The notes beneath the pieces are model-generated. The model did no database searches and had not been told where the DNA came from. It saw only the letters and a program-made list of their open reading frames with translations. From an uncultured bacterium (GTDB lineage Bacteria; Bacillota; Clostridia; Oscillospirales; Oscillospiraceae): 64,000 bases of DNA. Shown here piece after piece: positions 1 through 64,000 of the stretch. Every line of letters begins with the position of its first letter. Positions within the stretch are counted from its first letter, which is position 1. The stretch spans positions 32,539 through 96,538 of the forward strand of contig CANDCH010000008.1 in NCBI GenBank assembly GCA_947383145.1. Direction: 5' to 3'. Made by a program: the position numbers and the translations under genes.

Positions 1-452
1 TGGACGGATTGCTGCTCCTGCTTCTGTTCGGGGTGTTCGCCGTGTGCGTGCTGTCGGTGCTGCTGACGGGGGCCAGGGCCTACCGCCGCCTCACCCTGCG
101 GGACCAGGAGGCCTACCGCCGCCGGACCTGCGTGCAGTACATCGCCACCCGGGTGCGCCAGGGGGATATCGAGGGGGGCGTGACGGTGGAGCCCTTCGGA
201 GAGGGCGACGCCCTCGCCCTCACCGCGGACGGCTACGTCACCCGGGTCTACTGGCATGACGGCTGGCTCAAGGAATTGTATACCGATGAGGACGTTCAGC
301 TCGCTCCCGAGGACGGGGAGAAGATTATGGAGCTGGGCGGTTTGACCATGTCTATGGACGATGGGCTGCTGACCGTGGAGGCCGTCAACGGGGACGGCAC
401 GTCGGACACCCTGCGGCTGGCCCTGCGCGGCGGAGAGGGGGGTGGGCAATGA
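1..452 (+). CDS. Small pseudopilin-like membrane protein, start cut by the window edge
   Basis: The reading frame is open from the first bases. The window opens with TG followed by GAC GGA, so the start codon is probably an ATG whose A lies just outside. The protein (about 149 aa) has one hydrophobic N-terminal helix (LLLLLLFGVFAVCVLSVLL) followed by a soluble, acidic domain, the layout of minor pseudopilins. It resembles DUF4860-type proteins encoded beside type IV pilus genes in Clostridia, although that family call is from memory. Its stop overlaps the next start by 4 nt (ATGA), so it is the first of three similar small proteins feeding into pilT. Function beyond pilus association is unknown. 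Confidence 0.6.
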   Translation, partial: DGLLLLLLFGVFAVCVLSVLLTGARAYRRLTLRDQEAYRRRTCVQYIATRVRQGDIEGGVTVEPFGEGDALALTADGYVTRVYWHDGWLKELYTDEDVQLAPEDGEKIMELGGLTMSMDDGLLTVEAVNGDGTSDTLRLALRGGEGGGQ

Positions 453-910
453 AGAGCAGAGCCCCTTTGATTCTGATGGAGCAGATGGTGATGCTGCTGG
501 TGTTCGCCCTGGCGGCGGCGCTGTGCATGCAGGCCTTTGTGAAGTCCGACCAGATGTCCCAGCGCAGCCAGGACCGGGACCGGGCCCTCACCCAGGTCCA
601 GACCGTGGCGGAGACCGTCCGGCACTGCAAGGGCGACATGACCCAGGCGGCGGCGCTGCTGGAACTGCCCTACCCGTATGATTCCGATGTGGACACGCTG
701 TGGGTGCACTACGATGAAAATTGGAACTGCGTCGGCGTGGGGGTTGGCTGCGGGATGGGCGTGGCCTGCTCCCTGGCGGTCCGGCCGATGGACGCCGGCG
801 CGGCTGGCCTGGGCATGGCCCGGGTGGAGGCGGTTTCCATGCCGGATGAGACGGTGATCTTCGCCCTGGACGTGGCCTGGCAGGAGGAGGTGGGCGGCCA
901 TGCCGGTTAA
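449..910 (+). CDS. Pseudopilin-like protein of the pilus operon
   Basis: A 153-aa protein with a short basic N-terminus (MKSRAPLILMEQMVMLL) and one membrane helix at about residues 8-30, then a soluble domain with a Cys-containing central part (about residues 76-92). The shape suits a minor pilin or a membrane-tethered pilus assembly factor, but no catalytic motif is visible. It starts inside the stop of the previous gene (ATGA) and ends 11 nt inside the next gene, so the set should be translated together. I do not recognise a named family with certainty. Confidence 0.6.
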   Translation: MKSRAPLILMEQMVMLLVFALAAALCMQAFVKSDQMSQRSQDRDRALTQVQTVAETVRHCKGDMTQAAALLELPYPYDSDVDTLWVHYDENWNCVGVGVGCGMGVACSLAVRPMDAGAAGLGMARVEAVSMPDETVIFALDVAWQEEVGGHAG

Positions 911-1364
911 AAAAGAGGAGCGCTTTTCCCCCCCGGCGGTGGGGGGCACCTCTCTGCTGGTGGTGTTCGCGGTGCTGTGCCTGACGGTGTTCGCCCTGCT
1001 CAGCCTCACCACCGTACAGGCCGACGTGCGGCTGGCGGACGCCTCCGCCAAGGCGGTTACGGACTATTACGAGGCCGACCGTCAGGCCCAGGCGGTGCTG
1101 GCCTACCTGCGCACCGGCGAGGCCGCCGCCGGGTCTATCCCGGAGGACCTTCAGCTGAGCAGCGAAGCCAGCGATTATCCCGGGGGCAAACCCGGCGATA
1201 CGGTCACCTCCTACGCCATCCCCATTTCGGACACCCAGGAGCTCCAAGTGGAGGTGCGCTTCAACTGGGACGGGACCTATGACATTCTGCGCTGGCAGGC
1301 CGCCCCCACGGGCGAGTGGGAGGGCGACGAGTCCTTCGAGCTCTGGGACGGAACACTGTTTTAA
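900..1364 (+). CDS. Pseudopilin-like protein, third of the set
   Basis: A 154-aa protein with a basic N-terminus (MPVKKEER), one hydrophobic helix at about residues 17-39 (VVFAVLCLTVFALLSLTTV) and a periplasmic-type C-terminal domain. A GGAGGAGG ribosome site lies about 9 nt before the ATG, inside the previous gene. Position directly before pilT, separated by 13 nt that carry the pilT ribosome site, argues for a role in a type IV pilus-like machine. No characterised homologue is recognised. Confidence 0.6.
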   Translation: MPVKKEERFSPPAVGGTSLLVVFAVLCLTVFALLSLTTVQADVRLADASAKAVTDYYEADRQAQAVLAYLRTGEAAAGSIPEDLQLSSEASDYPGGKPGDTVTSYAIPISDTQELQVEVRFNWDGTYDILRWQAAPTGEWEGDESFELWDGTLF

Positions 1365-1377
1365 GGAGGCCATTCCT

Positions 1378-2436
1378 ATGGCTGGATTGACGGAATATCT
1401 GAAGCGGGCGGTGGCGGACAACGCCTCCGACCTGTTTATCGTGGCGGGCGGCCCCGTGTGCGCCAAGGAGGACAAGCGGCTGGTGCCCATCAGCGAGGAC
1501 CGGGTGTTCCCTCAGGAGACGGAGGAACTGATCCGGGAGGTGTATGAGCTGGCCAAGCGTCCCATTGAGCGCTTTCTCCGGGAGGGGGACGACGACTTCT
1601 CCTTCTCCGTGGCGGGGCTGGCCCGGTTCCGGGTGAACGTGTACCGCCAGAGGGGCTCCATGGCCGCGGTGATCCGGGTGGTGGCCTTTGACATACCCGA
1701 TTATCAGAGCATGGGCATCCCCGAGGAGGTCATCAAGCTGGCCCAGGTGGCCCACGGCATGGTGCTGGTCACCGGCACGGCGGGCAGCGGCAAGTCCACC
1801 ACCCAGGCCTGCGTCATCGACCGGATCAACCAGACCCGGGAGTGCCACATCATCACCCTGGAGGACCCCATCGAGTACCTCCACCGGGACCGGCGGAGCA
1901 TCGTCAGCCAGCGGGAAATCGCCATCGACACCCAGGACTACCCCTCCGCCCTGCGGGCCTGCCTCCGTCAGGCCCCCGACGTGATTCTGCTGGGCGAGAT
2001 GCGGGACCAGGCCACCATCCACACCGCCATGACGGCGGCGGAGACAGGACACCTGCTCATCGCCACCCTCCACACCAAGGGGGCGGTGAACACCATCGAC
2101 CGCATTGTGGACACCTTCCCCAGCGGCCAGCAGGATCAGGTCCGGGTGCAGCTGAGCATGGTGCTCCACACCGTGGTGTCCCAGCAACTGGTGCCCGGGG
2201 TCAACGGCGAGCTGGTGCCCGCCTTTGAGATCATGCACGTGAACAACGCCATCCGAAGCCTGATCCGGGACAGCAAAACCCACCAGATCGACAACGCCAT
2301 CGCCGCCGGCGGGGCGGAGGGCATGATTACCATGGACCAGTCCCTGCTGAGCCTGTACAAGGCGGGGAGGATCACGGCGGACACGGCGCTGTCCTGTTCG
2401 GACAACCCGGAGCAGCTGCGCCGGAGAATGGGCTGA
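1378..2436 (+). CDS. pilT: Type IV pilus retraction ATPase (PilT family)
   Basis: A 352-aa secretion ATPase that would power pilus retraction (twitching or DNA uptake) as a cytoplasmic hexamer. The Walker A motif GTAGSGKST is at about residue 130, followed by the Asp/His boxes (ITLEDPIEY, TAMTAAETGH) and a Walker-B-like VILLGEMRD segment. The motif AIRSLIRD near the C-terminus matches the AIRNLIRE retraction signature typical of PilT rather than PilB. ATG 1378 was chosen because AAGGAGG lies 9 nt upstream; the frame is open further upstream but without homology. The pilus core genes (pilB, pilC, prepilins) must lie outside the window. Confidence 0.9.
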   Translation: MAGLTEYLKRAVADNASDLFIVAGGPVCAKEDKRLVPISEDRVFPQETEELIREVYELAKRPIERFLREGDDDFSFSVAGLARFRVNVYRQRGSMAAVIRVVAFDIPDYQSMGIPEEVIKLAQVAHGMVLVTGTAGSGKSTTQACVIDRINQTRECHIITLEDPIEYLHRDRRSIVSQREIAIDTQDYPSALRACLRQAPDVILLGEMRDQATIHTAMTAAETGHLLIATLHTKGAVNTIDRIVDTFPSGQQDQVRVQLSMVLHTVVSQQLVPGVNGELVPAFEIMHVNNAIRSLIRDSKTHQIDNAIAAGGAEGMITMDQSLLSLYKAGRITADTALSCSDNPEQLRRRMG

Positions 2437-2441
2437 GCGCC

Positions 2442-3647
2442 ATGAAATACGATTTTACCAGCGTGATTGAGCGCCGGGGACTGGACGCCCTGGCGGTGGA
2501 CGAGGTGGGCCGCCCCGGCGGCTGCCCCGCCCCCCGGGCCGGCTTTGACCCCATCCCCATGTGGGTGGCGGACATGAATTTCGCCACCGTCCCCTCCGTG
2601 CCCCAGGCCATGCTGGAGCGGGTCCGGCACCCCCTGTACGGCTACTTTTACCCCCGGGAGGAGTATTTCCAGGCCATTGTGGACTGGCAGCGGGACCGCA
2701 ACGGCGTTTCCGGCCTGTCCAAGGAACACATCGGCTATGAGAACGGCGTGCTGGGCGGGGCGGTGAGCGCCCTGAATGTGTTCTGCTCCAGGGGCGGCAG
2801 CGTGCTGCTCCACACGCCCGCCTATGTGGGCTTCACCGGGGCCCTTGCCAACAACGGCTGGCACATTGTCCACAGCCCCCTGGTTTTGGACGAAAACGGC
2901 GTCTACCGCATGGATTTTGACGACATGGAGCGAAAAATCGTGGACCACAAAATCCATGCCGCCGTGTTCTGCTCTCCCCACAACCCCTGCGGCCGGGTGT
3001 GGGAGCGGTGGGAGCTGGAGCGGGCCATGGCGCTGTTCCAGAAGCACGGCGTGATGGTGGTGTCCGACGAGATCTGGTCGGACCTGGTGCTGGACGGACA
3101 CCGGCATGTGCCCACCCAGTCCGTCAGCGAGGACGCCCGCAGGCGCACCGTGGCCCTGTACGCCCCCTCCAAGACCTTCAACCTGGCGGGGCTGGTGGGG
3201 GGCTACCACATCATCTACGACAAAACCCTCCGGGAGCGGGTGGAGAAGGAGTCCTCCCTGTGCCATTACAATGAGATGAATCTCATGTCCATGTACGCCC
3301 TGCTGGGCGCTTACGGCCCCGAGGGCCGGGAGTGGGTGGACGAGCTCCGGCAGGTGCTGACGGAAAACGTGGAGTACGCCTGCGGGTATATTGCCCGGCG
3401 GTTCGCGGGCGTCCGGGTGTCCAAGCCCCAGGGCACCTATATGCTGTTTCTGGACTGCGCCCGGTGGTGCGAAGCGCACGGAAGGAGTCTGGACCAGCTG
3501 CTTCGAGCGGGCTGGGATGTGGGAGTGTATTGGCAGGACGGGCGGCCCTTCCACGGCCCCAGCCACATCCGGGTGAATCTGGCCCTGCCCCTCTCCCGGG
3601 TGGAGGAGGCCTTCCGGCGGCTGGATCAGTTTGTGTTCAACGGGTGA
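2442..3647 (+). CDS. MalY/PatB-type PLP C-S lyase (aminotransferase class I/II)
   Basis: A 401-aa fold-type I PLP enzyme. The N-terminal block IPMWVADMNF, the SPHNPCGRVW stretch and SDEIWSDLVL are characteristic of the MalY/PatB cystathionine beta-lyase group. The catalytic lysine is in APSKTFNLAGL at about residue 246. Expected activity is beta-elimination of cystathionine or cysteine conjugates in the cytoplasm, giving homocysteine or thiol, pyruvate and ammonia; a true aminotransferase role cannot be excluded. It begins 5 nt after pilT and may be cotranscribed with it, although the functions are unrelated. A strong terminator follows. Confidence 0.85.
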   Translation: MKYDFTSVIERRGLDALAVDEVGRPGGCPAPRAGFDPIPMWVADMNFATVPSVPQAMLERVRHPLYGYFYPREEYFQAIVDWQRDRNGVSGLSKEHIGYENGVLGGAVSALNVFCSRGGSVLLHTPAYVGFTGALANNGWHIVHSPLVLDENGVYRMDFDDMERKIVDHKIHAAVFCSPHNPCGRVWERWELERAMALFQKHGVMVVSDEIWSDLVLDGHRHVPTQSVSEDARRRTVALYAPSKTFNLAGLVGGYHIIYDKTLRERVEKESSLCHYNEMNLMSMYALLGAYGPEGREWVDELRQVLTENVEYACGYIARRFAGVRVSKPQGTYMLFLDCARWCEAHGRSLDQLLRAGWDVGVYWQDGRPFHGPSHIRVNLALPLSRVEEAFRRLDQFVFNG

Positions 3648-3656
3648 GCGCCTGTG

Positions 3657-3693
3657 AAAAGGAGGCCCCGCGCATAGCGCGGGGCCTCCTTTT
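3657..3693. terminator. Bidirectional rho-independent terminator
   Basis: A perfect 17-bp stem (3657-3673 with 3677-3693) with a 3-nt loop, with an A-tract at one end and a T-tract at the other. It lies between the convergent malY-type gene (+) and the sensor operon (-), so it can end transcription from both sides. Confidence 0.93.
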
Positions 3694-3698
3694 GCCCT

Positions 3699-4766
3699 TC
3701 ACCGGCCGCCTTCGGGTAGAAACTGGTCCAGGTTGGTCCAGTCGATTTTTTGGTAGGGCAGCCAGACGTAGTGGCCGTCCTGGAGGTCCACCGCCAGGGC
3801 GGGGTCCTCCCCCTCCGCCAGAGCCAGGGCCAGATCCAGCATGGCCCGGGCGATGCCCCGGGCGTCGTTGAGGACGGTGCCGTACAGCTCCCCGGTGGAC
3901 ATGGCCTCCAGCGCCGGGGCGGTGGCGTCCACCCCCACCACCAGCGGACCGGGATTTCCCCAGGCCCGGATGGCGTCCAGCGCCCCCAGGGCCATGTCGT
4001 CGTTGTTGGAAAACACGACCTCGATTTCGGGCCCGAACCAGTCCAGCCACTGGGCCATTTTAGCGGAGGCCTGCCCCCGGTTCCAGTTGGCGGAGTCGCT
4101 GGCCAGCTTTTCCACCTCCACCCCCGCGTCGGTGAGAACCTTCACCGACCACTCGGTGCGCAGCAGCGTATCCTGGTGGCCCGGCTCCCCCTCCAGCATT
4201 ACGTATTGGAGCACGCCGTCCCCGCTGCGGTCCAGACCCAGCCGTTCGTCCCGCCAGGCGTCCAGCACCAGCTCGCCCTGCAGGGCCCCGCCCTCCTCCG
4301 CCCGGGCCCCCACATAGTACACCCGCTCCCGGTAGTCGATGTCCTCCGACACCGGCTGGCGGTTGAAGAAAATGACGGGAACCTCAGACGCCTCCGCCTT
4401 GTCGATGAGCACCGCCGCCGCCGTGCGGTCCACGATGTTGACCAGCAGAATGTCGTATCCCCGGTCCAGAAACCGGTCGATCTGCTCCAGCTGGGTGGTC
4501 TGGTTGTTGGCGCCGTCCATCACGGAGATGTTGATCTTCCGGCCCAGCTCCACCTCCGCCTCCTGGACCATCCGCTCCAGCTCCTGGGTGACGGAGGAGA
4601 TAAAGGTGTCGTCCTGGGTATACAATGCCACCCCCAGGCGCAGGGTGTCCGTCTCCTGTTCCCGGGCGGGGGCGCAGCCCGGGGAACACAGCAGCGCCAG
4701 GGCCAGCAGCAGCGCCGGTCCCCGCCTAGCCCACCGGGAACAGCAGCTTTTGATATTCCGGTTCAT
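3699..4766 (-). CDS. MglB-like periplasmic sugar-binding lipoprotein of the sensor operon
   Basis: A 355-aa periplasmic binding protein of the galactose/glucose type (LacI-like Peripla_BP_4 fold). It has a signal peptide ending in LCSPGC (lipobox-like, Cys about residue 28), the LVNIVDRTAAAV and PVIFFNRQP blocks also found in the MglB protein of this window, and EVVFSNNDDMALGA. It starts 41 nt inside the preceding gene, where GGAG lies 6-7 nt before ATG 4766. It is the last gene of the yesN-yesM operon rather than part of mglBAC, so a sensing role (ligand-loaded partner of the kinase) is more likely than bulk transport. That assignment is inference. Confidence 0.82.
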   Translation of the reverse strand: MNRNIKSCCSRWARRGPALLLALALLCSPGCAPAREQETDTLRLGVALYTQDDTFISSVTQELERMVQEAEVELGRKINISVMDGANNQTTQLEQIDRFLDRGYDILLVNIVDRTAAAVLIDKAEASEVPVIFFNRQPVSEDIDYRERVYYVGARAEEGGALQGELVLDAWRDERLGLDRSGDGVLQYVMLEGEPGHQDTLLRTEWSVKVLTDAGVEVEKLASDSANWNRGQASAKMAQWLDWFGPEIEVVFSNNDDMALGALDAIRAWGNPGPLVVGVDATAPALEAMSTGELYGTVLNDARGIARAMLDLALALAEGEDPALAVDLQDGHYVWLPYQKIDWTNLDQFLPEGGR

Positions 4767-5676
4767 AGAGTTCCTCCCCCCGCACAATGAAAAACGGCAG
4801 CGGTTCCGTATGATAGCTGTCCCCCCGGGCCAGGTTTACCGCCCCCTCCACCGCCAGATAGCCGGCGGCGAAGTCGCTCCACGCCCCGGCGGCGGAGATG
4901 ACCCCCTGCTCCAGCCAGGCGGCGGCGTTGGCGGAAACCCCCACGCCGTACAGGGGCACGTCCAGCCCCAGGCTTTGCTTCAGCGCCGCCGCCTGCTCGG
5001 TGAGGGCGGGCTCAAACGCCATTACGGCGGACAGGTCCGGCTGCTTGAGCAGGTCCCGCAGGGCGTCGGAGGAGGCGGTGAGGCTCACGGTCCGTTCCCG
5101 CACCGGCGCTCCGGCCCGCTCCAGGACCGCCCGGGCCCCGTCCACGCGGGCGGCGACGCCGGTGCTGTCCGGGGAGGCGTTGAGCAGGAGTATGAAGCCT
5201 GCCGCGTCCCGCGCCAGCACGGCCTCCGCCAGCGCTCCGCCCAGGGCGGCGTTGTCCGGCGAGACGGTGAGGGAGGCCCCCTCCAGGGGGGACTCCATGG
5301 ACACGATGGGGCAGACCGCCTCCTGCTCCGCCAGGGCCCGGGACAGCTCCGGCGGGTCCGCCGGGACCACCACCAGCGCGTTGGATTGCTGGCCGATTTC
5401 CCGGCGGAGCACCGCCAGCTGGTCCGCGCCGTCGTTGGCCTGCGCCAGGGTGAGCACCCGCAGCTCCGCGCCCAGCTCGCCCGCGGCCTGCTCCATGCCC
5501 AGGCGGGCGTTGAGCCACAGGGAGCTGTCGGCCTCCCGCAAAATGACGGAAATCTCCACCAGAGGGGCGGCGTCCCGGTGGCTGGGAAGCTGGGGCAGCA
5601 GCATGGTCACGATCACCGCTCCGCCCAAAAGGATGAGAATGATCAGCTGAATCACGGTGTTTCGTTTGTGCTTCAC
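4726..5676 (-). CDS. Membrane-anchored periplasmic-binding-protein-like sensor subunit
   Basis: A 316-aa protein with a basic N-terminus, one uncleaved-looking membrane helix (about residues 7-28) and an extracellular domain of the substrate-binding (Peripla_BP_4) type. It starts with GTG, overlaps the kinase stop by 4 nt (GTGA) and has AGGAGGG 7 nt upstream. No lipobox is evident, so it is probably tethered by the helix. In Clostridia such proteins act as the ligand-sensing partner of LytS/YesM kinases (the XylFII-LytS-YesN xylose system is the described example). Here the ligand is probably a sugar taken up by the adjacent mglBAC system; this is inference from context. Confidence 0.8.
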   Translation of the reverse strand: MKHKRNTVIQLIILILLGGAVIVTMLLPQLPSHRDAAPLVEISVILREADSSLWLNARLGMEQAAGELGAELRVLTLAQANDGADQLAVLRREIGQQSNALVVVPADPPELSRALAEQEAVCPIVSMESPLEGASLTVSPDNAALGGALAEAVLARDAAGFILLLNASPDSTGVAARVDGARAVLERAGAPVRERTVSLTASSDALRDLLKQPDLSAVMAFEPALTEQAAALKQSLGLDVPLYGVGVSANAAAWLEQGVISAAGAWSDFAAGYLAVEGAVNLARGDSYHTEPLPFFIVRGEELYEPEYQKLLFPVG

Positions 5677-7490
5677 GGCGCGCCCTCCTGTTGATACCGG
5701 CCGGCCTGCTCCAGGTTCAGGGCGGGCAGGCGCAGGCGGATGGTGGTGCCCTCGTCGGGCTCGCTGAAGATGGTCAGGCCGTAGGGCTCGCCGAAGGTGA
5801 GGCGGATGCGCTGGTGGACGTTGCGCACCCCGATGCCGGAGCCGGTGGTGTGCAGCTCCGGCCGCTGTTCGCTGAGCAGGGTGGCGGCCACCTCGGGACG
5901 CATTCCCACCCCGTTGTCGGACACGTCGATGATGAGGTCGTCCCCCTCCCGGCGGGCGTCCACCGTGATGAGCCCGTCCTCCTCCGAACCGGTGATGCCG
6001 TGGTAGATGGCGTTTTCCAGCAGGGGCTGAATGGTGAGCTTCAGGGTGTACAGCCCCCCGGTGTCCGGTCCGGCGGAGACGGCGGCGTCGAATTTGTTTT
6101 TGTAGCGGATTTGCTGTATGTTCAGATAGTGGCGGGCGTGCTCCAGCTCGTCGGCCAGGGGGATGATCCGTTTGCCCCGGCTCAAGGCGATGCGAAACAG
6201 CCGGGCCAGGGAGGTGACCATCTGAATGGACTCCTGATACCGCCCGGACTCGGTCATCCAGATGACGGAGTCCAGGGTGTTGTATAGAAAATGGGGGTTG
6301 ATCTGGGACTGGAGCACCTCCAGCTCGCTCCGGCGCTTCTGCGCCTCCTGTTGAATGATGTCGTCCATCAGGTGGCGCATGGTGGACACCATGGAGGCGA
6401 TGGACCGGCTCAGCCGCCGCAGCTCGTAGCAGCCGCTCTCCTCGATTTCCACCGCCTCCCGTCCGGCCTCCAGCTCCTTCACCGCCTGATCCAGCCGCAG
6501 GATGGGATCGGAGATGTAGGCGGACACCCGGAAGTTCAGGAAGGCCATCAAAAAGGCGGAGAACAGCAGAATGGACACGCCAAACAGCAGCAGGGAGTCG
6601 CTCTGCCCCCAAAGCCAGGGGTTGGGGACCACCCCCACCAGCTTCCAGCCGGTGTAGCCCACGGTTTTCACCGTCACCTCCCGGCTCTGGCCCTGGAACC
6701 GCTCCCGGTGGGAGCCGTCGGAGTAGCCCGCCGCCGCCAGGTTGTTCTCCTCCAGCAGTCCGGCGTAAATGAGCTGTTGCCTGGGGTGGTAGATGATCTC
6801 CCCGTCCCGGTCGATGAGGTAGATATAGCCCCCGTTGGGCTGCTCCACGTTCCGGCACACCTGGGCGATGCCGGCAAAGCTCATGTCCACCAGAAGGACG
6901 CCGCTCTCCGTGCTGCCCGCCCGGGTGAGCTGTACGTGACGGCTGAGGGACACCACCCAGCGGTAGCGGTCGTCGGGGTCGTCAAACAGCTCCTGGATGT
7001 GGGGGGTGGAGAAGTGGAGGTTTTCCATCTTGTCCAGCGCCTGCCGGAACCAGGGGCTCTCGTTGGGAAAGGCGGAGCGCTTGGCGGAGGACAGGGGGGC
7101 CGCCGCCTCCAGCGCGCCGCCCTCGTTGAACACGGCGATGGACACCAGCACGTCCCGATTCTCCTCGTAGAGCAGGCCCATGTCCTCCGTCATGGAGCGG
7201 TGGGTGGCGTCGGTCTTTTTGATGATCCGGTAATACACCGTGTCCGACACCCGCATCATCCGCCGCAGATAGCTGTCCAGATTCCGGTTCACCTGGGCCA
7301 GCACCCGCTGGGTGGACTCCTGTGCCATGGCCTGCATGGAGTCGGAGAAACGCAGCAGCAGGCTCCCGCCCAGCAGCAGGATGCCCGCCAGCGCCACCGC
7401 CGTGAAGGACAGGGACAGCACCAGCTGAATGCTCATGCCGCGGTAGCCCTGGGCCACCCGTCCGGCCAGACGCTTGAACAGTCCGCGCAT
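5673..7490 (-). CDS. YesM/LytS-type sensor histidine kinase
   Basis: A 605-aa membrane kinase. TM1 is at about residues 22-46, an extracellular dCache-like sensor spans about 47-295, TM2 about 299-320, followed by a HAMP-like linker. The His_kinase box INPHFLYNTLD carries the phospho-acceptor His400, and the HATPase has N (LLENAIYHG) and G (VSDNGVGM) boxes. It would phosphorylate the YesN-type regulator encoded 12 nt upstream. AGGGGGG lies 8 nt before the ATG. Downstream genes encode two binding-protein-like subunits that could present ligand to the extracellular domain. Confidence 0.92.
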   Translation of the reverse strand: MRGLFKRLAGRVAQGYRGMSIQLVLSLSFTAVALAGILLLGGSLLLRFSDSMQAMAQESTQRVLAQVNRNLDSYLRRMMRVSDTVYYRIIKKTDATHRSMTEDMGLLYEENRDVLVSIAVFNEGGALEAAAPLSSAKRSAFPNESPWFRQALDKMENLHFSTPHIQELFDDPDDRYRWVVSLSRHVQLTRAGSTESGVLLVDMSFAGIAQVCRNVEQPNGGYIYLIDRDGEIIYHPRQQLIYAGLLEENNLAAAGYSDGSHRERFQGQSREVTVKTVGYTGWKLVGVVPNPWLWGQSDSLLLFGVSILLFSAFLMAFLNFRVSAYISDPILRLDQAVKELEAGREAVEIEESGCYELRRLSRSIASMVSTMRHLMDDIIQQEAQKRRSELEVLQSQINPHFLYNTLDSVIWMTESGRYQESIQMVTSLARLFRIALSRGKRIIPLADELEHARHYLNIQQIRYKNKFDAAVSAGPDTGGLYTLKLTIQPLLENAIYHGITGSEEDGLITVDARREGDDLIIDVSDNGVGMRPEVAATLLSEQRPELHTTGSGIGVRNVHQRIRLTFGEPYGLTIFSEPDEGTTIRLRLPALNLEQAGRYQQEGAP

Positions 7491-7502
7491 TCCGACGCCC
7501 CC

Positions 7503-9092
7503 CTAGTCCTGGCGGGCCGCCCGGAACCTGGAGGGAGGCAGGCCGAAGTGGCGCTTGAACACGAAGCTGAAATAGTTGGGGTCGGTGTAGCCGGTGCGCT
7601 CGGCGATGAGGTAGGTTTTGTCGCCGGTGTCCCGGAGGAGGCGGGCGGCGTGCTCCATGCGCACCTCGGTGACGTAGGCGGTGAAGCTCTTCTGGGTCTC
7701 CCGCTTGAACAGGGTGGAGAAATAGGTGGGGGACAGGTGGAGCTGTCCGCACAGGGTCTCCACGCTGAGGGCGCTGTCGCCGTAGTGAGCGGCGATGAAG
7801 CTCTTCGCCTGTTCCACCGTCTTCCAGGCGGAGTCGGTGCGCTGGCGGCTCATGGCCTCCCACAGCCGCAGGGCCCGCTCCAGCAGCCAGCCCTCCACCG
7901 CGTCCAGGGAGGGAAAGTCGGTGATGGACACCATGCCGGTGAAGTCCGGGCCGAACACCGCCTCCAGCTCCACGCCGCCGGTCTGGGCCAGCCGGGTGAG
8001 GGCGGTGAGCATCTCCAGAAAGAACATATGGCTCTGGGGGAGGGAGAGCCGTGCCTCCCGCACCCGGTCCACCTGGCGGCGGATGAGCTGGCCCACCTGC
8101 TCCCGGGAGCCCAGCTTGACGGCGGAGGCGAGGGCCCGCTGGTCCGCCTCCTCCAGGGTCAGGCAGGCGGAGCGGTCGGGCTCCAGGTCGCCGATGTACA
8201 GCGCCTGCTCCTCCCCCATGAGCACCCGGTAGTCCGCCGCCGCCGCGGCCCCCTCCATGGAGCTGTGGAGCAGCTCCGGCCCGGCGCAGGGCCTGCCCAC
8301 CCCCGCGAACAGGGTCATGCCCAGCAGGGGGACCGCCAGCTTGCACAGCCGGCCCAGCTCCTCCGTCAGGGCATAGATCTGCTCCTCCCCCTCCAGGCGC
8401 ACCAGCAGGGCCAGGGCGTCGTTATAGAGCACGGTGCGGGGGGCGCACCCGTCCAGAGAGAAGCGGGACTGGAAAAAGTCCCGGATGGAGGGCAGCAGCA
8501 GCCCGTCCCCGGCGGCGCCGTCCGCCAGCACCAGCGCCGCCGCCCAGCAGCCCTCCGGCAGGTCGATCTCATACCGGGCCGCCCGCTCCCGCGCCCGGTC
8601 CGGGGGAATGGCCCCGTCCAGCAGGCGGGTATAGAACAGCTCCCGCAGCACGGGCAGGCTCTCCTCGTACCGGCGGCGGAGGGTTTCGATGTCCCGGCGC
8701 TCCATGCGCTCCCCGTCCAGCTGCTCCCGCAGGCGGGTGAGCACCCCGGACAGCTCCGGGGCGTTGATGGGCTTCAAAATATACTCGGACACGTTCATGC
8801 CGATGGCCTGCCGGGCGTACTCGAACTCGTCGAAGCCGGAGAACACCACCAGCTTGGCGGCGGGCAGCAGGGGCTTCAGCCGGCGGCACAGCTCCAGCCC
8901 GTCCATGTAGGGCATTTTGATGTCGGTGAGCACCACGTCGGGGCGCAGCTGCTCCGCCAGCTCCAGGGCGTCCACGCCGTTTTCCGCCGTCCCGGCCAGC
9001 GCGAAGCCCAGCTCCGCCCAGCCGATCCTCCGGCGGATGCCCTCCCGGATCTCCTCCTCGTCGTCCACCAGCAGCACACGGTATTCCTCCAT
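7503..9092 (-). CDS. YesN-type response regulator with AraC DNA-binding domain
   Basis: A 529-aa regulator. Its N-terminal receiver domain has the acidic pair in LLVDDEEE, phospho-acceptor Asp57 (VLTDIKMPYMDG) and the ILKPI lysine. A long middle region of unknown fold follows, then a C-terminal AraC/XylS double helix-turn-helix at about residues 430-529 (LHLSPTYFSTLFKRE, TGYTDPNYFSFVFKR). ATG 9092 starts the receiver domain; the frame extends upstream only into the leader. It probably activates mglBAC, whose promoter has a poor -35, and possibly its own operon. Target sites are not proven by the sequence. Confidence 0.92.
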   Translation of the reverse strand: MEEYRVLLVDDEEEIREGIRRRIGWAELGFALAGTAENGVDALELAEQLRPDVVLTDIKMPYMDGLELCRRLKPLLPAAKLVVFSGFDEFEYARQAIGMNVSEYILKPINAPELSGVLTRLREQLDGERMERRDIETLRRRYEESLPVLRELFYTRLLDGAIPPDRARERAARYEIDLPEGCWAAALVLADGAAGDGLLLPSIRDFFQSRFSLDGCAPRTVLYNDALALLVRLEGEEQIYALTEELGRLCKLAVPLLGMTLFAGVGRPCAGPELLHSSMEGAAAAADYRVLMGEEQALYIGDLEPDRSACLTLEEADQRALASAVKLGSREQVGQLIRRQVDRVREARLSLPQSHMFFLEMLTALTRLAQTGGVELEAVFGPDFTGMVSITDFPSLDAVEGWLLERALRLWEAMSRQRTDSAWKTVEQAKSFIAAHYGDSALSVETLCGQLHLSPTYFSTLFKRETQKSFTAYVTEVRMEHAARLLRDTGDKTYLIAERTGYTDPNYFSFVFKRHFGLPPSRFRAARQD

Positions 9093-9115
9093 CGCGGCCC
9101 GCCTCCCCCTGATTT

Positions 9116-9192
9116 GGCCGCTCCCGTTGGAGCGGCCGCCGCCCATGGGCGGCGATATGTGATATTGTACCATACGGTTTGGGATTTGAAAA
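9116..9192 (-). promoter_or_regulatory. Candidate promoter and structured leader of the sensor operon
   Basis: Reading the minus strand, a -10 TACAAT (9164-9169) follows a weak -35 TTTTCA (9187-9192) with a 17-nt spacer. The leader then folds into a strong hairpin: 9-bp stem 9116-9124 with 9129-9137 and a 4-nt loop. It has no T-tract, so it looks like an mRNA structure rather than a terminator. Confidence 0.45.
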
Positions 9193-9195
9193 CCG

Positions 9196-9230
9196 CAAAA
9201 TGCCCGCCCGCGGCAGCGGACGGGCATTTG
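9196..9230 (-). terminator. Terminator of the mglBAC operon
   Basis: An inverted repeat (9196-9211 with 9216-9230, one mismatch and one extra base, loop GGCA) lies 12 nt after the mglC stop in the minus direction and is followed by TTTTGCGGTTTT. It separates the importer operon from the sensor operon. Confidence 0.8.
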
Positions 9231-9241
9231 AGGGAAGGAAA

Positions 9242-10300
9242 TTACTTCTTCACCAGGTACTTGCGCATGTCCAGGGCGCAGGCGAACAGGATGATGCCGC
9301 CCTTCAGCGCGTACTGGAGGTTCTGGTCCATGCCCACCAGGGGCAGGGCCACGAAAATCAGCCGCAGCATGATGACGCCGATGACGATGCCGCTGATCTT
9401 GCCGATGCCGCCCACGAAGGACACGCCGCCGATGACGCAGGCGGCGATGGCGTCCAGCTCGTAGTTGACGCCGGTGTTGGCGGTGTTGGCGGCGATACGG
9501 GCGCTCTCCACGAAGCCGGCCCAGCCGTACATGGCCCCCGCCAGGGCGAACACGGCGATGGTGGTGGCGAACACGTTGACGCCGGACACCCGGGCGGCCT
9601 CCTCATTGGCGCCCAGGGCGAACATGTTCTTGCCGAAGGTGGTCTTGTTCCAGACGAACCACATCAGGGCGGTGAGCAGCAGGGCGTAGATCACGTAGTT
9701 GGGAATCTTCACCGAGCCGAAGGTGAGCAGAGGCGGATTGCCCACCACGAAGTTGCGGTAGCCCTCGTCCAGGGCGGAGATGGCCATGCCGCCGTTGTTG
9801 CCCATCTGCACGTACAGCAGCAGGATGGTGTACAGGATGAGCTGGGTGGCCAGGGTGACGATGAAGGGGTGGAGCTTGAACTTGGCCACGAAGAAGCCGT
9901 TGAAGGCCCCGATGGCCGCGCCGATGGCCACCACGATGAGGATGACCAGGGGGATGGGCAGGGTGCCGATGTTGGGCCACATCTTGTTGGCCGCCGTGGT
10001 GGACTGGAGCAGGGAGGCGGACACGCAGGCGGTGATGCCCACGGCGCGGCCCGCGCTCAGGTCGGTGCCGGTGAGCACGATGCACCCGGCGATGCCCAGG
10101 GCCACGGGGAGGTAGGCCGCCGTCAGGGACAGCAGGTTCACCAGGGAGGTGGGGGACAGGAAGGACGGCTGGGTGATGGCCACATACACCGCCACCACCA
10201 GCATGATGATGATCAGCGCGTTGTTGAGCAGGGTGTCGCCCACCTTCTGGGCCGTCAGCCCCTGGGCCTTTTCGGCCAGCTTTTTGGATTCGTTACTCAT
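9242..10300 (-). CDS. mglC: Galactose/methylgalactoside-type ABC transporter permease
   Basis: A 352-aa polytopic membrane protein of the BPD_transp_2 family. The TGTDLSAGRAVGI segment is the conserved cytoplasmic coupling region seen in MglC/RbsC, and hydrophobic helices cover most of the chain. It forms the transmembrane channel for sugar passed from MglB and driven by MglA. GAGGAGG lies upstream of the ATG, and the gene starts 15 nt after mglA ends. Of this family's sugars (galactose, glucose, ribose, xylose) galactose/glucose is favoured by the companion MglB, but specificity is not proven. Confidence 0.92.
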   Translation of the reverse strand: MSNESKKLAEKAQGLTAQKVGDTLLNNALIIIMLVVAVYVAITQPSFLSPTSLVNLLSLTAAYLPVALGIAGCIVLTGTDLSAGRAVGITACVSASLLQSTTAANKMWPNIGTLPIPLVILIVVAIGAAIGAFNGFFVAKFKLHPFIVTLATQLILYTILLLYVQMGNNGGMAISALDEGYRNFVVGNPPLLTFGSVKIPNYVIYALLLTALMWFVWNKTTFGKNMFALGANEEAARVSGVNVFATTIAVFALAGAMYGWAGFVESARIAANTANTGVNYELDAIAACVIGGVSFVGGIGKISGIVIGVIMLRLIFVALPLVGMDQNLQYALKGGIILFACALDMRKYLVKK

Positions 10301-10315
10301 GGGGACTCCTCCTCT

Positions 10316-11815
10316 TTATACATATTTGGCGGCCAGGGTCAGAATCTCCTCCTGGCTGGTGGAGGCGGCGTTCACCTCGCCCGCCACCTGGCCGCCGGAC
10401 ATGACGATGATACGGTCGCACACGCCAAGCAGCTCCGGCATCTCCGAAGAGACCATGACCACGCCCTTGCCCTCGTTGGCCAGGTCGATGATGAGCTGGT
10501 AGATCTCGTATTTCGCGCCCACGTCGATGCCGCGGGTGGGCTCGTCCAGCAGCAGGATCTCCGGCTTGGTCAGCAGCCACCGGCCGATGATGACCTTTTG
10601 CTGGTTGCCGCCGGACAGGGAGCGGATCTGGGTTTTCTGGCTGGGGGTCTTGATGTGCATGGCCTGGATGGACCAATCGGTGTCCTCCCGCATCTTCTTG
10701 TCGCTGAGGACCACGCCGCCCAACAGGTAGCCCTTCAGGTTGGAGATGACGGTGTTCTCCTTGATGTCCCGGATGCCGAAGATGCCGGTGGCCCGGCGCT
10801 CCTCGGTGAGCAGGGCGAAGCCGTTTTTGATGGCCTCCTTGGGAGTCCGGTTCTGGATGGCCTTCCCGTGGAGGGTGATGGTCCCGCCCTCCCGGGTCAT
10901 GGCGCCGAACAGGTTCTCCAGCACCTCGGTGCGGCCGGAGCCGTCCAGCCCCGCGATGCCCAGGATTTCGCCCTTTTTCAGCTGGAAGGTGGCGTCCTTC
11001 AGCCGGGTGTACCGGCCCGCCATGTGCTGCACGTCCAGGATGACCTCCCCCGGCTGGTTGGTCTTGGGGGGGAAGCGGTTGGTGAGCTCCCGGCCCACCA
11101 TGAGGCGGATGATCTCGTCCATGGTGAGCTCCTTGGCCGGACGGGTGGCCACCCAGGTGCCGTCCCGCATGATGGTCACGTCGTCGCTGATGCGGAGGAT
11201 CTCCTCCATTTTGTGGCTGATGTAGATGATGCCGCAGCCCTTGTCCCGCAGCATGTTGATGATGCGGAACAGGTGCTCCACCTCGGTTTCGGTGAGGGAC
11301 GAGGTGGGCTCGTCAAAGACGATGACCTTGGCGTTATAGCTCACGGCCTTGGCGATCTCCACCATCTGCCGCTGGGACACGGGCAACTTGGACATGATGG
11401 CGTTGGGGTCCACCGTGACCTCCAGCTCCTCAAAAATCTCCCGGGTGCGCTGGTCCATGATGCGCTCGCTGACGATGAAGCCGCCCACCTTGGGGTAGCG
11501 GCCCAGCCACAGGTTGTCCTTCACCGTGCGGGTGAGGGCCTGGTTCAGCTCCTGATGCACCATGGCCACGCCGTTCTCCAGCGCCTCCTTGGAGCTTTTG
11601 AACTCCACCTCTTTGCCGTCCAGGGTGACGGTTCCGGCGTCCCGGCGGTAGATGCCGAACAGGCACTTCATCAGGGTGGACTTGCCCGCGCCGTTCTCCC
11701 CCATGAGGGCGTGGACGGTGCCGGGCCGGACGGTGAGGTTTACCCCGTCCAGGGCCTTTACGCCGGGGAATTCCTTGGAAATGCCGCGCATTTCCAGCAG
11801 TGCCGGCTGATCCAT
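10316..11815 (-). CDS. mglA: Galactose/methylgalactoside-type ABC importer ATPase, two NBDs
   Basis: A 499-aa ATP-binding subunit with two tandem nucleotide-binding domains, as in MglA/RbsA/XylG. The first has Walker [10 protein letters not shown] and [12 protein letters not shown]. The second has the degenerate P-loop GLDGSGRTE usual for the family, plus LSGGNQQKV and [16 protein letters not shown]. It energises sugar uptake at the inner face of the membrane. AGGAGG precedes the ATG. A 15-bp stem-loop separates it from mglB. Confidence 0.95.
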
Positions 11816-11837
11816 ACGGTTCCTCCTCTCAATATCA

Positions 11838-11871
11838 ACGAGCGGGGCTGCCCACCGGCAGCCCCGCTCGT
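11838..11871 (-). other. Intercistronic stem-loop between mglB and mglA
   Basis: A perfect 15-bp stem (11838-11852 with 11857-11871) and 4-nt loop without a downstream T-tract. Such hairpins after a binding-protein gene commonly stabilise or partly terminate the message so that the binding protein is made in excess; the mechanism here is inferred from position. Confidence 0.75.
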
Positions 11872-11910
11872 CTGTGGGTCAGTGTACGGTACGTTGAATC
11901 GCTGTGGAGA

Positions 11911-13059
11911 TCAGTCCTCGCTGCTGGCGTCGTACACGCCGTAGGGAACGCGGATCTTGGCCACGCCCTCGTCCACGGTGTAGCTGCCGGTGTTGTCCAT
12001 CAGGGCGGCGCCGGACTGGACGTTCTTCACCAGGGTCAGGATGGTGGAGGCCATGCCCACCGCGTCCTGCTTGATGGAGCCGGTCATGTTGCCCTGCTTG
12101 ATGAGGGCCTTGGCGTCGTCGGTGGCGTCCACGCCGAACACGGGGATGATGGTGGTGCCCTCGCCGTTGTTGTAGCCCACGTTCTGCAGGGCGGAGATGG
12201 CGCCGGTGGCCATGCCGTCGTTGTTGCAGATGATGAGCTCGATCATGTTGTTGTTGTCCTTGTTGTAGGAGCCCAGCAGGGTCACCATGTAGTCGTTGGC
12301 GGCCTGAGCGGACCACTTGCCGTTGGTGTCCACCAGGTACTTGGTGGCGGCGCTGGAATCATAGTACTCCAGCTCGGGCTTGCCCGCGGCGGTGAGCACT
12401 TTGTTGGCGTCCTCCACGCCGAACTGGGTGCGGGCCTCGGCCTCGGCGTTGGCCTCCTGGCCCTTGAACATGACGTAGGAGATCTTGCCGTCGCCGTTCA
12501 GGTCCACGGCGTCATAGTTGTCCACCAGGTACTTGCCGATCATCTCGCCCTGCATATGGCCGGCGTCGGGGGCGTTGGTGCCCACGAAGGCGCACTTGTC
12601 ATAGCTGTTGATCACGTCGTTGTCGGCCACCTCGCGGTTGAAGAAGACCACGGGGATGCCGGCGGTGCGGGCGGCCTCCACGATGTCCTTGGCGGGGTCG
12701 GAGGTGGAGGTCTCCACGATGTTGACGATGAGCAGCTTGGAGCCGGCGGTGATGGCGGTGTTCACCTGGTCGGTCTGGGTGGGCTGGCTGCCGGCGGCGT
12801 CCCAGTTGTTGGGCTTGATGCCCAGGGAGCCCAGCTGCTCGTCCAGGGAGGCGCGGACGGTGGAGATGTACACGTCGGAGAAGTCATAGTAGAACACGTC
12901 CACCCGCAGGTCGCCGGCGGGGGTGGGGTCGTTGTTCCCGGCGGGCTGAGAGTTCCCGGCGGGGGGATTGCTGGCGGCGGGGGGGTCCTTGGGGCCGCAG
13001 CCGGCGAACAGGCCCAGCATCATGACGGCGGCCAGGGCAAGAGCAAGCGTCTTTTTCAT
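11911..13059 (-). CDS. mglB: Galactose/glucose-binding lipoprotein of the ABC importer
   Basis: A 382-aa periplasmic binding lipoprotein: signal peptide MKKTLALALAAVMMLGLFAGC with lipobox LFAGC (Cys21), a Pro/Asn/Gly-rich linker to about residue 48, then the two-lobed sugar-binding domain with TQTDQVNTAITAG, PVVFFNREVADN and ELIICNNDGMATGAI. The segment NLNGD-like DLNGDGKISYV resembles the calcium-binding loop of E. coli MglB. AGGAGG lies 9 nt before the ATG. It captures sugar outside the membrane and delivers it to MglAC; expression is probably controlled by the neighbouring YesM/YesN system. Confidence 0.94.
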   Translation of the reverse strand: MKKTLALALAAVMMLGLFAGCGPKDPPAASNPPAGNSQPAGNNDPTPAGDLRVDVFYYDFSDVYISTVRASLDEQLGSLGIKPNNWDAAGSQPTQTDQVNTAITAGSKLLIVNIVETSTSDPAKDIVEAARTAGIPVVFFNREVADNDVINSYDKCAFVGTNAPDAGHMQGEMIGKYLVDNYDAVDLNGDGKISYVMFKGQEANAEAEARTQFGVEDANKVLTAAGKPELEYYDSSAATKYLVDTNGKWSAQAANDYMVTLLGSYNKDNNNMIELIICNNDGMATGAISALQNVGYNNGEGTTIIPVFGVDATDDAKALIKQGNMTGSIKQDAVGMASTILTLVKNVQSGAALMDNTGSYTVDEGVAKIRVPYGVYDASSED

Positions 13060-13118
13060 TCTTGGTTCCTCCTATAATTTTCAGGATGCGCCGGGGAAGA
13101 AGCGCTCCCGGCAATGCT

Positions 13119-13147
13119 ATTGTAGCGGTTATGACCGCCAAAAACGA
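13119..13147 (-). promoter_or_regulatory. Candidate mglB promoter with weak -35 and inverted repeat
   Basis: On the minus strand a -10 TACAAT (13119-13124) has only TCGTTT at the -35 position (13142-13147, 17-nt spacer). A short inverted repeat (GCGGT-N4-ACCGC, 13125-13138) sits between them, and a second A/T-rich inverted repeat lies upstream at 13172-13188. The weak -35 fits an activator-dependent promoter. No unmistakable cre site was found. Confidence 0.4.
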
Positions 13148-13238
13148 TAGAAAATTCTTTGCACTTTCATGAAAAAACTTGGTTTTTTTACCAGGGTGCT
13201 CCCACCCCGGCGGGGCGCGAAGGGGAACAGGGCCGAAA

Positions 13239-13268
13239 AAGCCGCTCCGCCCTGGGGCGGAGCGGCTT
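13239..13268 (-). terminator. Terminator of the HAD phosphatase gene
   Basis: A perfect 13-bp stem (13239-13251 with 13256-13268), 4-nt loop, followed on the minus strand by TTTTT. It lies 11 nt after the stop of the HAD gene. Confidence 0.9.
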
Positions 13269-13278
13269 GAGGGGGGCG

Positions 13279-14052
13279 TCACAGGGTCCTGAGCACATCC
13301 GCCACCCGGGCGCAGCGGACGGGGAAGCGGGCCTTCAGCTCCGGGGCGGCGCGGTCCATCAGGTAAGGGCGGCCCGCGATGGAGAGCATGGGGATGTCGT
13401 TGAAGTTGTCGCCGAAGGCCATCACCTCGTCCAGGCCGATCCCCAGGGCGGCGCAAAGCTGGGTCAGGCCCTTCCCCTTGTCCGCCAGGGTGAAGTCCAG
13501 CCAGACCTCCCCGGCCACGGCGGCCTGGAAGGCCCCGCCCCACCGGGGGGCCAGCTCCGCCAGGGCGGCGGCGGGGCCGAGGGCGGGACAGTAGGCGGAC
13601 ACCTTCACGACGTCCTCCGGCATGTCCTCCGGACGGGCCAGCAGCACCGTGTTGTTGCCCACAAAGTCCCGGACCAGGGGGGCGATCTCCTCCCCCTTGG
13701 GGCAGAGGTAGCTGGTGTTGGCCCCGGAGATGAGCACCTCCAGCTCCGGGCGGGCGTGGATATCCCGGGCCAGGGCCAGGGCGGACTGCCGGTCCATGGC
13801 GGTCTTGCCCAGCACCGGGCCGGGGCTGCCCGGGCCGTACACCACCGCCCCGTTCTCGCACAGGAAGGGCACACGGTCCGCCACCGGGGCAAACAGCTTG
13901 CGCAGGCTGGCGTACTGCCGCCCGCTGGCGGGGCAGAACAGAATTCCTCTCTTTTCCAGACGGACAATCTCCTGAAAAATCTCCGCCGGAATGGCGGTCT
14001 CCCCATAGGGGAGCAGGGTGCCGTCGATGTCGCTGGCGACGAGCCGGATCAT
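13279..14052 (-). CDS. Cof-type HAD-superfamily phosphatase
   Basis: A 257-aa HAD hydrolase of subfamily IIB. Motif I is DIDGTLL (Asp8/Asp10), motif II is in CPASGRQY, a lysine follows at about residue 198 (ADKGKGL), and motif IV is FGDNFNDIPML. Such enzymes remove phosphate from small cytoplasmic substrates (sugar phosphates, flavin or PLP precursors); the substrate cannot be told from sequence. It stands alone between two terminators. Confidence 0.88.
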   Translation of the reverse strand: MIRLVASDIDGTLLPYGETAIPAEIFQEIVRLEKRGILFCPASGRQYASLRKLFAPVADRVPFLCENGAVVYGPGSPGPVLGKTAMDRQSALALARDIHARPELEVLISGANTSYLCPKGEEIAPLVRDFVGNNTVLLARPEDMPEDVVKVSAYCPALGPAAALAELAPRWGGAFQAAVAGEVWLDFTLADKGKGLTQLCAALGIGLDEVMAFGDNFNDIPMLSIAGRPYLMDRAAPELKARFPVRCARVADVLRTL

Positions 14053-14135
14053 GGCGATCTCTCCTTTTCAGGCGGGTTTGACGGCATCCATTGTATCGAA
14101 ACCGGGGCCGCTTGTAAAGCCGCGGAAGGACGAAA

Positions 14136-14160
14136 AAGCGGCGGATGGCTCCGCCGCCTT
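14136..14160 (-). terminator. Terminator after spoIIR
   Basis: A GC-rich hairpin (AAGCGGCGGA at 14136-14145 paired with 14150-14160, one bulged base) followed on the minus strand by TTTTT, just after the spoIIR stop. Confidence 0.82.
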
Positions 14161-14164
14161 TGTC

Positions 14165-14797
14165 TCATCTGCCGCCGGTGAGCTCCTGCCACCACTCGAT
14201 GAGCCGGAATTTCAGCACATAGCCCCCGTCCTGCCCGGTGATGAGGGCCACCTGGTCCTCCGACAGCACGCCCTGGGCCGCCGTCTCCACGCCCCGCTCT
14301 GACACGGAGGCCAGACACAGGGGGGGGAACACCACGCACCACCAGTTGCGCCCCGCCCCCGCCCCGATGGTCACCCTCAGCGCCCGGTACTGTCCGGCGG
14401 GGAGGGAGAACCCGTCGTACTCCCTGGTGGGAAACCACTGGTCCTCCAGCGCCACCCGCACCGGGTCGTGATTCCCCGTCCGGGCCAGGGCGTCCGCCCC
14501 GGCCTGGGCCAGCTCGTCCAGGTGGGGCGCCAGGGCCGCCTCCGCCTCCCGGCGGCCGGCCGCGCCCTCCAGCAGCTGGGAGGCCCTGGCCAGCACCGCG
14601 TCCCGCACCAGCAGCTTCCGGGCCTGGTCTGCCTCTGTGTCGGAGTTGGCCACCACGTGGAGGCGCAGCACCCGGTCCGCCAAAGCCGCCTCGCTGGCCC
14701 CGGCCCACACCCCCGCCGTGAGGACGAGGCCGAAGGCCAGCATCAGGGCCGCCTCCCAGCGGCGGAATCTCGGGGAAGAGAGCAGGTTGGATTTCAT
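14165..14797 (-). CDS. spoIIR: Stage II sporulation protein R
   Basis: A 210-aa protein with an N-terminal membrane or signal helix (about residues 18-36) and the family signature LRLHVVANSDTEADQ...VRDAVL. SpoIIR is made in the forespore under sigma-F and secreted into the intermembrane space, where it triggers SpoIIGA to process pro-sigma-E in the mother cell. ATG 14797 was chosen over the GTG 9 nt upstream because AGGA lies about 10 nt before it. A candidate sigma-F promoter lies just upstream. Its presence marks the organism as an endospore former by lineage. Confidence 0.9.
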   Translation of the reverse strand: MKSNLLSSPRFRRWEAALMLAFGLVLTAGVWAGASEAALADRVLRLHVVANSDTEADQARKLLVRDAVLARASQLLEGAAGRREAEAALAPHLDELAQAGADALARTGNHDPVRVALEDQWFPTREYDGFSLPAGQYRALRVTIGAGAGRNWWCVVFPPLCLASVSERGVETAAQGVLSEDQVALITGQDGGYVLKFRLIEWWQELTGGR

Positions 14798-14829
14798 AAA
14801 AAGCACCGTCCTATGTATGTTGTAAGCAC

Positions 14830-14858
14830 AGTATGGACGGCTCCGTTCCGTCTTATAC
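14830..14858 (-). promoter_or_regulatory. Candidate sigma-F-type promoter of spoIIR
   Basis: On the minus strand GTATA (14854-14858) is followed after exactly 15 nt by GTCCATACT (14830-14838). This matches the sigma-F pattern GYATA-N15-GGNNANANT at all constrained positions but one (second G). The -35 overlaps the ispE stop codon. Known sigma-F control of spoIIR in Bacillus supports the call. Confidence 0.5.
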
Positions 14859-15713
14859 GCCGGGTCCGGCGGGGGCGCACAAAAATACGTCCCGGTAGCT
14901 TTCCCGCAGGCGGGCGCAGGCGTTCTGGGCCTGGGCGCTTTCCGCGAACAGGCCGAACACGGTCGGCCCGCTGCCCGACATGGACGCCCCCAGCGCCCCG
15001 CAGTCGATGAGGGCGGATTTGATCTCGTTGATTTCCGACTGCCGCCGGGGCTCCAGCACGTCCTCGAACACGTTGTACAGCCGCCGGGCCACCCCGGCCA
15101 GGTCCCCGGCCTCCAGGGCGGATATCACCCCGGCGGTGTCGGGGCGGCGGACGATTTTGCGTACGTTCACCCGGGAGAAGAGCTGGGGGGTGGAGATGGA
15201 GAAGGGGGGCTTGCAGACGGCGATGTGGCAGGGGGGCAGGGGAGGCAGGGGGGTGAGGACCTCCCCCCGGCCCTCCGCCAGGGCGGCGCCCCCCAACACG
15301 CAGAAGGGCACGTCGGAGCCCACCGCCTCCCCGATTCTGGCCAGCTGGGCGGGGGACAGCCCTGCCCCGGTGAGCTCGTTCATGCCCCGGAGGACGGCGG
15401 CGGCGTCGGCGCTGCCCCCCGCCAGCCCGGCGCACACCGGGATGCGCTTGCGGATGAACACGTCCACCTCTCCCCCCTTTCCCACGGCCCGGCGGAAGGC
15501 GGCGGCGGCCATCTGGGCCAGGTTCTTTCCCCCGGTGGGCAGGAAGTGGAGGCCGGTCACCGCCGTCCCCTCCGCCCCCCGGGCGGGGGCGATGGTGAGC
15601 CGGTCCGACAGGGTGATGGACTGCATCACCATCTGGAGGTCGTGATAGCCGTCCTCCCGGCGGCGGAGTATGTCCAGGGTGAGGTTGATTTTGGCGTTGG
15701 CGGTCAGTTCCAT
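14853..15713 (-). CDS. ispE: 4-diphosphocytidyl-2-C-methyl-D-erythritol kinase
   Basis: A 286-aa GHMP kinase of the MEP isoprenoid pathway that phosphorylates CDP-ME at the 2-OH with ATP in the cytoplasm. It shows ANAKINLTLDI and DGYHDLQMVMQSI at the N-terminus, the GHMP ATP loop PVCAGLAGGSADAAA at about residue 92 and GASMSGSGPTVFGLF near the C-terminus. ATG 15713 has AAGGAG 8 nt upstream, and the extra codons before it lack homology. It follows the aro block but is only loosely linked to it in function. Confidence 0.95.
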   Translation of the reverse strand: MELTANAKINLTLDILRRREDGYHDLQMVMQSITLSDRLTIAPARGAEGTAVTGLHFLPTGGKNLAQMAAAAFRRAVGKGGEVDVFIRKRIPVCAGLAGGSADAAAVLRGMNELTGAGLSPAQLARIGEAVGSDVPFCVLGGAALAEGRGEVLTPLPPLPPCHIAVCKPPFSISTPQLFSRVNVRKIVRRPDTAGVISALEAGDLAGVARRLYNVFEDVLEPRRQSEINEIKSALIDCGALGASMSGSGPTVFGLFAESAQAQNACARLRESYRDVFLCAPAGPGV

Positions 15714-15733
15714 GGTGTGCTCCTTCTCTGGGT

Positions 15734-16393
15734 TTATAGCTTGCACTGAGTATGAAGATCCGCGGCATACCCGTCAAGCAGCTGGTCAATTTCCAGAAAG
15801 CGGCGGCCTTCAATGAGCCGCAAAAGGCAGGCGGCGCGGCCGTACCGCTGCTGAGAGCTGGGGTCGGTGTACGCGGAAAGCTCATCCAACAGGGACCTGA
15901 GCGGGCGCGAGGCGGAAAAATAGCGTTTCACTCTCAAATAGGAGTAGGCCAGATAGGTATATCGGATGACCGGGGGGCACAGGATATACCGGGTGTCCCG
16001 GGAGCGGGCGCTTTTGAGAAACCGGATGAGGCGGCGGGGTGAGGAAACCTTCTGGAAAAAGGGAAGGGCCTCAGCCTCCACCAGCGCTTCCAGTTCCGCG
16101 ATATCTGGGCCAAAACGGTCCGGCTCCGTGCCCCAAGGGCCCATTCGGTCAAACTCCGCCCACCTGAGTTCGCGCCCGAAGGTGAGATGCAATTCCGGCT
16201 CAGGAGCATACAAGGGCTGGGCGGCAATGTGGAATTTCATGCCGGAGGGCGGAAAGTCAAAGCAAATTGTGAGGGCAATGTCCTGCTCAATTTTCACAAG
16301 GCATGTGGGACGGTACAGGGTGAACCCGTACTGTGCGGCCAGCCGTTTGGAGAGCCGCTCTACGGCGTTCTTCCACCTGCGGTCACTTGACAT
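15734..16393 (-). CDS. Hypothetical protein of lower GC content
   Basis: A 219-aa soluble protein with no signal peptide, membrane helix or catalytic motif that I recognise. The N-terminal half looks like a beta-rich domain (ALTICFDFPPSGMKFHIAAQPLY); the C-terminal half is helical and Arg/Leu-rich. Its start lies 11 nt inside the 3' end of aroE. Base composition differs from its neighbours: 30 of 60 bases are G or C at 16261-16320, against 42 of 60 at 16501-16560 in aroE. This suggests later acquisition. A distant relation to DUF4304-like proteins is possible but not supported by a clear motif. Confidence 0.65.
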   Translation of the reverse strand: MSSDRRWKNAVERLSKRLAAQYGFTLYRPTCLVKIEQDIALTICFDFPPSGMKFHIAAQPLYAPEPELHLTFGRELRWAEFDRMGPWGTEPDRFGPDIAELEALVEAEALPFFQKVSSPRRLIRFLKSARSRDTRYILCPPVIRYTYLAYSYLRVKRYFSASRPLRSLLDELSAYTDPSSQQRYGRAACLLRLIEGRRFLEIDQLLDGYAADLHTQCKL

Positions 16394-17255
16394 GGCGCAC
16401 TCCCCGCTGCTGGCTGCCGCCGGAAGCCAGCGCCGCCGTGGCCGCCGACCCCATGGCCCGCCGGTCCAGGGGCCGGTTCAGGAAGCGCTCCAGGGCCAGC
16501 ACCGCCTGGTTCACCAGCATGGGCAGGCCGTTCAGCGTCCGCAGTCCCCGCCGTTTGGCCTGGGAGAGCAGTTCCGTCTCCGCCGGGTGGTAGATGAGGT
16601 CGAACACCCCGGCCCCATCGGGCAGGGCGTCCAGAAAGCCGAAGTCCTCAAACTGGTGGGGACAGCCCGCCATGCCCAGGCTGGTGCAGTTCACCAGCAG
16701 GCCGGACTCCCGGCACAGGTTGGTCAGGGTGGCGGGCAAGAAGTCCATGGGCATGGCGCGGCGGCAGGGGTCCCGGCGGCACAGGGCCTCCGCCCGTTCC
16801 ATGGTGCGGTTGCACACCCACACCCGCTTTGCCCCGGCGGCGGACAGGGACAGGGCCACGGCCTTGGCCGCGCCCCCCGCCCCCAGCAGGACGGCGGTGC
16901 GCCCCGCCGGGTCCATGCCCAGGCCGTCCCGGAGGGCCTCCACCGCCCCGGCCCCGTCGGTGTTGAAGCCGGTCCACCGCCCCTCCCGCAGGCACACGGT
17001 GTTCACCGCGCCCACGGCCCGGGCGGCGGGGTCAATCTCGTCCAGCAAGGGGAGCAGGTCCTCCTTGTGGGGCATGGTGGCGTTGAAGCCGGTAACGCCG
17101 TTCTCCCTGGCCCAGGCCAGGTACTGGGGCAGCTCTCCCCGGCGGACCACCTGGGGGGTGTAGGGCGCGTCCAGCCCCAGGGCGGCGAGCATGGCCCCGT
17201 GGAGGACGGGGGATTTGGAGTGGAGCACCGGGTCGCCGATCACCTGAAGCTTCAT
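16383..17255 (-). CDS. aroE: Shikimate dehydrogenase
   Basis: A 290-aa NADP-dependent enzyme reducing 3-dehydroshikimate to shikimate. Substrate-binding residues are in HSKSPVLHG (about residue 12), Lys and Asp in NATMPHKED and NTDGAGAVEAL, the Rossmann loop is GAGGAAKAV at about 126, and the cofactor-binding NRT (about 150) follows. It starts 4 nt inside aroQ (ATGA overlap) and is part of the aroK-aroQ-aroE run. The C-terminal tail extends about 20 residues beyond the conserved QAVLALERF helix. Confidence 0.95.
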   Translation of the reverse strand: MKLQVIGDPVLHSKSPVLHGAMLAALGLDAPYTPQVVRRGELPQYLAWARENGVTGFNATMPHKEDLLPLLDEIDPAARAVGAVNTVCLREGRWTGFNTDGAGAVEALRDGLGMDPAGRTAVLLGAGGAAKAVALSLSAAGAKRVWVCNRTMERAEALCRRDPCRRAMPMDFLPATLTNLCRESGLLVNCTSLGMAGCPHQFEDFGFLDALPDGAGVFDLIYHPAETELLSQAKRRGLRTLNGLPMLVNQAVLALERFLNRPLDRRAMGSAATAALASGGSQQRGVRHVK

Positions 17256-17683
17256 TTTCCGCCCTCCAGAAACCAGTCCATGGCCATGAGGTAGCCGTCG
17301 AAGCCGCGGCCGTACAGCTGGCCCACGCAGGCCGGGGCGGTGACGGACACCGCCCGGAAGGGCTCCCGCCGGTCGATCTGGCTGATGTGCACCTCGTAGG
17401 CGGGCACGTCCACCGCCTTCAGCGCGTCCAGAATGGCGTAGCTGTAGTGGGTGTACGCCCCCGGATTGATGATAATGGCGTCGTACAACCCGTCGGCGGC
17501 GTGGATCTGGTCGATGATGGCCCCCTCATGGTTGGACTGGAAGCAGTCCGCCGTGGAAGCGTGGGCGGCGGCGTGGTCCCGGATGAGCCCGCACAGCGCC
17601 TCATAGCTCCGGTCCCCGTAGATGCCCGGCTCCCGTTTGCCCAGCAGGTTCAGGTTGGGGCCGTTGATGATGAGAAATTTCAC
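17252..17683 (-). CDS. aroQ: Type II 3-dehydroquinate dehydratase
   Basis: A 143-aa enzyme of the dodecameric type II family that dehydrates 3-dehydroquinate to 3-dehydroshikimate. The motif INGPNLNLLGKREPGIYG carries the active-site Arg and Tyr, NPGAYTHYSYAI the substrate-binding Asn, and EVHISQIDRREPFR the catalytic His. GTG 17683 was chosen: GGAGG lies 10 nt upstream and it overlaps the aroK stop by 4 nt (GTGA). A GTG 9 nt earlier sits directly on the ribosome site. Confidence 0.95.
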   Translation of the reverse strand: MKFLIINGPNLNLLGKREPGIYGDRSYEALCGLIRDHAAAHASTADCFQSNHEGAIIDQIHAADGLYDAIIINPGAYTHYSYAILDALKAVDVPAYEVHISQIDRREPFRAVSVTAPACVGQLYGRGFDGYLMAMDWFLEGGK

Positions 17684-18189
17684 GCGCTGCACACCTCCGT
17701 ATAGATGGCGGCGACCCGCGCCGCCGCGTCCTCCGGCCCGCCGCCGCAGGGGATGATATGGTCCGCCCAGCGGCGGTAGACGGGGGCCCGCCGCTGATAG
17801 CGGAGGATAAAGTCTTCCCGCCCCTTCTGGGCCAGGGGGCGGCCGGACACGTCAAGCCCGTCGTAGGTCTCTCCCGGGTCCCGGTCCAGCCAGAACACCA
17901 CACCGTTTTTTTTCAGCTCGGCGATGGCTTCGTCTTGGAGCGGCAAGCCGCCCCCGCAGGCGATGACAAGCCCCTCCCGGCCGGACAGCTCCCGGCACAG
18001 CGCCAGCTCCAGCGCCCGGAACGCCGGCTCCCCGTCCCGGGCGAAAATATCCGGGATGGAGCGGCCCGTCCGCTGTTCGATGAGGGCGTCGGTGTCCGCC
18101 GGCTCCAGGGCCAGCAGGCGGCCCAGCAGGCGGCCCACCGTGGTCTTGCCGCAGCCCATCATGCCGGTGAGGATGACGTTTTTGCCCAT
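17680..18189 (-). CDS. aroK: Shikimate kinase
   Basis: A 169-aa P-loop kinase that makes shikimate 3-phosphate. Walker A is GMMGCGKTT (about residues 9-17), followed by the shikimate-binding DTDALIEQRTG, the FR motif (EPAFRALE) and CGGGLPLQ. Length is typical. It lies 13 nt after pheA and overlaps aroQ by 4 nt, consistent with one polycistronic message for the late shikimate steps. Confidence 0.95.
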   Translation of the reverse strand: MGKNVILTGMMGCGKTTVGRLLGRLLALEPADTDALIEQRTGRSIPDIFARDGEPAFRALELALCRELSGREGLVIACGGGLPLQDEAIAELKKNGVVFWLDRDPGETYDGLDVSGRPLAQKGREDFILRYQRRAPVYRRWADHIIPCGGGPEDAAARVAAIYTEVCSA

Positions 18190-18202
18190 GGAACGCGCCT
18201 CC

Positions 18203-19357
18203 TCACTCCAGATTGGAGGGAAACCAGCCCAGTACCCGGAATTCCCCGGTGGTCTGGGCCAGCTCGTGGAGGGCGTCGTCCACGGCGGGGTCGCCGGGCG
18301 CGCCGGTGAACTCCAGGAAGAACATGTACTCCCAGCTCCGCCCCGGCAGAGGCCGGGACTCCAGCTTGACCATATTCAGCCCGTGAACGGCGAAAACGGT
18401 GAGCACCTCGTGGAGGGACCCGGCCTCGTGGGGCAGGACGAACAGGGTGCTGATTTTGTCCGCGCCGGGGCGCAGCTCCAGCCGGGGGGAGACCACCACG
18501 AACCGGGTGGTGTTCCGGGCGTTGTGGTTAATCCCACGGACCAATATGTCCAGGCCGTAGAGCTCCGCCGCCCGGGCGGAGCAGATGGCGGCCTTCGTCA
18601 AATCGCCGCTGTCCGCCACCATCTTGGCCGACCCGGCGGTGTCCGCCTGGGGCACCTGCTTCCAGCCGGGGTGGGCGTTGAGGTAGCGCTCGCACTGAAA
18701 CAGCCCCTGCTCGTGGGAGTACACGTGGGTGATGGAATCCAGCGACGCGCCGGGCAGGGCCATGAGGCAGTGCTCCACCTTCACGGTGGTCTCGCCCACC
18801 ATATAGCACTCGTACTGGGTGAGCAGGTCGTAGATCTGCCGGATGGCCCCGGTGGAGCTGTTCTCAATGGGGAGCACGGCGTAGTCCGCCCGGCCCTCCC
18901 GCAGGGCCAGGAAGCAGTCCTCGAACTGCTCCAGCCCGGCGGTGTCCGCGCCAGGACCGAAGAAGTCCAGCGCCGCCTGCTCGCTGTAGGCCCCCGGCTC
19001 CCCCTGGTAGGCCACTCGGGGGGCGCTCACGGGCTCCCGGGCATTGGCCTGGGCCTCCCGCCAGCGGCGGACGCCGGGGTTGTCCGCCCCCTGGCCCAGC
19101 ATGTCCCGCTGCTGCCGCCGGGACAGGGCCATGATGGTCTGGAACAGGGTGACCGCCGCCGGACGCAGGGCCTCCCCGGCCAGCTCCCCCTTGTTGCGGA
19201 GCACCTGGCGCTCCCGCTCCTGGTCCAGCACCGGGATGCCCCGCGCCCGCTTGTACTCTCCCACCCGGGCGGTCACGTCCATCCGGCGGCGGAACAGCTC
19301 CACCAGCTCCCGGTCGATGGCGTCGATGTCCCGGCGCAGGCTCTGCAAATCGTCCAT
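18203..19357 (-). CDS. pheA: Bifunctional chorismate mutase / prephenate dehydratase (P-protein)
   Basis: A 384-aa fusion: AroQ-class chorismate mutase at about residues 1-85 (LRRDIDAIDRELVELFRRR), prephenate dehydratase at about 110-290 (YQGEPGAYSEQAA, NSSTGAI) and a C-terminal ACT domain (GSLHEVLTVFAVHGLNM, ESRP) that binds phenylalanine for feedback control. It turns chorismate into phenylpyruvate. It starts 1 nt inside the preceding stop (TGATG). No tyrA lies in the window, so this operon commits chorismate to phenylalanine only. Confidence 0.95.
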   Translation of the reverse strand: MDDLQSLRRDIDAIDRELVELFRRRMDVTARVGEYKRARGIPVLDQERERQVLRNKGELAGEALRPAAVTLFQTIMALSRRQQRDMLGQGADNPGVRRWREAQANAREPVSAPRVAYQGEPGAYSEQAALDFFGPGADTAGLEQFEDCFLALREGRADYAVLPIENSSTGAIRQIYDLLTQYECYMVGETTVKVEHCLMALPGASLDSITHVYSHEQGLFQCERYLNAHPGWKQVPQADTAGSAKMVADSGDLTKAAICSARAAELYGLDILVRGINHNARNTTRFVVVSPRLELRPGADKISTLFVLPHEAGSLHEVLTVFAVHGLNMVKLESRPLPGRSWEYMFFLEFTGAPGDPAVDDALHELAQTTGEFRVLGWFPSNLE

Positions 19358-19845
19358 CAGCGGTATCTCTCCTTTAATCTGGCGTAGTGCTCGGCGTTGG
19401 CCCGCAGGGAGGCGAGCTCCTTCTCAGTGAGGGGGCGGACCACCCTGGCCGGATTGCCCAGCACCAGGGAGCCGTCGGGCGCGTCCAGCTTCCCCGCCAC
19501 CACGGCGCCCCCGCCCACCAGGCAGTTTCTGCCGATTTTGGCGAAGTCCAGCAGGACGGCCCCCATGCCCACGATGGTGTTGTCCCCCACGCACGCGCCG
19601 TGGACGATGGCCCCGTGGCCCACCGAGACGTAATCCCCCAGCACGGTGGGGGCCTTCTCCGAGTGGAGCACGCAGCAGTCCTGGACGTTGCAGCCCCGGC
19701 CCAGCACGATGGGCTTCCCGTCCCCCCGGAGCACGGCGTTGAACCACACGGAACAGTCCGGGCCCAGGGTCACGTCCCCCACCACCACGGCGCCCGGAAG
19801 GATCATAACGCTCTCATCGGTTTGACGCAAAGTTTTCAAATCCAT
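19357..19845 (-). CDS. Gamma-carbonic anhydrase-like hexapeptide-repeat protein
   Basis: A 162-aa left-handed beta-helix protein of the gamma-carbonic anhydrase / PaaY / YrdA group. Hexapeptide repeats run from about residue 18 to 140, and the three metal-ligand histidines fit LHSEKA and GHGAIVHG. Whether it hydrates CO2 is unproven for most of this group. ATG 19845 has a GGGGA ribosome site; a TTG 6 nt upstream is the alternative. It is tightly coupled to pheA, an unusual position within aromatic biosynthesis genes. Confidence 0.88.
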   Translation of the reverse strand: MDLKTLRQTDESVMILPGAVVVGDVTLGPDCSVWFNAVLRGDGKPIVLGRGCNVQDCCVLHSEKAPTVLGDYVSVGHGAIVHGACVGDNTIVGMGAVLLDFAKIGRNCLVGGGAVVAGKLDAPDGSLVLGNPARVVRPLTEKELASLRANAEHYARLKERYR

Positions 19846-19889
19846 GTTCAATTCCCCATTGTTTTGATTTTCCGGCGCTCCCAGGTCAA

Positions 19890-19927
19890 AGCCCTAACAG
19901 CTCCCAGGCCGCTAAGGCCGCCGCCTC
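19890..19927 (-). repeat. Echo of the aroC 3' end (38 nt)
   Basis: These 38 nt match the last codons of aroC (20041-20081) with four mismatches and one missing codon. On the minus strand they would read EAAALAAWELLGL then a stop, against EAAAALAACELLGL in AroC. There is no start codon or ribosome site of its own. It is best read as a duplicated remnant. Confidence 0.75.
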
Positions 19928-20002
19928 GTCGGGGCAAGCTCCATATCCCTCGCTTCCGCCTGACGGCGAAAGCTCGGTGATTCCGCTGCCTCTCCTCTCC
20001 CC
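19926..20002 (-). repeat. Intergenic repeat, copy B (77 nt)
   Basis: On the minus strand this begins GGGGAGAGGAG, holds an internal inverted repeat (TTTCGCCGTCAGGCGGAAG) and ends TTGCCCCGACGA. The same three blocks, in the same order and spacing, occur at 52027-52105 on the plus strand. It lies between aroC and the gamma-carbonic-anhydrase gene, next to the aroC echo. No coding potential is seen. Confidence 0.7.
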
Positions 20003-20004
20003 AC

Positions 20005-20024
20005 AAAAGCGGAAGGACGCTTTT
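20005..20024 (-). terminator. Terminator after aroC
   Basis: A short hairpin (AAAAGCG 20005-20011 paired with CGCTTTT 20018-20024, 6-nt loop) lying 13 nt after the aroC stop and ending in CTTTTG on the minus strand. Because the arms are A/T-tailed on both sides it could work in either direction. It would separate aroB-aroA-aroC from the later genes at least partly. Confidence 0.6.
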
Positions 20025-20036
20025 TCGGGGGCCCCT

Positions 20037-21083
20037 TTATAGCCCTAATAACTCACAGGCGGCTAAGGCCGCCGCCGCCTCGATCACCGGCACGGCCCGG
20101 TGGACCACGCAGGGGTCGTGGCGGCCCTGGAGCTCCAGCACGGCGTTCTCGTTTTTGGCCATGTCCACGGTGAACTGCCGGCGGGCGATGGAGGGGGTGG
20201 GGCGCATGGTGACCTCGAACACCAGGGGCATTCCGTTGGTGATGCCGCCGTTGATCCCCCCGGCGCAGTTCTGCTCCGCTTTGATGGAGCCGTCCCCGTC
20301 CACATACAGCGGGTCGTTGGCCTCGGAGCCCCGCATGAGGGCGAAGGCCGTCCCCGCCCCGAAGGCCACCGCCTTCACCGCCGGGACGGCGAACAGGTAT
20401 TTTGAGAAAATGCCCTCGGCGTTGCGGCCCAGGTCCGGCTCCCCCAGGCCGGGAGGCAGGCCGAACACCCCGCACTCGATGGACCCGCCCACCGAGTCCA
20501 GGTCGTTTTTGGCCTCCAGGATGGCGGAGCGCATTTCCGCGCCCGCCTCGTCGTTGAGCACGGGAAAGTCCTTCTGCGCGGCGTCCCGCAGGGACGCCCA
20601 GTCCTCCAGGGCGTCGTCGTTGACGCCGTAAATGGAGGAGATGTGGGCCCCCACCAGCACGCCCCGCTGGGCCAGCAGCTGCTTCGCCACCCCGCCCGCG
20701 AACACCAGGGGGGCGGTGAGCCGCCCGGAGAAGTGCCCGCCCCCCCGGTAGTCGTTAAAGCCCTGATAGCGTGCGCGGGCGGCGTAGTCGGCGTGGCCGG
20801 GGCGGGCCAGATTTCTGGTGCGCTCGTAATCCCCCGGGCGGGTGTCCGTGTTCTCCATGACGGCGCACAGGGGCGCGCCGGTGGTGCGGCCCTCAAACAC
20901 CCCGGAGAGAATGCGGGGCTCGTCCGCCTCCCGCCGGGCGGTGGACAGGCCGTTTTTCCCCGGAGCCCTGCGGCTGAGGTCAAAGCGGACGGCCTCCAGG
21001 TCCAGCTCCAGCCCGGGGGGGACGCCCTCCAGCACCACGCCGATGGCGGGGCCATGGGACTCACCGAATATGGAATACTTCAA
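20037..21083 (-). CDS. aroC: Chorismate synthase
   Basis: A 348-aa flavoprotein that eliminates phosphate from EPSP to give chorismate with reduced FMN. It shows the family signatures FGESHGPAIG at the N-terminus, PGHADYAARARYQGFNDYRGGGHFSGR (about residues 97-123, quoted here only by its ends PGHAD and FSGR), NCAGGINGG and GRHDPCVVHRA. TTG 21083 has GAGG 8 nt upstream and begins right at the conserved block; a GTG 9 nt further upstream lacks a ribosome site. The last codons are echoed downstream at 19890-19927. Confidence 0.92.
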   Translation of the reverse strand: MKYSIFGESHGPAIGVVLEGVPPGLELDLEAVRFDLSRRAPGKNGLSTARREADEPRILSGVFEGRTTGAPLCAVMENTDTRPGDYERTRNLARPGHADYAARARYQGFNDYRGGGHFSGRLTAPLVFAGGVAKQLLAQRGVLVGAHISSIYGVNDDALEDWASLRDAAQKDFPVLNDEAGAEMRSAILEAKNDLDSVGGSIECGVFGLPPGLGEPDLGRNAEGIFSKYLFAVPAVKAVAFGAGTAFALMRGSEANDPLYVDGDGSIKAEQNCAGGINGGITNGMPLVFEVTMRPTPSIARRQFTVDMAKNENAVLELQGRHDPCVVHRAVPVIEAAAALAACELLGL

Positions 21084-21159
21084 AGGAATCACCTCGTTTG
21101 GTTGTCGTCGGGATACAAAACGGATCGCGCGGGGTGGTCAGCGGTTTCAAGCTCTTTTT

Positions 21160-21189
21160 GGTTACTTTTTCTCTCGAGAAAAAGTAACC
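21160..21189. repeat. Perfect palindromic element at the 3' end of aroA-GNAT
   Basis: Arms GGTTACTTTTTCTC (21160-21173) and its reverse complement (21176-21189) are separated by 2 nt. The element contains the stop codon and last codons of the aroA-GNAT fusion (tail VTFSREKK). No T-tract follows on either strand outside the stem, so it is not a standard terminator. It may be a mobile palindromic repeat. Confidence 0.65.
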
Positions 21190-23414
21190 CAGTACCGCTC
21201 CAGGTCGATGTCCTCTCCCGGCTCGTGGACGGTGCTCTCATACACGCCGCCGTTGGCCAGAATGGTGCGGCGGCTGGCGGGGTTGCCCGGCTCACAGGCG
21301 ATGAGCACCCGGTCCAGGCCGATCTCTTGGCAGAAGGGCAGGGCCAGCCGGAGCATCTCCTTGGCGTAGCCTTTGCGCCGCTCCGAGGGCCGCACAGAGT
21401 AGCCGATGTGGCCGGCGTACTTTTCCAGGTACTCGTTGAAATGGTGCCGCACCTGGAGCATGCCCACCAGCCTGCCGTCCGATTCCCGGACGGCCAGGAA
21501 CTGGGTGGCCTGCACCTTCCCCTCCGGGAGGGTGGCGGGGTCGGTGTAGGAGCGCACCGCCGCCAGCCATTCCGCCGGGGAGCTCATCCGCCGCAGGGGG
21601 CCGCAGCCGTCCATGGAGCTGTCCGCGTCGGCGCACTCCTGACGGTAGGCCCAGACCTGATTCAAATGCTCCTCCGCGGGGAGAACCAGTTTGATTTTGT
21701 CCATCTGTGATTCCTCCGGGGCGGGAAAACGGTAGACCGCCTCACTGCAGTCGAATTCTCCGGTGGGCCGGAAGCCAAACCGCTCGTAGAGCCTCACCGC
21801 CCGGACGTTTTCCGGCGCCACGGTGAGAAAGACATCCCTCCGCCCATACAGGGCGTACATCTCCTGAATCACCAGGGGGAGGGCCTGGGCCCCCAGCCCC
21901 CGGCCCTGGCAGTCCGCGTCGATCATATAGCGGCACAGCAGGGGGACGTTCCCCCGCTCCTCCCACAGGCCGAAAAAGGCGAAGCCCACCGCCTTGCCGT
22001 CGCTGAGAATCAGGCGGCAGGTCCAGGCGGGGTCGTACAGCGCCTGGAGCATGGAAAAGGCGTTGCCGGCCATCCACTGCTGGTCCAGGGGGTTGACGCG
22101 CTCCACGTCGGTGGTGAGGAGGGCGGCCTCCCGCCAGTTGTCCGGCCCGATGGGGGCCAGGGACAGAGCGTATTCCCGCCGGATTTTTCCCCCCAGCCGT
22201 TCATAGTCCTCCCAGAAGCCGGGGTAGGATTTGGCCACGCACTGAGCGCCTGTAAGGGTGATGGGATTTACACACCGGGCGGCGGCAATGGCCGCCATCA
22301 TGGCGATGCGGTGGTCGTTGAAGGCGTCCACCTTTACACCGCCTGCCAGAGCGTCCTTTCCTGTGATGCGGAGGAAGTCCGGGCCCTCTTCCACCTCCGC
22401 CCCCAGGGCGTTGAGCACCTGGGTCACGGAGGAGAGCCGGTCGCTCTCCTTGGCGCGCAGGCGAGCGGCGTTGACCAGACGGGTGGCCTCTCCCGCCCGC
22501 AGCGCCGCCATGGCCGCCAGAGGGGGGACCAGGTCGGGACAGCCGGACACGTCCAGCTCCACGTCCCCAGGCCGCTGCAATGCCAAAGCGTAATCTGCGG
22601 TAATTTTATCACCCTGGGTTGAATCCGGATTCAGGCCGTCCGCATGCACCGGGCTTCCCAAATATTCGGCCGCGTACCAGAACGCCGCCTGGGACCAGTC
22701 CGCCTCCACCACGGCCTCCGCCGCCCGGTAGGTCTGGTTCCCCTGGGGGTGGTACTGGGGGGGCAGGGACAGGGCGACGGGCAGCTCCACCCCGAATTGG
22801 GCCATGGCCTGGAGGGTCATGTGGACGTACCCCTCGCTCTCCAGGGGGGTGGTGGGGACGATGGCGGAAGGGCCGTTCAGCAGGGGCAGGGCGAACAGCA
22901 GCCCGGTGAAGAACTGGGAGGACACGTTCCCCGGCAGGCGGTACTCCCCGGGGGTGAGCTGCCCGGCCACGGTGAGCACGCCGTTCTTCAGTTCGTAGGA
23001 GATTCCCTTTTCGTCGAAAAGATCAAAGTAGGGCTTCAGCGGCCGCTCCATCAGCCGCCCCCGGCCGGTAAAAATCCCGCCCCCCCGCACCGCCAGGGCG
23101 ATGGGGATGAGGAAGCGCAGGGTGGAGCCGCTCTCCCCGCAGTCCAGCCGGGGATACGCCATCCGCCGCAGGGGGGACATGGAATTGGCCCCCATGCCCC
23201 GGACGGTGACGGCGCCGCCGCTCAGCTTGAACTCCGCCCCCAGCTCCTCCAGGCAGCGAAGGGTGGCCCGGATGTCCTGGGAGAGGGCCACATTGGAGAC
23301 GGCGCTCTCCCCGCGGGCCAGGGCGGCGGCGATGAGCAGGCGGTGGGCCTGGGATTTGGAGGGCGGCGGGGCGGCGGTCCCGGCCAGCCGCCCGGGGGTG
23401 ATGGTGATGTTCAT
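21162..23414 (-). CDS. aroA: EPSP synthase fused to two GNAT acetyltransferase domains
   Basis: One uninterrupted 750-aa frame. Residues 1-413 are a complete 3-phosphoshikimate 1-carboxyvinyltransferase (usual length about 430): PPPSKSQAHRLLIAAAL, LDCGESGSTLRFL, SSQFFTGLLFALPLL, KESDRLS and DAFNDHRIAM are all present. Residues 414-564 are a GNAT domain like spermidine/spermine acetyltransferase (PIGPDNWREA, DADCQGRGLGAQAL, NVRAVRLYERFGF). Residues 571-750 are a second GNAT of the COG3981 type (GHIGYSVRPSERRKGYAKEML). At codon 571 an ATG (21702-21704) has GGAGGA 7 nt upstream in frame, so the second GNAT may also be made alone. The start overlaps the aroB stop by 4 nt. The role of the acetyltransferases is unknown. 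Confidence 0.93.
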   Translation of the reverse strand: MNITITPGRLAGTAAPPPSKSQAHRLLIAAALARGESAVSNVALSQDIRATLRCLEELGAEFKLSGGAVTVRGMGANSMSPLRRMAYPRLDCGESGSTLRFLIPIALAVRGGGIFTGRGRLMERPLKPYFDLFDEKGISYELKNGVLTVAGQLTPGEYRLPGNVSSQFFTGLLFALPLLNGPSAIVPTTPLESEGYVHMTLQAMAQFGVELPVALSLPPQYHPQGNQTYRAAEAVVEADWSQAAFWYAAEYLGSPVHADGLNPDSTQGDKITADYALALQRPGDVELDVSGCPDLVPPLAAMAALRAGEATRLVNAARLRAKESDRLSSVTQVLNALGAEVEEGPDFLRITGKDALAGGVKVDAFNDHRIAMMAAIAAARCVNPITLTGAQCVAKSYPGFWEDYERLGGKIRREYALSLAPIGPDNWREAALLTTDVERVNPLDQQWMAGNAFSMLQALYDPAWTCRLILSDGKAVGFAFFGLWEERGNVPLLCRYMIDADCQGRGLGAQALPLVIQEMYALYGRRDVFLTVAPENVRAVRLYERFGFRPTGEFDCSEAVYRFPAPEESQMDKIKLVLPAEEHLNQVWAYRQECADADSSMDGCGPLRRMSSPAEWLAAVRSYTDPATLPEGKVQATQFLAVRESDGRLVGMLQVRHHFNEYLEKYAGHIGYSVRPSERRKGYAKEMLRLALPFCQEIGLDRVLIACEPGNPASRRTILANGGVYESTVHEPGEDIDLERYWVTFSREKK

Positions 23415-24484
23415 AGCGTTTCCTCCAACAGTTCCAGCAGGTCCTTTCGGGGCAGTTTGCGGGGGACGGCATGGCCGGTTTTGTCCAGCAGGATGAGGGT
23501 GATGTCCGCCCCCGCGCTTTTCTTGTCCAGGCCGATGGCGGCGGCGCGGTCCTCCCTGGAGCAGGGGATGGCGATGGGCAGGCCCAGGGCGGACAGAGCG
23601 TTTTCGATTGCTTCCGGCGTCCCCGCTGGGGTGACGCCCAATTTGACGCCCAGCCTGGCCGCGGCGCACATGCCCGCCGCCACCGCTTCGCCGTGGCTCC
23701 ACTCAATATAACGCCCCGCCAGCTCGTAGGCGTGGCCCAGGGTGTGGCCGAAGTTCAGGATCATCCGCAGGCCGGTGTCCAGCTCGTCCTCCATGACCAC
23801 TTGGCGTTTTATATCGCAGCAGGTATACAAAATGTGTTCGATGTCCGCCATCAGCGCTTGCCGGGAGGGGCGGGCGGCCAGGAAATCGAAAAACCCCCCG
23901 TCCCAGATACAGCCGTATTTGACTACCTCCGCCATCCCCGCCATGAACACGGGCAGGGGGAGGGTGTCCAGAGCGTCCGGGTCCATGAGCACCAGGCGCG
24001 GCTGGTAGAAGGCCCCGGCCAGATTCTTCCCGTGGGCCAGGTCCACCGCCACCTTGCCGCCTACGGAGGAGTCCACCTGGGCCAGCAGGGTGGTGGGAAT
24101 CTGGACAAAGGCCACCCCCCGGAGGATGGTGGCGGCGGCAAAACCCGCCAGGTCCCCCACCACGCCGCCCCCCAGGGCCACAACGCCGTCGGTGCGGGTG
24201 AGGCCGAAGTCCATGAAGCCCTCCCACAGAGCCGCCAGCTGGGAGGGATTTTTGCTGTCCTCCCCGGCGGGAACGGCGAACAGGCGGCATTCAAACCCGG
24301 CTGACTCCAGGCCGGCCTTCACCCGGTTGTAGTAGAGGGGGCCCACGGTAGTATCAGTGACCACCGCCAGCTTGCGGGCGCGGGGCAGGACGGCCCGGAG
24401 ACGCTCCCCTGCCTGGGCCAGCAGGCCCCGTTCGATCAGAATGTCGTACTCCCGGCCCGGCAGGGCCACGGTGAGGGTGTTCAT
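23411..24484 (-). CDS. aroB: 3-dehydroquinate synthase
   Basis: A 357-aa NAD-dependent, metal-dependent enzyme converting DAHP to 3-dehydroquinate. Motifs include the NAD-binding GGGVVGDLAGFAAATILRGV (about residue 104), PTTLLAQVDSSVGGKVAVD, and the metal ligands in EVVKYG, NFGHTLGHAYE and SHGEAVAAGM. It overlaps both the XRE gene upstream and aroA downstream by 4 nt, so the three are translationally coupled. Confidence 0.95.
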   Translation of the reverse strand: MNTLTVALPGREYDILIERGLLAQAGERLRAVLPRARKLAVVTDTTVGPLYYNRVKAGLESAGFECRLFAVPAGEDSKNPSQLAALWEGFMDFGLTRTDGVVALGGGVVGDLAGFAAATILRGVAFVQIPTTLLAQVDSSVGGKVAVDLAHGKNLAGAFYQPRLVLMDPDALDTLPLPVFMAGMAEVVKYGCIWDGGFFDFLAARPSRQALMADIEHILYTCCDIKRQVVMEDELDTGLRMILNFGHTLGHAYELAGRYIEWSHGEAVAAGMCAAARLGVKLGVTPAGTPEAIENALSALGLPIAIPCSREDRAAAIGLDKKSAGADITLILLDKTGHAVPRKLPRKDLLELLEETL

Positions 24485-24717
24485 GGCGTACCTCCTTTGG
24501 GGGTGTGGTGGGCCACCTCTCGGATTTCGGTGCGGCCCATGAGCCAGTCAAGGGAAACCTGATAGAATTCCCCGATGGCCAGCAAAGTGTCCCCCCGGGG
24601 AGTTGCGCCCAGTTCAAGGTCCTGATAGCCGCGGGTGGACAGGCCTACTGCCTGGGCCGCATCCGCTTGGGTCAGATGCCGTTCGTTCCGCAGAAGCCGG
24701 ATTCGCTCTGAAAACAT
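24481..24717 (-). CDS. XRE-family helix-turn-helix regulator heading the aro operon
   Basis: A 78-aa single-domain DNA-binding protein (FSERIRLLRNERHLTQADAA, VGLSTRGYQDLELG) with the Cro/C1-type helix-turn-helix at about residues 15-50 and a tail that retains FYQVSLDWLMGRT, typical of small clostridial repressors. ATG 24717 has AAGGGGGAG upstream; six earlier codons are not needed. It overlaps aroB by 4 nt, so its level is tied to the aro enzymes. The upstream control region has a perfect 9-bp palindrome that it could bind, which would give autoregulation of the operon. The signal it senses, if any, is unknown. Confidence 0.85.
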   Translation of the reverse strand: MFSERIRLLRNERHLTQADAAQAVGLSTRGYQDLELGATPRGDTLLAIGEFYQVSLDWLMGRTEIREVAHHTPKGGTP

Positions 24718-24728
24718 GAAACTCCCCC

Positions 24729-24779
24729 TTGACACGAAGAAAACTGTGTGGTATTTTAATATACAGAAAACTGTATATT
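24729..24779. promoter_or_regulatory. Divergent promoter and operator between the XRE gene and the small ORF
   Basis: On the plus strand TTGACA (24729-24734) and TATTTT (24752-24757) have a 17-nt spacer. On the minus strand TAAAAT (24753-24758) with weak TTAATA (24776-24781) could serve the XRE-aro operon. A perfect operator-like palindrome, AATATACAG-N4-CTGTATATT (24758-24779), overlaps both. Its half AGAAAACTGT recurs at 24739-24748. Confidence 0.65.
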
Positions 24780-24793
24780 AAGGAGCGGTTGAA

Positions 24794-24976
24794 ATGGAAC
24801 CAGCGATTCCCATGGTCGTGGAAAGCCTGTACTCCTATTTTGTGCCTGGGCAACTGCCCCAATACTGGCCTGACTATCTGCGGAACGATCCCGCCCGCGC
24901 CCATGGGCTGTGGTCCTTCTACCAGGGGTTGAGGCTGGGACTGCAGCTGGCAGACGGGTGCCTGGAGAAGCTGTGA
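24794..24976 (+). CDS. Small hypothetical protein divergent from the XRE gene
   Basis: A 60-aa acidic-to-neutral protein rich in aromatic residues (SLYSYFVPGQLPQYWPDYL, GLWSFYQGLRLGLQLADG). No membrane helix or known motif is clear. AAGGAG lies 9 nt before the ATG and a good promoter (TTGACA, 17 nt, TATTTT) lies upstream, so it is likely real. It ends 6 nt from the convergent aroF stop. The pairing with a single-domain XRE regulator recalls small repressor-controlled modules, but nothing in the sequence shows toxicity or another function. Confidence 0.6.
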   Translation: MEPAIPMVVESLYSYFVPGQLPQYWPDYLRNDPARAHGLWSFYQGLRLGLQLADGCLEKL

Positions 24977-24982
24977 CCAGGT

Positions 24983-26005
24983 TCAGGCCAACTCTTTGCC
25001 CATGAGCTCCACCAGCGGATTCAGCTTTCCCATGAGGTGGGCGAACTTCTCCGGCGTCAGGGACTGGGCCCCGTCGCACTTGGCGCAGGGGGGGTCGTTG
25101 TGGACCTCCACCATGAGGCCGTCCGCCCCCACCGCCACTGCGGCCATGGCCAGCGGCTCCACCATCCAGTACATCCCGGCGGCGTGGGAGGGGTCCACCA
25201 CGATGGGCAGGTGGCTCATCTTCCGGATGGCCGGGATGGCGGACAGGTCCAGGGTGTTGCGGGTGTAGGTCTCGAAGGTGCGCACCCCCCGCTCGCACAA
25301 AATCACGTTCTCGTTGCCCGCGGCCATGATATACTCCGCCGACATGATCCACTCCTCGTAGGTGTTGGACAGCCCCCGCTTGAGGAGCACCGGCTTGGAC
25401 AGCCTGCCCACTTCCTTGAGCAGGTCGAAGTTCTGCATGTTCCGGGCGCCGATCTGCACCAGGTCCACCTTTTCCTCGAACAGCTCGCAGTACCGGGGGG
25501 CCATGATCTCGGACACAATGGGCAGCCCGGTGTCCGCCTTGGCCTCCAGCAGCAGCTCCAGCCCGCCGGTGCCCATGCCCTGGAAGGAGTAGGGCGACGT
25601 GCGGGGCTTGAACGCGCCGCCGCGGAGCAGGGCGGCCCCCGCCGCCTTCACGTCCCGGGCCACGCCCACAATCTGTTCCTCGCTCTCCACCGAGCAGGGC
25701 CCGGCGATGACGGTGAATTTGTCCCCGCCCCCGATGGGCACCCCGGACACGTCGGCCACGGTGTCCTCCGGGTGGAACTTGCGGTTGGCCTTCTTGTAGG
25801 GCTCCTGCACCCGCATGACCCGCTCCACGTCGTCGTTCATGGACAGCTTGCCCATGTCGATGTGGGCGGTGTCCCCCACCAGGCCCAGGATGGAGCAGCC
25901 CACCCCGTTGGTGATCCCCGCCTTGACACCGTGCTCCCGCTCCAGCTGGGCCGCGAGGGCTTGGATTCTCTCCTGGCTGACGCCGGGCTTCATGACAATT
26001 ACCAT
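24983..26005 (-). CDS. aroF: DAHP synthase (3-deoxy-7-phosphoheptulonate synthase), type I-beta
   Basis: A 340-aa enzyme joining PEP and erythrose 4-phosphate in the first step of the shikimate pathway. Residues 1-70 form the ferredoxin-like (ACT-like) regulatory domain of I-beta enzymes (MVIVMKPGVSQERI). The barrel has IAGPCSVES, RGGAFKPRTSPYSFQG, IGARNMQNF, LLKRG and VDPSHAAG. This N-terminal domain is where Phe/Tyr or chorismate/prephenate feedback acts in relatives. ATG 26005 has AGGAG upstream; earlier in-frame ATGs lie in the leader. Expression is probably also set by the leader hairpin and small open frame upstream. Confidence 0.95.
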   Translation of the reverse strand: MVIVMKPGVSQERIQALAAQLEREHGVKAGITNGVGCSILGLVGDTAHIDMGKLSMNDDVERVMRVQEPYKKANRKFHPEDTVADVSGVPIGGGDKFTVIAGPCSVESEEQIVGVARDVKAAGAALLRGGAFKPRTSPYSFQGMGTGGLELLLEAKADTGLPIVSEIMAPRYCELFEEKVDLVQIGARNMQNFDLLKEVGRLSKPVLLKRGLSNTYEEWIMSAEYIMAAGNENVILCERGVRTFETYTRNTLDLSAIPAIRKMSHLPIVVDPSHAAGMYWMVEPLAMAAVAVGADGLMVEVHNDPPCAKCDGAQSLTPEKFAHLMGKLNPLVELMGKELA

Positions 26006-26020
26006 GGTAAAAACTCCTCT

Positions 26021-26063
26021 CAAATAAAAGAAAGCCCATGGTCCGCAGGAAATGCGGTCCATG
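26021..26063 (-). terminator. Attenuator-like terminator in the aroF leader
   Basis: An 11-bp stem with one mismatch (26037-26047 with 26053-26063, 5-nt loop) is followed on the minus strand by GGCTTTCTTTTATTT, about 16 nt before the aroF start region. Its 3' arm GACCATG can also pair (one wobble) with CGTGGTC inside the upstream leader frame, which would make an alternative fold. Position and tail suggest conditional termination. Confidence 0.6.
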
Positions 26064-26113
26064 AGCTTCCCCAAAAGGTACGGATTCAGGCGGGGCGGTC
26101 CCGCCGCCCCTGC

Positions 26114-26209
26114 TCACGCGCCGCGTTTGACCACGCCAAAACAGCCGGACAGGTTAAATCGAGTCCAGCGGCCGGTAAAGGTGAAGCTGCGGGCGGCGGT
26201 ACGGGTCAT
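26114..26209 (-). CDS. Candidate 31-aa leader peptide of aroF
   Basis: A short frame starting ATG 26209 reads MTRTAARSFTFTGRWTRF and ends at TGA 26114. It holds four Phe and one Trp in 31 residues, with Phe at 9, 11, 18 and 24. GAGG lies 8-9 nt upstream. It sits between a good promoter (26241-26269) and the terminator-like hairpin before aroF, the order expected for ribosome-mediated attenuation. It is too short to be judged by coding statistics, and the aromatic content is modest compared with E. coli PheL. Confidence 0.45.
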   Translation of the reverse strand: MTRTAARSFTFTGRWTRFNLSGCFGVVKRGA

Positions 26210-26240
26210 GAGCGTTACCTCGCTGATTTGGGTTGGAGAC

Positions 26241-26269
26241 ATTATATACTGTGGCGCGCTGAATTGCAA
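26241..26269 (-). promoter_or_regulatory. aroF promoter
   Basis: On the minus strand TTGCAA (26264-26269), a 17-nt spacer and a perfect TATAAT (26241-26246). Transcription would start near 26234, giving a leader of about 230 nt before aroF. Confidence 0.8.
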
Positions 26270-26324
26270 GGCTTTTTTTCAGGCGGGGCGGGAGCGGGAG
26301 AAAGAAAAATAGTTTCGGTTTTTC

Positions 26325-26353
26325 TTTACATTTTATCCCGCTGGGTATACAAT
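26325..26353 (+). promoter_or_regulatory. Promoter of the MBL-fold gene
   Basis: TTTACA (26325-26330), a 17-nt spacer and TACAAT (26348-26353), followed by A/T-rich DNA and GGAGGTG before ATG 26406. It is divergent from the aroF promoter. The rest of 26006-26405 is the aroF leader described above. Confidence 0.75.
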
Positions 26354-26405
26354 ACAATTAGCCATTTTATACAATTTATATTTCAGTCGTGGAGGTGCTT
26401 CCTGG

Positions 26406-28001
26406 ATGAAATTGACATTCTTCGGCGCGGCCAAGGCGGTTACCGGCAGCTGCCACTGTGTGGAGGTCAACGGCCGCAAGGTGCTGGTGGACTGCGGCTT
26501 GCAGCAGGGCAAGGACGAGCGGGACAACCGCGAGCTGGACTTTACCCCGTCGTACATCGACGATGTGGTGGTCACCCACGCCCACATCGACCACTCCGGC
26601 CGCATCCCCCTGTTGGTGAAGCAGGGCTTCGCGGGCAACATCTACTGCACCCGGCTGACGGCGGAGTTGCTGTCCATCATGCTGCGGGACTCCGCCCAGA
26701 TTCAGGAGAGCGACGCCGCCTATGAGAACCAGAAGGGCAGGCGGGCGGGCCGGGAGCCGGTGGAGCCGCTGTACACCCTGGTGGACGTGGAGAAGGCCCT
26801 GCGGCACATCGTCACCTGCGAGTACGGCCAGGAGCTGGACATCTCCGACGGCATCAAAGTCCGGTTTGTGGACGCGGGCCATTTGCTGGGCTCCGCCTGC
26901 GTGGAGATGTGGCTCACCGAGCAGGGCTTCACCAAGAAGATCGTGTTCTCCGGCGACATCGGCAACCGGAAGCAGCCCATCATCCGCTCCCCTCAGCCCA
27001 TCACCGAGGCGGATTACGTGGTGACGGAGAGCACCTACGGCGACCGGCTGCACAACGTGAAGGAAAAGCCCAACTATGCCGACGACCTGGCCCGGGTCAT
27101 TGAGGAGACCCTGTCCGAGGGGGGCAACCTGGTGATCCCCTCCTTCGCCGTGGGCCGCACCCAGGAGCTGCTGTACTTCATCCGGCAGATCAAGGAGCAG
27201 GGGCTGGTCCACTGCGACCCCGACTTCCAGGTATACGTGGACTCCCCCCTGGCGGGGGCGGCCACCGAGATTTTCTCCGGCGACCTCACCGGCTACCTGG
27301 ATGAGAACGAGGCCGAGCAGCTGCGGGGCGGGGCGCTGTTCCGCTTCCCCGGGCTGAACATCACCGAGAGCACCGACGAGTCCCGGGGGCTGAACCTGGA
27401 CCCCCGGCCCAAGGTGATTATCTCAGCCTCCGGCATGTGCGACGCGGGCCGCATCCGCCACCACCTGAAGCACAACCTGTGGCGGCCGGAGTGCACCATC
27501 CTCTTCGTGGGCTATCAGGCGGAGGGCTCCCTGGGCCGCCGCATCCTGGACGGGGCTCCCCGGGTGAAGCTGTTCGGGGAGGAGATCGCCGTGCGGGCGC
27601 GGATCGTCCGATTCCACGGCCTCAGCTCCCACGCGGACCGGGACGGGCTGGTGCGCTGGATCAACCGCTACTCCCCCAAGCCCCAGCAGGTGTTCGTGGT
27701 CCATGGCGACGCCCGCGCGGCGGAGAACTACACCCAGACCCTGACGGAGCTGGGCTTTGCCGCCCACGCGCCCAACTATGAGGAGGTCTACGACCTTCTG
27801 GAGAACCGGATGACTGCCCCGGGCATCGCGCTGGAGCCCAAGGAGCTCCACGTGGACGCCGGGTCCCCCGCCTACCGGCGGCTGGAGGACGTGGGCCGGA
27901 GGCTCATGGAGGTCATCGCCCACAACAAGGGCGGCTCCAACAAGGACCTGGGCAAGTTCGCCGACCAGCTCCGGGCGCTGATCAGCAAGTGGGACAGATA
28001 A
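26406..28001 (+). CDS. MBL-fold / beta-CASP metallo-hydrolase with RNA-specificity domain
   Basis: A 531-aa protein. The metallo-beta-lactamase motif is VTHAHIDHSGRIPLL (about residue 57), with further metal ligands in DAGHLLGSA and SGDIG, a beta-CASP domain in the middle (PSFAVGRTQELLYFI) and the C-terminal RMMBL motif HGLSSHADRDGLVRWI and FVVHGDARAAENY. Such proteins are CPSF73/YSH1-like nucleases acting on RNA. This is not RNase J by length and order, so the exact substrate is unknown. It is monocistronic and ends at a strong hairpin. Confidence 0.88.
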   Translation: MKLTFFGAAKAVTGSCHCVEVNGRKVLVDCGLQQGKDERDNRELDFTPSYIDDVVVTHAHIDHSGRIPLLVKQGFAGNIYCTRLTAELLSIMLRDSAQIQESDAAYENQKGRRAGREPVEPLYTLVDVEKALRHIVTCEYGQELDISDGIKVRFVDAGHLLGSACVEMWLTEQGFTKKIVFSGDIGNRKQPIIRSPQPITEADYVVTESTYGDRLHNVKEKPNYADDLARVIEETLSEGGNLVIPSFAVGRTQELLYFIRQIKEQGLVHCDPDFQVYVDSPLAGAATEIFSGDLTGYLDENEAEQLRGGALFRFPGLNITESTDESRGLNLDPRPKVIISASGMCDAGRIRHHLKHNLWRPECTILFVGYQAEGSLGRRILDGAPRVKLFGEEIAVRARIVRFHGLSSHADRDGLVRWINRYSPKPQQVFVVHGDARAAENYTQTLTELGFAAHAPNYEEVYDLLENRMTAPGIALEPKELHVDAGSPAYRRLEDVGRRLMEVIAHNKGGSNKDLGKFADQLRALISKWDR

Positions 28002-28017
28002 AAACCTGTATACAAGA

Positions 28018-28047
28018 AGCGGCCCCCCTCTTTCGAGGGGGGCCGCT
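28018..28047. terminator. Terminator between convergent MBL and nifJ genes
   Basis: A perfect 13-bp stem (28018-28030 with 28035-28047) and TTTC loop, between two convergent stop codons. The T-tail is weak on both sides, but its position and strength support termination. Confidence 0.8.
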
Positions 28048-28063
28048 GTTGTGCCGCGGTGGA

Positions 28064-31000
28064 TTACTTGTACAGCTCGATGAGCTTCTGGAGGTGCTCC
28101 CAGCGGGCCATGGCGGCGGCCTCGTTGGCCTTGAACAGCCCGGTGGCGCGCTCCGGGAAGGAGCGGGTCAGGGAGGAGTAGCGGGCCTCGTTGAGCAGGA
28201 ACTCCTGATAGCCGCCGGCGGGGGCCTTGGAGTCCAGGGTGAAGGGGTTCTTGCCCTCGGCCTTCAGGGCGGGGTTGTACCGGAACAGGTTCCAGTAGCC
28301 GCAGGCCACGGCCTTCTTCATCTCGCTCTGGCAGTTGGCCATGCCGCCCTTGATGGAGTGCATCTCGCAGGGGCTGTAGCCGATGACCAGGGACGGGCCG
28401 TGATAGGCCTCGGCCTCCCGGATGGCCTGGAGGGTCTGGTTGGGATTGGCGCCCATGGCCACCTGGGCCACGTACACATAGCCGTACTGCATGACGATCT
28501 CCGCCAGGGACTTCTTGCTGATGGTCTTGCCGGCGGCGGCAAACTGCGCCACCTGACCGATGTTGGAGGACTTGGACGCCTGTCCGCCGGTGTTGGAGTA
28601 CACCTCGGTGTCAAACACGAAGATGTTCACGTCCTCGCCGGAGGCCAGCACGTGGTCCAGGCCGCCGTAGCCGATGTCGTAGGCCCAGCCGTCGCCGCCG
28701 AAAATCCACACGGACTTCTTGCTCAGGTAGTCCTTTTCGGCCAGAATCTCCTGGATCAGCTTGCAGGCGTCGCAGTCGCAGAACTTCGCGCCGGAGTCCT
28801 TCAGCTCCTTGGCGTGGGCCTGGAACTGGGGCAGCTGCTCGCCAAAGACCTTGGCCGCGTCGGGGCTCCCGGTGAACGCCACGATCTCATCCACGGTCAT
28901 CAGGCCCTCCTCCAGGGCGGCGATATAGGCACGGGTGGCCTCGGCGTTGGCCTCGCCGTCGTCCATGGTGTCCAGCCACTTCTGGGCGGCCTCCTTCAGG
29001 GGGGCGTAGGTGTAGTCCACGGCCAGCAGGGCGCGGGTCTTGTCCGCCAGGGCGTTGCGGATGGCCTTCTGGCCCAGGTGGATGCCCAGACCGTGCTCGG
29101 CGTTGTCCTCAAACAGGGAGTTGGCCCAGGCCACGCCCTTGCCTTCCTTGTTGACGGTGTAGGGAGAGGTGGCCGCGGGACCGCCCCAGATGGAGGAGCA
29201 GCCGGTGGCGTTGGACACGTACATGCGGTCGCCGCACACCTGGGTGACCAGGCGGGCGTAAGCGGTCTCGGCACAGCCGGCGCAGGAGCCGGAGAACTCC
29301 AGCAGGGGCTGCTTGAACTGGCTGTCCTTGACGGAGGCGTTGCCCTGCATGTCCGCCTTGGGGGCTACCTTGGCCACCATATAGTCGAAAGCGGGCTGAC
29401 GGGCGGCTTCCTGCTCCAGGGGCACCATGGACAGGCTCTTGGTGGGGCAGATGCCCACACAGACGGAGCAGCCCATGCAGTCCATGGCGGACACGGCCAG
29501 GGAGTACTTGTACACGCCCTTGCCCTTGCCGGCCTTCACGTCCACGATCTGGGCGCACTCGGGGGCGTTCTTGGCCTCCTCCTCAGTGAGGGCGAAGGGA
29601 CGGATGGTGGCGTGGGGGCAGACATAGGAGCACATATTGCACTGCACGCAGGTGTCGGGGTTCCAGGCGGGCACGCTGACGGCCACGCCCCGCTTCTCAT
29701 AGGCGGCGGCGCCCTGCTGGAAGGTGCCGTCCACGTAGTTGGTGAAGGCGGACACGGGCAGGCTGTCGCCGTCCATGCGGTTGATGGGCTCCATCACGTC
29801 CTTCACCTGCTCCACCAGCTGGGCGCGGCCCTCCAGCTTCTCGCCGCCGGCCTTGTCCTCGGCGCTGGCCCAGGAGGCGGGCACCTCGAACTTCTTGAAC
29901 GCGGTGGCGCCCATGTCGATGGCCTTGTGGTTCATGTCCACGATGTCCTGGCCCTTCTTCAGGTAGGAGTGGGTGGCGGCGTCCTTCATATAGCCGATGG
30001 CCTCCTCCTCGGGCATGACCTTGGCCAGCTTGAAGAAGGCGGACTGGAGGATGGTGTTGGTGCGCTTGCCCATGCCGATCTCGATGGCCAGGTCGATGGC
30101 GTTGATGGTGTAGACCTGGATGTTGTGCTGGGCGATATAGCGCTTGGCCACGGCGGGCATGTGCTTATCCAGCTCCTCGTCGGACCACTGGCAGTTGATG
30201 AGGAAGGTGCCGCCGTCCTTCACGTCCCGGACCATGGGGAAGCCCTTGACAATGTAGGCGGGGACGTGGCAGGCCACGAAGTCGGCCTTGTTGATATAAT
30301 AGGGGGCGCGGATGGGCTGGTCGCCGAAGCGCAGGTGGCTGATGGTCACGCCGCCGGTCTTCTTGGAGTCGTACTGGAAGTACGCCTGAACATACTTGTC
30401 GGTGTGGTCGCCGATGATCTTGATGGAGTTCTTGTTGGCGCCCACGGTGCCGTCGCCGCCCAGACCCCAGAACTTGACCTCGATGGTGCCCTCGGCCGCG
30501 GTGTTGGGGGAGGGCTTCTCCTCCAGGGACATGTTGGTGACGTCGTCCACGATGCCGATGGTGAACTGGCGCTTGGGAGCGGCCTTGGTCAGCTCCTCAT
30601 AGACGGCGAACACGCTGGCGGGGGGAGTGTCCTTGGAGCCCAGGCCGTAGCGGCCGCCGATGACGGAGATGTCGTTCCGGCCCGCGTTGGCCAGGGCGGT
30701 GACCACGTCCAGGTACAGGGGCTCGCCCTGGGCGCCGGGCTCCTTGGTCCGGTCCAGCACGGCGATCTTCTTGCAGGTGGCGGGAATGGCGGAGAGCAGC
30801 TTGTCGGCGCGGAAGGGGCGGTACAGGCGGACCTTGATGAGGCCCACCTTCTCGCCGTGGGCGTTCAGGTAGTCGATGACCTCCTCGGCCACATCGCAGA
30901 TGGAGCCCATGGCGATGATGACCCGGTCGGCGTCGGGCGCGCCGTAGTAGTTGAACAGCTGGTAGTTGGTGCCCAGCTTGGCGTTGACCTTGCCCATGTA

Positions 31001-31735
31001 GTTCTCGACGATCTCGGGGATGTCGTCGTAGTACTTGTTGCAGGCCTCGCGGTGCTGGAAGAAGATGTCGCCGTTCTCGTGGGAGCCGCGCATCACGGGG
31101 CGCTCGGGGTTGAGGGCCCGGGCCCGGAAGTCCTCAATGGCCTTCCAGTCCACCATCTCGGCCAGGTCGTCGTAGTCCCAGATGGCCACCTTCTGAATCT
31201 CGTGGGAGGTGCGGAAGCCGTCGAAGAAGTTCAGGAAGGGCACGCGGCCCTCGATGGAGGCCAGGTGGGCCACGGCGGCCAGATCCATGACCTCCTGCAC
31301 GTTGCCCTCGGCCAACATGGCGAAGCCGGTCTGGCGGCAGGCCATGACGTCGGAGTGGTCGCCGAAGATGTTCAGCGCGTGGCTGGACACGGTACGGGCG
31401 GACACATGGAACACGCAGGGCAGCAGCTCGCCGGCGATCTTGTACATATTGGGGATCATCAGCAGCAGGCCCTGGGAGGCGGTGTAGGTGGTGGTCAGGG
31501 CGCCGGCGGCCAGGGAGCCGTGGACGGTGCCGGCGGCGCCGGCCTCGGACTGCATCTCAATGACCTTGACGGTCTGGCCGAAGATGTTCTTCCGACCGGC
31601 GGCGGCCCACTGGTCCACGTTGTCGGCCATGGGGCTGGACGGCGTGATGGGATAGATGCCGGCCACCTCGGTGAAGGCGTAGGACACGTGGGCGGCGGCG
31701 GTGTTGCCGTCCATTGTTTTGAACTTGCGTGCCAT
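28064..31735 (-). CDS. nifJ: Pyruvate:ferredoxin (flavodoxin) oxidoreductase
   Basis: A 1223-aa single-chain enzyme that oxidatively decarboxylates pyruvate to acetyl-CoA and CO2 and reduces ferredoxin, central to anaerobic carbon metabolism. Domains in order: N-terminal pyrimidine-binding domain (PITPSSPMADNVDQWAA), CoA-binding domain, a 2x[4Fe-4S] ferredoxin domain (CVQCNMCSYVCP and CMGCSVCVGICP), and the C-terminal TPP domain (GDGWAYDIGYGG, TEVYSNTGGQASKS) with extra cluster cysteines (GSCAGCAET). AAGGAGG precedes ATG 31735. Upstream in-frame codons lack homology. A promoter lies at 31804-31832. Confidence 0.97.
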   Translation of the reverse strand: MARKFKTMDGNTAAAHVSYAFTEVAGIYPITPSSPMADNVDQWAAAGRKNIFGQTVKVIEMQSEAGAAGTVHGSLAAGALTTTYTASQGLLLMIPNMYKIAGELLPCVFHVSARTVSSHALNIFGDHSDVMACRQTGFAMLAEGNVQEVMDLAAVAHLASIEGRVPFLNFFDGFRTSHEIQKVAIWDYDDLAEMVDWKAIEDFRARALNPERPVMRGSHENGDIFFQHREACNKYYDDIPEIVENYMGKVNAKLGTNYQLFNYYGAPDADRVIIAMGSICDVAEEVIDYLNAHGEKVGLIKVRLYRPFRADKLLSAIPATCKKIAVLDRTKEPGAQGEPLYLDVVTALANAGRNDISVIGGRYGLGSKDTPPASVFAVYEELTKAAPKRQFTIGIVDDVTNMSLEEKPSPNTAAEGTIEVKFWGLGGDGTVGANKNSIKIIGDHTDKYVQAYFQYDSKKTGGVTISHLRFGDQPIRAPYYINKADFVACHVPAYIVKGFPMVRDVKDGGTFLINCQWSDEELDKHMPAVAKRYIAQHNIQVYTINAIDLAIEIGMGKRTNTILQSAFFKLAKVMPEEEAIGYMKDAATHSYLKKGQDIVDMNHKAIDMGATAFKKFEVPASWASAEDKAGGEKLEGRAQLVEQVKDVMEPINRMDGDSLPVSAFTNYVDGTFQQGAAAYEKRGVAVSVPAWNPDTCVQCNMCSYVCPHATIRPFALTEEEAKNAPECAQIVDVKAGKGKGVYKYSLAVSAMDCMGCSVCVGICPTKSLSMVPLEQEAARQPAFDYMVAKVAPKADMQGNASVKDSQFKQPLLEFSGSCAGCAETAYARLVTQVCGDRMYVSNATGCSSIWGGPAATSPYTVNKEGKGVAWANSLFEDNAEHGLGIHLGQKAIRNALADKTRALLAVDYTYAPLKEAAQKWLDTMDDGEANAEATRAYIAALEEGLMTVDEIVAFTGSPDAAKVFGEQLPQFQAHAKELKDSGAKFCDCDACKLIQEILAEKDYLSKKSVWIFGGDGWAYDIGYGGLDHVLASGEDVNIFVFDTEVYSNTGGQASKSSNIGQVAQFAAAGKTISKKSLAEIVMQYGYVYVAQVAMGANPNQTLQAIREAEAYHGPSLVIGYSPCEMHSIKGGMANCQSEMKKAVACGYWNLFRYNPALKAEGKNPFTLDSKAPAGGYQEFLLNEARYSSLTRSFPERATGLFKANEAAAMARWEHLQKLIELYK

Positions 31736-31803
31736 AGGCGTTTTTCCTCCTTTTTCATATGAGAACGTTCCCTCATACGGTTTCGTTCCGTTTCGCGGTA
31801 AAT

Positions 31804-31832
31804 AGTCTATCATATCCTGGCCGGTTTTGCAA
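31804..31832 (-). promoter_or_regulatory. nifJ promoter
   Basis: On the minus strand TTGCAA (31827-31832), 17-nt spacer, TAGACT (31804-31809). A short inverted repeat, TATGAG-N8-CTCATA, lies in the untranslated leader near 31758-31777 and could be an operator or hairpin. Confidence 0.6.
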
Positions 31833-31913
31833 TTGGAAATGCTCAAATTTTCGGTAAACTTTCCGGGGAATCCGGCCTTCCAGCCCCTTCCATTTCCATG
31901 CGCCCGGCGGGTC

Positions 31914-31942
31914 TTGCGAAACGGGAAAAATCGTGGTAAAGT
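31914..31942 (+). promoter_or_regulatory. Promoter of the comM-type gene
   Basis: TTGCGA (31914-31919), 17-nt spacer, TAAAGT (31937-31942), then GAGGTG 7 nt before ATG 31976. Divergent from nifJ. Confidence 0.6.
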
Positions 31943-31975
31943 AGGAGAAAAGACGACGAAACGAGGTGTGTGCCC

Positions 31976-33499
31976 ATGGTTTGCAGCGTGACCTCCCTGG
32001 GGCTGCGCGGGGTGGCGGGCTATCCCGTCGCCGCCGAGTGCGCCCTGTCCGGGGGGCTGCCCGCCTTCGACGTGGTGGGCCTGCCCGACGCCGCCGTGAA
32101 GGAGGCCCGGGAGCGGGTGCGCTCCGCCGTCAAGTCCAGCGGCTTCGAGTTTCCCGTCTCCCGCATCACGGTGAATCTGGCCCCGGCGGACCAGCGCAAG
32201 GGAGGGACGGTGTACGACCTGCCCATTCTGGTGGGCATTTTGTGCGCCGGGGGCCAGATGTCCCTGAAAAACGAGGAGAATTCCGCTTTTCTGGGGGAGC
32301 TGTCCCTGGACGGGCGGCTCCGGCCGGTGTCCGGGGTGCTGCCCATGGCGCTGGCGGCGGAGCGGGCGGGGGTGCGCCGCCTGTTCGTCCCCGCCGACAA
32401 CGCCCCCGAGGCCACCCTGGCCCAGGGGCTGGAGGTGCTCCCCGTCCGCACGGTGGAGGAGCTGGCCCGCCACCTGTCCGGGGAGCGGCCCATCGCCCCG
32501 GCCCCGGCCTGGCAGGGCGGCCCGCCTCCGGTCCAGGGCCCCGACTTCTCCGAGGTGAAGGGGCAGGAGCAGGCCAAGCGGGCGCTGGAAATCGCCGCCG
32601 CCGGGGGGCACCACGTGCTCATGTCTGGCTCGCCGGGGTCCGGCAAGTCCATGATGGCCAAGCGCCTGCCCGGCATACTCCCGGACATGACCCGGGCGGA
32701 GGCCCTGGCCTGCACGGAAATCTACTCCGTCATGGGGCTGACAACCAGGGAGCGCCCCATGGTGCGCCGCAGGCCCTTCCGCTCCCCCCACCACACCATC
32801 TCCGCCGCCGGGATGACCGGGGGCGGGCCCGTCCCCCGGCCGGGGGAGATCTCCCTGGCCCATAACGGCGTGCTGTTTCTGGACGAGCTGCCCGAGTTCC
32901 ACGCCGACGTGCTGGAGGCGCTCCGCCAGCCCCTGGAGGACGGCCAGACCCAGATATCCCGGGTGTCCGGCTCGGTGACCTACCCCAGCCGGTTCATGCT
33001 GGTGTGCGCCATGAACCCCTGCAAATGCGGCTGGTACGGCCATCCCTCCGGGCGGTGCACCTGCACCCCCCAGGCGGTGCGGCGGTACTTGTCCCGGCTG
33101 TCAGGGCCCATGCTGGACCGCATCGACATCTGCGTGGACGTGCCCTCCCTGGACTATGAGGAGCTGTCCGGGGGCGGGGCCCCGGCGGAGGGCTCGGAGG
33201 CCATCCGGGCACGGGTCAACGCCGCCCGGGCCCTCCAGACCGCCCGGTACGGCCCGGAGGGCCCCGCCTGCAACGCCCAGATGGGCCCCAAGGAGCTGCG
33301 GGAATACTGTAAATTGGATGAGGCGTGCCGGCGGCTGATCCGGGGGGCCTACGACCGGCTGGGGCTGACGGCCCGGGGGTACGACCGCATCCTGCGGGTG
33401 GCCCGCACCATCGCCGACCTGGACGGGGCGGAGGCTATCGAGGCCCATCATCTTGCGGAAGCCCTGCAATACCGCCCGCCGGAGCACCTGCGGGCGTGA
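31976..33499 (+). CDS. comM: YifB/ComM-family Mg-chelatase-like AAA+ ATPase
   Basis: A 507-aa protein with the N-terminal ChlI-like domain (VVGLPDAAVKEARERVRSA, NLAPAD), the AAA+ core with Walker A SGSPGSGKSMMA at about residue 216 and Walker B GVLFLDELPEF, a Cys-containing segment (NPCKCGWYG...CTC) that is a family hallmark, and the C-terminal Mg_chelatase_C domain. ComM is a branch-migration helicase that aids integration of foreign DNA during transformation in some bacteria. ATG 31976 fits GAGGTG at 31963; a GTG 6 nt earlier is too close. Confidence 0.92.
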   Translation: MVCSVTSLGLRGVAGYPVAAECALSGGLPAFDVVGLPDAAVKEARERVRSAVKSSGFEFPVSRITVNLAPADQRKGGTVYDLPILVGILCAGGQMSLKNEENSAFLGELSLDGRLRPVSGVLPMALAAERAGVRRLFVPADNAPEATLAQGLEVLPVRTVEELARHLSGERPIAPAPAWQGGPPPVQGPDFSEVKGQEQAKRALEIAAAGGHHVLMSGSPGSGKSMMAKRLPGILPDMTRAEALACTEIYSVMGLTTRERPMVRRRPFRSPHHTISAAGMTGGGPVPRPGEISLAHNGVLFLDELPEFHADVLEALRQPLEDGQTQISRVSGSVTYPSRFMLVCAMNPCKCGWYGHPSGRCTCTPQAVRRYLSRLSGPMLDRIDICVDVPSLDYEELSGGGAPAEGSEAIRARVNAARALQTARYGPEGPACNAQMGPKELREYCKLDEACRRLIRGAYDRLGLTARGYDRILRVARTIADLDGAEAIEAHHLAEALQYRPPEHLRA

Positions 33500-33536
33500 C
33501 AGGCCCCGCGGAGCCGTCCCGGAGGGCCTTCCAGAC

Positions 33537-33571
33537 AAAAACACCCCCGTCCGGCGGACGGGGGTGTTTTT
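33537..33571. terminator. Bidirectional terminator between comM and secG
   Basis: A perfect 16-bp stem (33537-33552 with 33556-33571), GGC loop, AAAAA and TTTTT flanks. It ends comM on one strand and secG on the other. Confidence 0.95.
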
Positions 33572-33585
33572 AGCGGGCGTTGGGC

Positions 33586-33831
33586 TCAGGCGTTGGGCAG
33601 CAGGCACTGCACCAGGGTGAGGAGCATGAACGCGATGGCGATCCACTTGGTCATGCGGGCCAGGCGGGCGTCGGCGGACTTGGCCTTGTTCTTGGACAGG
33701 AAGGTGTCCGCGCCGCCGGCGATGGCGCCGGACAGGCCGGCGCTCTTGCCGGACTGGAGCATCACCACGGCGATGAGGGCCAGGGCCAGAATGAAGTAAA
33801 TGATGGACACGACGAGCTGAACGGTGGTCAT
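33586..33831 (-). CDS. secG: Preprotein translocase subunit SecG
   Basis: An 81-aa membrane protein with two helices (about residues 5-23 and 59-77) joined by the conserved cytoplasmic loop VVMLQSGKSAGLSGAIAGGADTF. It stimulates the SecYEA channel. ATG 33831 follows a GGA-containing leader (AAAGGATTTG). It has its own promoter and terminator. Confidence 0.93.
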   Translation of the reverse strand: MTTVQLVVSIIYFILALALIAVVMLQSGKSAGLSGAIAGGADTFLSKNKAKSADARLARMTKWIAIAFMLLTLVQCLLPNA

Positions 33832-33895
33832 TTGAACTCAAATCCTTTCGGTAATAGCATCGTATCAGCGGGCTTGGCCCGCGCAGGTATCAGAT

Positions 33896-33924
33896 ATGAT
33901 ACCACAGGTTCCGCCGGATTGCAA
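33896..33924 (-). promoter_or_regulatory. secG promoter
   Basis: On the minus strand TTGCAA (33919-33924), 17-nt spacer, TATCAT (33896-33901), about 65 nt before the secG start. Same -35 hexamer as the aroF and nifJ promoters. Confidence 0.65.
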
Positions 33925-33959
33925 GGGTTTATTTCACAAAGGAGGGCGAATTCCGGCCC

Positions 33960-35447
33960 TCACTTGTGGTAGAGCTGGCTGCCCTGGTAGCGGGGGGTGC
34001 AGGTGAGGCGCAGGCCCAGCTTGGAATAGGTGGAGCTGTCGGCGGCGGTGAGGATGACGGAGGAGTGGGCCTCGCAGTCCCGGAGCTTGTCCAGGCTGTC
34101 CAGGGCCCGGGCGGCCAGGGGGACGGTGGCGGTGGAGATGGCCAGGGCGATGAGCGCCTCGTCGCTGTGGAGGCGGGGGTTGCGGCTGCCCAGGTGGCCG
34201 GTTTTCAGGGCCTGGATGGGCTCGATGGCCTCCCGGGAGATGAGGTGGGTTTTCCGGTGGATGCCCGCCAGCGCCTTCAGCGCGTTGAGCAGGGCGGAGG
34301 CCGCCGCCCCCATCAGATCGGAGGTCTTGCCCGTGACCACCGTGCCGTCGGGCAGCCGGATGGCGGCGGCGGGCTCCCCGGTCTGCTCCGCCTTGTCCTC
34401 GGCGGCGGCGATGACGGGCCGCAGCCCGGGGTCCGCCTGGGCCTGCTTCATTAGCAGCTCCAGTTTGTACACGATCTCGTCGCTGCCCTGGCCCCGGCGG
34501 CGGTCGCACAGGGCGGCGTAGTACCGCCGGACGATCTCCTGCCGGGCGGCGGCGCACACCGCCCCGTCGTCCACGATGCAGCGGCCCGCCATGTTCACCC
34601 CCATGTCGGTGGGGGATTTGTAGGGGCTGTCCCCCATGATCTCCCGGAACATGGCCTGGAGCACCGGGAACACCTCCACGTCCCGGTTGTAGTTCACCGT
34701 GGTCTCCCCGTAGGCCTGGAGGTGGAAGGGGTCGATCATGTTCACGTCGTTCAGGTCGGCGGTGGCCGCCTCATAGGCCAGGTTCACCGGGTGCTTCAGG
34801 GGCAGGTTCCAGATGGGGAAGGTCTCGAACTTGGCGTAGCCCGCCCGGACGCCCCGGATGTGGTGGTGGTACAGCTGGGACAGGCAGGTGGCCATTTTGC
34901 CCGAGCCGGGGCCGGGGGCGGTGACCACCACCAGGGGGCGGGAGGTCTCGATATAGTCGTTGCGGCCGAAGCCCTCCCCGGACACAATGCGCTCCACGTC
35001 GTGGGGATAGCCGGGGATGGGGTAGTGGAGGTATACCTTCACCCCCAGGTCCTCCAGCCGCCGCTTGAACAGGTCCGCCGCGCTCTGCCCGGCGTACTGG
35101 GTCACGGTCACGCTGCCCACGTACAGCCCCTTGCCCCGGAAGGTGTCGATGAGGCGGAGCACGTCCTCGTCATAGGTGATGCCCAGGTCGCCCCGCACCT
35201 TGTTCTGCTGGATGTCGGCGGCGTTGATGACCACCACGATCTCCACGCTCTCCCGCAGCTCCAGAAGCATTCGGATTTTGCTGTCCGGGGCGAAGCCGGG
35301 CAGCACCCGGGCGGCGTGGTAGTCGTCGAACAGCTTGCCGCCGAACTCCAGGTACAGCTTGCCGCCGAACTGGGCGATGCGCTCCCGGATGCGGGCGGAC
35401 TGGGTGTCCAGGTATTTTTGATTGTCGAACCCGATGTGGTTTGCCAT
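33960..35447 (-). CDS. DUF1846 protein
   Basis: A 495-aa cytoplasmic protein matching the DUF1846 family found across Firmicutes: IGFDNQKYLDTQSARIRERI at the N-terminus, VTAPGPGSGKMATCLSQLYHH (a P-loop-like glycine/lysine stretch, about residue 180), HPVNLAYEAATADLNDVNMIDPFH and NYNRDVEVFP. Structures exist from structural genomics but the biochemical role is not established. ATG 35447 begins the conserved block, although no strong ribosome site precedes it; an in-frame ATG 36 nt upstream sits right after GAGAGGGGG. Confidence 0.87.
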   Translation of the reverse strand: MANHIGFDNQKYLDTQSARIRERIAQFGGKLYLEFGGKLFDDYHAARVLPGFAPDSKIRMLLELRESVEIVVVINAADIQQNKVRGDLGITYDEDVLRLIDTFRGKGLYVGSVTVTQYAGQSAADLFKRRLEDLGVKVYLHYPIPGYPHDVERIVSGEGFGRNDYIETSRPLVVVTAPGPGSGKMATCLSQLYHHHIRGVRAGYAKFETFPIWNLPLKHPVNLAYEAATADLNDVNMIDPFHLQAYGETTVNYNRDVEVFPVLQAMFREIMGDSPYKSPTDMGVNMAGRCIVDDGAVCAAARQEIVRRYYAALCDRRRGQGSDEIVYKLELLMKQAQADPGLRPVIAAAEDKAEQTGEPAAAIRLPDGTVVTGKTSDLMGAAASALLNALKALAGIHRKTHLISREAIEPIQALKTGHLGSRNPRLHSDEALIALAISTATVPLAARALDSLDKLRDCEAHSSVILTAADSSTYSKLGLRLTCTPRYQGSQLYHK

Positions 35448-35575
35448 AAAATTTTGGGGCCGCGGCTCAAAACACGGCCCCATCCCCCTCTCGCTTCGCG
35501 TTGCGTTCCCTGCCCAGATTTTAGCACAATTTGGGACGGGGGGCAAGGGGCATTTGACGCCGGCGCGTCTTGCCC

Positions 35576-35604
35576 TTGACAGCGCCCGCCGGTCCCTGTA
35601 AAAT
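35576..35604 (+). promoter_or_regulatory. thiI promoter
   Basis: Consensus TTGACA (35576-35581), 17-nt spacer, TAAAAT (35599-35604), 33 nt before the thiI ATG. Confidence 0.85.
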
Positions 35605-35637
35605 AGGGGAAAAATTCATCAGAAAGCCAGGGATAGT

Positions 35638-36810
35638 ATGGGAGAGATCATCCTGCTCAAGCAGGGAGAGATGGTGCTCAAGGGCCTCAACCGCCGGGGC
35701 TTTGAGGAGAAGCTCATGGGCAACGCCAAGCGGCGGCTGAAAAAGTACGGCGCGTTCAAGGTGTACACCCGGCAGTCCACCACCTATGTGGAGCCGCTGG
35801 ATGAAAACGCCGACTTCGAGGGGGCCTGGGAGGCCATGGGAAAGCTGTTCGGGGCGGTGGGGGTGTGCCGGGCCAGGGCCTGCCCCAAGGACAAGGACGC
35901 CATTGTGCGGTGCGCGGCGGACTACCTGGGGGACAAGCTGGCCGCCGCCCGGTCCTTCAAGGTGGAGTCCAAGCGGGCGGACAAGACCTTCCCCATGACC
36001 TCCATCCAGCTGTCCCAGTACGTGGGCGGGGAGCTCCACGACCGCTTCCCCCACCTCGCGGCGGATATGCACCATCCCGCGCTCACCGTCCACGTGGAGG
36101 TGCGGGATTTTGACGCCTATGTGCACGCCGACCCGGAGCCGGGGGCGGGGGGACTTCCCGTGGGCATGGGGGGCAGGGCGCTGTCCCTGCTGTCCGGGGG
36201 GATCGACTCGCCGGTGGCCTCCTGGATGATCGCCAAGCGGGGGGTCATCGTGGACATGATCCACTACTACTCCTATCCCTACACCTCCCCGGAGGCCAAA
36301 GAAAAGGTGCTGGAGCTGGCCCGCCTGCTGGTGCCCTACACCGGCAAGCAGTGCGTCCACGTGGTGCCCTTTACCAAAATCCAGGAGGAGCTGCGCCGGT
36401 CCTGCCCCGAGGAGCTGTTCACCATCCTCATGCGGCGGTTCATGATGCGCATCGCCTGCCGGGTGGCCTCGATGCACGGCATCCAGGCCCTGGTGACGGG
36501 GGAGTCGGTGGGCCAGGTGGCCAGTCAGACCCTGGACGCCATGGTGTGCACCGACGGGGTGTGCACCGTCCCCGTCCTGCGGCCCCTGGTGGGGATGGAC
36601 AAGGAGGAGATCGTCCGGATTTCCCGGAGGATCGGCACCTTTGACACCTCCATCCTGCCCTATGAGGATTGCTGCACCGTGTTCACCCCCAAGCATCCCC
36701 GGACCAAGCCGAAGCCCGAGGAGCTGGAGGCCGCCGAGGCCGCGCTGGATGTGAACGGCCTGGTGGAGGAGGCCGTGGCCGGCATTGAGCGGGTCATGCT
36801 GGACCTGTGA
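35638..36810 (+). CDS. thiI: tRNA uridine 4-sulfurtransferase
   Basis: A 390-aa enzyme that adenylates and thiolates U8 of tRNA and may feed sulfur to thiamine synthesis. It has an N-terminal ferredoxin-like region and THUMP domain (to about residue 165), then a PP-loop pyrophosphatase domain with SGGIDSPVASWM (about residue 184), GESVGQVASQT and the C-terminal EDCCTVFTPKHP. It lacks the rhodanese domain of the E. coli enzyme, as usual in Firmicutes, so a separate cysteine desulfurase must supply sulfur. The ribosome site is weak. Confidence 0.95.
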   Translation: MGEIILLKQGEMVLKGLNRRGFEEKLMGNAKRRLKKYGAFKVYTRQSTTYVEPLDENADFEGAWEAMGKLFGAVGVCRARACPKDKDAIVRCAADYLGDKLAAARSFKVESKRADKTFPMTSIQLSQYVGGELHDRFPHLAADMHHPALTVHVEVRDFDAYVHADPEPGAGGLPVGMGGRALSLLSGGIDSPVASWMIAKRGVIVDMIHYYSYPYTSPEAKEKVLELARLLVPYTGKQCVHVVPFTKIQEELRRSCPEELFTILMRRFMMRIACRVASMHGIQALVTGESVGQVASQTLDAMVCTDGVCTVPVLRPLVGMDKEEIVRISRRIGTFDTSILPYEDCCTVFTPKHPRTKPKPEELEAAEAALDVNGLVEEAVAGIERVMLDL

Positions 36811-36828
36811 CCGCGCCTGAGAAAACGC

Positions 36829-36856
36829 AGCGCCCGCCCTATACGGGGCGGGCGTT
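36829..36856 (+). terminator. Terminator after thiI
   Basis: A GC-rich hairpin (CGCCCGCCC 36831-36839 paired with GGGCGGGCG around 36846-36854) followed by TTCTTGG. It lies in the short gap before the convergent stalk-domain gene and may serve both. Confidence 0.7.
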
Positions 36857-36909
36857 CTTGGCGTCCGGCCGCGCCGCGCCTCCGGCCTGGGGCGCCGCGG
36901 GGGCGGAGG

Positions 36910-38055
36910 TCACCCCGGGGACAGCGCGGGGGCCGTGGGCAGGTAGATCTGGCACGCCTCCTCCTCCATGGCGTTCAGCGCCGCGCGCAGGAAGGCCGCC
37001 CCGCCGGGGCCGCAGGACAGCTCCACGCGGTTGACGCGGCGGGGGTCCAGGCCCCGGACCAGCGCCGCCCCGGAGGAGTGGTCCCCGCCCCGGACGGTTG
37101 GGGCCCACAGCGCGCAGCCCGCCTGGGCCAGGGCCTCCCGGCCCTCCTTGTCCAGGGCGTCCGCCCCGGCGATCAGGGCGTTGTACCGGGCGGCGGCGGC
37201 CAGCGCCGCCCTGCCCTCCTCCGCCTGGGCCAGGCAGGCGGGGCCGTCCTCCCCGGACAGGGCCAGACCCACCGTGTGGCCCGCCCCCACCAGGCGGCGG
37301 ATCAGCCCGTCCTGGGCCTGGGCCTCCCCGGGGGAGAACAGGAACAGCGCCCGCAGGCCCCGGCCCTCCAGAAGGCGGGCGCAGTCCTCCGCCTCCGCCC
37401 CCCAGCGCAGGGCCAGGTACAGCTCCGCGCCGCTGGGCTCCTGGGAGGCCGTGGGCTCCTCGCTGGAGGGAGGGGGCTCGTCTCCGCTCCCTCCTCCGGC
37501 GGCCAGGTACCGCTGGAGGTTGGCGGACAGCAGGTTGTCCGCCGCGTCCACAAAGTCCCGGTCGCTGTGGATGGCGGCGGGGCTGGTCACCCGGATCAGG
37601 GTGCCGTAGGGGGTGCGGGGGCGGGTGCAGGCGATGCCGCCGAAATACTCGCACACCCAGTCGATGGGCAGAAACACGGTGGAGTTGCGCACCATAGCCC
37701 GGGCGGACACGGTCCCGCCGTCCCGGTCCTGGGCGGTGCCCGCCTGGAGGTCGAAGGTGACGGCCTTCTGCCCGTCGGTGACCAGCACCGTGCGCTTGGT
37801 GGTGCTGTACATGGCGTTTACCCCCAGGTTGATGCCGCTGTCCAGATAGGACAGCATGGTGTAGGGCACGTACAGCACCCCGCCCACCGTGCGGGGCATG
37901 TTGTCCGCCGTGGTCTCCAGAACCCGGTCGTTCACCGCCATCAGGTTCACATCGTCCGCGGCGGAGACGGCGGAGGCCGACAGAATCAGCACCCCCGCCA
38001 GCACCAGAGCGCACAGGGCCAGCGCCGCCAGCGTGATCTTTTCCCAGGGCTTCAT
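36910..38055 (-). CDS. Secreted protein with copper-amine-oxidase-type stalk domain
   Basis: A 381-aa exported protein. Signal or anchor helix at about residues 8-32; residues about 36-170 carry two copies of the stalk (Cu_amine_oxidN1-like) motif (VNDRVLETTADNMPRTVGGVLYVPY and TVFLPIDWVCEYFGG, quoted by parts). A Gly/Ser/Pro/Glu linker follows (about 188-210). The C-terminal domain (about 211-365) has ALFLFSPGE, LVGAGHTVGLAL and PTVRGGDHSS, reminiscent of a degenerate polysaccharide-deacetylase (NodB) fold without the metal triad. An extracellular role is likely; the activity is unknown. It starts 13 nt after cinA. Confidence 0.75.
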   Translation of the reverse strand: MKPWEKITLAALALCALVLAGVLILSASAVSAADDVNLMAVNDRVLETTADNMPRTVGGVLYVPYTMLSYLDSGINLGVNAMYSTTKRTVLVTDGQKAVTFDLQAGTAQDRDGGTVSARAMVRNSTVFLPIDWVCEYFGGIACTRPRTPYGTLIRVTSPAAIHSDRDFVDAADNLLSANLQRYLAAGGGSGDEPPPSSEEPTASQEPSGAELYLALRWGAEAEDCARLLEGRGLRALFLFSPGEAQAQDGLIRRLVGAGHTVGLALSGEDGPACLAQAEEGRAALAAAARYNALIAGADALDKEGREALAQAGCALWAPTVRGGDHSSGAALVRGLDPRRVNRVELSCGPGGAAFLRAALNAMEEEACQIYLPTAPALSPG

Positions 38056-38068
38056 GCGCGCCTCCTTT

Positions 38069-39358
38069 TCAATCGGTCCAGCCCCGCTGGACGTCCCGCC
38101 CCGCGGGGTCCAGCCCCGCCAGCCAGCGGCGGGCCATGTCCAGGGCGTGGTTGGCGGCCAGGGTGCGGATGCGGTCCCGCCGGGCCCCGGGGGAGGCCAG
38201 ATTCAGCTTTTTCACCCAGCAGCCGTCCGGGGCGGCCAGGGCGGTGTACACCAGGCCCACCGGATTGCCCCGGTCGTCGGGGTCGGGCCCCGCCACCCCC
38301 GTGGCGGACACCGCCAGACCGCACCCCAGGACCCTCCTGGCCCCCCGGGCCATCTGCTCCGCCACCCCGGCGCACACCGGGCCCTGTTCGTCCAGCAGGG
38401 CCTGGGATACCCCCAGGGTCCCCGCCTTCACCTCGCAGTGGTAGCTCACCACGCCGCCCTTGAAGGCCGACGCCGCCCCCGGCACGTCGGTGAGCCGCTT
38501 GGCGATGAGCCCGCCGGTGCAGCTCTCCGCCGTGCCCAGGGTGAGGCCCCGCGCCCGGGCCCCCTCCAGCACCACCTGCTCCAGGCCGGACACGTCCGCG
38601 CCGTAAACCAGATCTCCCAGAAGGGCGCGGACCTCCGCCTCCACCGGGGCGATGAGGGCGTCCGCCGCCTCCGGCGTGTCCGCCTTGGCGGTGACGCGCA
38701 GCTCCACCTCCCCCTCCTTGGCGTAGGGGGCCAGGGTGGGGTTGGACAGCCGGTTCATCCGGTCCCGGAGGAGGGCCTCCACCGCCGACTCCCCCAGCCC
38801 GAACACCCGCAGGGTGCGGGAGCGGATGACCCCCTCGCTCAGCCGGGCCAGCCAGGGCGCGGCCCGTTCCAGGAACATGGGCAGGCACTCGCTGGGCGGG
38901 CCGGGGAGCATGACCACATAGGTCCCTCCCGCCTCAAAGGCGCAGCCGGGGGCGGTGCCCCAGGCGTTGTCCAGGATATCGCAGCCCTCCGGCAGGCAGG
39001 CCTGCTGGAGGTTGTTGTCCGTCATCTCTTTACCCATGCGGGCGAAATAGGCCCGGATGGCTTCGGCGCACTCCGGGTGGAACACCAGCCGCCTTCCGAA
39101 GCACTCCGCCAGGACCTGCTTGGTCAGGTCGTCGCAGGTGGGGCCCAGCCCCCCGGTGGTGACGATCACATCCGCCCGGGTCCGGGCCAGCTCCACCGCC
39201 GCCCGCAGCCGCCCCGGGTTGTCCCCCACCACCGAGTGGTACAGCACGTTCAGCCCCAGGCCGGACAGCTCCCGGCTGAGGGCCTGGGCGTCGGAGTTGA
39301 CGATATTGCCCAGCAGCAGCTCGGTGCCCACCGACAGAATTTCCACGGTATGGCTCAT
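38069..39358 (-). CDS. cinA: CinA-family protein (competence/damage-inducible; NMN deamidase domain)
   Basis: A 429-aa two-domain protein. The N-terminal MoCF/COG1058 domain (SVGTELLLGNIVNSDAQ, TTGGLGPTCDDLTKQ) hydrolyses ADP-ribose-type compounds in characterised relatives. The C-terminal PncC domain (TAESCTGGLIAKRLTDVPGAS, VSATGVAGP) deamidates nicotinamide mononucleotide in the pyridine nucleotide cycle. ATG 39358 is preceded by AAGGAGG. In many Firmicutes cinA precedes recA; here it is followed by a secreted protein gene. Confidence 0.93.
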   Translation of the reverse strand: MSHTVEILSVGTELLLGNIVNSDAQALSRELSGLGLNVLYHSVVGDNPGRLRAAVELARTRADVIVTTGGLGPTCDDLTKQVLAECFGRRLVFHPECAEAIRAYFARMGKEMTDNNLQQACLPEGCDILDNAWGTAPGCAFEAGGTYVVMLPGPPSECLPMFLERAAPWLARLSEGVIRSRTLRVFGLGESAVEALLRDRMNRLSNPTLAPYAKEGEVELRVTAKADTPEAADALIAPVEAEVRALLGDLVYGADVSGLEQVVLEGARARGLTLGTAESCTGGLIAKRLTDVPGAASAFKGGVVSYHCEVKAGTLGVSQALLDEQGPVCAGVAEQMARGARRVLGCGLAVSATGVAGPDPDDRGNPVGLVYTALAAPDGCWVKKLNLASPGARRDRIRTLAANHALDMARRWLAGLDPAGRDVQRGWTD

Positions 39359-39390
39359 GAAACCGCCTCCTTGCCAGCGTAGTATGCCCT

Positions 39391-39419
39391 ATTTTAATCC
39401 CCCGCGGATACCCTGTCAA
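39391..39419 (-). promoter_or_regulatory. cinA promoter
   Basis: On the minus strand TTGACA (39414-39419), 17-nt spacer, TAAAAT (39391-39396), 32 nt before the start codon. Confidence 0.8.
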
Positions 39420-39457
39420 GAAAAAGGGAGGGCTTTCCTGTTTTCGGAAAATGCGGC

Positions 39458-39487
39458 TTGTGTTTCCCCATGGAGTTGTGCTATAAT
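39458..39487 (+). promoter_or_regulatory. Promoter of the c-di-GMP signalling operon
   Basis: TTGTGT (39458-39463), 18-nt spacer, perfect TATAAT (39482-39487). The untranslated leader to 39581 is about 90 nt, GC-rich; no known riboswitch motif was recognised in it. Confidence 0.65.
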
Positions 39488-39581
39488 ACCGTTAATGTGC
39501 AGTCCTGTGCCCTGCCGCCCGGACGGGGAGAGGCGCACGGCCATTTGCGTGAAGTTAAGGGGATGTGTGCCTTTGGAGAGA

Positions 39582-41690
39582 ATGACCGACAAGCAGAGAA
39601 TCCTGATTGTGGACGACTCGGAGATGAACCGCTCCATTCTGGCGGGGATGCTGGAGGAGGAGTACGACATTCTGGAGGCGGAGAACGGCAGCGAGGGAAT
39701 GGCCATGCTGCAAAAGCACGGCACCGGCATTTCGCTGGTGCTGCTGGACATCGTGATGCCGGTGATGGACGGCTTCGGCGTGCTCAACGCCATGAACAAA
39801 TATCATTGGATCGAGGACATCCCGGTGATTATGATCTCGGCGGAGCGGGGGTCGGGGCACATCGAACGGGCCTTTGAGCTGGGGGTCATCGACTTCATCA
39901 GCCGGCCCTTCGACTCCCGCATCGTCCACCGCCGGGTGGTGAACACCATCCTGCTGTACGCCAAGCAGAAGAAGCTGGCGGGCATGGTGGCGGAGCAGAT
40001 CTTTGAAAAAGAGCACAACAGCAGCCTGATGATCGACATACTCAGCCACATCGTGGAGTTTCGCAACGGCGAGAGCGGCCTCCACGTCCGGCACGTCCAT
40101 ACCCTGACGGAGATCATGCTGCGGACCCTGACCCAGAAGACGGACCGCTACCGCCTGTCCGAGGCGGACATATCCATCATCAGCACCGCCTCCGCCCTCC
40201 ACGACATCGGCAAAATCGCCATCCCGGAGGAGATTCTCAACAAGCCGGGCCGGTTTACCCCGGAGGAGTTCGAGATCATGAAAACCCACTCCATGGTGGG
40301 CGCGGAAATGCTCAAGGACCTGCCCGCCTATCAGGAGGAGCCGCTGGTGCGGGCGGCCTATGAGATCTGCCGCTGGCACCACGAGCGCTGGGACGGCCGG
40401 GGCTATCCCGACGGGCTGAGGGAGGACGAGATTCCCATATCCGCCCAGATCGTGGCGCTGGCCGACGTGTACGACGCGCTGACCTCCGAGCGGGTGTATA
40501 AGCCCGCCTTTACCCATGAGCAGGCGGTGGATATGATCCTCAACGGGAAGTGCGGCACCTTCAACCCCATGGTGATGGACTGCCTGCGGGACTGCGCCGA
40601 CCAGATTGTGGAGGAGCTCAGCGGCGACAGCCTCCAGCGGCGCAGCCAGCGGGAGATGCAGAACGTGGCCCGGGAGCTCCACAAGCACAAGGAGCTCACC
40701 GCCTCCGAGCGGACGCTGGAGCTTCTGGAGCACGAGCGGATGAAGTACAGCTTCTTCGCCTCCCTCACGGAGGAGATTCAGTTCGAGTACACCCTCAACC
40801 CGCCCTCCCTGCTTCTGAGCACCTGGGGCGCGGAGAAGCTGGGCCTGCCGGAGGCGCTGATGGACCCCTATCAGGACGAGCTGGCCAACGCCATCATCCT
40901 CGTCCGGGACCGGGACAACCTGGCCGACGCCCTCCACTCCACCACCCCCGGAAACCCCGTGGTGCAGTACGACTGCAAGCTGAACGTGGGGGGGGAGGAG
41001 CGGTGGCACCGGATCATCGCCCGGGCCTCCTGGTCCTCCGAGGAGCCCCCCAGGTACTGCGGCTGCATCGGAAAGGCCATGGACATCCACTCCTCCCGCC
41101 TCCACCTGGAGCAGCTGGAGCAGCAGGCCTCCCACGACGGACTCACCGGCCTGCTCAACCAGGCCTACGCCAAGAAACGGGTCCGCCAGCGGCTGGAGGA
41201 CCGGCCCGGCGGCCGCTACGCCCTGGCCATCCTGGATTTGGACAACTTCAAGCAGGCCAACGATACCTACGGGCATATGTTCGGCGACCAGGTGCTGAAG
41301 TTTGTGGCCGACCGCCTGCGCCACAGCATTCGGGGCGGCGACATCGCCGCCCGGGTGGGCGGGGACGAGTTCCTCATCTTCCTGGAGTACAAAACCGACC
41401 TGGAGTCCACCATCAAGGGCGTGTATGAGCGGCTGTCCGGCGGCTGCTATGAGAAGTTTCCCATCTCCGCCAGCATGGGCGTGGCCAGCGCCGAGGCGGT
41501 GGGCACGGATTACGACGCGCTGTTCCGCTGCGCGGACCAGGCGCTTTACATGGTGAAAAAGCACGGCAAGGGGCATTACCGTTATTATCACGAGGAAAAC
41601 GATCAGATGGACCGGGCCATTTCGGCGGTGTCCCCCATCGACGGGGCGGACGGCGCCGGGGCGGCCCGCCGGGAGGAGGCAGACACATGA
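39582..41690 (+). CDS. Response regulator with both HD-GYP and GGDEF domains
   Basis: A 702-aa protein: receiver domain (residues 1-125; Asp11/Asp12, phospho-acceptor Asp56), HD-GYP phosphodiesterase (about 145-330; HD at 207-208, HHE 266-268, GYP 274-276), a PAS-like segment (about 380-510) and a C-terminal diguanylate cyclase with intact GGDEF (593-597) and an RGGD inhibitory site 5 residues before it. It could both make and degrade cyclic di-GMP. The usual receiver lysine is Arg (ISRPF). ATG 39582 has a close GGAG; a TTG 9 nt earlier is an alternative start. Partners are the Hpt protein and hybrid kinase encoded next. Confidence 0.9.
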   Translation: MTDKQRILIVDDSEMNRSILAGMLEEEYDILEAENGSEGMAMLQKHGTGISLVLLDIVMPVMDGFGVLNAMNKYHWIEDIPVIMISAERGSGHIERAFELGVIDFISRPFDSRIVHRRVVNTILLYAKQKKLAGMVAEQIFEKEHNSSLMIDILSHIVEFRNGESGLHVRHVHTLTEIMLRTLTQKTDRYRLSEADISIISTASALHDIGKIAIPEEILNKPGRFTPEEFEIMKTHSMVGAEMLKDLPAYQEEPLVRAAYEICRWHHERWDGRGYPDGLREDEIPISAQIVALADVYDALTSERVYKPAFTHEQAVDMILNGKCGTFNPMVMDCLRDCADQIVEELSGDSLQRRSQREMQNVARELHKHKELTASERTLELLEHERMKYSFFASLTEEIQFEYTLNPPSLLLSTWGAEKLGLPEALMDPYQDELANAIILVRDRDNLADALHSTTPGNPVVQYDCKLNVGGEERWHRIIARASWSSEEPPRYCGCIGKAMDIHSSRLHLEQLEQQASHDGLTGLLNQAYAKKRVRQRLEDRPGGRYALAILDLDNFKQANDTYGHMFGDQVLKFVADRLRHSIRGGDIAARVGGDEFLIFLEYKTDLESTIKGVYERLSGGCYEKFPISASMGVASAEAVGTDYDALFRCADQALYMVKKHGKGHYRYYHEENDQMDRAISAVSPIDGADGAGAARREEADT

Positions 41691-42052
41691 CGCTGAAGGA
41701 ATGCTACGCCGCGCTGGGCGGCAATTATGACGACGTGCTGGGGCGGCTGCCCGAGCGGCTGGTGCAGAAGTTTGTTTTGAAGTTCCTCAACGACGGGAGC
41801 TACGACTTGCTGTGCCGCTCGCTGGAGGCGGGCGACCGGGGAGAGGCGTTCCGGGCGGCCCACACCATCAAGGGCGTGTGCGCGAACCTGGGCTTCGACG
41901 CCCTTCTGGAGTCCAGCGAGAAGCTCACCGAGGCCCTGCGGGACGGCGCGCCCCCCCAGCCGGGAGAGGAGGAGCTGATCCGGCGGGTGGGGGAGGATTA
42001 CCGGCGCACCGTCCAGGCGATTCAGGCCTACCAGGGGGCGCTGGGGGCATGA
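41687..42052 (+). CDS. Histidine phosphotransfer (Hpt) protein
   Basis: A 121-aa helical protein with the Hpt signature AAHTIKGVCANLGF, phospho-acceptor His59. It would shuttle phosphate between the hybrid kinase receiver domains and the REC domain of the upstream HD-GYP/GGDEF protein. It overlaps both neighbours by 4 nt (ATGA at each end), so the three proteins are probably made in fixed proportion. Confidence 0.9.
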   Translation: MTLKECYAALGGNYDDVLGRLPERLVQKFVLKFLNDGSYDLLCRSLEAGDRGEAFRAAHTIKGVCANLGFDALLESSEKLTEALRDGAPPQPGEEELIRRVGEDYRRTVQAIQAYQGALGA

Positions 42053-44628
42053 AAAATAAGACGACGCGGTTCCTGATCTCCAGCTTGATCGGGGTGGCCC
42101 TGCTTTGCGTGTGCGTCTTTTCCTTTTTCGCCGTCCACATGAGCAACCAGAGCGCCCGCACCATCAATGAGGTGGGCACCCTTTATATGTCCAGCATGAG
42201 CCAGCAGACCTCCATGCATTTTGAGAGCATTATCAGCCTCCAGCTGGAGCAGCTCAGGACGCTGACGAATACCATCACCTCCGACGAGGTGCACCGGGAC
42301 CGGGCGCTTCAGGAGGCGCTTGTGGAGGGCGCCAGGGCCCGGGATTTCAGCTATCTGGCCTTTTACGGCAGCGACGGGACGCTTGAGATGCTTTGCGGCG
42401 CCCAGCTCACCGTCACCGACCCGGAGCCCTTTTTGTCCTCCCTGCGCGGGGAGGAGCGGAAGGTGGCCATCGGCACCAACCCTCAGGGGGAAAAGGTGAT
42501 CCTGCTTGGGATGCCCTCCCCCCACGAGCCCACCCCGGAGCACAACTGCGCCGCCCTGGTGGCCGGGCTGCCGGTGAGCTACATCAGCGACAATCTCTCC
42601 CTGGAGGAGAACAGCGAGCGGGCCTACTCCTTCATCATACGCAGGGACGGCTCCTTTGTCATCCGCAGCAACGACGCCTACCGGAACAACTATTTCGAGC
42701 GGGTCCGGGTCCTTTATGAGGACGTGAACGGCATCACGGCGGAGGAGTATCTGAAGGAGCTGGACGAGGCCATGACGGAGGGGCGGGACTACGCCAACGA
42801 GTTCACCATGGAGGGAGAGCGGTATCACCTCTACTGCACCCACCTGCCCTATTCCGAGTGGTTCCTGATCACCTTCCTGCCCTACGGCTCCATGGATACC
42901 ATTGTCACCGGCTTCAGCCGGGAGTGGGGGGGCATGACGGTATTCAGCGGGATTATCATCCTCACCGCCCTGATGCTGGTGTTCTACAAGTACTACGGCC
43001 TCACCCGGCAGCAGCTGCGGGAGCTGGAGGAGGCCCGGGCCTCCGAGGAGGCCGCCCGGAAGGACGCCGAGCACGCCAACCGGGCCAAAAGCGAGTTTTT
43101 GTCCAACATGAGCCACGATATCCGCACGCCCATGAACGCCATTGTGGGCATGACCGCCATCGCCACCGCCAACATCGACGACCAGCAGCAGGTGAAAAAC
43201 TGCCTGAAGAAGATCACCCTGTCCAGCAAGCATCTGCTTGGCCTCATCAACGACGTGCTGGATATGTCCAAAATCGAGAGCGGCCGCATGACCCTGAACA
43301 TGGACCAGGTGTCCCTGCGGGAGGTGGTGGACAGCATCGTGTCCATCTGCCAGCCCCAGGTGAAGGCCAAGCACCAGCACTTCGACGTGTTTATCCACGA
43401 CATCTCCACCGAGAATGTGCTGTGCGACAGCGTGCGCCTCAACCAGGTGATGCTCAACCTGTTGTCCAACGCCATCAAGTTCACCCCCGAGGAGGGGAAG
43501 ATCCACATGGCGCTGTTCGAGGAGAGCTCCCCCAAGGGGGAGGACTTCGTCCGCATCCAGATTCAGGTGAAGGACAACGGCATCGGCATGTCCAAGGAGT
43601 TCATGCGCCACATCTTCGATTCCTTCGCCCGGGAGGACAGCGCCCGGGTCCACCGCACCGAGGGCACCGGCCTGGGCATGGCCATCACAAAGTTTATCGT
43701 GGTGGACGCCATGGGCGGCGACATCCAGGTGGACAGCACCCAGGGCAAGGGCTCTGAGTTCCGGGTGACGCTGGACCTGGAGAAGGCGGACGTGATGGAG
43801 GAGGACATGATCCTCCCCAACTGGAATATGCTGGTGGTGGACGACGACCGCCAGCTGTGCGAGACCACCGCCTCCGCCCTCCATTCCATCGGGGTGAACG
43901 CCGAGTGGACCCTGGACGGGGAGAGCGCCGTGGAGATGGTGGTCAAGCGCCACCAGCGGCAGGACGGCTATCACATCATCCTGTTGGATTGGAAGCTGCC
44001 CGGCATGGACGGCATCGCCACCGCCCGGCGCATCCGGGAGGCGCTGGGGGACGACCCGGTGCCCATTCTGCTCATCTCGGCGTACGATTGGGGAGAGATC
44101 GAGCACAGCGCGCGGGACGCGGGCATCACCGGCTTTATCTCCAAGCCGCTGTTCAAGTCCACCCTGTTCAACTCCCTGCGGCAGTTTACCGGAAGCCTGA
44201 CGGAGGAGGAAGAGGAGGAAGCGGCCCAGGGGGAGCGCGGCCGGGACCTGACCGGCCGGCGCATTCTGCTGGCGGAGGACAACGAGCTGAACTGGGAAAT
44301 CGCCTCCGAGCTGCTCAGCGAGGAGGGACTGGTGCTGGACTGGGCGGAAAACGGCCAGATCTGCGTGGAGATGCTGAATCAGTCCCCGCCGGGCTACTAC
44401 GACGCCGTTCTAATGGACATCCGCATGCCCGTCATGGGTGGATACGAGGCCACCCAGGTCATTCGGACCCTGGACCGGCCCGACCGGGACCTGCCCATCA
44501 TCGCGATGACCGCCGACGCTTTCGCCGAGGACGTGAAGCGGAGCCTGGACTGCGGCATGAACGCCCATGTGGCCAAGCCCATCGACGTGCGGGAGGTCAT
44601 GCGCCTGCTGGAAAAATTCATCAAGTAG
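42049..44628 (+). CDS. Hybrid sensor histidine kinase with two receiver domains
   Basis: An 859-aa membrane kinase: TM1 about residues 8-29, extracellular dCache-like sensor about 30-290, TM2 about 296-315, a coiled coil (QQLRELEEARASEEAARK), HisKA with SHDIRTPMNAIVGM (His356), HATPase (NLLSNAIKFT, DNGIGM, GTGLGMAI) and two receiver domains (VVDDDRQLCE with LLDWKLPGMDG; LLAEDNELNWE with LMDIRMPVMGG). The phosphorelay would run kinase to receiver to Hpt to the c-di-GMP regulator. It starts at the Hpt stop (ATGA) and ends before a strong terminator and the flagellar operon. The ligand is unknown. Confidence 0.92.
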   Translation: MKNKTTRFLISSLIGVALLCVCVFSFFAVHMSNQSARTINEVGTLYMSSMSQQTSMHFESIISLQLEQLRTLTNTITSDEVHRDRALQEALVEGARARDFSYLAFYGSDGTLEMLCGAQLTVTDPEPFLSSLRGEERKVAIGTNPQGEKVILLGMPSPHEPTPEHNCAALVAGLPVSYISDNLSLEENSERAYSFIIRRDGSFVIRSNDAYRNNYFERVRVLYEDVNGITAEEYLKELDEAMTEGRDYANEFTMEGERYHLYCTHLPYSEWFLITFLPYGSMDTIVTGFSREWGGMTVFSGIIILTALMLVFYKYYGLTRQQLRELEEARASEEAARKDAEHANRAKSEFLSNMSHDIRTPMNAIVGMTAIATANIDDQQQVKNCLKKITLSSKHLLGLINDVLDMSKIESGRMTLNMDQVSLREVVDSIVSICQPQVKAKHQHFDVFIHDISTENVLCDSVRLNQVMLNLLSNAIKFTPEEGKIHMALFEESSPKGEDFVRIQIQVKDNGIGMSKEFMRHIFDSFAREDSARVHRTEGTGLGMAITKFIVVDAMGGDIQVDSTQGKGSEFRVTLDLEKADVMEEDMILPNWNMLVVDDDRQLCETTASALHSIGVNAEWTLDGESAVEMVVKRHQRQDGYHIILLDWKLPGMDGIATARRIREALGDDPVPILLISAYDWGEIEHSARDAGITGFISKPLFKSTLFNSLRQFTGSLTEEEEEEAAQGERGRDLTGRRILLAEDNELNWEIASELLSEEGLVLDWAENGQICVEMLNQSPPGYYDAVLMDIRMPVMGGYEATQVIRTLDRPDRDLPIIAMTADAFAEDVKRSLDCGMNAHVAKPIDVREVMRLLEKFIK

Positions 44629-44632
44629 GGGA

Positions 44633-44682
44633 AGGGCCCTCCGGCTGGAGCCGGAGGGCCCTGGCCTGGATTTACTTTTTTT
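44633..44682 (+). terminator. Terminator of the signalling operon
   Basis: A perfect 13-bp stem (44633-44645 with 44650-44662), TGGA loop, followed by a run of T at about 44674-44682. It separates the signalling operon from the flagellar operon. Confidence 0.9.
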
Positions 44683-44779
44683 TCCAGATGCAAGGGGCGC
44701 GCCGCGCTTTTCCCAGATTTTTTATGCCGGAACTTTGTACTTTAGTTGATTTTCGACTGCGCAAGCGGGCAGGAGGGGG

Positions 44780-45049
44780 TTGCGCTTTCCCCGCCCCTAT
44801 GGTATAATGCAGTAAAGTGAGCCGCATTGCGGCAAAATGGGGACGCGTCCCCGCCCTGAATCCGATGGCCTGCCCCTCTCAGAAGCGCAACCACATGTGG
44901 TCATGACGGGGGTTCGCTGTCGTTTTTCCATGAAGGGGAGAAGAGATACCATTTTTTGGATTGCCCCCGGGGCTTGCATTTTTCCCGGAGATGATTCATA
45001 ATAGTGGTTATTCACCGGCGGGCGGAGCCCGCAGAACAGGAGGCCGGTT
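44780..45049 (+). promoter_or_regulatory. Promoters and structured leader of the flagellar operon
   Basis: The gap 44683-45049 holds no gene. TTGCGC (44780-44785), 17 nt, TATAAT (44803-44808) form a sigma-A-type promoter. The following 240 nt contain several short inverted repeats: GCCGCA/TGCGGC near 44821, GGGGACGCGTCCCC near 44839, and AACCACATGTGGT near 44889 inside a larger AGCG/CGCT pairing. A second candidate, TTGCAT (44974-44979), 17 nt, CATAAT (44997-45002), lies close to flgB. AGGAGG precedes the flgB ATG. No sigma-D (sigma-28) site and no c-di-GMP riboswitch consensus was recognised. Confidence 0.6.
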
Positions 45050-45439
45050 ATGGACTTTTTGACGAGCAATTCCCAGCTGCTGCTGGAAAAATCCATGGGG
45101 TTTCTCTGGACCAAGCAGGCGGCGATTCTGGACAACATCGCCAATGCGGAAACCCCCAACTATAAGGCCAAGGTTGTGACCTTTGAGGAGAGCATCCGCG
45201 CCAAGCTGGAGGAGGCCGCCGCCCGGTCCCAGGGGGCGGGGAAAGCGGTGCGGGATGTGCTGGAGGACTCCAGCCTCCGGGTGTTCGAGGCCCAGGAGCA
45301 GACCCGTATGGACGACAACGGCGTGAACGTCACCAGCGAGATGACGGAGCTGATGCGCAACGCCTACCAGCAGCAGTACGTGTTCCAGGCTATCAACAAG
45401 CACTACGCCATTCTGCGCATGGCCGTCAACGGCCAGTGA
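45050..45439 (+). CDS. flgB: Flagellar basal-body rod protein FlgB
   Basis: A 129-aa proximal rod protein exported through the flagellar type III apparatus. The axial-family motif NIANAETPNYKAK is at about residue 30 and the C-terminal helix (MTELMRNAYQQQYVFQAINKHY) completes the coiled-coil D0 pair. First gene of the flagellar operon, with AGGAGG 9 nt before the ATG. Confidence 0.95.
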   Translation: MDFLTSNSQLLLEKSMGFLWTKQAAILDNIANAETPNYKAKVVTFEESIRAKLEEAAARSQGAGKAVRDVLEDSSLRVFEAQEQTRMDDNGVNVTSEMTELMRNAYQQQYVFQAINKHYAILRMAVNGQ

Positions 45440-45480
45440 CGTGAGGGCGCGCCGCATACCGCAATAGGAGGATACATATC

Positions 45481-45951
45481 ATGGGCTTCATGAATTCGAT
45501 CAATATCGTGGGCTCCGGCCTGACCGCCCAGCAGCTGCGGCTGGACATTGTGGCGGAGAACGTGACCAATTCCCAAACGACCCGGGTGGAGAACGGCGAG
45601 GGCGCCTACCGCCGGAAAATGGTGGTGTTCGAGGCGGTCAGCGGCCGTGATTCGTTCCGGGCCGCTTTGGCGCAGGCCGCCAACGGCCTCATCCCCAACA
45701 CCGTCCAGGCCACCCCCGCCGCCGGCGGCGTGCGGGTCACCGAAATCGTGGAGGACGAGTCCCCCATGAAGCTGGTCTATGACCCCACCCACCCTGACGC
45801 CGACGAGGACGGCTATGTGGAGCTGCCCAACGTGGACATGGTGAAGGAGATGGCCGACGCCATGGCCGCCACCCGCGCCTACGCCTCCAACGTCACGGCG
45901 CTCAACACGCTGAAATCCGTCATCTCCAGCGGTTTGGAGATCGGCAGGTAA
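45481..45951 (+). CDS. flgC: Flagellar basal-body rod protein FlgC
   Basis: A 156-aa rod protein. The N-terminal axial domain (SGLTAQQLRLDIVAENVTNSQTTR), the YDPTHPDADEDGYVELPNVDMV signature and a C-terminal helix (MADAMAATRAYASNVTALN) are present. It follows flgB by 41 nt with a GGAGG-containing ribosome site. It builds the proximal rod with FlgB and FliE. Confidence 0.95.
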   Translation: MGFMNSINIVGSGLTAQQLRLDIVAENVTNSQTTRVENGEGAYRRKMVVFEAVSGRDSFRAALAQAANGLIPNTVQATPAAGGVRVTEIVEDESPMKLVYDPTHPDADEDGYVELPNVDMVKEMADAMAATRAYASNVTALNTLKSVISSGLEIGR

Positions 45952-45990
45952 ACAATTACATTAATTATATAGCAAAGGAGATCGGCTGCC

Positions 45991-46350
45991 ATGAGCGCAC
46001 CCATCGACGGCGTCACCGGGATCCCCAAGAACGCGGGCATCACTGGTATTACCAATCCCATTTCAAAAATCGCCGCCCCCGTCCAGACCGGGGACGGGGA
46101 AAAGGCCGTCAGCCTGGACGAGGTGAAGGAGAGCGATTTCGGCTCCCTGTTCAGCGACCTGATCCAGAATGTGAAGGACACCGACGCGGAGTTTACCCAG
46201 GCGCAGTACCTGCTGGCCACCGGACAGCTGGATAACCCCGCCCAGCTGGGCATCGCCGGTTATAAGGCCGAGCTCGCCGTGAGCCTCCTGATTCAGATGC
46301 GCAACCGCGCGCTGGACGCCTACAACGAGCTGAAGAACATGAACGTCTGA
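45991..46350 (+). CDS. fliE: Flagellar hook-basal body protein FliE
   Basis: A 119-aa adaptor between the MS ring and the rod. The C-terminal two thirds match FliE (FGSLFSDLIQNVKDTDAEFTQAQYLLATG, quoted by its ends FGSLF and LLATG; MRNRALDAYNELKNMNV). AAAGGAG precedes the ATG. A small imperfect hairpin (46353-46377) lies between it and fliF. Confidence 0.92.
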   Translation: MSAPIDGVTGIPKNAGITGITNPISKIAAPVQTGDGEKAVSLDEVKESDFGSLFSDLIQNVKDTDAEFTQAQYLLATGQLDNPAQLGIAGYKAELAVSLLIQMRNRALDAYNELKNMNV

Positions 46351-46406
46351 GTGTGCCGGGCCGTTAGGTCCGGCAGCAACAACGCGGAGAGCGGGGTCGA
46401 TGGCAC

Positions 46407-48131
46407 TTGAACAAGGAAAAGCTGAAGGACTACTGGGAAAAAGTCAAGGAAACCTTCGGGAAAATCTCTAAAAAAGTAAAAATTCTCATTGCAGCGGCCC
46501 TGGCGGTCCTGGTAGTTCTCATTGTGGGTCTGGTGGTTTTCTTCAACACCCGGCCCTATGCCACCCTCATTGCCGGGGCCTCCGCCGAGGAGACCGCCAC
46601 CGTGCTCACCTGGCTGGAGGAACAGGGGGTTACGGATTTCCGCATGGAGGGGTCGGGGACCATTCTGGTGCCCCCGGCCCAGGCCGCCAGCCTGAAGGCC
46701 AAGCTGCTCCAGGAGCAGTACTCCTCCTCCAACGCCCCCTACAGCGGGTATTTTGAGCGGGTCAGCGCCCTGTCCACCGTGCAGGACCGAAACACCGCCA
46801 GACTGGCCGACCTCACCGAGGCGCTGAACTCCACCATCCGCAAGTTTGAGGGCGTGCGGGACGCGTCCGTGAGCATCAACCTGGGCGAGGACCGGGGCTA
46901 CGTGCTGGACGCCAACAACGTGGTCAACGCCTCCGCCGGGGTGCTGCTCACCATGGACGGAGACAAGCTGCTCTCTGCGGAGCAGGCCAACGCCATCCGC
47001 AACTACATATCCCACAGCGTGGCCGCCCTGGATGTGGACGACGTGTCCATCACCGACACACGGGGCAATATCTACGACGGCATGACCCTGGAGGGGAGCG
47101 GCAGCGCCGCCGACGCCACCGCCCTGGCCCACCAGGCCGAGCAGTGGTGGTCCAACCAGATCCGCAGCCAGATCGAGCAGCAGCTGTTCAAGATGTACGG
47201 CGAGGAGAACGTGGGCGTCACCGTCCGCTGCAACGTGGAGCTGGGCGATAAGATCGTCAACGATTACGATGTGCGCCTGCCTGACTTTGCAAAAGACGGC
47301 TCCACAGAGGGCCGGGGCATCATCGGCAGCAACTTCTGGAGCTGGACGATGCGGGCGGACGACGGCACCGTGACGGGCGGACTGGTGGGCACCCCGTCCA
47401 ACTCCGAGCTGCCCATCTATGTGGAGGAGGGCGAGACGGTAGAGGGCCTTTTGGGCCGCTTGGCCGCCGAGGGCAGCATCGAGTACGACAACCCCAAGAC
47501 CCAGACCCAGATTACCATCACCGCCGCCACCCTGAAGGACGTGTCGGTGTCGGTGTCCATCAACTCCACCGCCTCCGGCCCCATCGACGTGGACGCCATG
47601 ACCCGCCACATCGCCGTGTCCGGCGGCATCCAGGCCCCTCTGGAGCTGCCCGAGGGCCTCACCGAGGCGGACTATCTGGCCCGGAAGGTGTCCGTGCTGA
47701 GCACGCCGTTCTATGTGGCTCCCGAGCAGCCCGCTCAGCCCTCCGGCTGGGAGGCCCTGGGCATTCCCATCTGGGTGCCCATCGCCGCCGGCGCGGGCCT
47801 GCTGCTGTTCGCCGTGATCCTCACCATCATCCTGATGCTGCGGCGCAGGAAGCGCAAAAAGCAGGAGGAGGAAGAGCGGGCCGTGGAGGAGATGCTGGCC
47901 ACTACCATGCCCGGGCAGGCAGTGGAGCTGGGACCCGACGGCCAGCCCCTGCCCCCCGAGGTGGAGCTGGACGAGGACGGCAACCCCATCGGCGGCGCCA
48001 ACGTGATGGACCTGCACACCGAGCGGAGCATGGAGCTGCGCCAGAGCATCCGGGACTTTGTGGACGAGAACATGGAGGTCGCGGCCCTGCTGATCAAGAG
48101 CTGGCTGAAGGAGGATGGAGACAATGGCTGA
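46407..48131 (+). CDS. fliF: Flagellar MS-ring protein FliF
   Basis: A 574-aa membrane ring protein: cytoplasmic N-terminus, TM1 at about residues 27-47, the YscJ/FliF ring-building domains to about 290, a long periplasmic region, TM2 at about residues 458-478 and a C-terminal cytoplasmic tail that binds FliG (ELRQSIRDFVDENMEVAALLIKSWL). The only usable start is TTG 46407; the ribosome site is weak (GGAG about 16 nt upstream), and an ATG 8 nt earlier is out of frame. It scaffolds the export gate and rotor. Confidence 0.94.
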   Translation: MNKEKLKDYWEKVKETFGKISKKVKILIAAALAVLVVLIVGLVVFFNTRPYATLIAGASAEETATVLTWLEEQGVTDFRMEGSGTILVPPAQAASLKAKLLQEQYSSSNAPYSGYFERVSALSTVQDRNTARLADLTEALNSTIRKFEGVRDASVSINLGEDRGYVLDANNVVNASAGVLLTMDGDKLLSAEQANAIRNYISHSVAALDVDDVSITDTRGNIYDGMTLEGSGSAADATALAHQAEQWWSNQIRSQIEQQLFKMYGEENVGVTVRCNVELGDKIVNDYDVRLPDFAKDGSTEGRGIIGSNFWSWTMRADDGTVTGGLVGTPSNSELPIYVEEGETVEGLLGRLAAEGSIEYDNPKTQTQITITAATLKDVSVSVSINSTASGPIDVDAMTRHIAVSGGIQAPLELPEGLTEADYLARKVSVLSTPFYVAPEQPAQPSGWEALGIPIWVPIAAGAGLLLFAVILTIILMLRRRKRKKQEEEERAVEEMLATTMPGQAVELGPDGQPLPPEVELDEDGNPIGGANVMDLHTERSMELRQSIRDFVDENMEVAALLIKSWLKEDGDNG

Positions 48132-49206
48132 CGCCGCGGTTAAAGAACAGGCACCGGCCCCCTCCGCCGAGGTCAAGGCCCCGCCCAAGAAAAGGCTGGA
48201 ACACGAGGTCCCCCTCACGGGGGCCCAGCGGGCGGCCACCGTCATTATCTCCCTGGGCGTGGAGCGGGCGTCCGCCCTCTACAAGCACATGGAGCCAGAG
48301 GACGTGGAGCAGCTCACCCTTGAGGTGGCCAAGATGGGCTTCCTGGGGTCGGAGCAGACCGAACAGATTCTGTACGAGTTCTACCAGCTGTGCCGCACCA
48401 ACCGTGCGGTCACCGAGGGCGGCCTGGAGTACGCCCGGACGGTGCTGGAAAAGGCCTACGGCGCCCAGGCCGCCGACGAGCTGCTGGGCAAGGTGACCAA
48501 GTCCCTGCAAAACCGGTCCTTCTCCTTCATGGAGAAGGCGGACGACAAGTCCCTGTTCTCCGCCCTCCAGAACGAGCGGCCCCAGACCATCTCCCTGGTG
48601 CTGTCCTATGTGGACCCGGACAAGGCCGCCGGGGTCATCTCCCAGCTGGACGAGAAGCGCCAGGTCCAGGTGGTGGAGAGCATGGCCAAGATCGAGAGCG
48701 TGTCCCCCGTCGCCGTCAAGATCATCGAGGCGGAGATGCGCAAGAAGTTCTCCAACATTGTCACCAACGCCAACGTGAAGGTGGGCGGCATCGACTACGT
48801 GGCCGACGTGATGAACAATTTGGACCGCACCAGCGAGAAAAACATCTTCGACGGCCTGTCCGCCTACGACCAGGAGCTGGCCGACGAGATCCGCAAGCGG
48901 ATGTTCGTGTTCGAGGACATCATCACCATGGACGACCGCTCCGTGCAGCGCTTCGTCCGGGACTGCGACCCCAGAGACCTGGTGCTGGCCCTCAAGTCCG
49001 CCAACGAGGAGGTTTCCAAAAAGCTGCTCAGCAACATGTCCACCCGTATGGCTCAGAATATCCGGGACGACCTGGAGATCACCACCAATGTCCGCATGAA
49101 GGACGTGGAGGACGCCCAGCAGCGCATCGTGGATATCATCCGCGACCTGGAGGAAAAGAACGAGATCGTGATCGCGAAGGGCGGAAAGGACGATATCATT
49201 GCCTAA
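48124..49206 (+). CDS. fliG: Flagellar motor switch protein FliG
   Basis: A 360-aa rotor protein that links FliF to FliM and carries the torque-generating C-terminal domain. It shows GAQRAATVIISLGVERASALYKHM at the N-terminus, an EMAKIESVSP-like middle region (ESMAKIESVSPVAVKIIEAEM in part) and the C-terminal charged helix with DDRSVQRFVRDCDPRDLVLALK. ATG 48124 has AGGAGG 10 nt upstream; an ATG 9 nt earlier is too close. It overlaps fliF by 8 nt. Confidence 0.95.
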   Translation: MADAAVKEQAPAPSAEVKAPPKKRLEHEVPLTGAQRAATVIISLGVERASALYKHMEPEDVEQLTLEVAKMGFLGSEQTEQILYEFYQLCRTNRAVTEGGLEYARTVLEKAYGAQAADELLGKVTKSLQNRSFSFMEKADDKSLFSALQNERPQTISLVLSYVDPDKAAGVISQLDEKRQVQVVESMAKIESVSPVAVKIIEAEMRKKFSNIVTNANVKVGGIDYVADVMNNLDRTSEKNIFDGLSAYDQELADEIRKRMFVFEDIITMDDRSVQRFVRDCDPRDLVLALKSANEEVSKKLLSNMSTRMAQNIRDDLEITTNVRMKDVEDAQQRIVDIIRDLEEKNEIVIAKGGKDDIIA

Positions 49207-50137
49207 CATATTCAAAGCGTTCCTCTGGGGCGGGGGCAGGGACGAGGCTGAGGCCAGGGTAGAGCCCTATCAATTCCCCGACGCGGCGGAGTTGGTGGTG
49301 GAGCCGGAGGCGGAGGAGGAACCCCCCGCCCCGGAGGAGCCGCCGGCGGAGCCGGAAGCGGAGGCGGAGGGCTTTGACGTGCTGGCGGCCGGCCCGGAGC
49401 TGGACGGTGCGCCGGAGGAGGAGCCGGCCCCGGAGGAAAACCCCATCACCTTTGCCCAGGTTCAGGCGGAGGAGATTCTGGCCCAGGCCCGGCAGGACGC
49501 GGAGCGCTCTGCCCGTCAGGCCCGGGAGGAGGAGCAGCGGATTCTGAGTCAGGCCCGGGAGAACGCCGCCCGGGAGGCCGAGGCCGTTTTCGCCAAGGCC
49601 CGGGAGGAGGGCTATCAGGAGGGCTACGCGGCCGGGATGGCCCAGGCCGCCCAGGAGTCCAAGGCCCTCCGGGAGGAGCAGGCCAGACGCCAGGAGGAGG
49701 AGGTCCACCGCTTCATGGAGCAGGCGGGGGCCGCCCTGGACCGGCAGATGGACCAGAGCGTGGCCGACCTGCGGGATCTGGCCCTGGCGGTGGCGGAAAA
49801 GGTGGTGTGCGTCAGCCTGAAGAGCAGCGCCGACGTCATCAGCCGGATGATTCAGACCGCCATTGACAAGAGGAAGAAAAAGGAATGGGTGCACATATAT
49901 ATCTCTGAGTGCGACGCCAAGCGCCTCACCCAGATCCCCGCGTCCCTGTCCGGGGCGCTCAGCGCCCTGTCCGACCGGGTGCGCATCATCCCCATGGCGG
50001 ACGACGAGTCGGGCACCTGCATCATTGAAATGCCCGACGAGATCGTGGACGCCAGCGCCGCCACCCAGCTGAACAACCTGCGGACCATCTTGATGGACAC
50101 CGCCAACAGCGCGTCGGGGATGAACCTGTTTTCGTGA
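49199..50137 (+). CDS. fliH: FliH-type flagellar export regulator
   Basis: A 312-aa protein with a Glu/Pro-rich N-terminal region (about residues 15-85), a long coiled coil (about 90-175; AQARQDAERSARQAREEEQ) and a C-terminal FliH/YscL domain (VAEKVVCVSLKSSADVISRMI). FliH dimers hold the FliI ATPase at the export gate and restrain it. The start is TTG 49199, overlapping fliG by 8 nt with AAAGGA upstream. The N-terminal acidic stretch makes it longer than most FliH proteins. Confidence 0.87.
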   Translation: MPNIFKAFLWGGGRDEAEARVEPYQFPDAAELVVEPEAEEEPPAPEEPPAEPEAEAEGFDVLAAGPELDGAPEEEPAPEENPITFAQVQAEEILAQARQDAERSARQAREEEQRILSQARENAAREAEAVFAKAREEGYQEGYAAGMAQAAQESKALREEQARRQEEEVHRFMEQAGAALDRQMDQSVADLRDLALAVAEKVVCVSLKSSADVISRMIQTAIDKRKKKEWVHIYISECDAKRLTQIPASLSGALSALSDRVRIIPMADDESGTCIIEMPDEIVDASAATQLNNLRTILMDTANSASGMNLFS

Positions 50138-50207
50138 GAGTTTGGGGAGCCTCCCTTCTCCCAGGCCGGGAACGAGGCTCTGAGGCATACGGCCGGTGGA
50201 GTGAAGC

Positions 50208-51518
50208 ATGCCTTCCGTATTTCAACAAATGACCCGTCAGGTGTACAACGCGGAGCCCTACAGCCTGACGGGAAAAATCGAGAATATTGTGGGCATGTCC
50301 ATCGAGGCCAGCGGCGGGCGCGCCGCCGTGGGCGACATCTGCCGCATTTACAACGGCGATTCCGGCGGACAGGTCACCGCCGAGGTGGTGGGCTTTAAAA
50401 ACGACCACATCCTGCTCATGCCCTATTCGGACATGAGCGGCATCTCGGCGGGCAATTTTGTGCGCAACACCGGGCGGCAGCTCACCCTCCACGTGGGGGA
50501 GTTCCTCCGGGGCCGGATCATCAACGCCTTGGGCCAGCCCATCGACGGCAAGGGCCCCTTTGAGGGCGGCACCTCCTACTGCGTGGGGGGCGGCTACATC
50601 AACCCCCTCCAGCGCCCCCCCATCCGGGAGCGCATTCAGTTCGGCGTGAAGGCCATCGACGGGCTCATCACCATCGGCAAGGGCCAGCGTATCGGCATTT
50701 TCGCCGGGTCGGGCGTGGGCAAGTCCACCCTCATGGGCATGATCGCAAAGAACGTCACCGCCGATATCAACGTCATCGCCCTGGTGGGCGAGCGAGGCCG
50801 CGAGGTGCTGGAGTTCGTCCAGAAGGACCTGGGCGAGGAGGGCATGAAGCGGTCCATCCTGGTGGTGGCCACCTCCGACCAGCCCGCCATGCTTCGGATG
50901 CGGTGCCCCAGCGTGGCCACCGGCATCGCGGAATACTTCCGGGACCAGGGGTACGACGTGCTGCTGATGATGGATTCCCTCACCCGCTTCGCCATGGCCC
51001 AGCGGGAGATCGGTCTGGCCATCGGCGAGCCGCCGGTGAGCAGGGGCTACACCCCTTCCATGTACGCCGAGATGCCCAAGCTGCTGGAGCGCAGCGGCAA
51101 TTTCAGCCGGGGCTCCATCACCGGGGTGTACACCGTGCTGGTGGAGGGCGACGACACCAACGAGCCCATTGCCGACACGGTCCGGGGCATTCTGGACGGG
51201 CACATCGTGCTGTCCCGGCAGCTGGCCAACTCCAACCACTACCCCGCCATCGACGTGTCCGCCAGCATCTCCCGCCTGATGGTGGAGATCGTCCCGCCGG
51301 AGCACCGCCAGCTGGCCTCCCGCATACGTGATATTATGAGCGTGTATGAGAAGAACGCCGACCTGGTGGCCATCGGGGCCTACAAGCCGGGCACCAACCG
51401 CAAGCTGGATTTCGCCATGTCCAAAATCGACGCGGTGAACGACTTTCTCACCCAGGATGTGAATCAGGCCTTTACCTACGGCCAGTGCGTGGAGGAAATG
51501 GCCAAGATCCTCAAATAA
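50208..51518 (+). CDS. fliI: Flagellum-specific export ATPase FliI
   Basis: A 436-aa F1-beta-like ATPase of the flagellar type III secretion system. Walker A is AGSGVGKSTLMGMI at about residue 166, followed by ALVGERGREVLEF, Walker B YDVLLMMDSLTRFAMAQREI and the arginine-finger region. ATG 50208 has GGTGGAG upstream. Paired with FliH before and FliJ after, the usual ATPase complex order. Confidence 0.96.
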   Translation: MPSVFQQMTRQVYNAEPYSLTGKIENIVGMSIEASGGRAAVGDICRIYNGDSGGQVTAEVVGFKNDHILLMPYSDMSGISAGNFVRNTGRQLTLHVGEFLRGRIINALGQPIDGKGPFEGGTSYCVGGGYINPLQRPPIRERIQFGVKAIDGLITIGKGQRIGIFAGSGVGKSTLMGMIAKNVTADINVIALVGERGREVLEFVQKDLGEEGMKRSILVVATSDQPAMLRMRCPSVATGIAEYFRDQGYDVLLMMDSLTRFAMAQREIGLAIGEPPVSRGYTPSMYAEMPKLLERSGNFSRGSITGVYTVLVEGDDTNEPIADTVRGILDGHIVLSRQLANSNHYPAIDVSASISRLMVEIVPPEHRQLASRIRDIMSVYEKNADLVAIGAYKPGTNRKLDFAMSKIDAVNDFLTQDVNQAFTYGQCVEEMAKILK

Positions 51519-51538
51519 ACGGCGAGGTGTACAGATAG

Positions 51539-51991
51539 ATGAAGAAATTCAAATTCTCCCTGGACTCGGTGCTGTCCTATAAGGAGCAGGTGCTGGAGGC
51601 TCTCCAGGGCGAGCACGCCGCCATTCTGGCCAGGGTCCGGGAGCAGGAGGCGGCGCTGGAGGCGGCGTGGCAGGATTACCGGGACTGCAACGAGGAGTAC
51701 CGCCAGCGCAAGGCCCAGGGCCTGAGCATTGCCGACGCCATGTTTTATCAGAACGGGCTGCGGGTGCTGGAGGCCGAGATCGACCGGGAGACCCGGCGGC
51801 TGGAGGAGCTGCAAAAGCAGGAGGAGGCCAAGCGGCAGGAGGTTGTGGACGCCAAGATCGACACCTCCTCCATTGAGAAGTTGAAGGAGCACAAGCTGGA
51901 GGACTACAACAAGGCCGTGCAGAAGGCGGAGGAGGTCCTCATCGACGAGTTTGTGAGCTCCGCCCGGGCCCGGGCCGCCGTGGGCGCATAG
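51539..51991 (+). CDS. fliJ: Flagellar export chaperone/stalk protein FliJ
   Basis: A 150-aa protein that is coiled coil over most of its length (KKFKFSLDSVLSYKEQVLEAL at the start is typical of FliJ; two long heptad-rich helices follow). It acts like a rotor stalk in the FliI hexamer and escorts export substrates. GAGGTG precedes the ATG. Followed by a 180-nt gap with the repeat at 52027-52105. Confidence 0.9.
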   Translation: MKKFKFSLDSVLSYKEQVLEALQGEHAAILARVREQEAALEAAWQDYRDCNEEYRQRKAQGLSIADAMFYQNGLRVLEAEIDRETRRLEELQKQEEAKRQEVVDAKIDTSSIEKLKEHKLEDYNKAVQKAEEVLIDEFVSSARARAAVGA

Positions 51992-52026
51992 ACTGCCCCG
52001 GCGAAGCCCAGCGAAGCGGGTTCGGC

Positions 52027-52105
52027 GGGGAGAGGAGGGGCAAGGGAGCGGAGCGGAGGTTTCGCCGCAGGCGGAAACGCAGCTGAGCGGACTTTGCCCC
52101 GACGA
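52027..52105 (+). repeat. Intergenic repeat, copy A (79 nt)
   Basis: Begins GGGGAGAGGAGGGGCAAG, has the internal inverted repeat TTTCGCC-GCA-GGCGGAAA and ends CTTTGCCCCGACGA. The terminal GGGGCAA and TTGCCCC can pair, enclosing the inner hairpin. The same element lies inverted at 19926-20002. It is followed by a perfect 16-nt palindrome (CGGCGGATATCCGCCG, about 52115-52130). It interrupts the flagellar operon between fliJ and fliK. Confidence 0.7.
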
Positions 52106-52171
52106 TGTCCAAGCCGGCGGATATCCGCCGTTTGGAAATATATATTTTAAAGCCAAGGAGGTGTAACGAAC

Positions 52172-53338
52172 ATGGAACAGACAAGCAACGTGGTCATGTC
52201 GATGCTTCAGACCATGGCAGGACAGGCTGCGGGCATCCCCAGGCCGGGAAAGACCGGAAAGGACGAGCTCAGCGACTTCTATAAGCTGTTGGAGGAGAAG
52301 TCCCAGGAGAAGGACCCGCTGATGGAGCAGCCCGCCAAGACCGAGGGCAAGCCCCAGGCGTCCGCCCCGAAAAAGGACAAGGCCCCCGCGCAAAAGCAGG
52401 AGGATCCCCTGGAGCGGATCAAAAAGCTGGCGGAGCAGGGCGCCTGGTTCACCCAGCCCCCCATCGGGTGCGTGGATGTGGACCTGGTGACCGGCGAGGT
52501 CCGCGGGACCTATGAGGCGGGCGAGTATATCCTGGCACAGCTGGGCGGGCATACCGAGGTCATCCCCATTACCGACCTGGACCCGGCTCAGATGCAGGAA
52601 CTCAAGGATATGCTGGGGGATATGGGCCAGGTGATCGACGTGTCCGATCCCGAGGCCGACGCCCTTTTGGAGGCCACCGACCCCACCGTGGACCACAGCC
52701 CCGCCAGACTTCTGGAAAAGGTCACGGAGCAGCAGTTCGGCACGCAGGTTCAGGAGGCCGCGGAGAAGGTTCAGCCCAAGGAGGGAGAGGACGACGGCGG
52801 CATGATGGAGTTCACCGCCGGACAGCAGGCCCCCCAGCGCATTTTCCAGGACGTGAAGGCCGTCCCCGTGAAGGTGGGCGAGGTCTACGACGCCCAGCAG
52901 GACGAGGCCCCCGGCGTGGCCCAGCAGATCGACACCCAGCTGGCCCAGGCGCTGGAACAGGGCGAGTCCCTGGTGCGCGTACGGCTGACCCCGGAAAATC
53001 TGGGAGAGGTCATGGTGGAGATCAGCCAGAGCGCCGACGGCATTCTGCGCATCGCGCTGTCCGCCCGCAGCCTGGATACCCGCTCCCTTCTGGAGCGCCA
53101 CGCCGGGGATTTGCAGGGACTGCTCAGCAGCCGCACCCAGCAGACCGTGGAGGTGGAGGTTCAGCGGGGGCAGGAGAGCCAGCAGAACCAGCAGCGGCAG
53201 CAGAGCTACGAGGGCCACAACGGCCACGCCCAGGACGGCCGGGAGCAGCAGCGCCGCAGCCGCCGGGAACACGCCGGCAGTCAGGACTTCATGCAGCAGC
53301 TGCGGCTGGGACTCATTCCCGCCGGAGAGGAATTTTAA
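52172..53338 (+). CDS. fliK: Flagellar hook-length control protein FliK
   Basis: A 388-aa exported ruler protein. The N-terminal region is low-complexity and Lys/Glu/Gln-rich. The C-terminal Flg_hook domain (about residues 255-335) shows VRVRLTPENLGEVMVEIS and IALSARSLDTRSLLERH, and a Gln/Arg-rich tail (QESQQNQQRQQ) follows. It sets hook length and switches export from hook to filament substrates. AAGGAGG lies before the ATG. Confidence 0.9.
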   Translation: MEQTSNVVMSMLQTMAGQAAGIPRPGKTGKDELSDFYKLLEEKSQEKDPLMEQPAKTEGKPQASAPKKDKAPAQKQEDPLERIKKLAEQGAWFTQPPIGCVDVDLVTGEVRGTYEAGEYILAQLGGHTEVIPITDLDPAQMQELKDMLGDMGQVIDVSDPEADALLEATDPTVDHSPARLLEKVTEQQFGTQVQEAAEKVQPKEGEDDGGMMEFTAGQQAPQRIFQDVKAVPVKVGEVYDAQQDEAPGVAQQIDTQLAQALEQGESLVRVRLTPENLGEVMVEISQSADGILRIALSARSLDTRSLLERHAGDLQGLLSSRTQQTVEVEVQRGQESQQNQQRQQSYEGHNGHAQDGREQQRRSRREHAGSQDFMQQLRLGLIPAGEEF

Positions 53339-53361
53339 CGGAAAGGAGCGCGCATTGAACT

Positions 53362-54030
53362 ATGGGAACCTATTCAATGGCTGACATCGCCAATCTGGCC
53401 AATTCCACCAACCTGTCCATCGCGGAAAAGAGCACCAGCCGGAAGGGCAGCAATGAGCTGGATATGCAGGACTTCCTCCAGCTGATGGTGGTGCAGCTCC
53501 AGAACCAGACCATTGACAACGCCATGGACACCAGCGAGATGATGAACCAGATGGTGCAGATGCAGATGGTCAGCGCCATCACCAACATGACCGAGACCAG
53601 CATCATGAGCTACGCCGGCTCCCTGGTGGGCAAGGTGGTCACCATCGGCCTGGTCCAGGGCGACAGCCTGGAGGAGCGGGAGGTCGTCGTCATCGGCACC
53701 GGCATGATGAACGGCCAGCAGGTCATTTTCGGCAAGGACGGCAAGGGCAATGTGGAGACCTATACCCTGAACCAGATCATGGCCGTGGGCCATCTGCCTC
53801 CCCTGGAGGGCGAGGAACAGCCCGGCGGCGCCGATAAGCCCGGCGAGGGCGGGGAAGGCGGCGACGGGGAAGGCGGGGTTGAAGGACCCGGCGAGGGCGG
53901 CGACGGCGACAAGGTGGAAGGCGGCGGCGACAGCGGCGAAAAGCCCACCGACCCCGGCGAGACGCCCGCCCCCCAGATGATAGAGAGCCCCGAGTATACA
54001 GGTGAGCAGGGCGTGCCCACCGACCTGTAA
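53362..54030 (+). CDS. flgD: Flagellar hook capping protein FlgD
   Basis: A 222-aa hook scaffold protein. The conserved N-terminal part (MQDFLQLMVVQLQNQTIDNAMD, quoted in part; MNQMVQMQMVSAITNM) and a short beta domain (GKVVTIGLVQG) match FlgD. The last 75 residues are an unusual Gly/Glu/Asp/Pro-rich stretch (GEGGEGGDGEGGVEGPGEGG) without homology to FlgD. The cap sits on the growing hook and guides FlgE addition. Confidence 0.88.
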   Translation: MGTYSMADIANLANSTNLSIAEKSTSRKGSNELDMQDFLQLMVVQLQNQTIDNAMDTSEMMNQMVQMQMVSAITNMTETSIMSYAGSLVGKVVTIGLVQGDSLEEREVVVIGTGMMNGQQVIFGKDGKGNVETYTLNQIMAVGHLPPLEGEEQPGGADKPGEGGEGGDGEGGVEGPGEGGDGDKVEGGGDSGEKPTDPGETPAPQMIESPEYTGEQGVPTDL

Positions 54031-54052
54031 TATAAGAATGAGGTGACACAAG

Positions 54053-54436
54053 ATGATCCAGCGTGTATCAGGACTAGAGCGCAGGGACGCGCAGCAGGCC
54101 CGGGTACAGCAGCGCGGACCGGCGGGCGGCGGCTTCGGCGAGCTTCTCCAGCAGGAGCTGGCCAGGAGCGGACAGCCGCCCCAAAGCGTGGCGTTCTCCA
54201 AGCACGCCATCTCCCGGGCGCAGGAGCGGGGCATCGAGGTCACGCCAGACCTGATGGACCAGCTGGCGGGCAGCGTCGTCCGGGCCCAGGCCAAGGGAGC
54301 CACCAACATCCTGGCCATGGACTCCGAGAAGGCGTTTATCATCAATGTGCCCAACGCCAAGGTCATCACCGCCATCACCCAGGAAGAAATGAGAGAAAAT
54401 ATCTTCACCAATATTGACGGCGCCGTTTTCCTGTAA
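54053..54436 (+). CDS. TIGR02530-type flagellar operon protein
   Basis: A 127-aa protein matching the small family placed between flgD and flgE in Firmicutes flagellar operons. The conserved core is FSKHAISRAQERGIEVTPDLM and KAFIINVPNAKVITAI. Function is not established, but its invariant place suggests a hook assembly factor. GAGGTG precedes the ATG. Confidence 0.87.
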   Translation: MIQRVSGLERRDAQQARVQQRGPAGGGFGELLQQELARSGQPPQSVAFSKHAISRAQERGIEVTPDLMDQLAGSVVRAQAKGATNILAMDSEKAFIINVPNAKVITAITQEEMRENIFTNIDGAVFL

Positions 54437-54478
54437 TAAAATAGTTGGGCTAAAGGCAGGACCGGATTCGGATGCCTT

Positions 54479-54505
54479 CGCCCCCCGCCCGATTGACGGG
54501 GGGCG
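54479..54505 (+). other. Intra-operon hairpin before flgE
   Basis: A perfect 9-bp all-GC stem (CGCCCCCCG 54479-54487 with 54497-54505). No T-tract follows; AAAGGAG for flgE lies about 25 nt downstream. Likely an mRNA processing or stability element. Confidence 0.65.
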
Positions 54506-54541
54506 GGCGGCGCCAAACCGAAAGGAGTTTATTTTTCAACT

Positions 54542-55861
54542 ATGACTGGTGCAATGTATGCGGCCATCGCTGGCCTGCGGACCCATATGCAGAACCTGAA
54601 CGTCATCGGCAACAACGTGGCCAACGTGAACACCGCGGCCTACAAGTCCAGCCGGGCGATTTTCAAGACCTCCCTCTACACCACCATGACCGGCGGCTCC
54701 GACGGCACCCCCGTCATGGGCGGCACCAACCCCTCCCAGATCGGCTACGGCTCCAACGTGTCCACCATCGACATCGACATGAGCACGGGCAACTTCAACG
54801 TCACCGGCAAGCCCACCGACTGCATGCTGGACGGCGACGGCTTCTTCCTGGTGGGCGACAAGGAGATCGCCGGCAGCTTCGACGGCACCGCCAACGACGT
54901 GGACCGCCTCACCTCCCTGAAGCTCACCCGGGTGGGCAACTTCGACTTCAAGGCCGACGGCTACTTCGCCAACAACGACGGCAACTGCGTCTACGGCTTC
55001 CTGTGCGTGGGCAAGTACGGCGACGAGAACCACCCCATCAAGACCGGCGGCCAGAACGACCCCGCCAACGCCATCGACCTGCCCGAGGGCAAGAAGATCG
55101 GCGACCCCATTTTCAGCGACCAGCTGGTGCCCCTGCGCTACCCCTGCTTCAAGGAAGGCGTCAAGTACTATAAGGAGAACCCGGACGGCACCCTGGAGGA
55201 GGCCACCGCTCAGGACGCCCTGGTGGACCCCGCCGACCCCAGCAAGGGGCTGAACGCCGGCTTTGTGTCCAAGAAGTCCAAGGTCATCGCCTACCCCACC
55301 AATGACGGCGCGGGCGGCGTGAACGACGCCCGGGTGAACACCGGCACCGCTGACGCCCCCGTGTGGGAGGACCTGCCCCGGGGCAAATTCACCGGCATCT
55401 CCATCGACAAGGTCACCGGCATGATCACCGGCACCAGCAACGAGACCGGCGAGGTGGTCACCATCGGCTGCATCGCCGTGGGCCTGGTGACCAACCCCAA
55501 CGGCGTGACCAACGAGGGCGACAACTACTACAAGGCGGGCCCCGGCTCCGGCGAGCTGAACGTGGCCATCCTGGGCGGCAACGCCGAGGCCATGGGCATC
55601 ACCCAGATCAACGCCTCCAAGTATGTGGCCACGGACGCGAACGGCAACCCCGACCCCAACGCCACCGTCCCCTCCATCGACGGGCTCAGCCCCCGCACCA
55701 CCGACACCAAGTGCCTGTCCAGCGGCCTGGAGATGTCCAAGACCGACCTGGCCCAGGAGATTGCCAACATGATCCTGACCCAGCGCGGCTATCAGGCCAA
55801 CACCCGTATCATCACCGTGACCGACTCCATGCTGGAGGAACTGGTCAACATGAAGCGGTAA
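54542..55861 (+). CDS. flgE: Flagellar hook protein FlgE
   Basis: A 439-aa hook subunit. The axial N-terminus (MYAAIAGLRTHMQNLNVIGN, NVNTAAYKSSR) and C-terminus (SSGLEMSKTDLAQEIANMI, TQRGYQANTRIITVTD) pair as the D0 domain; the exposed middle domain is variable and Gly/Asp/Asn-rich. About 120 copies form the hook. Codon use is strongly biased to C-ending codons, as expected for a high-level product. Flanked by hairpins on both sides. Confidence 0.95.
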   Translation: MTGAMYAAIAGLRTHMQNLNVIGNNVANVNTAAYKSSRAIFKTSLYTTMTGGSDGTPVMGGTNPSQIGYGSNVSTIDIDMSTGNFNVTGKPTDCMLDGDGFFLVGDKEIAGSFDGTANDVDRLTSLKLTRVGNFDFKADGYFANNDGNCVYGFLCVGKYGDENHPIKTGGQNDPANAIDLPEGKKIGDPIFSDQLVPLRYPCFKEGVKYYKENPDGTLEEATAQDALVDPADPSKGLNAGFVSKKSKVIAYPTNDGAGGVNDARVNTGTADAPVWEDLPRGKFTGISIDKVTGMITGTSNETGEVVTIGCIAVGLVTNPNGVTNEGDNYYKAGPGSGELNVAILGGNAEAMGITQINASKYVATDANGNPDPNATVPSIDGLSPRTTDTKCLSSGLEMSKTDLAQEIANMILTQRGYQANTRIITVTDSMLEELVNMKR

Positions 55862-55875
55862 TCAGCGCTGAACCG

Positions 55876-55904
55876 GCCCGGGGAGAGCCGGACTCTCCCC
55901 GGGC
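55876..55904 (+). other. Intra-operon hairpin after flgE
   Basis: A perfect 12-bp stem (55876-55887 with 55893-55904), loop CCGGA, lying 15 nt after the flgE stop. The tail is CTGCCCCCC, not T-rich, so it should slow 3' decay of flgE mRNA rather than end transcription completely. Confidence 0.7.
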
Positions 55905-55948
55905 TGCCCCCCTGTAGTCCTGTCACGAGGAAAAAGGAGGCTTACACC

Positions 55949-56164
55949 ATGATCGTTTTGACAAAACGCAACCACGAAAAGTTCCTTGTCAACCACCTTC
56001 AGATTGAGTATATTGAGACCATTCCCGAATCCAAAATCGTCATGATGAACCACGACTATTACCTCGTCCGCGAGAGCACCGAGGAGATCATAGAGAAGAT
56101 CGCCCGTTACAACGCCAAGGTCATGGACATTCAGCGGGAGATCACGGTTGTAGACAAACGCTGA
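55949..56164 (+). CDS. flbD: FlbD-family flagellar protein
   Basis: A 71-aa protein of the Firmicutes FlbD (YlzI) family: MIVLTKRNHEKFLVNHLQIE and IPESKIVMMNHDYYLVRES match the family. It is not the Caulobacter FlbD regulator. The role is not established; it always follows flgE. AAGGAGG lies before the ATG. Confidence 0.9.
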   Translation: MIVLTKRNHEKFLVNHLQIEYIETIPESKIVMMNHDYYLVRESTEEIIEKIARYNAKVMDIQREITVVDKR

Positions 56165-56172
56165 GGACCCGG

Positions 56173-56190
56173 CCCCCGGCGCGCCGGGGG
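56173..56190 (+). other. Intra-operon GC palindrome between flbD and motA
   Basis: An 18-nt perfect palindrome (CCCCCGGCG and its complement) 9 nt after the flbD stop, no T-tract. Third hairpin in the flgE-flbD interval. Confidence 0.6.
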
Positions 56191-56272
56191 AGCAGGCCCG
56201 CAATTGCCGGGCGGGGCAGAGGAGGCCGGAACAGGCCCGGCTGCCGCCTGAGCTTGGAGGTAGAGCTGCGTA

Positions 56273-57118
56273 ATGAATATCACCTATATCATCGGCCTGG
56301 TGGCGGCTATCCTGGTGTTCCTGCTGGGCTGCGTGCTGGGCATCAACATCGGCCCCAAGGCGGCGGGCCTGGAGCCCATCACCTTTAACCCAGGCAACCT
56401 GTGGAATTTCTTTGACGCCGCCAGTATCTTCATCGTCATCGGCTGTACCGTGGCCATTGTGGTGGCCAGCTTCCCGGGGGACACCCTGGCGTCTGTCCCG
56501 AAGCACTTCGGGATCATGCTCAACGCCAACAAGTTCGACCCCATGAAGTACATCGACCAGCTGGTGGACCTGGCCCAGACCGCCCGGAAAAACGGCCTGC
56601 TGGCCCTGGAGGGCAAGGCCAACGAGCAGGAGGACCCCTTCTTCAAGATGGCCATCATGCTCATCGTGGACGCCAACGACCCGGACAAGGTGCGGGCCAT
56701 TCTGGAGAACGACATCGAGTGCATGTCCGCCCGGCACGAGGATGCCGCCGCCCTCTACGACAAGGCGGGAGCGGTGGCCCCGGCCTTCGGCATGGTGGGT
56801 ACGCTGGTGGGCCTGATCAACATGCTGAACAACATGGAGCTCAGCGGGGACGGGGGCTCGTCCATCGGTAAGGACATGGGCACCGCCCTGATCACCACCC
56901 TGTACGGCTGTATTCTGGCCCACATGATCTTCGGCCCCATCGCCAACAACCTGCGCATCCGGGACGGCGAGGAGGTGCTGTGCAAGCAGATCATCGTGGA
57001 GGGCATCATGTCCATCCAGTCCGGCGAGAACCCCAAGGCCCTGCGCGAAAAGCTGCTGACCTACATCCCCCAGGGCAAGCGCGTGGAAGGCGGCAAGGCC
57101 GCCGCCTCCGGGGAGTAA
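56273..57118 (+). CDS. motA: Flagellar stator protein MotA
   Basis: A 281-aa stator subunit with four predicted helices: about residues 3-23 and 38-60 (FFDAASIFIVIGCTVAIVVASF, cited in part), then the cytoplasmic loop and about 160-180 (GAVAPAFGMVGTLVGLINML) and 198-218. It conducts ions with MotB and pushes on FliG. GGAGG precedes the ATG. Ion type (H+ or Na+) cannot be read directly. Confidence 0.94.
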   Translation: MNITYIIGLVAAILVFLLGCVLGINIGPKAAGLEPITFNPGNLWNFFDAASIFIVIGCTVAIVVASFPGDTLASVPKHFGIMLNANKFDPMKYIDQLVDLAQTARKNGLLALEGKANEQEDPFFKMAIMLIVDANDPDKVRAILENDIECMSARHEDAAALYDKAGAVAPAFGMVGTLVGLINMLNNMELSGDGGSSIGKDMGTALITTLYGCILAHMIFGPIANNLRIRDGEEVLCKQIIVEGIMSIQSGENPKALREKLLTYIPQGKRVEGGKAAASGE

Positions 57119-57161
57119 GCCCGGGACCCGCGTTTTCACGGCGTAAGGAGTTGAAACCATC

Positions 57162-57980
57162 GTGAAAAAGAAAAAAAGCGGCGGCGGCGGCGCGAACTGG
57201 ATGGATACATACGGCGATATGGTCACGCTGCTGCTGTGCTTCTTTGTGCTTTTGTACTCCATGTCCACCATCAGCGAGGACAAATGGCGGGCCATCGTCA
57301 CCAGCTTCAACCCCTGGGCCACGCTGGACCCCACCGACCCGCAGGGCACCGGCGGCCCCATCGCCGACCCCAGCGACGAGCAGGGCGGCATTCCAGCCGA
57401 CCCCAACGTGGCCGCCCAGCGGGAGATTGAGGAGACCATGGAGGAGCTGGTGCTGGCCATCCAGGCCATGGTGGGCAGCGAGGGCTACGACAGCGTGATT
57501 CAGGTGTCCATGGAGGGCGGCGACGTATACATCCGCTTCAGCGACAGCGTGTTCTTCCGGGCGGACGACTACACCCTGCTGCCCGAGGGGCAGGGCGTCC
57601 TGTCCAGCCTGTGCCCCCTGCTGAACGAGGCGGAGGACGCCATCGACGAGATCCGAATCGCCGGACACACCGCCCAGGCCTCCCCCAACAGGCTCAACGA
57701 CCCCTGGAACGATATGCAGCTGGCCGCCAACCGGGCCATCGCGGTGACGCTGTTCCTCCGGGACAACAGCAATATCCACCCCACCCGCATCGTGCCCGAG
57801 AGCCACGGCCAGTGGCAGCCCATCTCCAGCAACAAGACGGCGGAGGGCCGCGCCCCCAACCGGCGGGTGGAGATGGTCATCACCGGTCGGGACCTGAGCG
57901 CCGAGGCCTTCAACGAGGCCATGTCCAACTATATAACCACAATCGACGGGGACGCCCCGGGCCGGACCGCGGCCCCATAG
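57162..57980 (+). CDS. motB: Flagellar stator protein MotB
   Basis: A 272-aa subunit: a Lys/Gly-rich cytoplasmic start, one membrane helix (residues about 17-35, WMDTYGDMVTLLLCFFVLLY) holding the ion-binding Asp in TYGDMVT, a plug/linker, and a C-terminal OmpA-like peptidoglycan-binding domain (about 135-262; IAGHTAQASP, LAANRAIAVTLFL, NRRVEMVITG). It anchors the stator to the wall. The start is GTG 57162. fliL, normally next, is absent. Confidence 0.94.
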   Translation: MKKKKSGGGGANWMDTYGDMVTLLLCFFVLLYSMSTISEDKWRAIVTSFNPWATLDPTDPQGTGGPIADPSDEQGGIPADPNVAAQREIEETMEELVLAIQAMVGSEGYDSVIQVSMEGGDVYIRFSDSVFFRADDYTLLPEGQGVLSSLCPLLNEAEDAIDEIRIAGHTAQASPNRLNDPWNDMQLAANRAIAVTLFLRDNSNIHPTRIVPESHGQWQPISSNKTAEGRAPNRRVEMVITGRDLSAEAFNEAMSNYITTIDGDAPGRTAAP

Positions 57981-58021
57981 ACCCATGAGACGCGCATTTG
58001 CAGATAAGGTGAGGTGATTCG

Positions 58022-59047
58022 ATGGCTGAGGTATTGTCGCAGAGCCAAATTGACGCGCTTTTGAGCTCCATGCGCAGCGGCGGTGACGCGGAAAAGGCGG
58101 AGGAAAAGCAGCCGGAGAAAAAATATCGAAAATACGACTTCACCACCCCCCGCAAATTTACCAAGGACCGTCTTAAGATGCTCAACGGCATCTTTGAGAA
58201 TTATACCCGGGTGATCAGTTCCCGGCTCAACGCCCAGCTCCGTACCAGCTGTGAGATTACGGTGGAGAGCATAGAGGAGCAGAAGTTTTACGAGTTCAAC
58301 AACGCCCTCACCGAGGGAGACGTGCTGGCCATGGTGGACGTGACCATCCACCCCAGAACGGAGGGGGGGGAGGACATCATCGCGGAGGACCCGGTGATGG
58401 TGTACCTGTCCACCTCCACGGCGCTGGGAATGATGGACCACATGATGGGCAGCGAGAGCGACGCGGAGCGGGAGGTCCCCATGGGCTACGCCTATACCGA
58501 CCTGGAGCTCCAGCTCTACGAATATCTGATCCGCGACATCATCGCCCTGATGGGAAGCAGCTGGGAGAACTACGTGCCCATCACCTTTGAGTACGAGCGC
58601 ACCCAGGTGAACCCCACGCTGGTGAGCCTGCTGAACCTGGACGAGACGGTGGTGCTGGTGGATATGAAGCTCACCTTCGCCCAGAGCGAGGGGCGCATGA
58701 GCGTGGTCCTGCCGGGCAGCGTGCTGATGAGCGTGTTCGGCGAGGTGAGCCGGGAGAGCATGGGCCGGAAGATGGCCAGCGAGGACAATTCGGAGGAGAT
58801 CTTCGACCAGCTGCGGGACTCCACCCTGGAGATCATCGCCGAGCTGGGCGACACCCAGCTCTCCCTCAGCGATATCTACCACCTGAGCGTGGGCGACGTG
58901 GTGGACCTGGGCCGCTCCAAGGACGCTCCGGTATTCCTGGAGATCGGCGGCTATCAGTGGTTCACCGGCCGCATGGGAACCCACAAGAAAAACATGGCCA
59001 TCAAGATAGACGAGGTTTGCTATTCGGCCGAACAAAGGAGCGAGTAA
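58022..59047 (+). CDS. fliM: Flagellar motor switch protein FliM
   Basis: A 341-aa C-ring protein. The extreme N-terminus VLSQSQIDALLSSM is the CheY-P docking motif; a CheC-like middle domain (about 45-230) and a C-terminal SpoA/FliN-like domain (about 255-335; LGDTQLSLSDIYHLSVGDVVDL) follow. It relays CheY-P binding to the FliG torque ring. It lies 41 nt after motB. Confidence 0.95.
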   Translation: MAEVLSQSQIDALLSSMRSGGDAEKAEEKQPEKKYRKYDFTTPRKFTKDRLKMLNGIFENYTRVISSRLNAQLRTSCEITVESIEEQKFYEFNNALTEGDVLAMVDVTIHPRTEGGEDIIAEDPVMVYLSTSTALGMMDHMMGSESDAEREVPMGYAYTDLELQLYEYLIRDIIALMGSSWENYVPITFEYERTQVNPTLVSLLNLDETVVLVDMKLTFAQSEGRMSVVLPGSVLMSVFGEVSRESMGRKMASEDNSEEIFDQLRDSTLEIIAELGDTQLSLSDIYHLSVGDVVDLGRSKDAPVFLEIGGYQWFTGRMGTHKKNMAIKIDEVCYSAEQRSE

Positions 59048-59050
59048 GGG

Positions 59051-60598
59051 ATGGAGAAGGAACTGTTCAGCCCAATGGCGATAGACGCCTTGGGCGAAAT
59101 GATGAATATCAGCCTGGGCTCCTCGGCCACCGCGGTGTCAAATATGCTGGACCATCGGGTGGATATCACCACGCCCACCGTCTCTGTGGTGGATGTGAAG
59201 GATTTCTCCCTGGGCAATCTGGAACCGGCCATCGGCGTGGAGATCAAGTACGTGGAGGGCCTGGAGGGCAGCAACATCATGCTGCTCAAGCGCAGCGACA
59301 TCAAGGTTATCGTGGACATCCTGATGGGGATGGAGACGGCGGATGAGGATTTCGAGCTCAACGAGCTGACCATCAGCTGCGTGTGCGAGGTCATGAACCA
59401 GATGATGGGCTCGGCGGCCACCGCCATGTCCGATTTTCTGGGCTTCCGGGTGGATATCTCCACCCCCCAGTCCTTCGAGCTGGACAATTTGGACCAGTTC
59501 AAACAGGAGCACCTGCCCCACGGCGCGGACCAGGTGGTGGTGGTGCGGTTCTTCCTGCGCATTGAGGACGCGCTGGAGAGCGAGTTTATGAACGTGATGT
59601 CGGTGGCGCTGGCCAAGGAGCTGCTCAAGAGCCTGGGCCTGGAGGACGAGGTGTCCGTGGCCAGCGACGGCGCCGGCGCCCAGCCCGCCGCCCCGGCGGA
59701 GCCCGAGCTCAGCAACCGGCAGATGAGCCAGGAGGAGATCGAGGCCATGCTGGCGGGCGGCGCGGCCGCCGCGGAGCCGGCCCCGGCTCCGGCGCAGCCC
59801 CCGGCGGAGTCCGGCGGCGGGCACAAGATGACCCAGGAGGAGATCGAGGCCATGCTGGCGGGCGGCGCGGCCGCCGCGGAACCGGCTCCGGCCCCGGCCC
59901 CGGCGGAGTCCGGCGGCGGGCACAAGATGACCCAGGAGGAGATCGAGGCCATGCTGGCAGGCGGCGTTGCCGCCGGACCGGCCCCCGCCGCTCCCACGCC
60001 TCCTCCCGCGCCCGCGCCTGCGCCTCAGCCCGTTCCCCAGGCGCAGGTACAGCCCGCGCCCGCCCCTCAGCCTCCCGCCCCCGCGCCCCAGATGGGCCAG
60101 CCGGGGCAGATGCCGCCCCCTTATCCCTACCCCGCCCCCGGTGGGGACGGCCAGATGCAGGGCGGGTATATGGGATATCCCCCCATGTACTACCCCCCCT
60201 ATCCCTACCCCCCCTATCCGCCCCAGCCTGAGGCCTCGGTGCAGAAGGCCGCGCCGGAGCCCAAGGTCATCGCCACCAAGCCTGTGCACATGGAGGAGAT
60301 GGACCCCATGGAGCGGCTGGGCAAGGAACAGGCGCAAAATCTGGACCTCATCATGGAGGTGCCCCTCCAGGTGACGGTGGAGATTGGACGGGCCCGGCGG
60401 AAGGTGCAGGACATCCTGGAGTTCGCCAAGGGCTCCCTGGTGGTGCTGGATAAGCTGGCAGGCGACCAGGTGGACCTGTTTGTAAACGGCAAATGCATTG
60501 CCCGGGGCGAGGTTGTGGTCATCGAGGACAACTTCGGCGTCCGGATCACCGAGATTGTACAAACCCCCGCCATCGAGATGCTGTCCTCGAAAAAATAA
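59051..60598 (+). CDS. fliY: Flagellar switch phosphatase FliY (CheC-FliN fusion) with expanded linker
   Basis: A 515-aa protein. Residues 1-200 are a CheC-like domain with two phosphatase-type helices retaining Glu and Asn (ALGEMMNISLGSS; CVCEVMNQMMGSA), predicted to remove phosphate from CheY-P. Residues 431-515 are a FliN/SpoA domain that builds the C-ring. The roughly 230-residue linker is Ala/Pro-rich and carries three tandem EEIEAMLAGG motifs (from residues 225, 260 and 293), similar to the FliM docking motif, then a Pro/Tyr-rich segment (YYPPYPYPPYPP). In B. subtilis the docking motif is single and N-terminal; here the N-terminus lacks it. Confidence 0.93.
   Translation: MEKELFSPMAIDALGEMMNISLGSSATAVSNMLDHRVDITTPTVSVVDVKDFSLGNLEPAIGVEIKYVEGLEGSNIMLLKRSDIKVIVDILMGMETADEDFELNELTISCVCEVMNQMMGSAATAMSDFLGFRVDISTPQSFELDNLDQFKQEHLPHGADQVVVVRFFLRIEDALESEFMNVMSVALAKELLKSLGLEDEVSVASDGAGAQPAAPAEPELSNRQMSQEEIEAMLAGGAAAAEPAPAPAQPPAESGGGHKMTQEEIEAMLAGGAAAAEPAPAPAPAESGGGHKMTQEEIEAMLAGGVAAGPAPAAPTPPPAPAPAPQPVPQAQVQPAPAPQPPAPAPQMGQPGQMPPPYPYPAPGGDGQMQGGYMGYPPMYYPPYPYPPYPPQPEASVQKAAPEPKVIATKPVHMEEMDPMERLGKEQAQNLDLIMEVPLQVTVEIGRARRKVQDILEFAKGSLVVLDKLAGDQVDLFVNGKCIARGEVVVIEDNFGVRITEIVQTPAIEMLSSKK
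59723..59965 (+). repeat. Tandem repeat in fliY encoding three CheY-docking-like motifs
   Basis: Units start at 59723, 59828 and 59927 (105 and 99 nt apart); the third is partial. Each encodes M-S/T-QEEIEAMLAGG, then Ala/Pro spacer and SGGGHK. The first two are almost identical at the DNA level, a sign of recent duplication or ongoing copy-number change. Confidence 0.9.
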
Positions 60599-60660
60599 AG
60601 CCCCAACGGCCTGGACGCTGTGCGCCGGGCAACAACATAAATGAAAAAGGATGGATTACC

Positions 60661-61029
60661 ATGGCTAAGAAAATTCTGTTAGTGGACGACGCCGCTTTCA
60701 TGCGCAAGATGATCAAGGACACCCTGACCAAGAACGGCTACACCGAGGTGTTCGAGGCCGTGGACGGCGCCGACGCGGTGGAGAAGTTCAGCGAGATCGG
60801 CCCCGACCTGGTGGTGATGGACATCACCATGCCCAACATGGACGGCCTGGAGGCCCTGAAGGCCATCCGCGCCAAGGACGGCAGCGCCAACGTGGTCATG
60901 TGCTCCGCCATGGGCCAGGAGTCCATGGTGATGGACGCGGTGCGCTCCGGCGCCAAGGACTTCATTGTGAAGCCCTTCAAGCCTGACCGCGTGCTCAAGA
61001 CCGTCACCTCTATTCTGGGCGCGCCCTGA
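60661..61029 (+). CDS. cheY: Chemotaxis response regulator CheY
   Basis: A 122-aa single receiver domain: Asp9/Asp10, phospho-acceptor Asp54 (VVMDITMPNMDG), Ser82 (CSAMGQ) and Lys104 (VKPF). Phosphorylated by CheA (outside the window), it binds FliM and probably FliY to change motor behaviour. ATG 60661 has AAAAGGA upstream; the frame extends further upstream without homology. It overlaps fliO by 1 nt (TGATG). Confidence 0.96.
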   Translation: MAKKILLVDDAAFMRKMIKDTLTKNGYTEVFEAVDGADAVEKFSEIGPDLVVMDITMPNMDGLEALKAIRAKDGSANVVMCSAMGQESMVMDAVRSGAKDFIVKPFKPDRVLKTVTSILGAP

Positions 61030-61436
61030 TGGGAGTTTTCCCCCGCGGCGTTTACCTGGCCCTGGAGGTACCGGCGCTGGACGCCATACTGTCCCTGATT
61101 TGGGTGCTGGTGTGCGTGCTGGTCATCATCGCGCTGGCCTACCTGTTTACCAAGTACGTGGCGGGCCGGGGCGCGGGCTTTTTCGGACGGTCCGGCGGTA
61201 CGGAGGGCTTCCGGGTGCTGGCCCGCCTGCCCCTGGGGCGGGAGCAGTGTCTGCTCCTGGTCGAGGCCGGGGAGCGGCGGCTTTTGCTGGGGGCGGCCCC
61301 CTCGGGGATATCCCTGGTGGCGGAGCTCACCCAGGAGGAGGCCCGGGCCATCTGCCCGCCGCCTTCGGACCAGCCGGCCCCTCCCAGCTTTCAGGAGGCG
61401 CTGCGCACCGTGCTCAAGCAAAAGAAACCGAGGTGA
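61029..61436 (+). CDS. fliO: Flagellar biosynthesis protein FliO
   Basis: A 135-aa protein with one membrane helix at about residues 15-40 (LIWVLVCVLVIIALAYLFTKYV, cited in part) and a cytoplasmic domain with LARLPLGREQCLLLVEAGERRLLLG, typical of FliO/FliZ. It helps stabilise FliP during export gate assembly. It starts within the cheY stop and is followed by fliP. Confidence 0.87.
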   Translation: MGVFPRGVYLALEVPALDAILSLIWVLVCVLVIIALAYLFTKYVAGRGAGFFGRSGGTEGFRVLARLPLGREQCLLLVEAGERRLLLGAAPSGISLVAELTQEEARAICPPPSDQPAPPSFQEALRTVLKQKKPR

Positions 61437-61440
61437 GGAC

Positions 61441-62109
61441 GTGCCGACCGACAGCTTGATCAATATCAACGGCGACAGCGTGCAGACGCTGGAAATCCTG
61501 TTCCTCACCACGCTCATCGCCCTGCTGCCCTCCATGCTGGTGATGATGACCTCGTTCACGCGGTACATCATCTCCCTGTCCTTCCTGCGCACCGCCATGG
61601 GCACCCAACAGACCCCGCCCAACGTGGTGCTGGTGGGCATCGCCATGTTTCTCACCCTCATCACCATGAACCCCACCATCCTCCGCATTCAGGAGGAGGC
61701 GTGGGGACCCTACCGGGAGCAGGAGATCGGCCAGGAGGAGTTCATCGACCGGGCCAGCGTTCCGCTGAAGGATTTCATGCTGGACAACACCCGCTGGGAC
61801 ACTCTGGAGATGTACTGCAACCTGGCCCACGTGGAGGAGCCCCAGACCAGAGCGGAGGCCATGGAGCTGCCCCTGCGGCTCATCGTGCCCGCCTTTATGA
61901 CCCAGGAGCTCCAGCGGGCGTTCTACACCGGCCTGCTGCTGTACCTGCCCTTCCTGCTCATCGACGTGGTGGTGTCCTCCACGCTGATGTCCATGGGCAT
62001 GGTGATGCTTCCGCCGGCCATGATCTCCACCCCCTTCAAAATACTGCTGTTTGTGTCCGTCAACGGGTGGAACCTGCTGTTCTCCTCGCTGGTGCAGGGC
62101 GTAAACTGA
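61441..62109 (+). CDS. fliP: Flagellar export gate protein FliP
   Basis: A 222-aa gate subunit with four helices. Signatures: LLPSMLVMMTSFTRYIISLSFLR (cited in part), GTQQTPPNVVLVGIAMFLT and VPAFMTQELQRAF, and the C-terminal MGMVMLPPAMISTPFKILLFV. It lacks an obvious cleavable signal peptide. The start is GTG 61441, 4 nt after fliO, with GAGGTGAGG upstream. Confidence 0.95.
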   Translation: MPTDSLININGDSVQTLEILFLTTLIALLPSMLVMMTSFTRYIISLSFLRTAMGTQQTPPNVVLVGIAMFLTLITMNPTILRIQEEAWGPYREQEIGQEEFIDRASVPLKDFMLDNTRWDTLEMYCNLAHVEEPQTRAEAMELPLRLIVPAFMTQELQRAFYTGLLLYLPFLLIDVVVSSTLMSMGMVMLPPAMISTPFKILLFVSVNGWNLLFSSLVQGVN

Positions 62110-62137
62110 CCCCATACCCCGGAAAGGAGGGTGACCT

Positions 62138-62398
62138 ATGGATACAGGCCAGGTGGCGGATCTGCTGCGTGACGCGGTGGGGATCATCATACGGCTGGCA
62201 AGCCCCATGCTGCTGCTGAGTATGGCGGTGGGCGTGCTGGTGGCCATTTTCCAGGCCGTCACCCAGATCCACGAGCAGACCATCGGCTTTGTGCTCAAGC
62301 TCATTGTGGTGGGCACGGTTCTGCTGGTGGGCGGGGGCTGGATGCTGGACACCCTCCAGGATTTCACCCGGCAGATTTTCACCATGATCGCCAGCTGA
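62138..62398 (+). CDS. fliQ: Flagellar export gate protein FliQ
   Basis: An 86-aa protein with two helices (about residues 17-37 and 51-72) and the FliQ signature PMLLLSMAVGVLVAIFQAVTQI (cited in part) plus the following HEQTIGF. It packs around FliP/FliR in the export gate. AAGGAGG lies before the ATG. Confidence 0.95.
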   Translation: MDTGQVADLLRDAVGIIIRLASPMLLLSMAVGVLVAIFQAVTQIHEQTIGFVLKLIVVGTVLLVGGGWMLDTLQDFTRQIFTMIAS

Positions 62399-62412
62399 GG
62401 GGGAGGCCACCC

Positions 62413-63177
62413 ATGATAGATTGGCCGGAGCTGACGCTGTTCCTGTTCGTCACCGCCCGCGTCGGCGGGTTCATCCTCTTCAACCCCATCCTGGGGCGCA
62501 CCAACATCCCAGCCGCCTTCCGCACGGGGATGGTCCTGGTTCTGTCCGTCTTCGTGACGGCGGTATCCGAGCAGCAACCCCCCGCTCCGTCCACCGTGGT
62601 GGAGTTTTCCATCCTGGTGCTGCTGGAGGTTGCGGTGGGTTTTCTGCTGGGCATGGCGGTGAATTTTTTCTTTTACATCCCGCAGCTGGCGGGCTCCATG
62701 ATCGACACCCAGATGGGCATGACCATGAACCAGATGTATGACCCCGGAGCGTCGGCCAACCTGTCCACCACCGGACAGCTGCTCAACGCGATGATGACCC
62801 TGCTGTTCTTCGCCGGGGGCGGGCACCTGACCCTGCTGCGGATGTTTCTCACCTCGGAGGAGATTGTGCCCTTCGGGCAGGTGGCCGTCGGGCTGCCCGC
62901 CTACAACTTGCTGCTGGAGCTGTTTGTGGAATGCACCGTGCTGGGCGTCAAGCTGTGCATGCCCATTCTGGCGGCGGAGCTCATCGCCCAGCTGGGCATG
63001 GGCGTGCTGATGAAGGTAATCCCGCAGATCAACGTGTTTGCCATCAACATTGAGCTGAAGGTTATTGTTGGTCTGGCGCTGCTTCTGGTGCTTATGATCC
63101 CGTTCAGCGAGTTTTTGCTCCAAGCGGAGATCACCATGCTGGACAGCCTCCACAACCTGCTGGTGCTCAGCGGGTGA
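62413..63177 (+). CDS. fliR: Flagellar export gate protein FliR
   Basis: A 254-aa polytopic protein with about six helices. It shows FNPILGRTNIPAAFRTGM near the N-terminus, EVAVGFLLGMAVNFFFYIPQ and a GSMIDTQMGMTMNQMYDP segment typical of FliR. It is complete and separate from FlhB, which is not fused to it here. It follows fliQ by 14 nt. Confidence 0.95.
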   Translation: MIDWPELTLFLFVTARVGGFILFNPILGRTNIPAAFRTGMVLVLSVFVTAVSEQQPPAPSTVVEFSILVLLEVAVGFLLGMAVNFFFYIPQLAGSMIDTQMGMTMNQMYDPGASANLSTTGQLLNAMMTLLFFAGGGHLTLLRMFLTSEEIVPFGQVAVGLPAYNLLLELFVECTVLGVKLCMPILAAELIAQLGMGVLMKVIPQINVFAINIELKVIVGLALLLVLMIPFSEFLLQAEITMLDSLHNLLVLSG

Positions 63178-63286
63178 ACACAGCCCGCTATCGCCGGGCG
63201 AATTATGACGCATCGTATCGAAGCCGGCTCCGTTCCCCGCCCTTCCGCGCAGGGGAGGGCACGCATAAGGCCAGGGGGGATGGACA

Positions 63287-64000
63287 TTGGCCGCCGAAGG
63301 CAACAAGACAGAAAAAGCGACGCCGAAAAAACGGCGGGACGAGCGAAAAAAGGGCAACGTTCTCATGAGCCGGGACGCGGTGGCGGTGGCTACCCTGCTG
63401 GGTACCTTCCTCACCCTGTGGCTGCTCACCGGCGTGTTTGCCGAACAGCTGGCGGGCTTCATGTCCCTGTGCCTGTCCATGACCGGGGAGGAGGCCAGGG
63501 AGGCGGGCGGCGTGATAGGGGAGCTGGCATTCCAGAGCATTGCGCTGCTGGGCAGAACCGTGGGGCTGGTGGCGGCGGCGGCCATCCTGTGCGCCGTTGC
63601 GGCCACCTTCGCCCAGACCAGATTTCTGGTGACCACCGAGCCGCTGAAGCCCAAGTTCAGCCGCCTCAACCCTCTGGAGGGCTTTAAGCGGCTGTTCTCC
63701 CTGCGCAGCGTGGTGGATACGGTGAAAAACCTCATCAAAATCGCCATCCTCATGATCATTATTTTCCTGAGCATCCGGGATATGTTCCTGGAGAGCTCCA
63801 ACTATCTGTATACGGACCTGCCCGCCGCCTGCGCCCACCTGGTGGAGCAGGCCGGAGGGATGGTGCTTCGGATTTCCATCGCCTTTGTGGCGGTGGCCGC
63901 CATGGACTTCTTTTACCAGTGGTGGGATTACGAGCGCAACATGAAGATGACCAAGCAGGAGGTCAAGGAAGAGTACAAACAGATGGAAGGCGACCCCCAG
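63287..64000 (+). CDS. flhB: Flagellar export gate/switch protein FlhB, 3' end beyond the window
   Basis: The first 238 codons of FlhB; the frame is still open at the window end. The N-terminus AAEGNKTEKATPKKRRDERKKGN is typical (cited by its parts EKATPKKRRDERKK), followed by four membrane helices (about residues 35-55, 88-108, 143-162, 183-206) and the start of the cytoplasmic domain (KMTKQEVKEEYKQMEGDP). The self-cleaving NPTH motif lies outside. The start appears to be TTG 63287 with AGGGGGA 7 nt upstream. A 109-nt gap to fliR (63178-63286) holds no gene. Confidence 0.93.
   Translation, partial: MAAEGNKTEKATPKKRRDERKKGNVLMSRDAVAVATLLGTFLTLWLLTGVFAEQLAGFMSLCLSMTGEEAREAGGVIGELAFQSIALLGRTVGLVAAAAILCAVAATFAQTRFLVTTEPLKPKFSRLNPLEGFKRLFSLRSVVDTVKNLIKIAILMIIIFLSIRDMFLESSNYLYTDLPAACAHLVEQAGGMVLRISIAFVAVAAMDFFYQWWDYERNMKMTKQEVKEEYKQMEGDPQ

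Follow-up and report, generated by a model that had tools for sequence, protein, structure and literature searches.

The gene for EPSP synthase (AroA) in this genome of an uncultured Oscillospiraceae bacterium continues in frame into two acetyltransferase domains of the GNAT superfamily. A previous sequence-only reading described it as one triple fusion; our analysis splits it into two events of different standing. The join between AroA and the first acetyltransferase (GNAT1) is real, occurs in three species that belong to the same Oscillospiraceae genus, and appears to be under selection. The join between GNAT1 and the second acetyltransferase (GNAT2) is found in this assembly only.

The window, a 64,000-nucleotide stretch of DNA analysed here as a whole, lies on a 96.5-kb contig of an assembly 2.48 Mb in size, composed of 58 contigs and 85.4% complete. 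Positions 21162–23414 on its minus strand form an open frame of 750 residues with a single terminal stop, in which Pfam identifies three domains: EPSP_synthase (residues 7–402; E 1.8e-67), Acetyltransf_1 (461–548) and Acetyltransf_3 (614–722). The order AroA–GNAT–GNAT in a single frame is thus as first proposed, and the proposed domain borders were off by no more than a few residues, with AroA ending near residue 413, GNAT1 homology beginning at about 415–417 and GNAT2 starting at Met571. A frameshift between the domains was considered and none was seen, all three lying in one stop-free frame. The gene has aroB upstream and aroC next downstream, and its start codon (ATG, at 23414) shares bases with the aroB stop in the sequence ATGA. 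The features of the locus are as follows.

23411–24484, minus strand: aroB, the stop of which overlaps the aroA start (placed by tblastn synteny)
22176–23414, minus strand: AroA (EPSP synthase), residues 1–413 (PF00275, E 1.8e-67; relatives in the PDB)
21717–22175, minus strand: GNAT1, residues 414–566, with the motif QGRGLG (PF00583; in frame also in L068 and L069)
21713–21717, minus strand: GGAGG, 8 bases ahead of the ATG at 21704, the likely ribosome-binding site of GNAT2
21705–21716, minus strand: linker EESQ, residues 567–570, the bases just 5′ of the GNAT2 ATG read as codons
21162–21704, minus strand: GNAT2, residues 571–750 and the stop (PF13302; synteny; a separate gene in relatives)
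21160–21189, no strand assigned: near-perfect palindromic repeat ggttactttttctcgagagaaaaagtaacc, holding the end of GNAT2
20037–21083, minus strand: aroC, with a probable TTG start (reading of the open frame; synteny)

The palindromic repeat covers the last GNAT2 residues (SREKK) and the stop codon. A related pattern occurs in four copies in the assembly at two mismatches or fewer, and palindrome-like sequence forms the AroA end at loci L071 and L073 and lies 3′ of gnat2 at L015. By eye, two more genes are seen inside the shikimate operon: a small one that is helix-turn-helix-like and separates the DAHP synthase gene from aroB (24481–24735, minus strand), and one that is hexapeptide-repeat-like and lies between aroC and pheA (19357–19851, minus strand).

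AroA, the only match of its kind in the assembly, scores 228.4 bits against PF00275 (gathering score 22.8) and, with the whole 750-residue protein as query, 285.4 bits against NCBIfam TIGR01356, just under the cut-off of 287.25. Its alignment with the Klebsiella enzyme extends over the whole length, and its PDB relatives include 7tm4 and E. coli EPSP synthase. All six residues that we take to be catalytic in the E. coli enzyme (K22, R27, D313, E341, R386 and K411) are identical in the alignment with 7tm4. The best 50 of 1,131 matches in a fold search are EPSP synthases, AROM proteins and one designed hydrolase. AroA is predicted to make EPSP.

The AroA–GNAT1 frame recurs in two other genomes, where it encodes 574 residues (G022; CATKZP010000011.1, L068/L009) and 570 residues (G014; CATABD010000034.1, L069/L010); in both, the frame stops directly 5′ of aroC and GNAT2 is absent. 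Three species having the join in frame rules out a chance open frame across it. GNAT1 is 80–86% identical between pairs of the three fused genes, and its dN/dS values for the three pairs (0.36, 0.31 and 0.24) match those of AroA (0.33, 0.34 and 0.33). A tail without any use would not be under constraint of this strength, and GNAT1 appears to be kept by selection.

In the three fused genes, neither ATG nor GTG occurs in the stretch that begins 23 codons ahead of the GNAT1 start and ends 19 codons beyond it; this start is the position at which the free GNAT1 relatives L148 and L149 begin with Met. GNAT1 has thus very probably lost its own start and is produced as part of AroA. CTG codons are present around the GNAT1 start in the fused genes; L068 has a TTG 13 codons before GNAT1, with GGAGG only 2 bases ahead of this TTG, and in the window a GTG occurs 20 codons into GNAT1. 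A separate GNAT1 product initiated at the TTG (L068) or the GTG (window) is conceivable, though improbable.

The acetyl-CoA motif of GNAT proteins is Q/RxxGxG/A. GNAT1 carries it as QGRGLG and scores 91.5 bits against PF00583 (gathering score 20.7), placing it in the superfamily. Its best PDB matches, and nearest solved relatives, are 2fl4 and 9dsb (E about 4e-12), named spermine/spermidine acetyltransferases, which are free enzymes whereas GNAT1 is fused. The previous description of this domain as spermidine-acetyltransferase-like therefore holds for the names of its nearest relatives, but no polyamine model reaches its cut-off (NF011709, 23.0 of 218 bits; NF053587, 14.7 of 250 bits), nor does any other NCBIfam acetyltransferase model. 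A small amine would be its most likely substrate, a tentative prediction from these matches. In a structure model (pTM 0.57), AroA and GNAT2 are good and GNAT1 is poor (pLDDT mostly 29–57).

The first join is rare. Within the genus, 3 of the 42 genomes have it (2 of 41 besides the window). A query spanning the junction found fused matches only in the window and G022 among 400 genomes of the family, and only in the window among 394 genomes of the order and 391 of the class; these three samples overlap, G014 was not drawn in them, and the query would miss AroA joined to an unrelated acetyltransferase. At 110 loci, a set that includes some genomes twice, the sequence following AroA extends for more than 100 residues in five (from three genomes) and for at most 26 in the others. 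Further fusions were sought at 14 loci with GNAT1-like matches in frames of 440–697 codons, and none contained AroA at E 1. At L189 and L191–L195, the GNAT1-like domain is N-terminal and followed by other sequence, in frames that measure 440–582 codons from stop to stop. Most of the named relatives are metagenome-assembled Oscillospiraceae.

The second join is of a different kind. Window GNAT1 ceases to match its relatives after Pro566; the four EESQ codons follow, and then the GNAT2 ATG. The bases before this ATG, ggaggaatcacag, resemble the leader of a separate gene (for example, gaggaaaattcag in L074), and Met571, with GGAGG 8 bases upstream, corresponds to the start codon of the separate relatives. 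The putative ribosome-binding site of GNAT2 is thus read as linker in the 750-residue frame. GGAGG lies 5–10 bases before 12 of the 549 internal ATGs in the window, and a looser core before 30 of them, a rough background that includes spurious open frames of at least 200 codons. GNAT2 probably arises in two forms, a free protein and the tail of the fusion. Every one of the four linker codons is a single base away from a stop, so that the join could be created or abolished by a single substitution, whether real or an error. Recent merger through loss of a stop, offered previously as an alternative for the whole gene, may account for the second join, with GNAT2 a separate gene in 11 relatives and joined only here.

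The open frame, its domains, the shared first join, the constraint on it and the synteny are together best explained by a selected AroA–GNAT1 protein, encoded in the shikimate operon, with read-on into GNAT2 in this genome. One mRNA would bear the shikimate genes, translation of this one beginning at the aroA start codon, which shares bases with the aroB stop, and AroA and GNAT1 would be synthesized as a single chain, one to one. Ribosomes would here run on into GNAT2, there being no stop between, to give the 750-residue protein, and a second ribosome entry at Met571 by way of GGAGG would supply additional, free GNAT2 of 180 residues. The joins would most likely serve co-expression and not the passing of intermediates. 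As a whole, we consider this explanation likely.

Its strongest rival, to which we give a small but real chance, is that a wrong base or a misassembly created the second join, and that the true products are an AroA–GNAT1 protein of about 566–574 residues and a separate GNAT2. The open second join is known from one assembly, the frame stops after GNAT1 in both other AroA–GNAT1 genomes, and a single substitution is enough. The sequence-only reading had held that relatives with separate genes, and a one-base sequencing error here, would refute a fusion; for the second join, the relatives do keep GNAT2 separate, and an error of one base would suffice. However, the second join lies inside the 96.5-kb contig, and the frame is open across three domains that keep their motifs. 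Moreover, the usual GNAT1 tail is missing and the GNAT2 leader begins at once, which a single base error would not yield.

GNAT2 scores 79.6 bits against PF13302 (gathering score 25.4), carries the acetyl-CoA motif RRKGYA and has weak solved relatives only (four PDB sequences at E 0.01). The 11 relatives that have it as a gene of its own between aroA and aroC are 10 named contigs and L158; there is in addition one remnant (L084) and one copy cut by a contig end (L092). It is 58–82% identical to the 10 separate copies aligned, with a dN/dS of 0.24–0.44 against five of them, indicating constraint. The aroA–aroC gap exceeds 200 bases at 17 of the 80 loci at which it was measured (window and L158 counted), and these 17 contain 11 intact GNAT2 genes and one GNAT2 remnant, a share inflated by the GNAT2 peptides in the locus query. 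Other contents are another GNAT (L106), a nitroreductase-like gene found by scanning at L101 and a second recognized by eye at L113, an Rce1-like protease (L077) and a gene without a Pfam match (L143); at L076, further genes lie alongside GNAT2. The slot between aroA and aroC thus seems open to cargo. GNAT2 adjoins aroC in two other genera too (L158 and L171). Compared with the window, L158 (genus g53) is 82% identical in aroC, 76% in GNAT2, only 61% in AroA and 51% in an aroB fragment.

These contents bear on the idea that the gene encodes a functional multi-enzyme protein linking acetylation to the shikimate pathway, for instance by acting on a pathway compound or a related amine. Retention of the AroA–GNAT1 join under constraint in three species is consistent with it, as are the position of GNAT2 beside aroC in two other genera and a GNAT1-like gene (40% identity over 98 residues) near the DAHP synthase gene at L155 (G295, also genus g53), the latter gene being 57% identical to that of the window. 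By contrast, the nitroreductase-like, Rce1-like and other unrelated genes occupy the same slot, and the free GNAT1 relatives L148 and L149 are not adjacent to aro genes. We found nothing in support of the specific suggestion that a shikimate-pathway compound is acetylated. A functional tie of the acetyltransferases to the pathway is possible but unproven, and we regard this explanation as improbable. Slightly less probable still is a three-enzyme protein in which both GNATs would act on a shikimate product, substrate or inhibitor at a fixed dose, the nested start adding free GNAT2; if true, this would be an undescribed link of aromatic synthesis to acetylation in gut-type bacteria. That a GNAT fused to its target enzyme acetylates an EPSP synthase inhibitor such as glyphosate is very improbable: the physical join and weak GNAT1 matches to phosphinothricin/arsinothricin acetyltransferase models, far under their cut-offs, would agree with it, but no glyphosate acetyltransferase entry is among the 27 (GNAT1) and 4 (GNAT2) PDB matches at E 0.01.

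Trees were compared for AroA and for the products of neighbouring genes, with rows drawn from 82 loci with aroA. In the AroA tree (42 rows), the window pairs with L070 (support 94), which has aroA, a stop and then gnat2, and in which GNAT1 is absent. In the AroB and AroC trees (15–16 rows), the window and L070 fall outside the groups holding L068 and L069 (support 93 and 89); the window is absent from the pheA tree. Simple shared descent may not account for the first join, the AroA tree grouping the window with a GNAT1-less locus, and the aroA segments look mosaic. The alternatives are repeated loss of GNAT1 and a spread of the AroA–GNAT1 end between species by recombination. A transfer that put this end before a separate gnat2 without a stop is attractive but unproven. 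A gnat2–aroC block may also have moved between genera, judging from L158.

Fusions of AroA to other enzymes are known. AroA–cytidylate kinase (NF008816) and TyrA–AroA (NF011381) likewise chain AroA to another enzyme, and the AroA part of our protein matches both models, but the partner here is a GNAT and the scores (179.9 of 943 and 109.8 of 902 bits) are far below the cut-offs. The pentafunctional AROM protein of fungi likewise holds EPSP synthase within a multi-enzyme chain; its partners are shikimate enzymes, whereas here they are acetyltransferases. The separate gnat2 genes (L070, L078, L158 and others) are of the same family and in the same place, with their own stop ahead of them, whereas GNAT2 of the window is read on from AroA–GNAT1. 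Multi-domain EPSP synthases are rare in bacteria and plants, where they mostly have two domains, according to one study (PMC9394408). A literature search, thin on subscription journals, found no AroA–GNAT protein in print, in line with the previous statement that no described AroA–GNAT–GNAT protein was known. The protein represents a new architecture among AroA fusions rather than a new type of system.

The genus displays stages of fusion side by side: a separate gene, a fusion without a start codon of its own, and a fusion that keeps both start codon and ribosome-binding site. Should the first join function in the way it appears to, an acetylation step would be dose-tied to aromatic synthesis in these bacteria.
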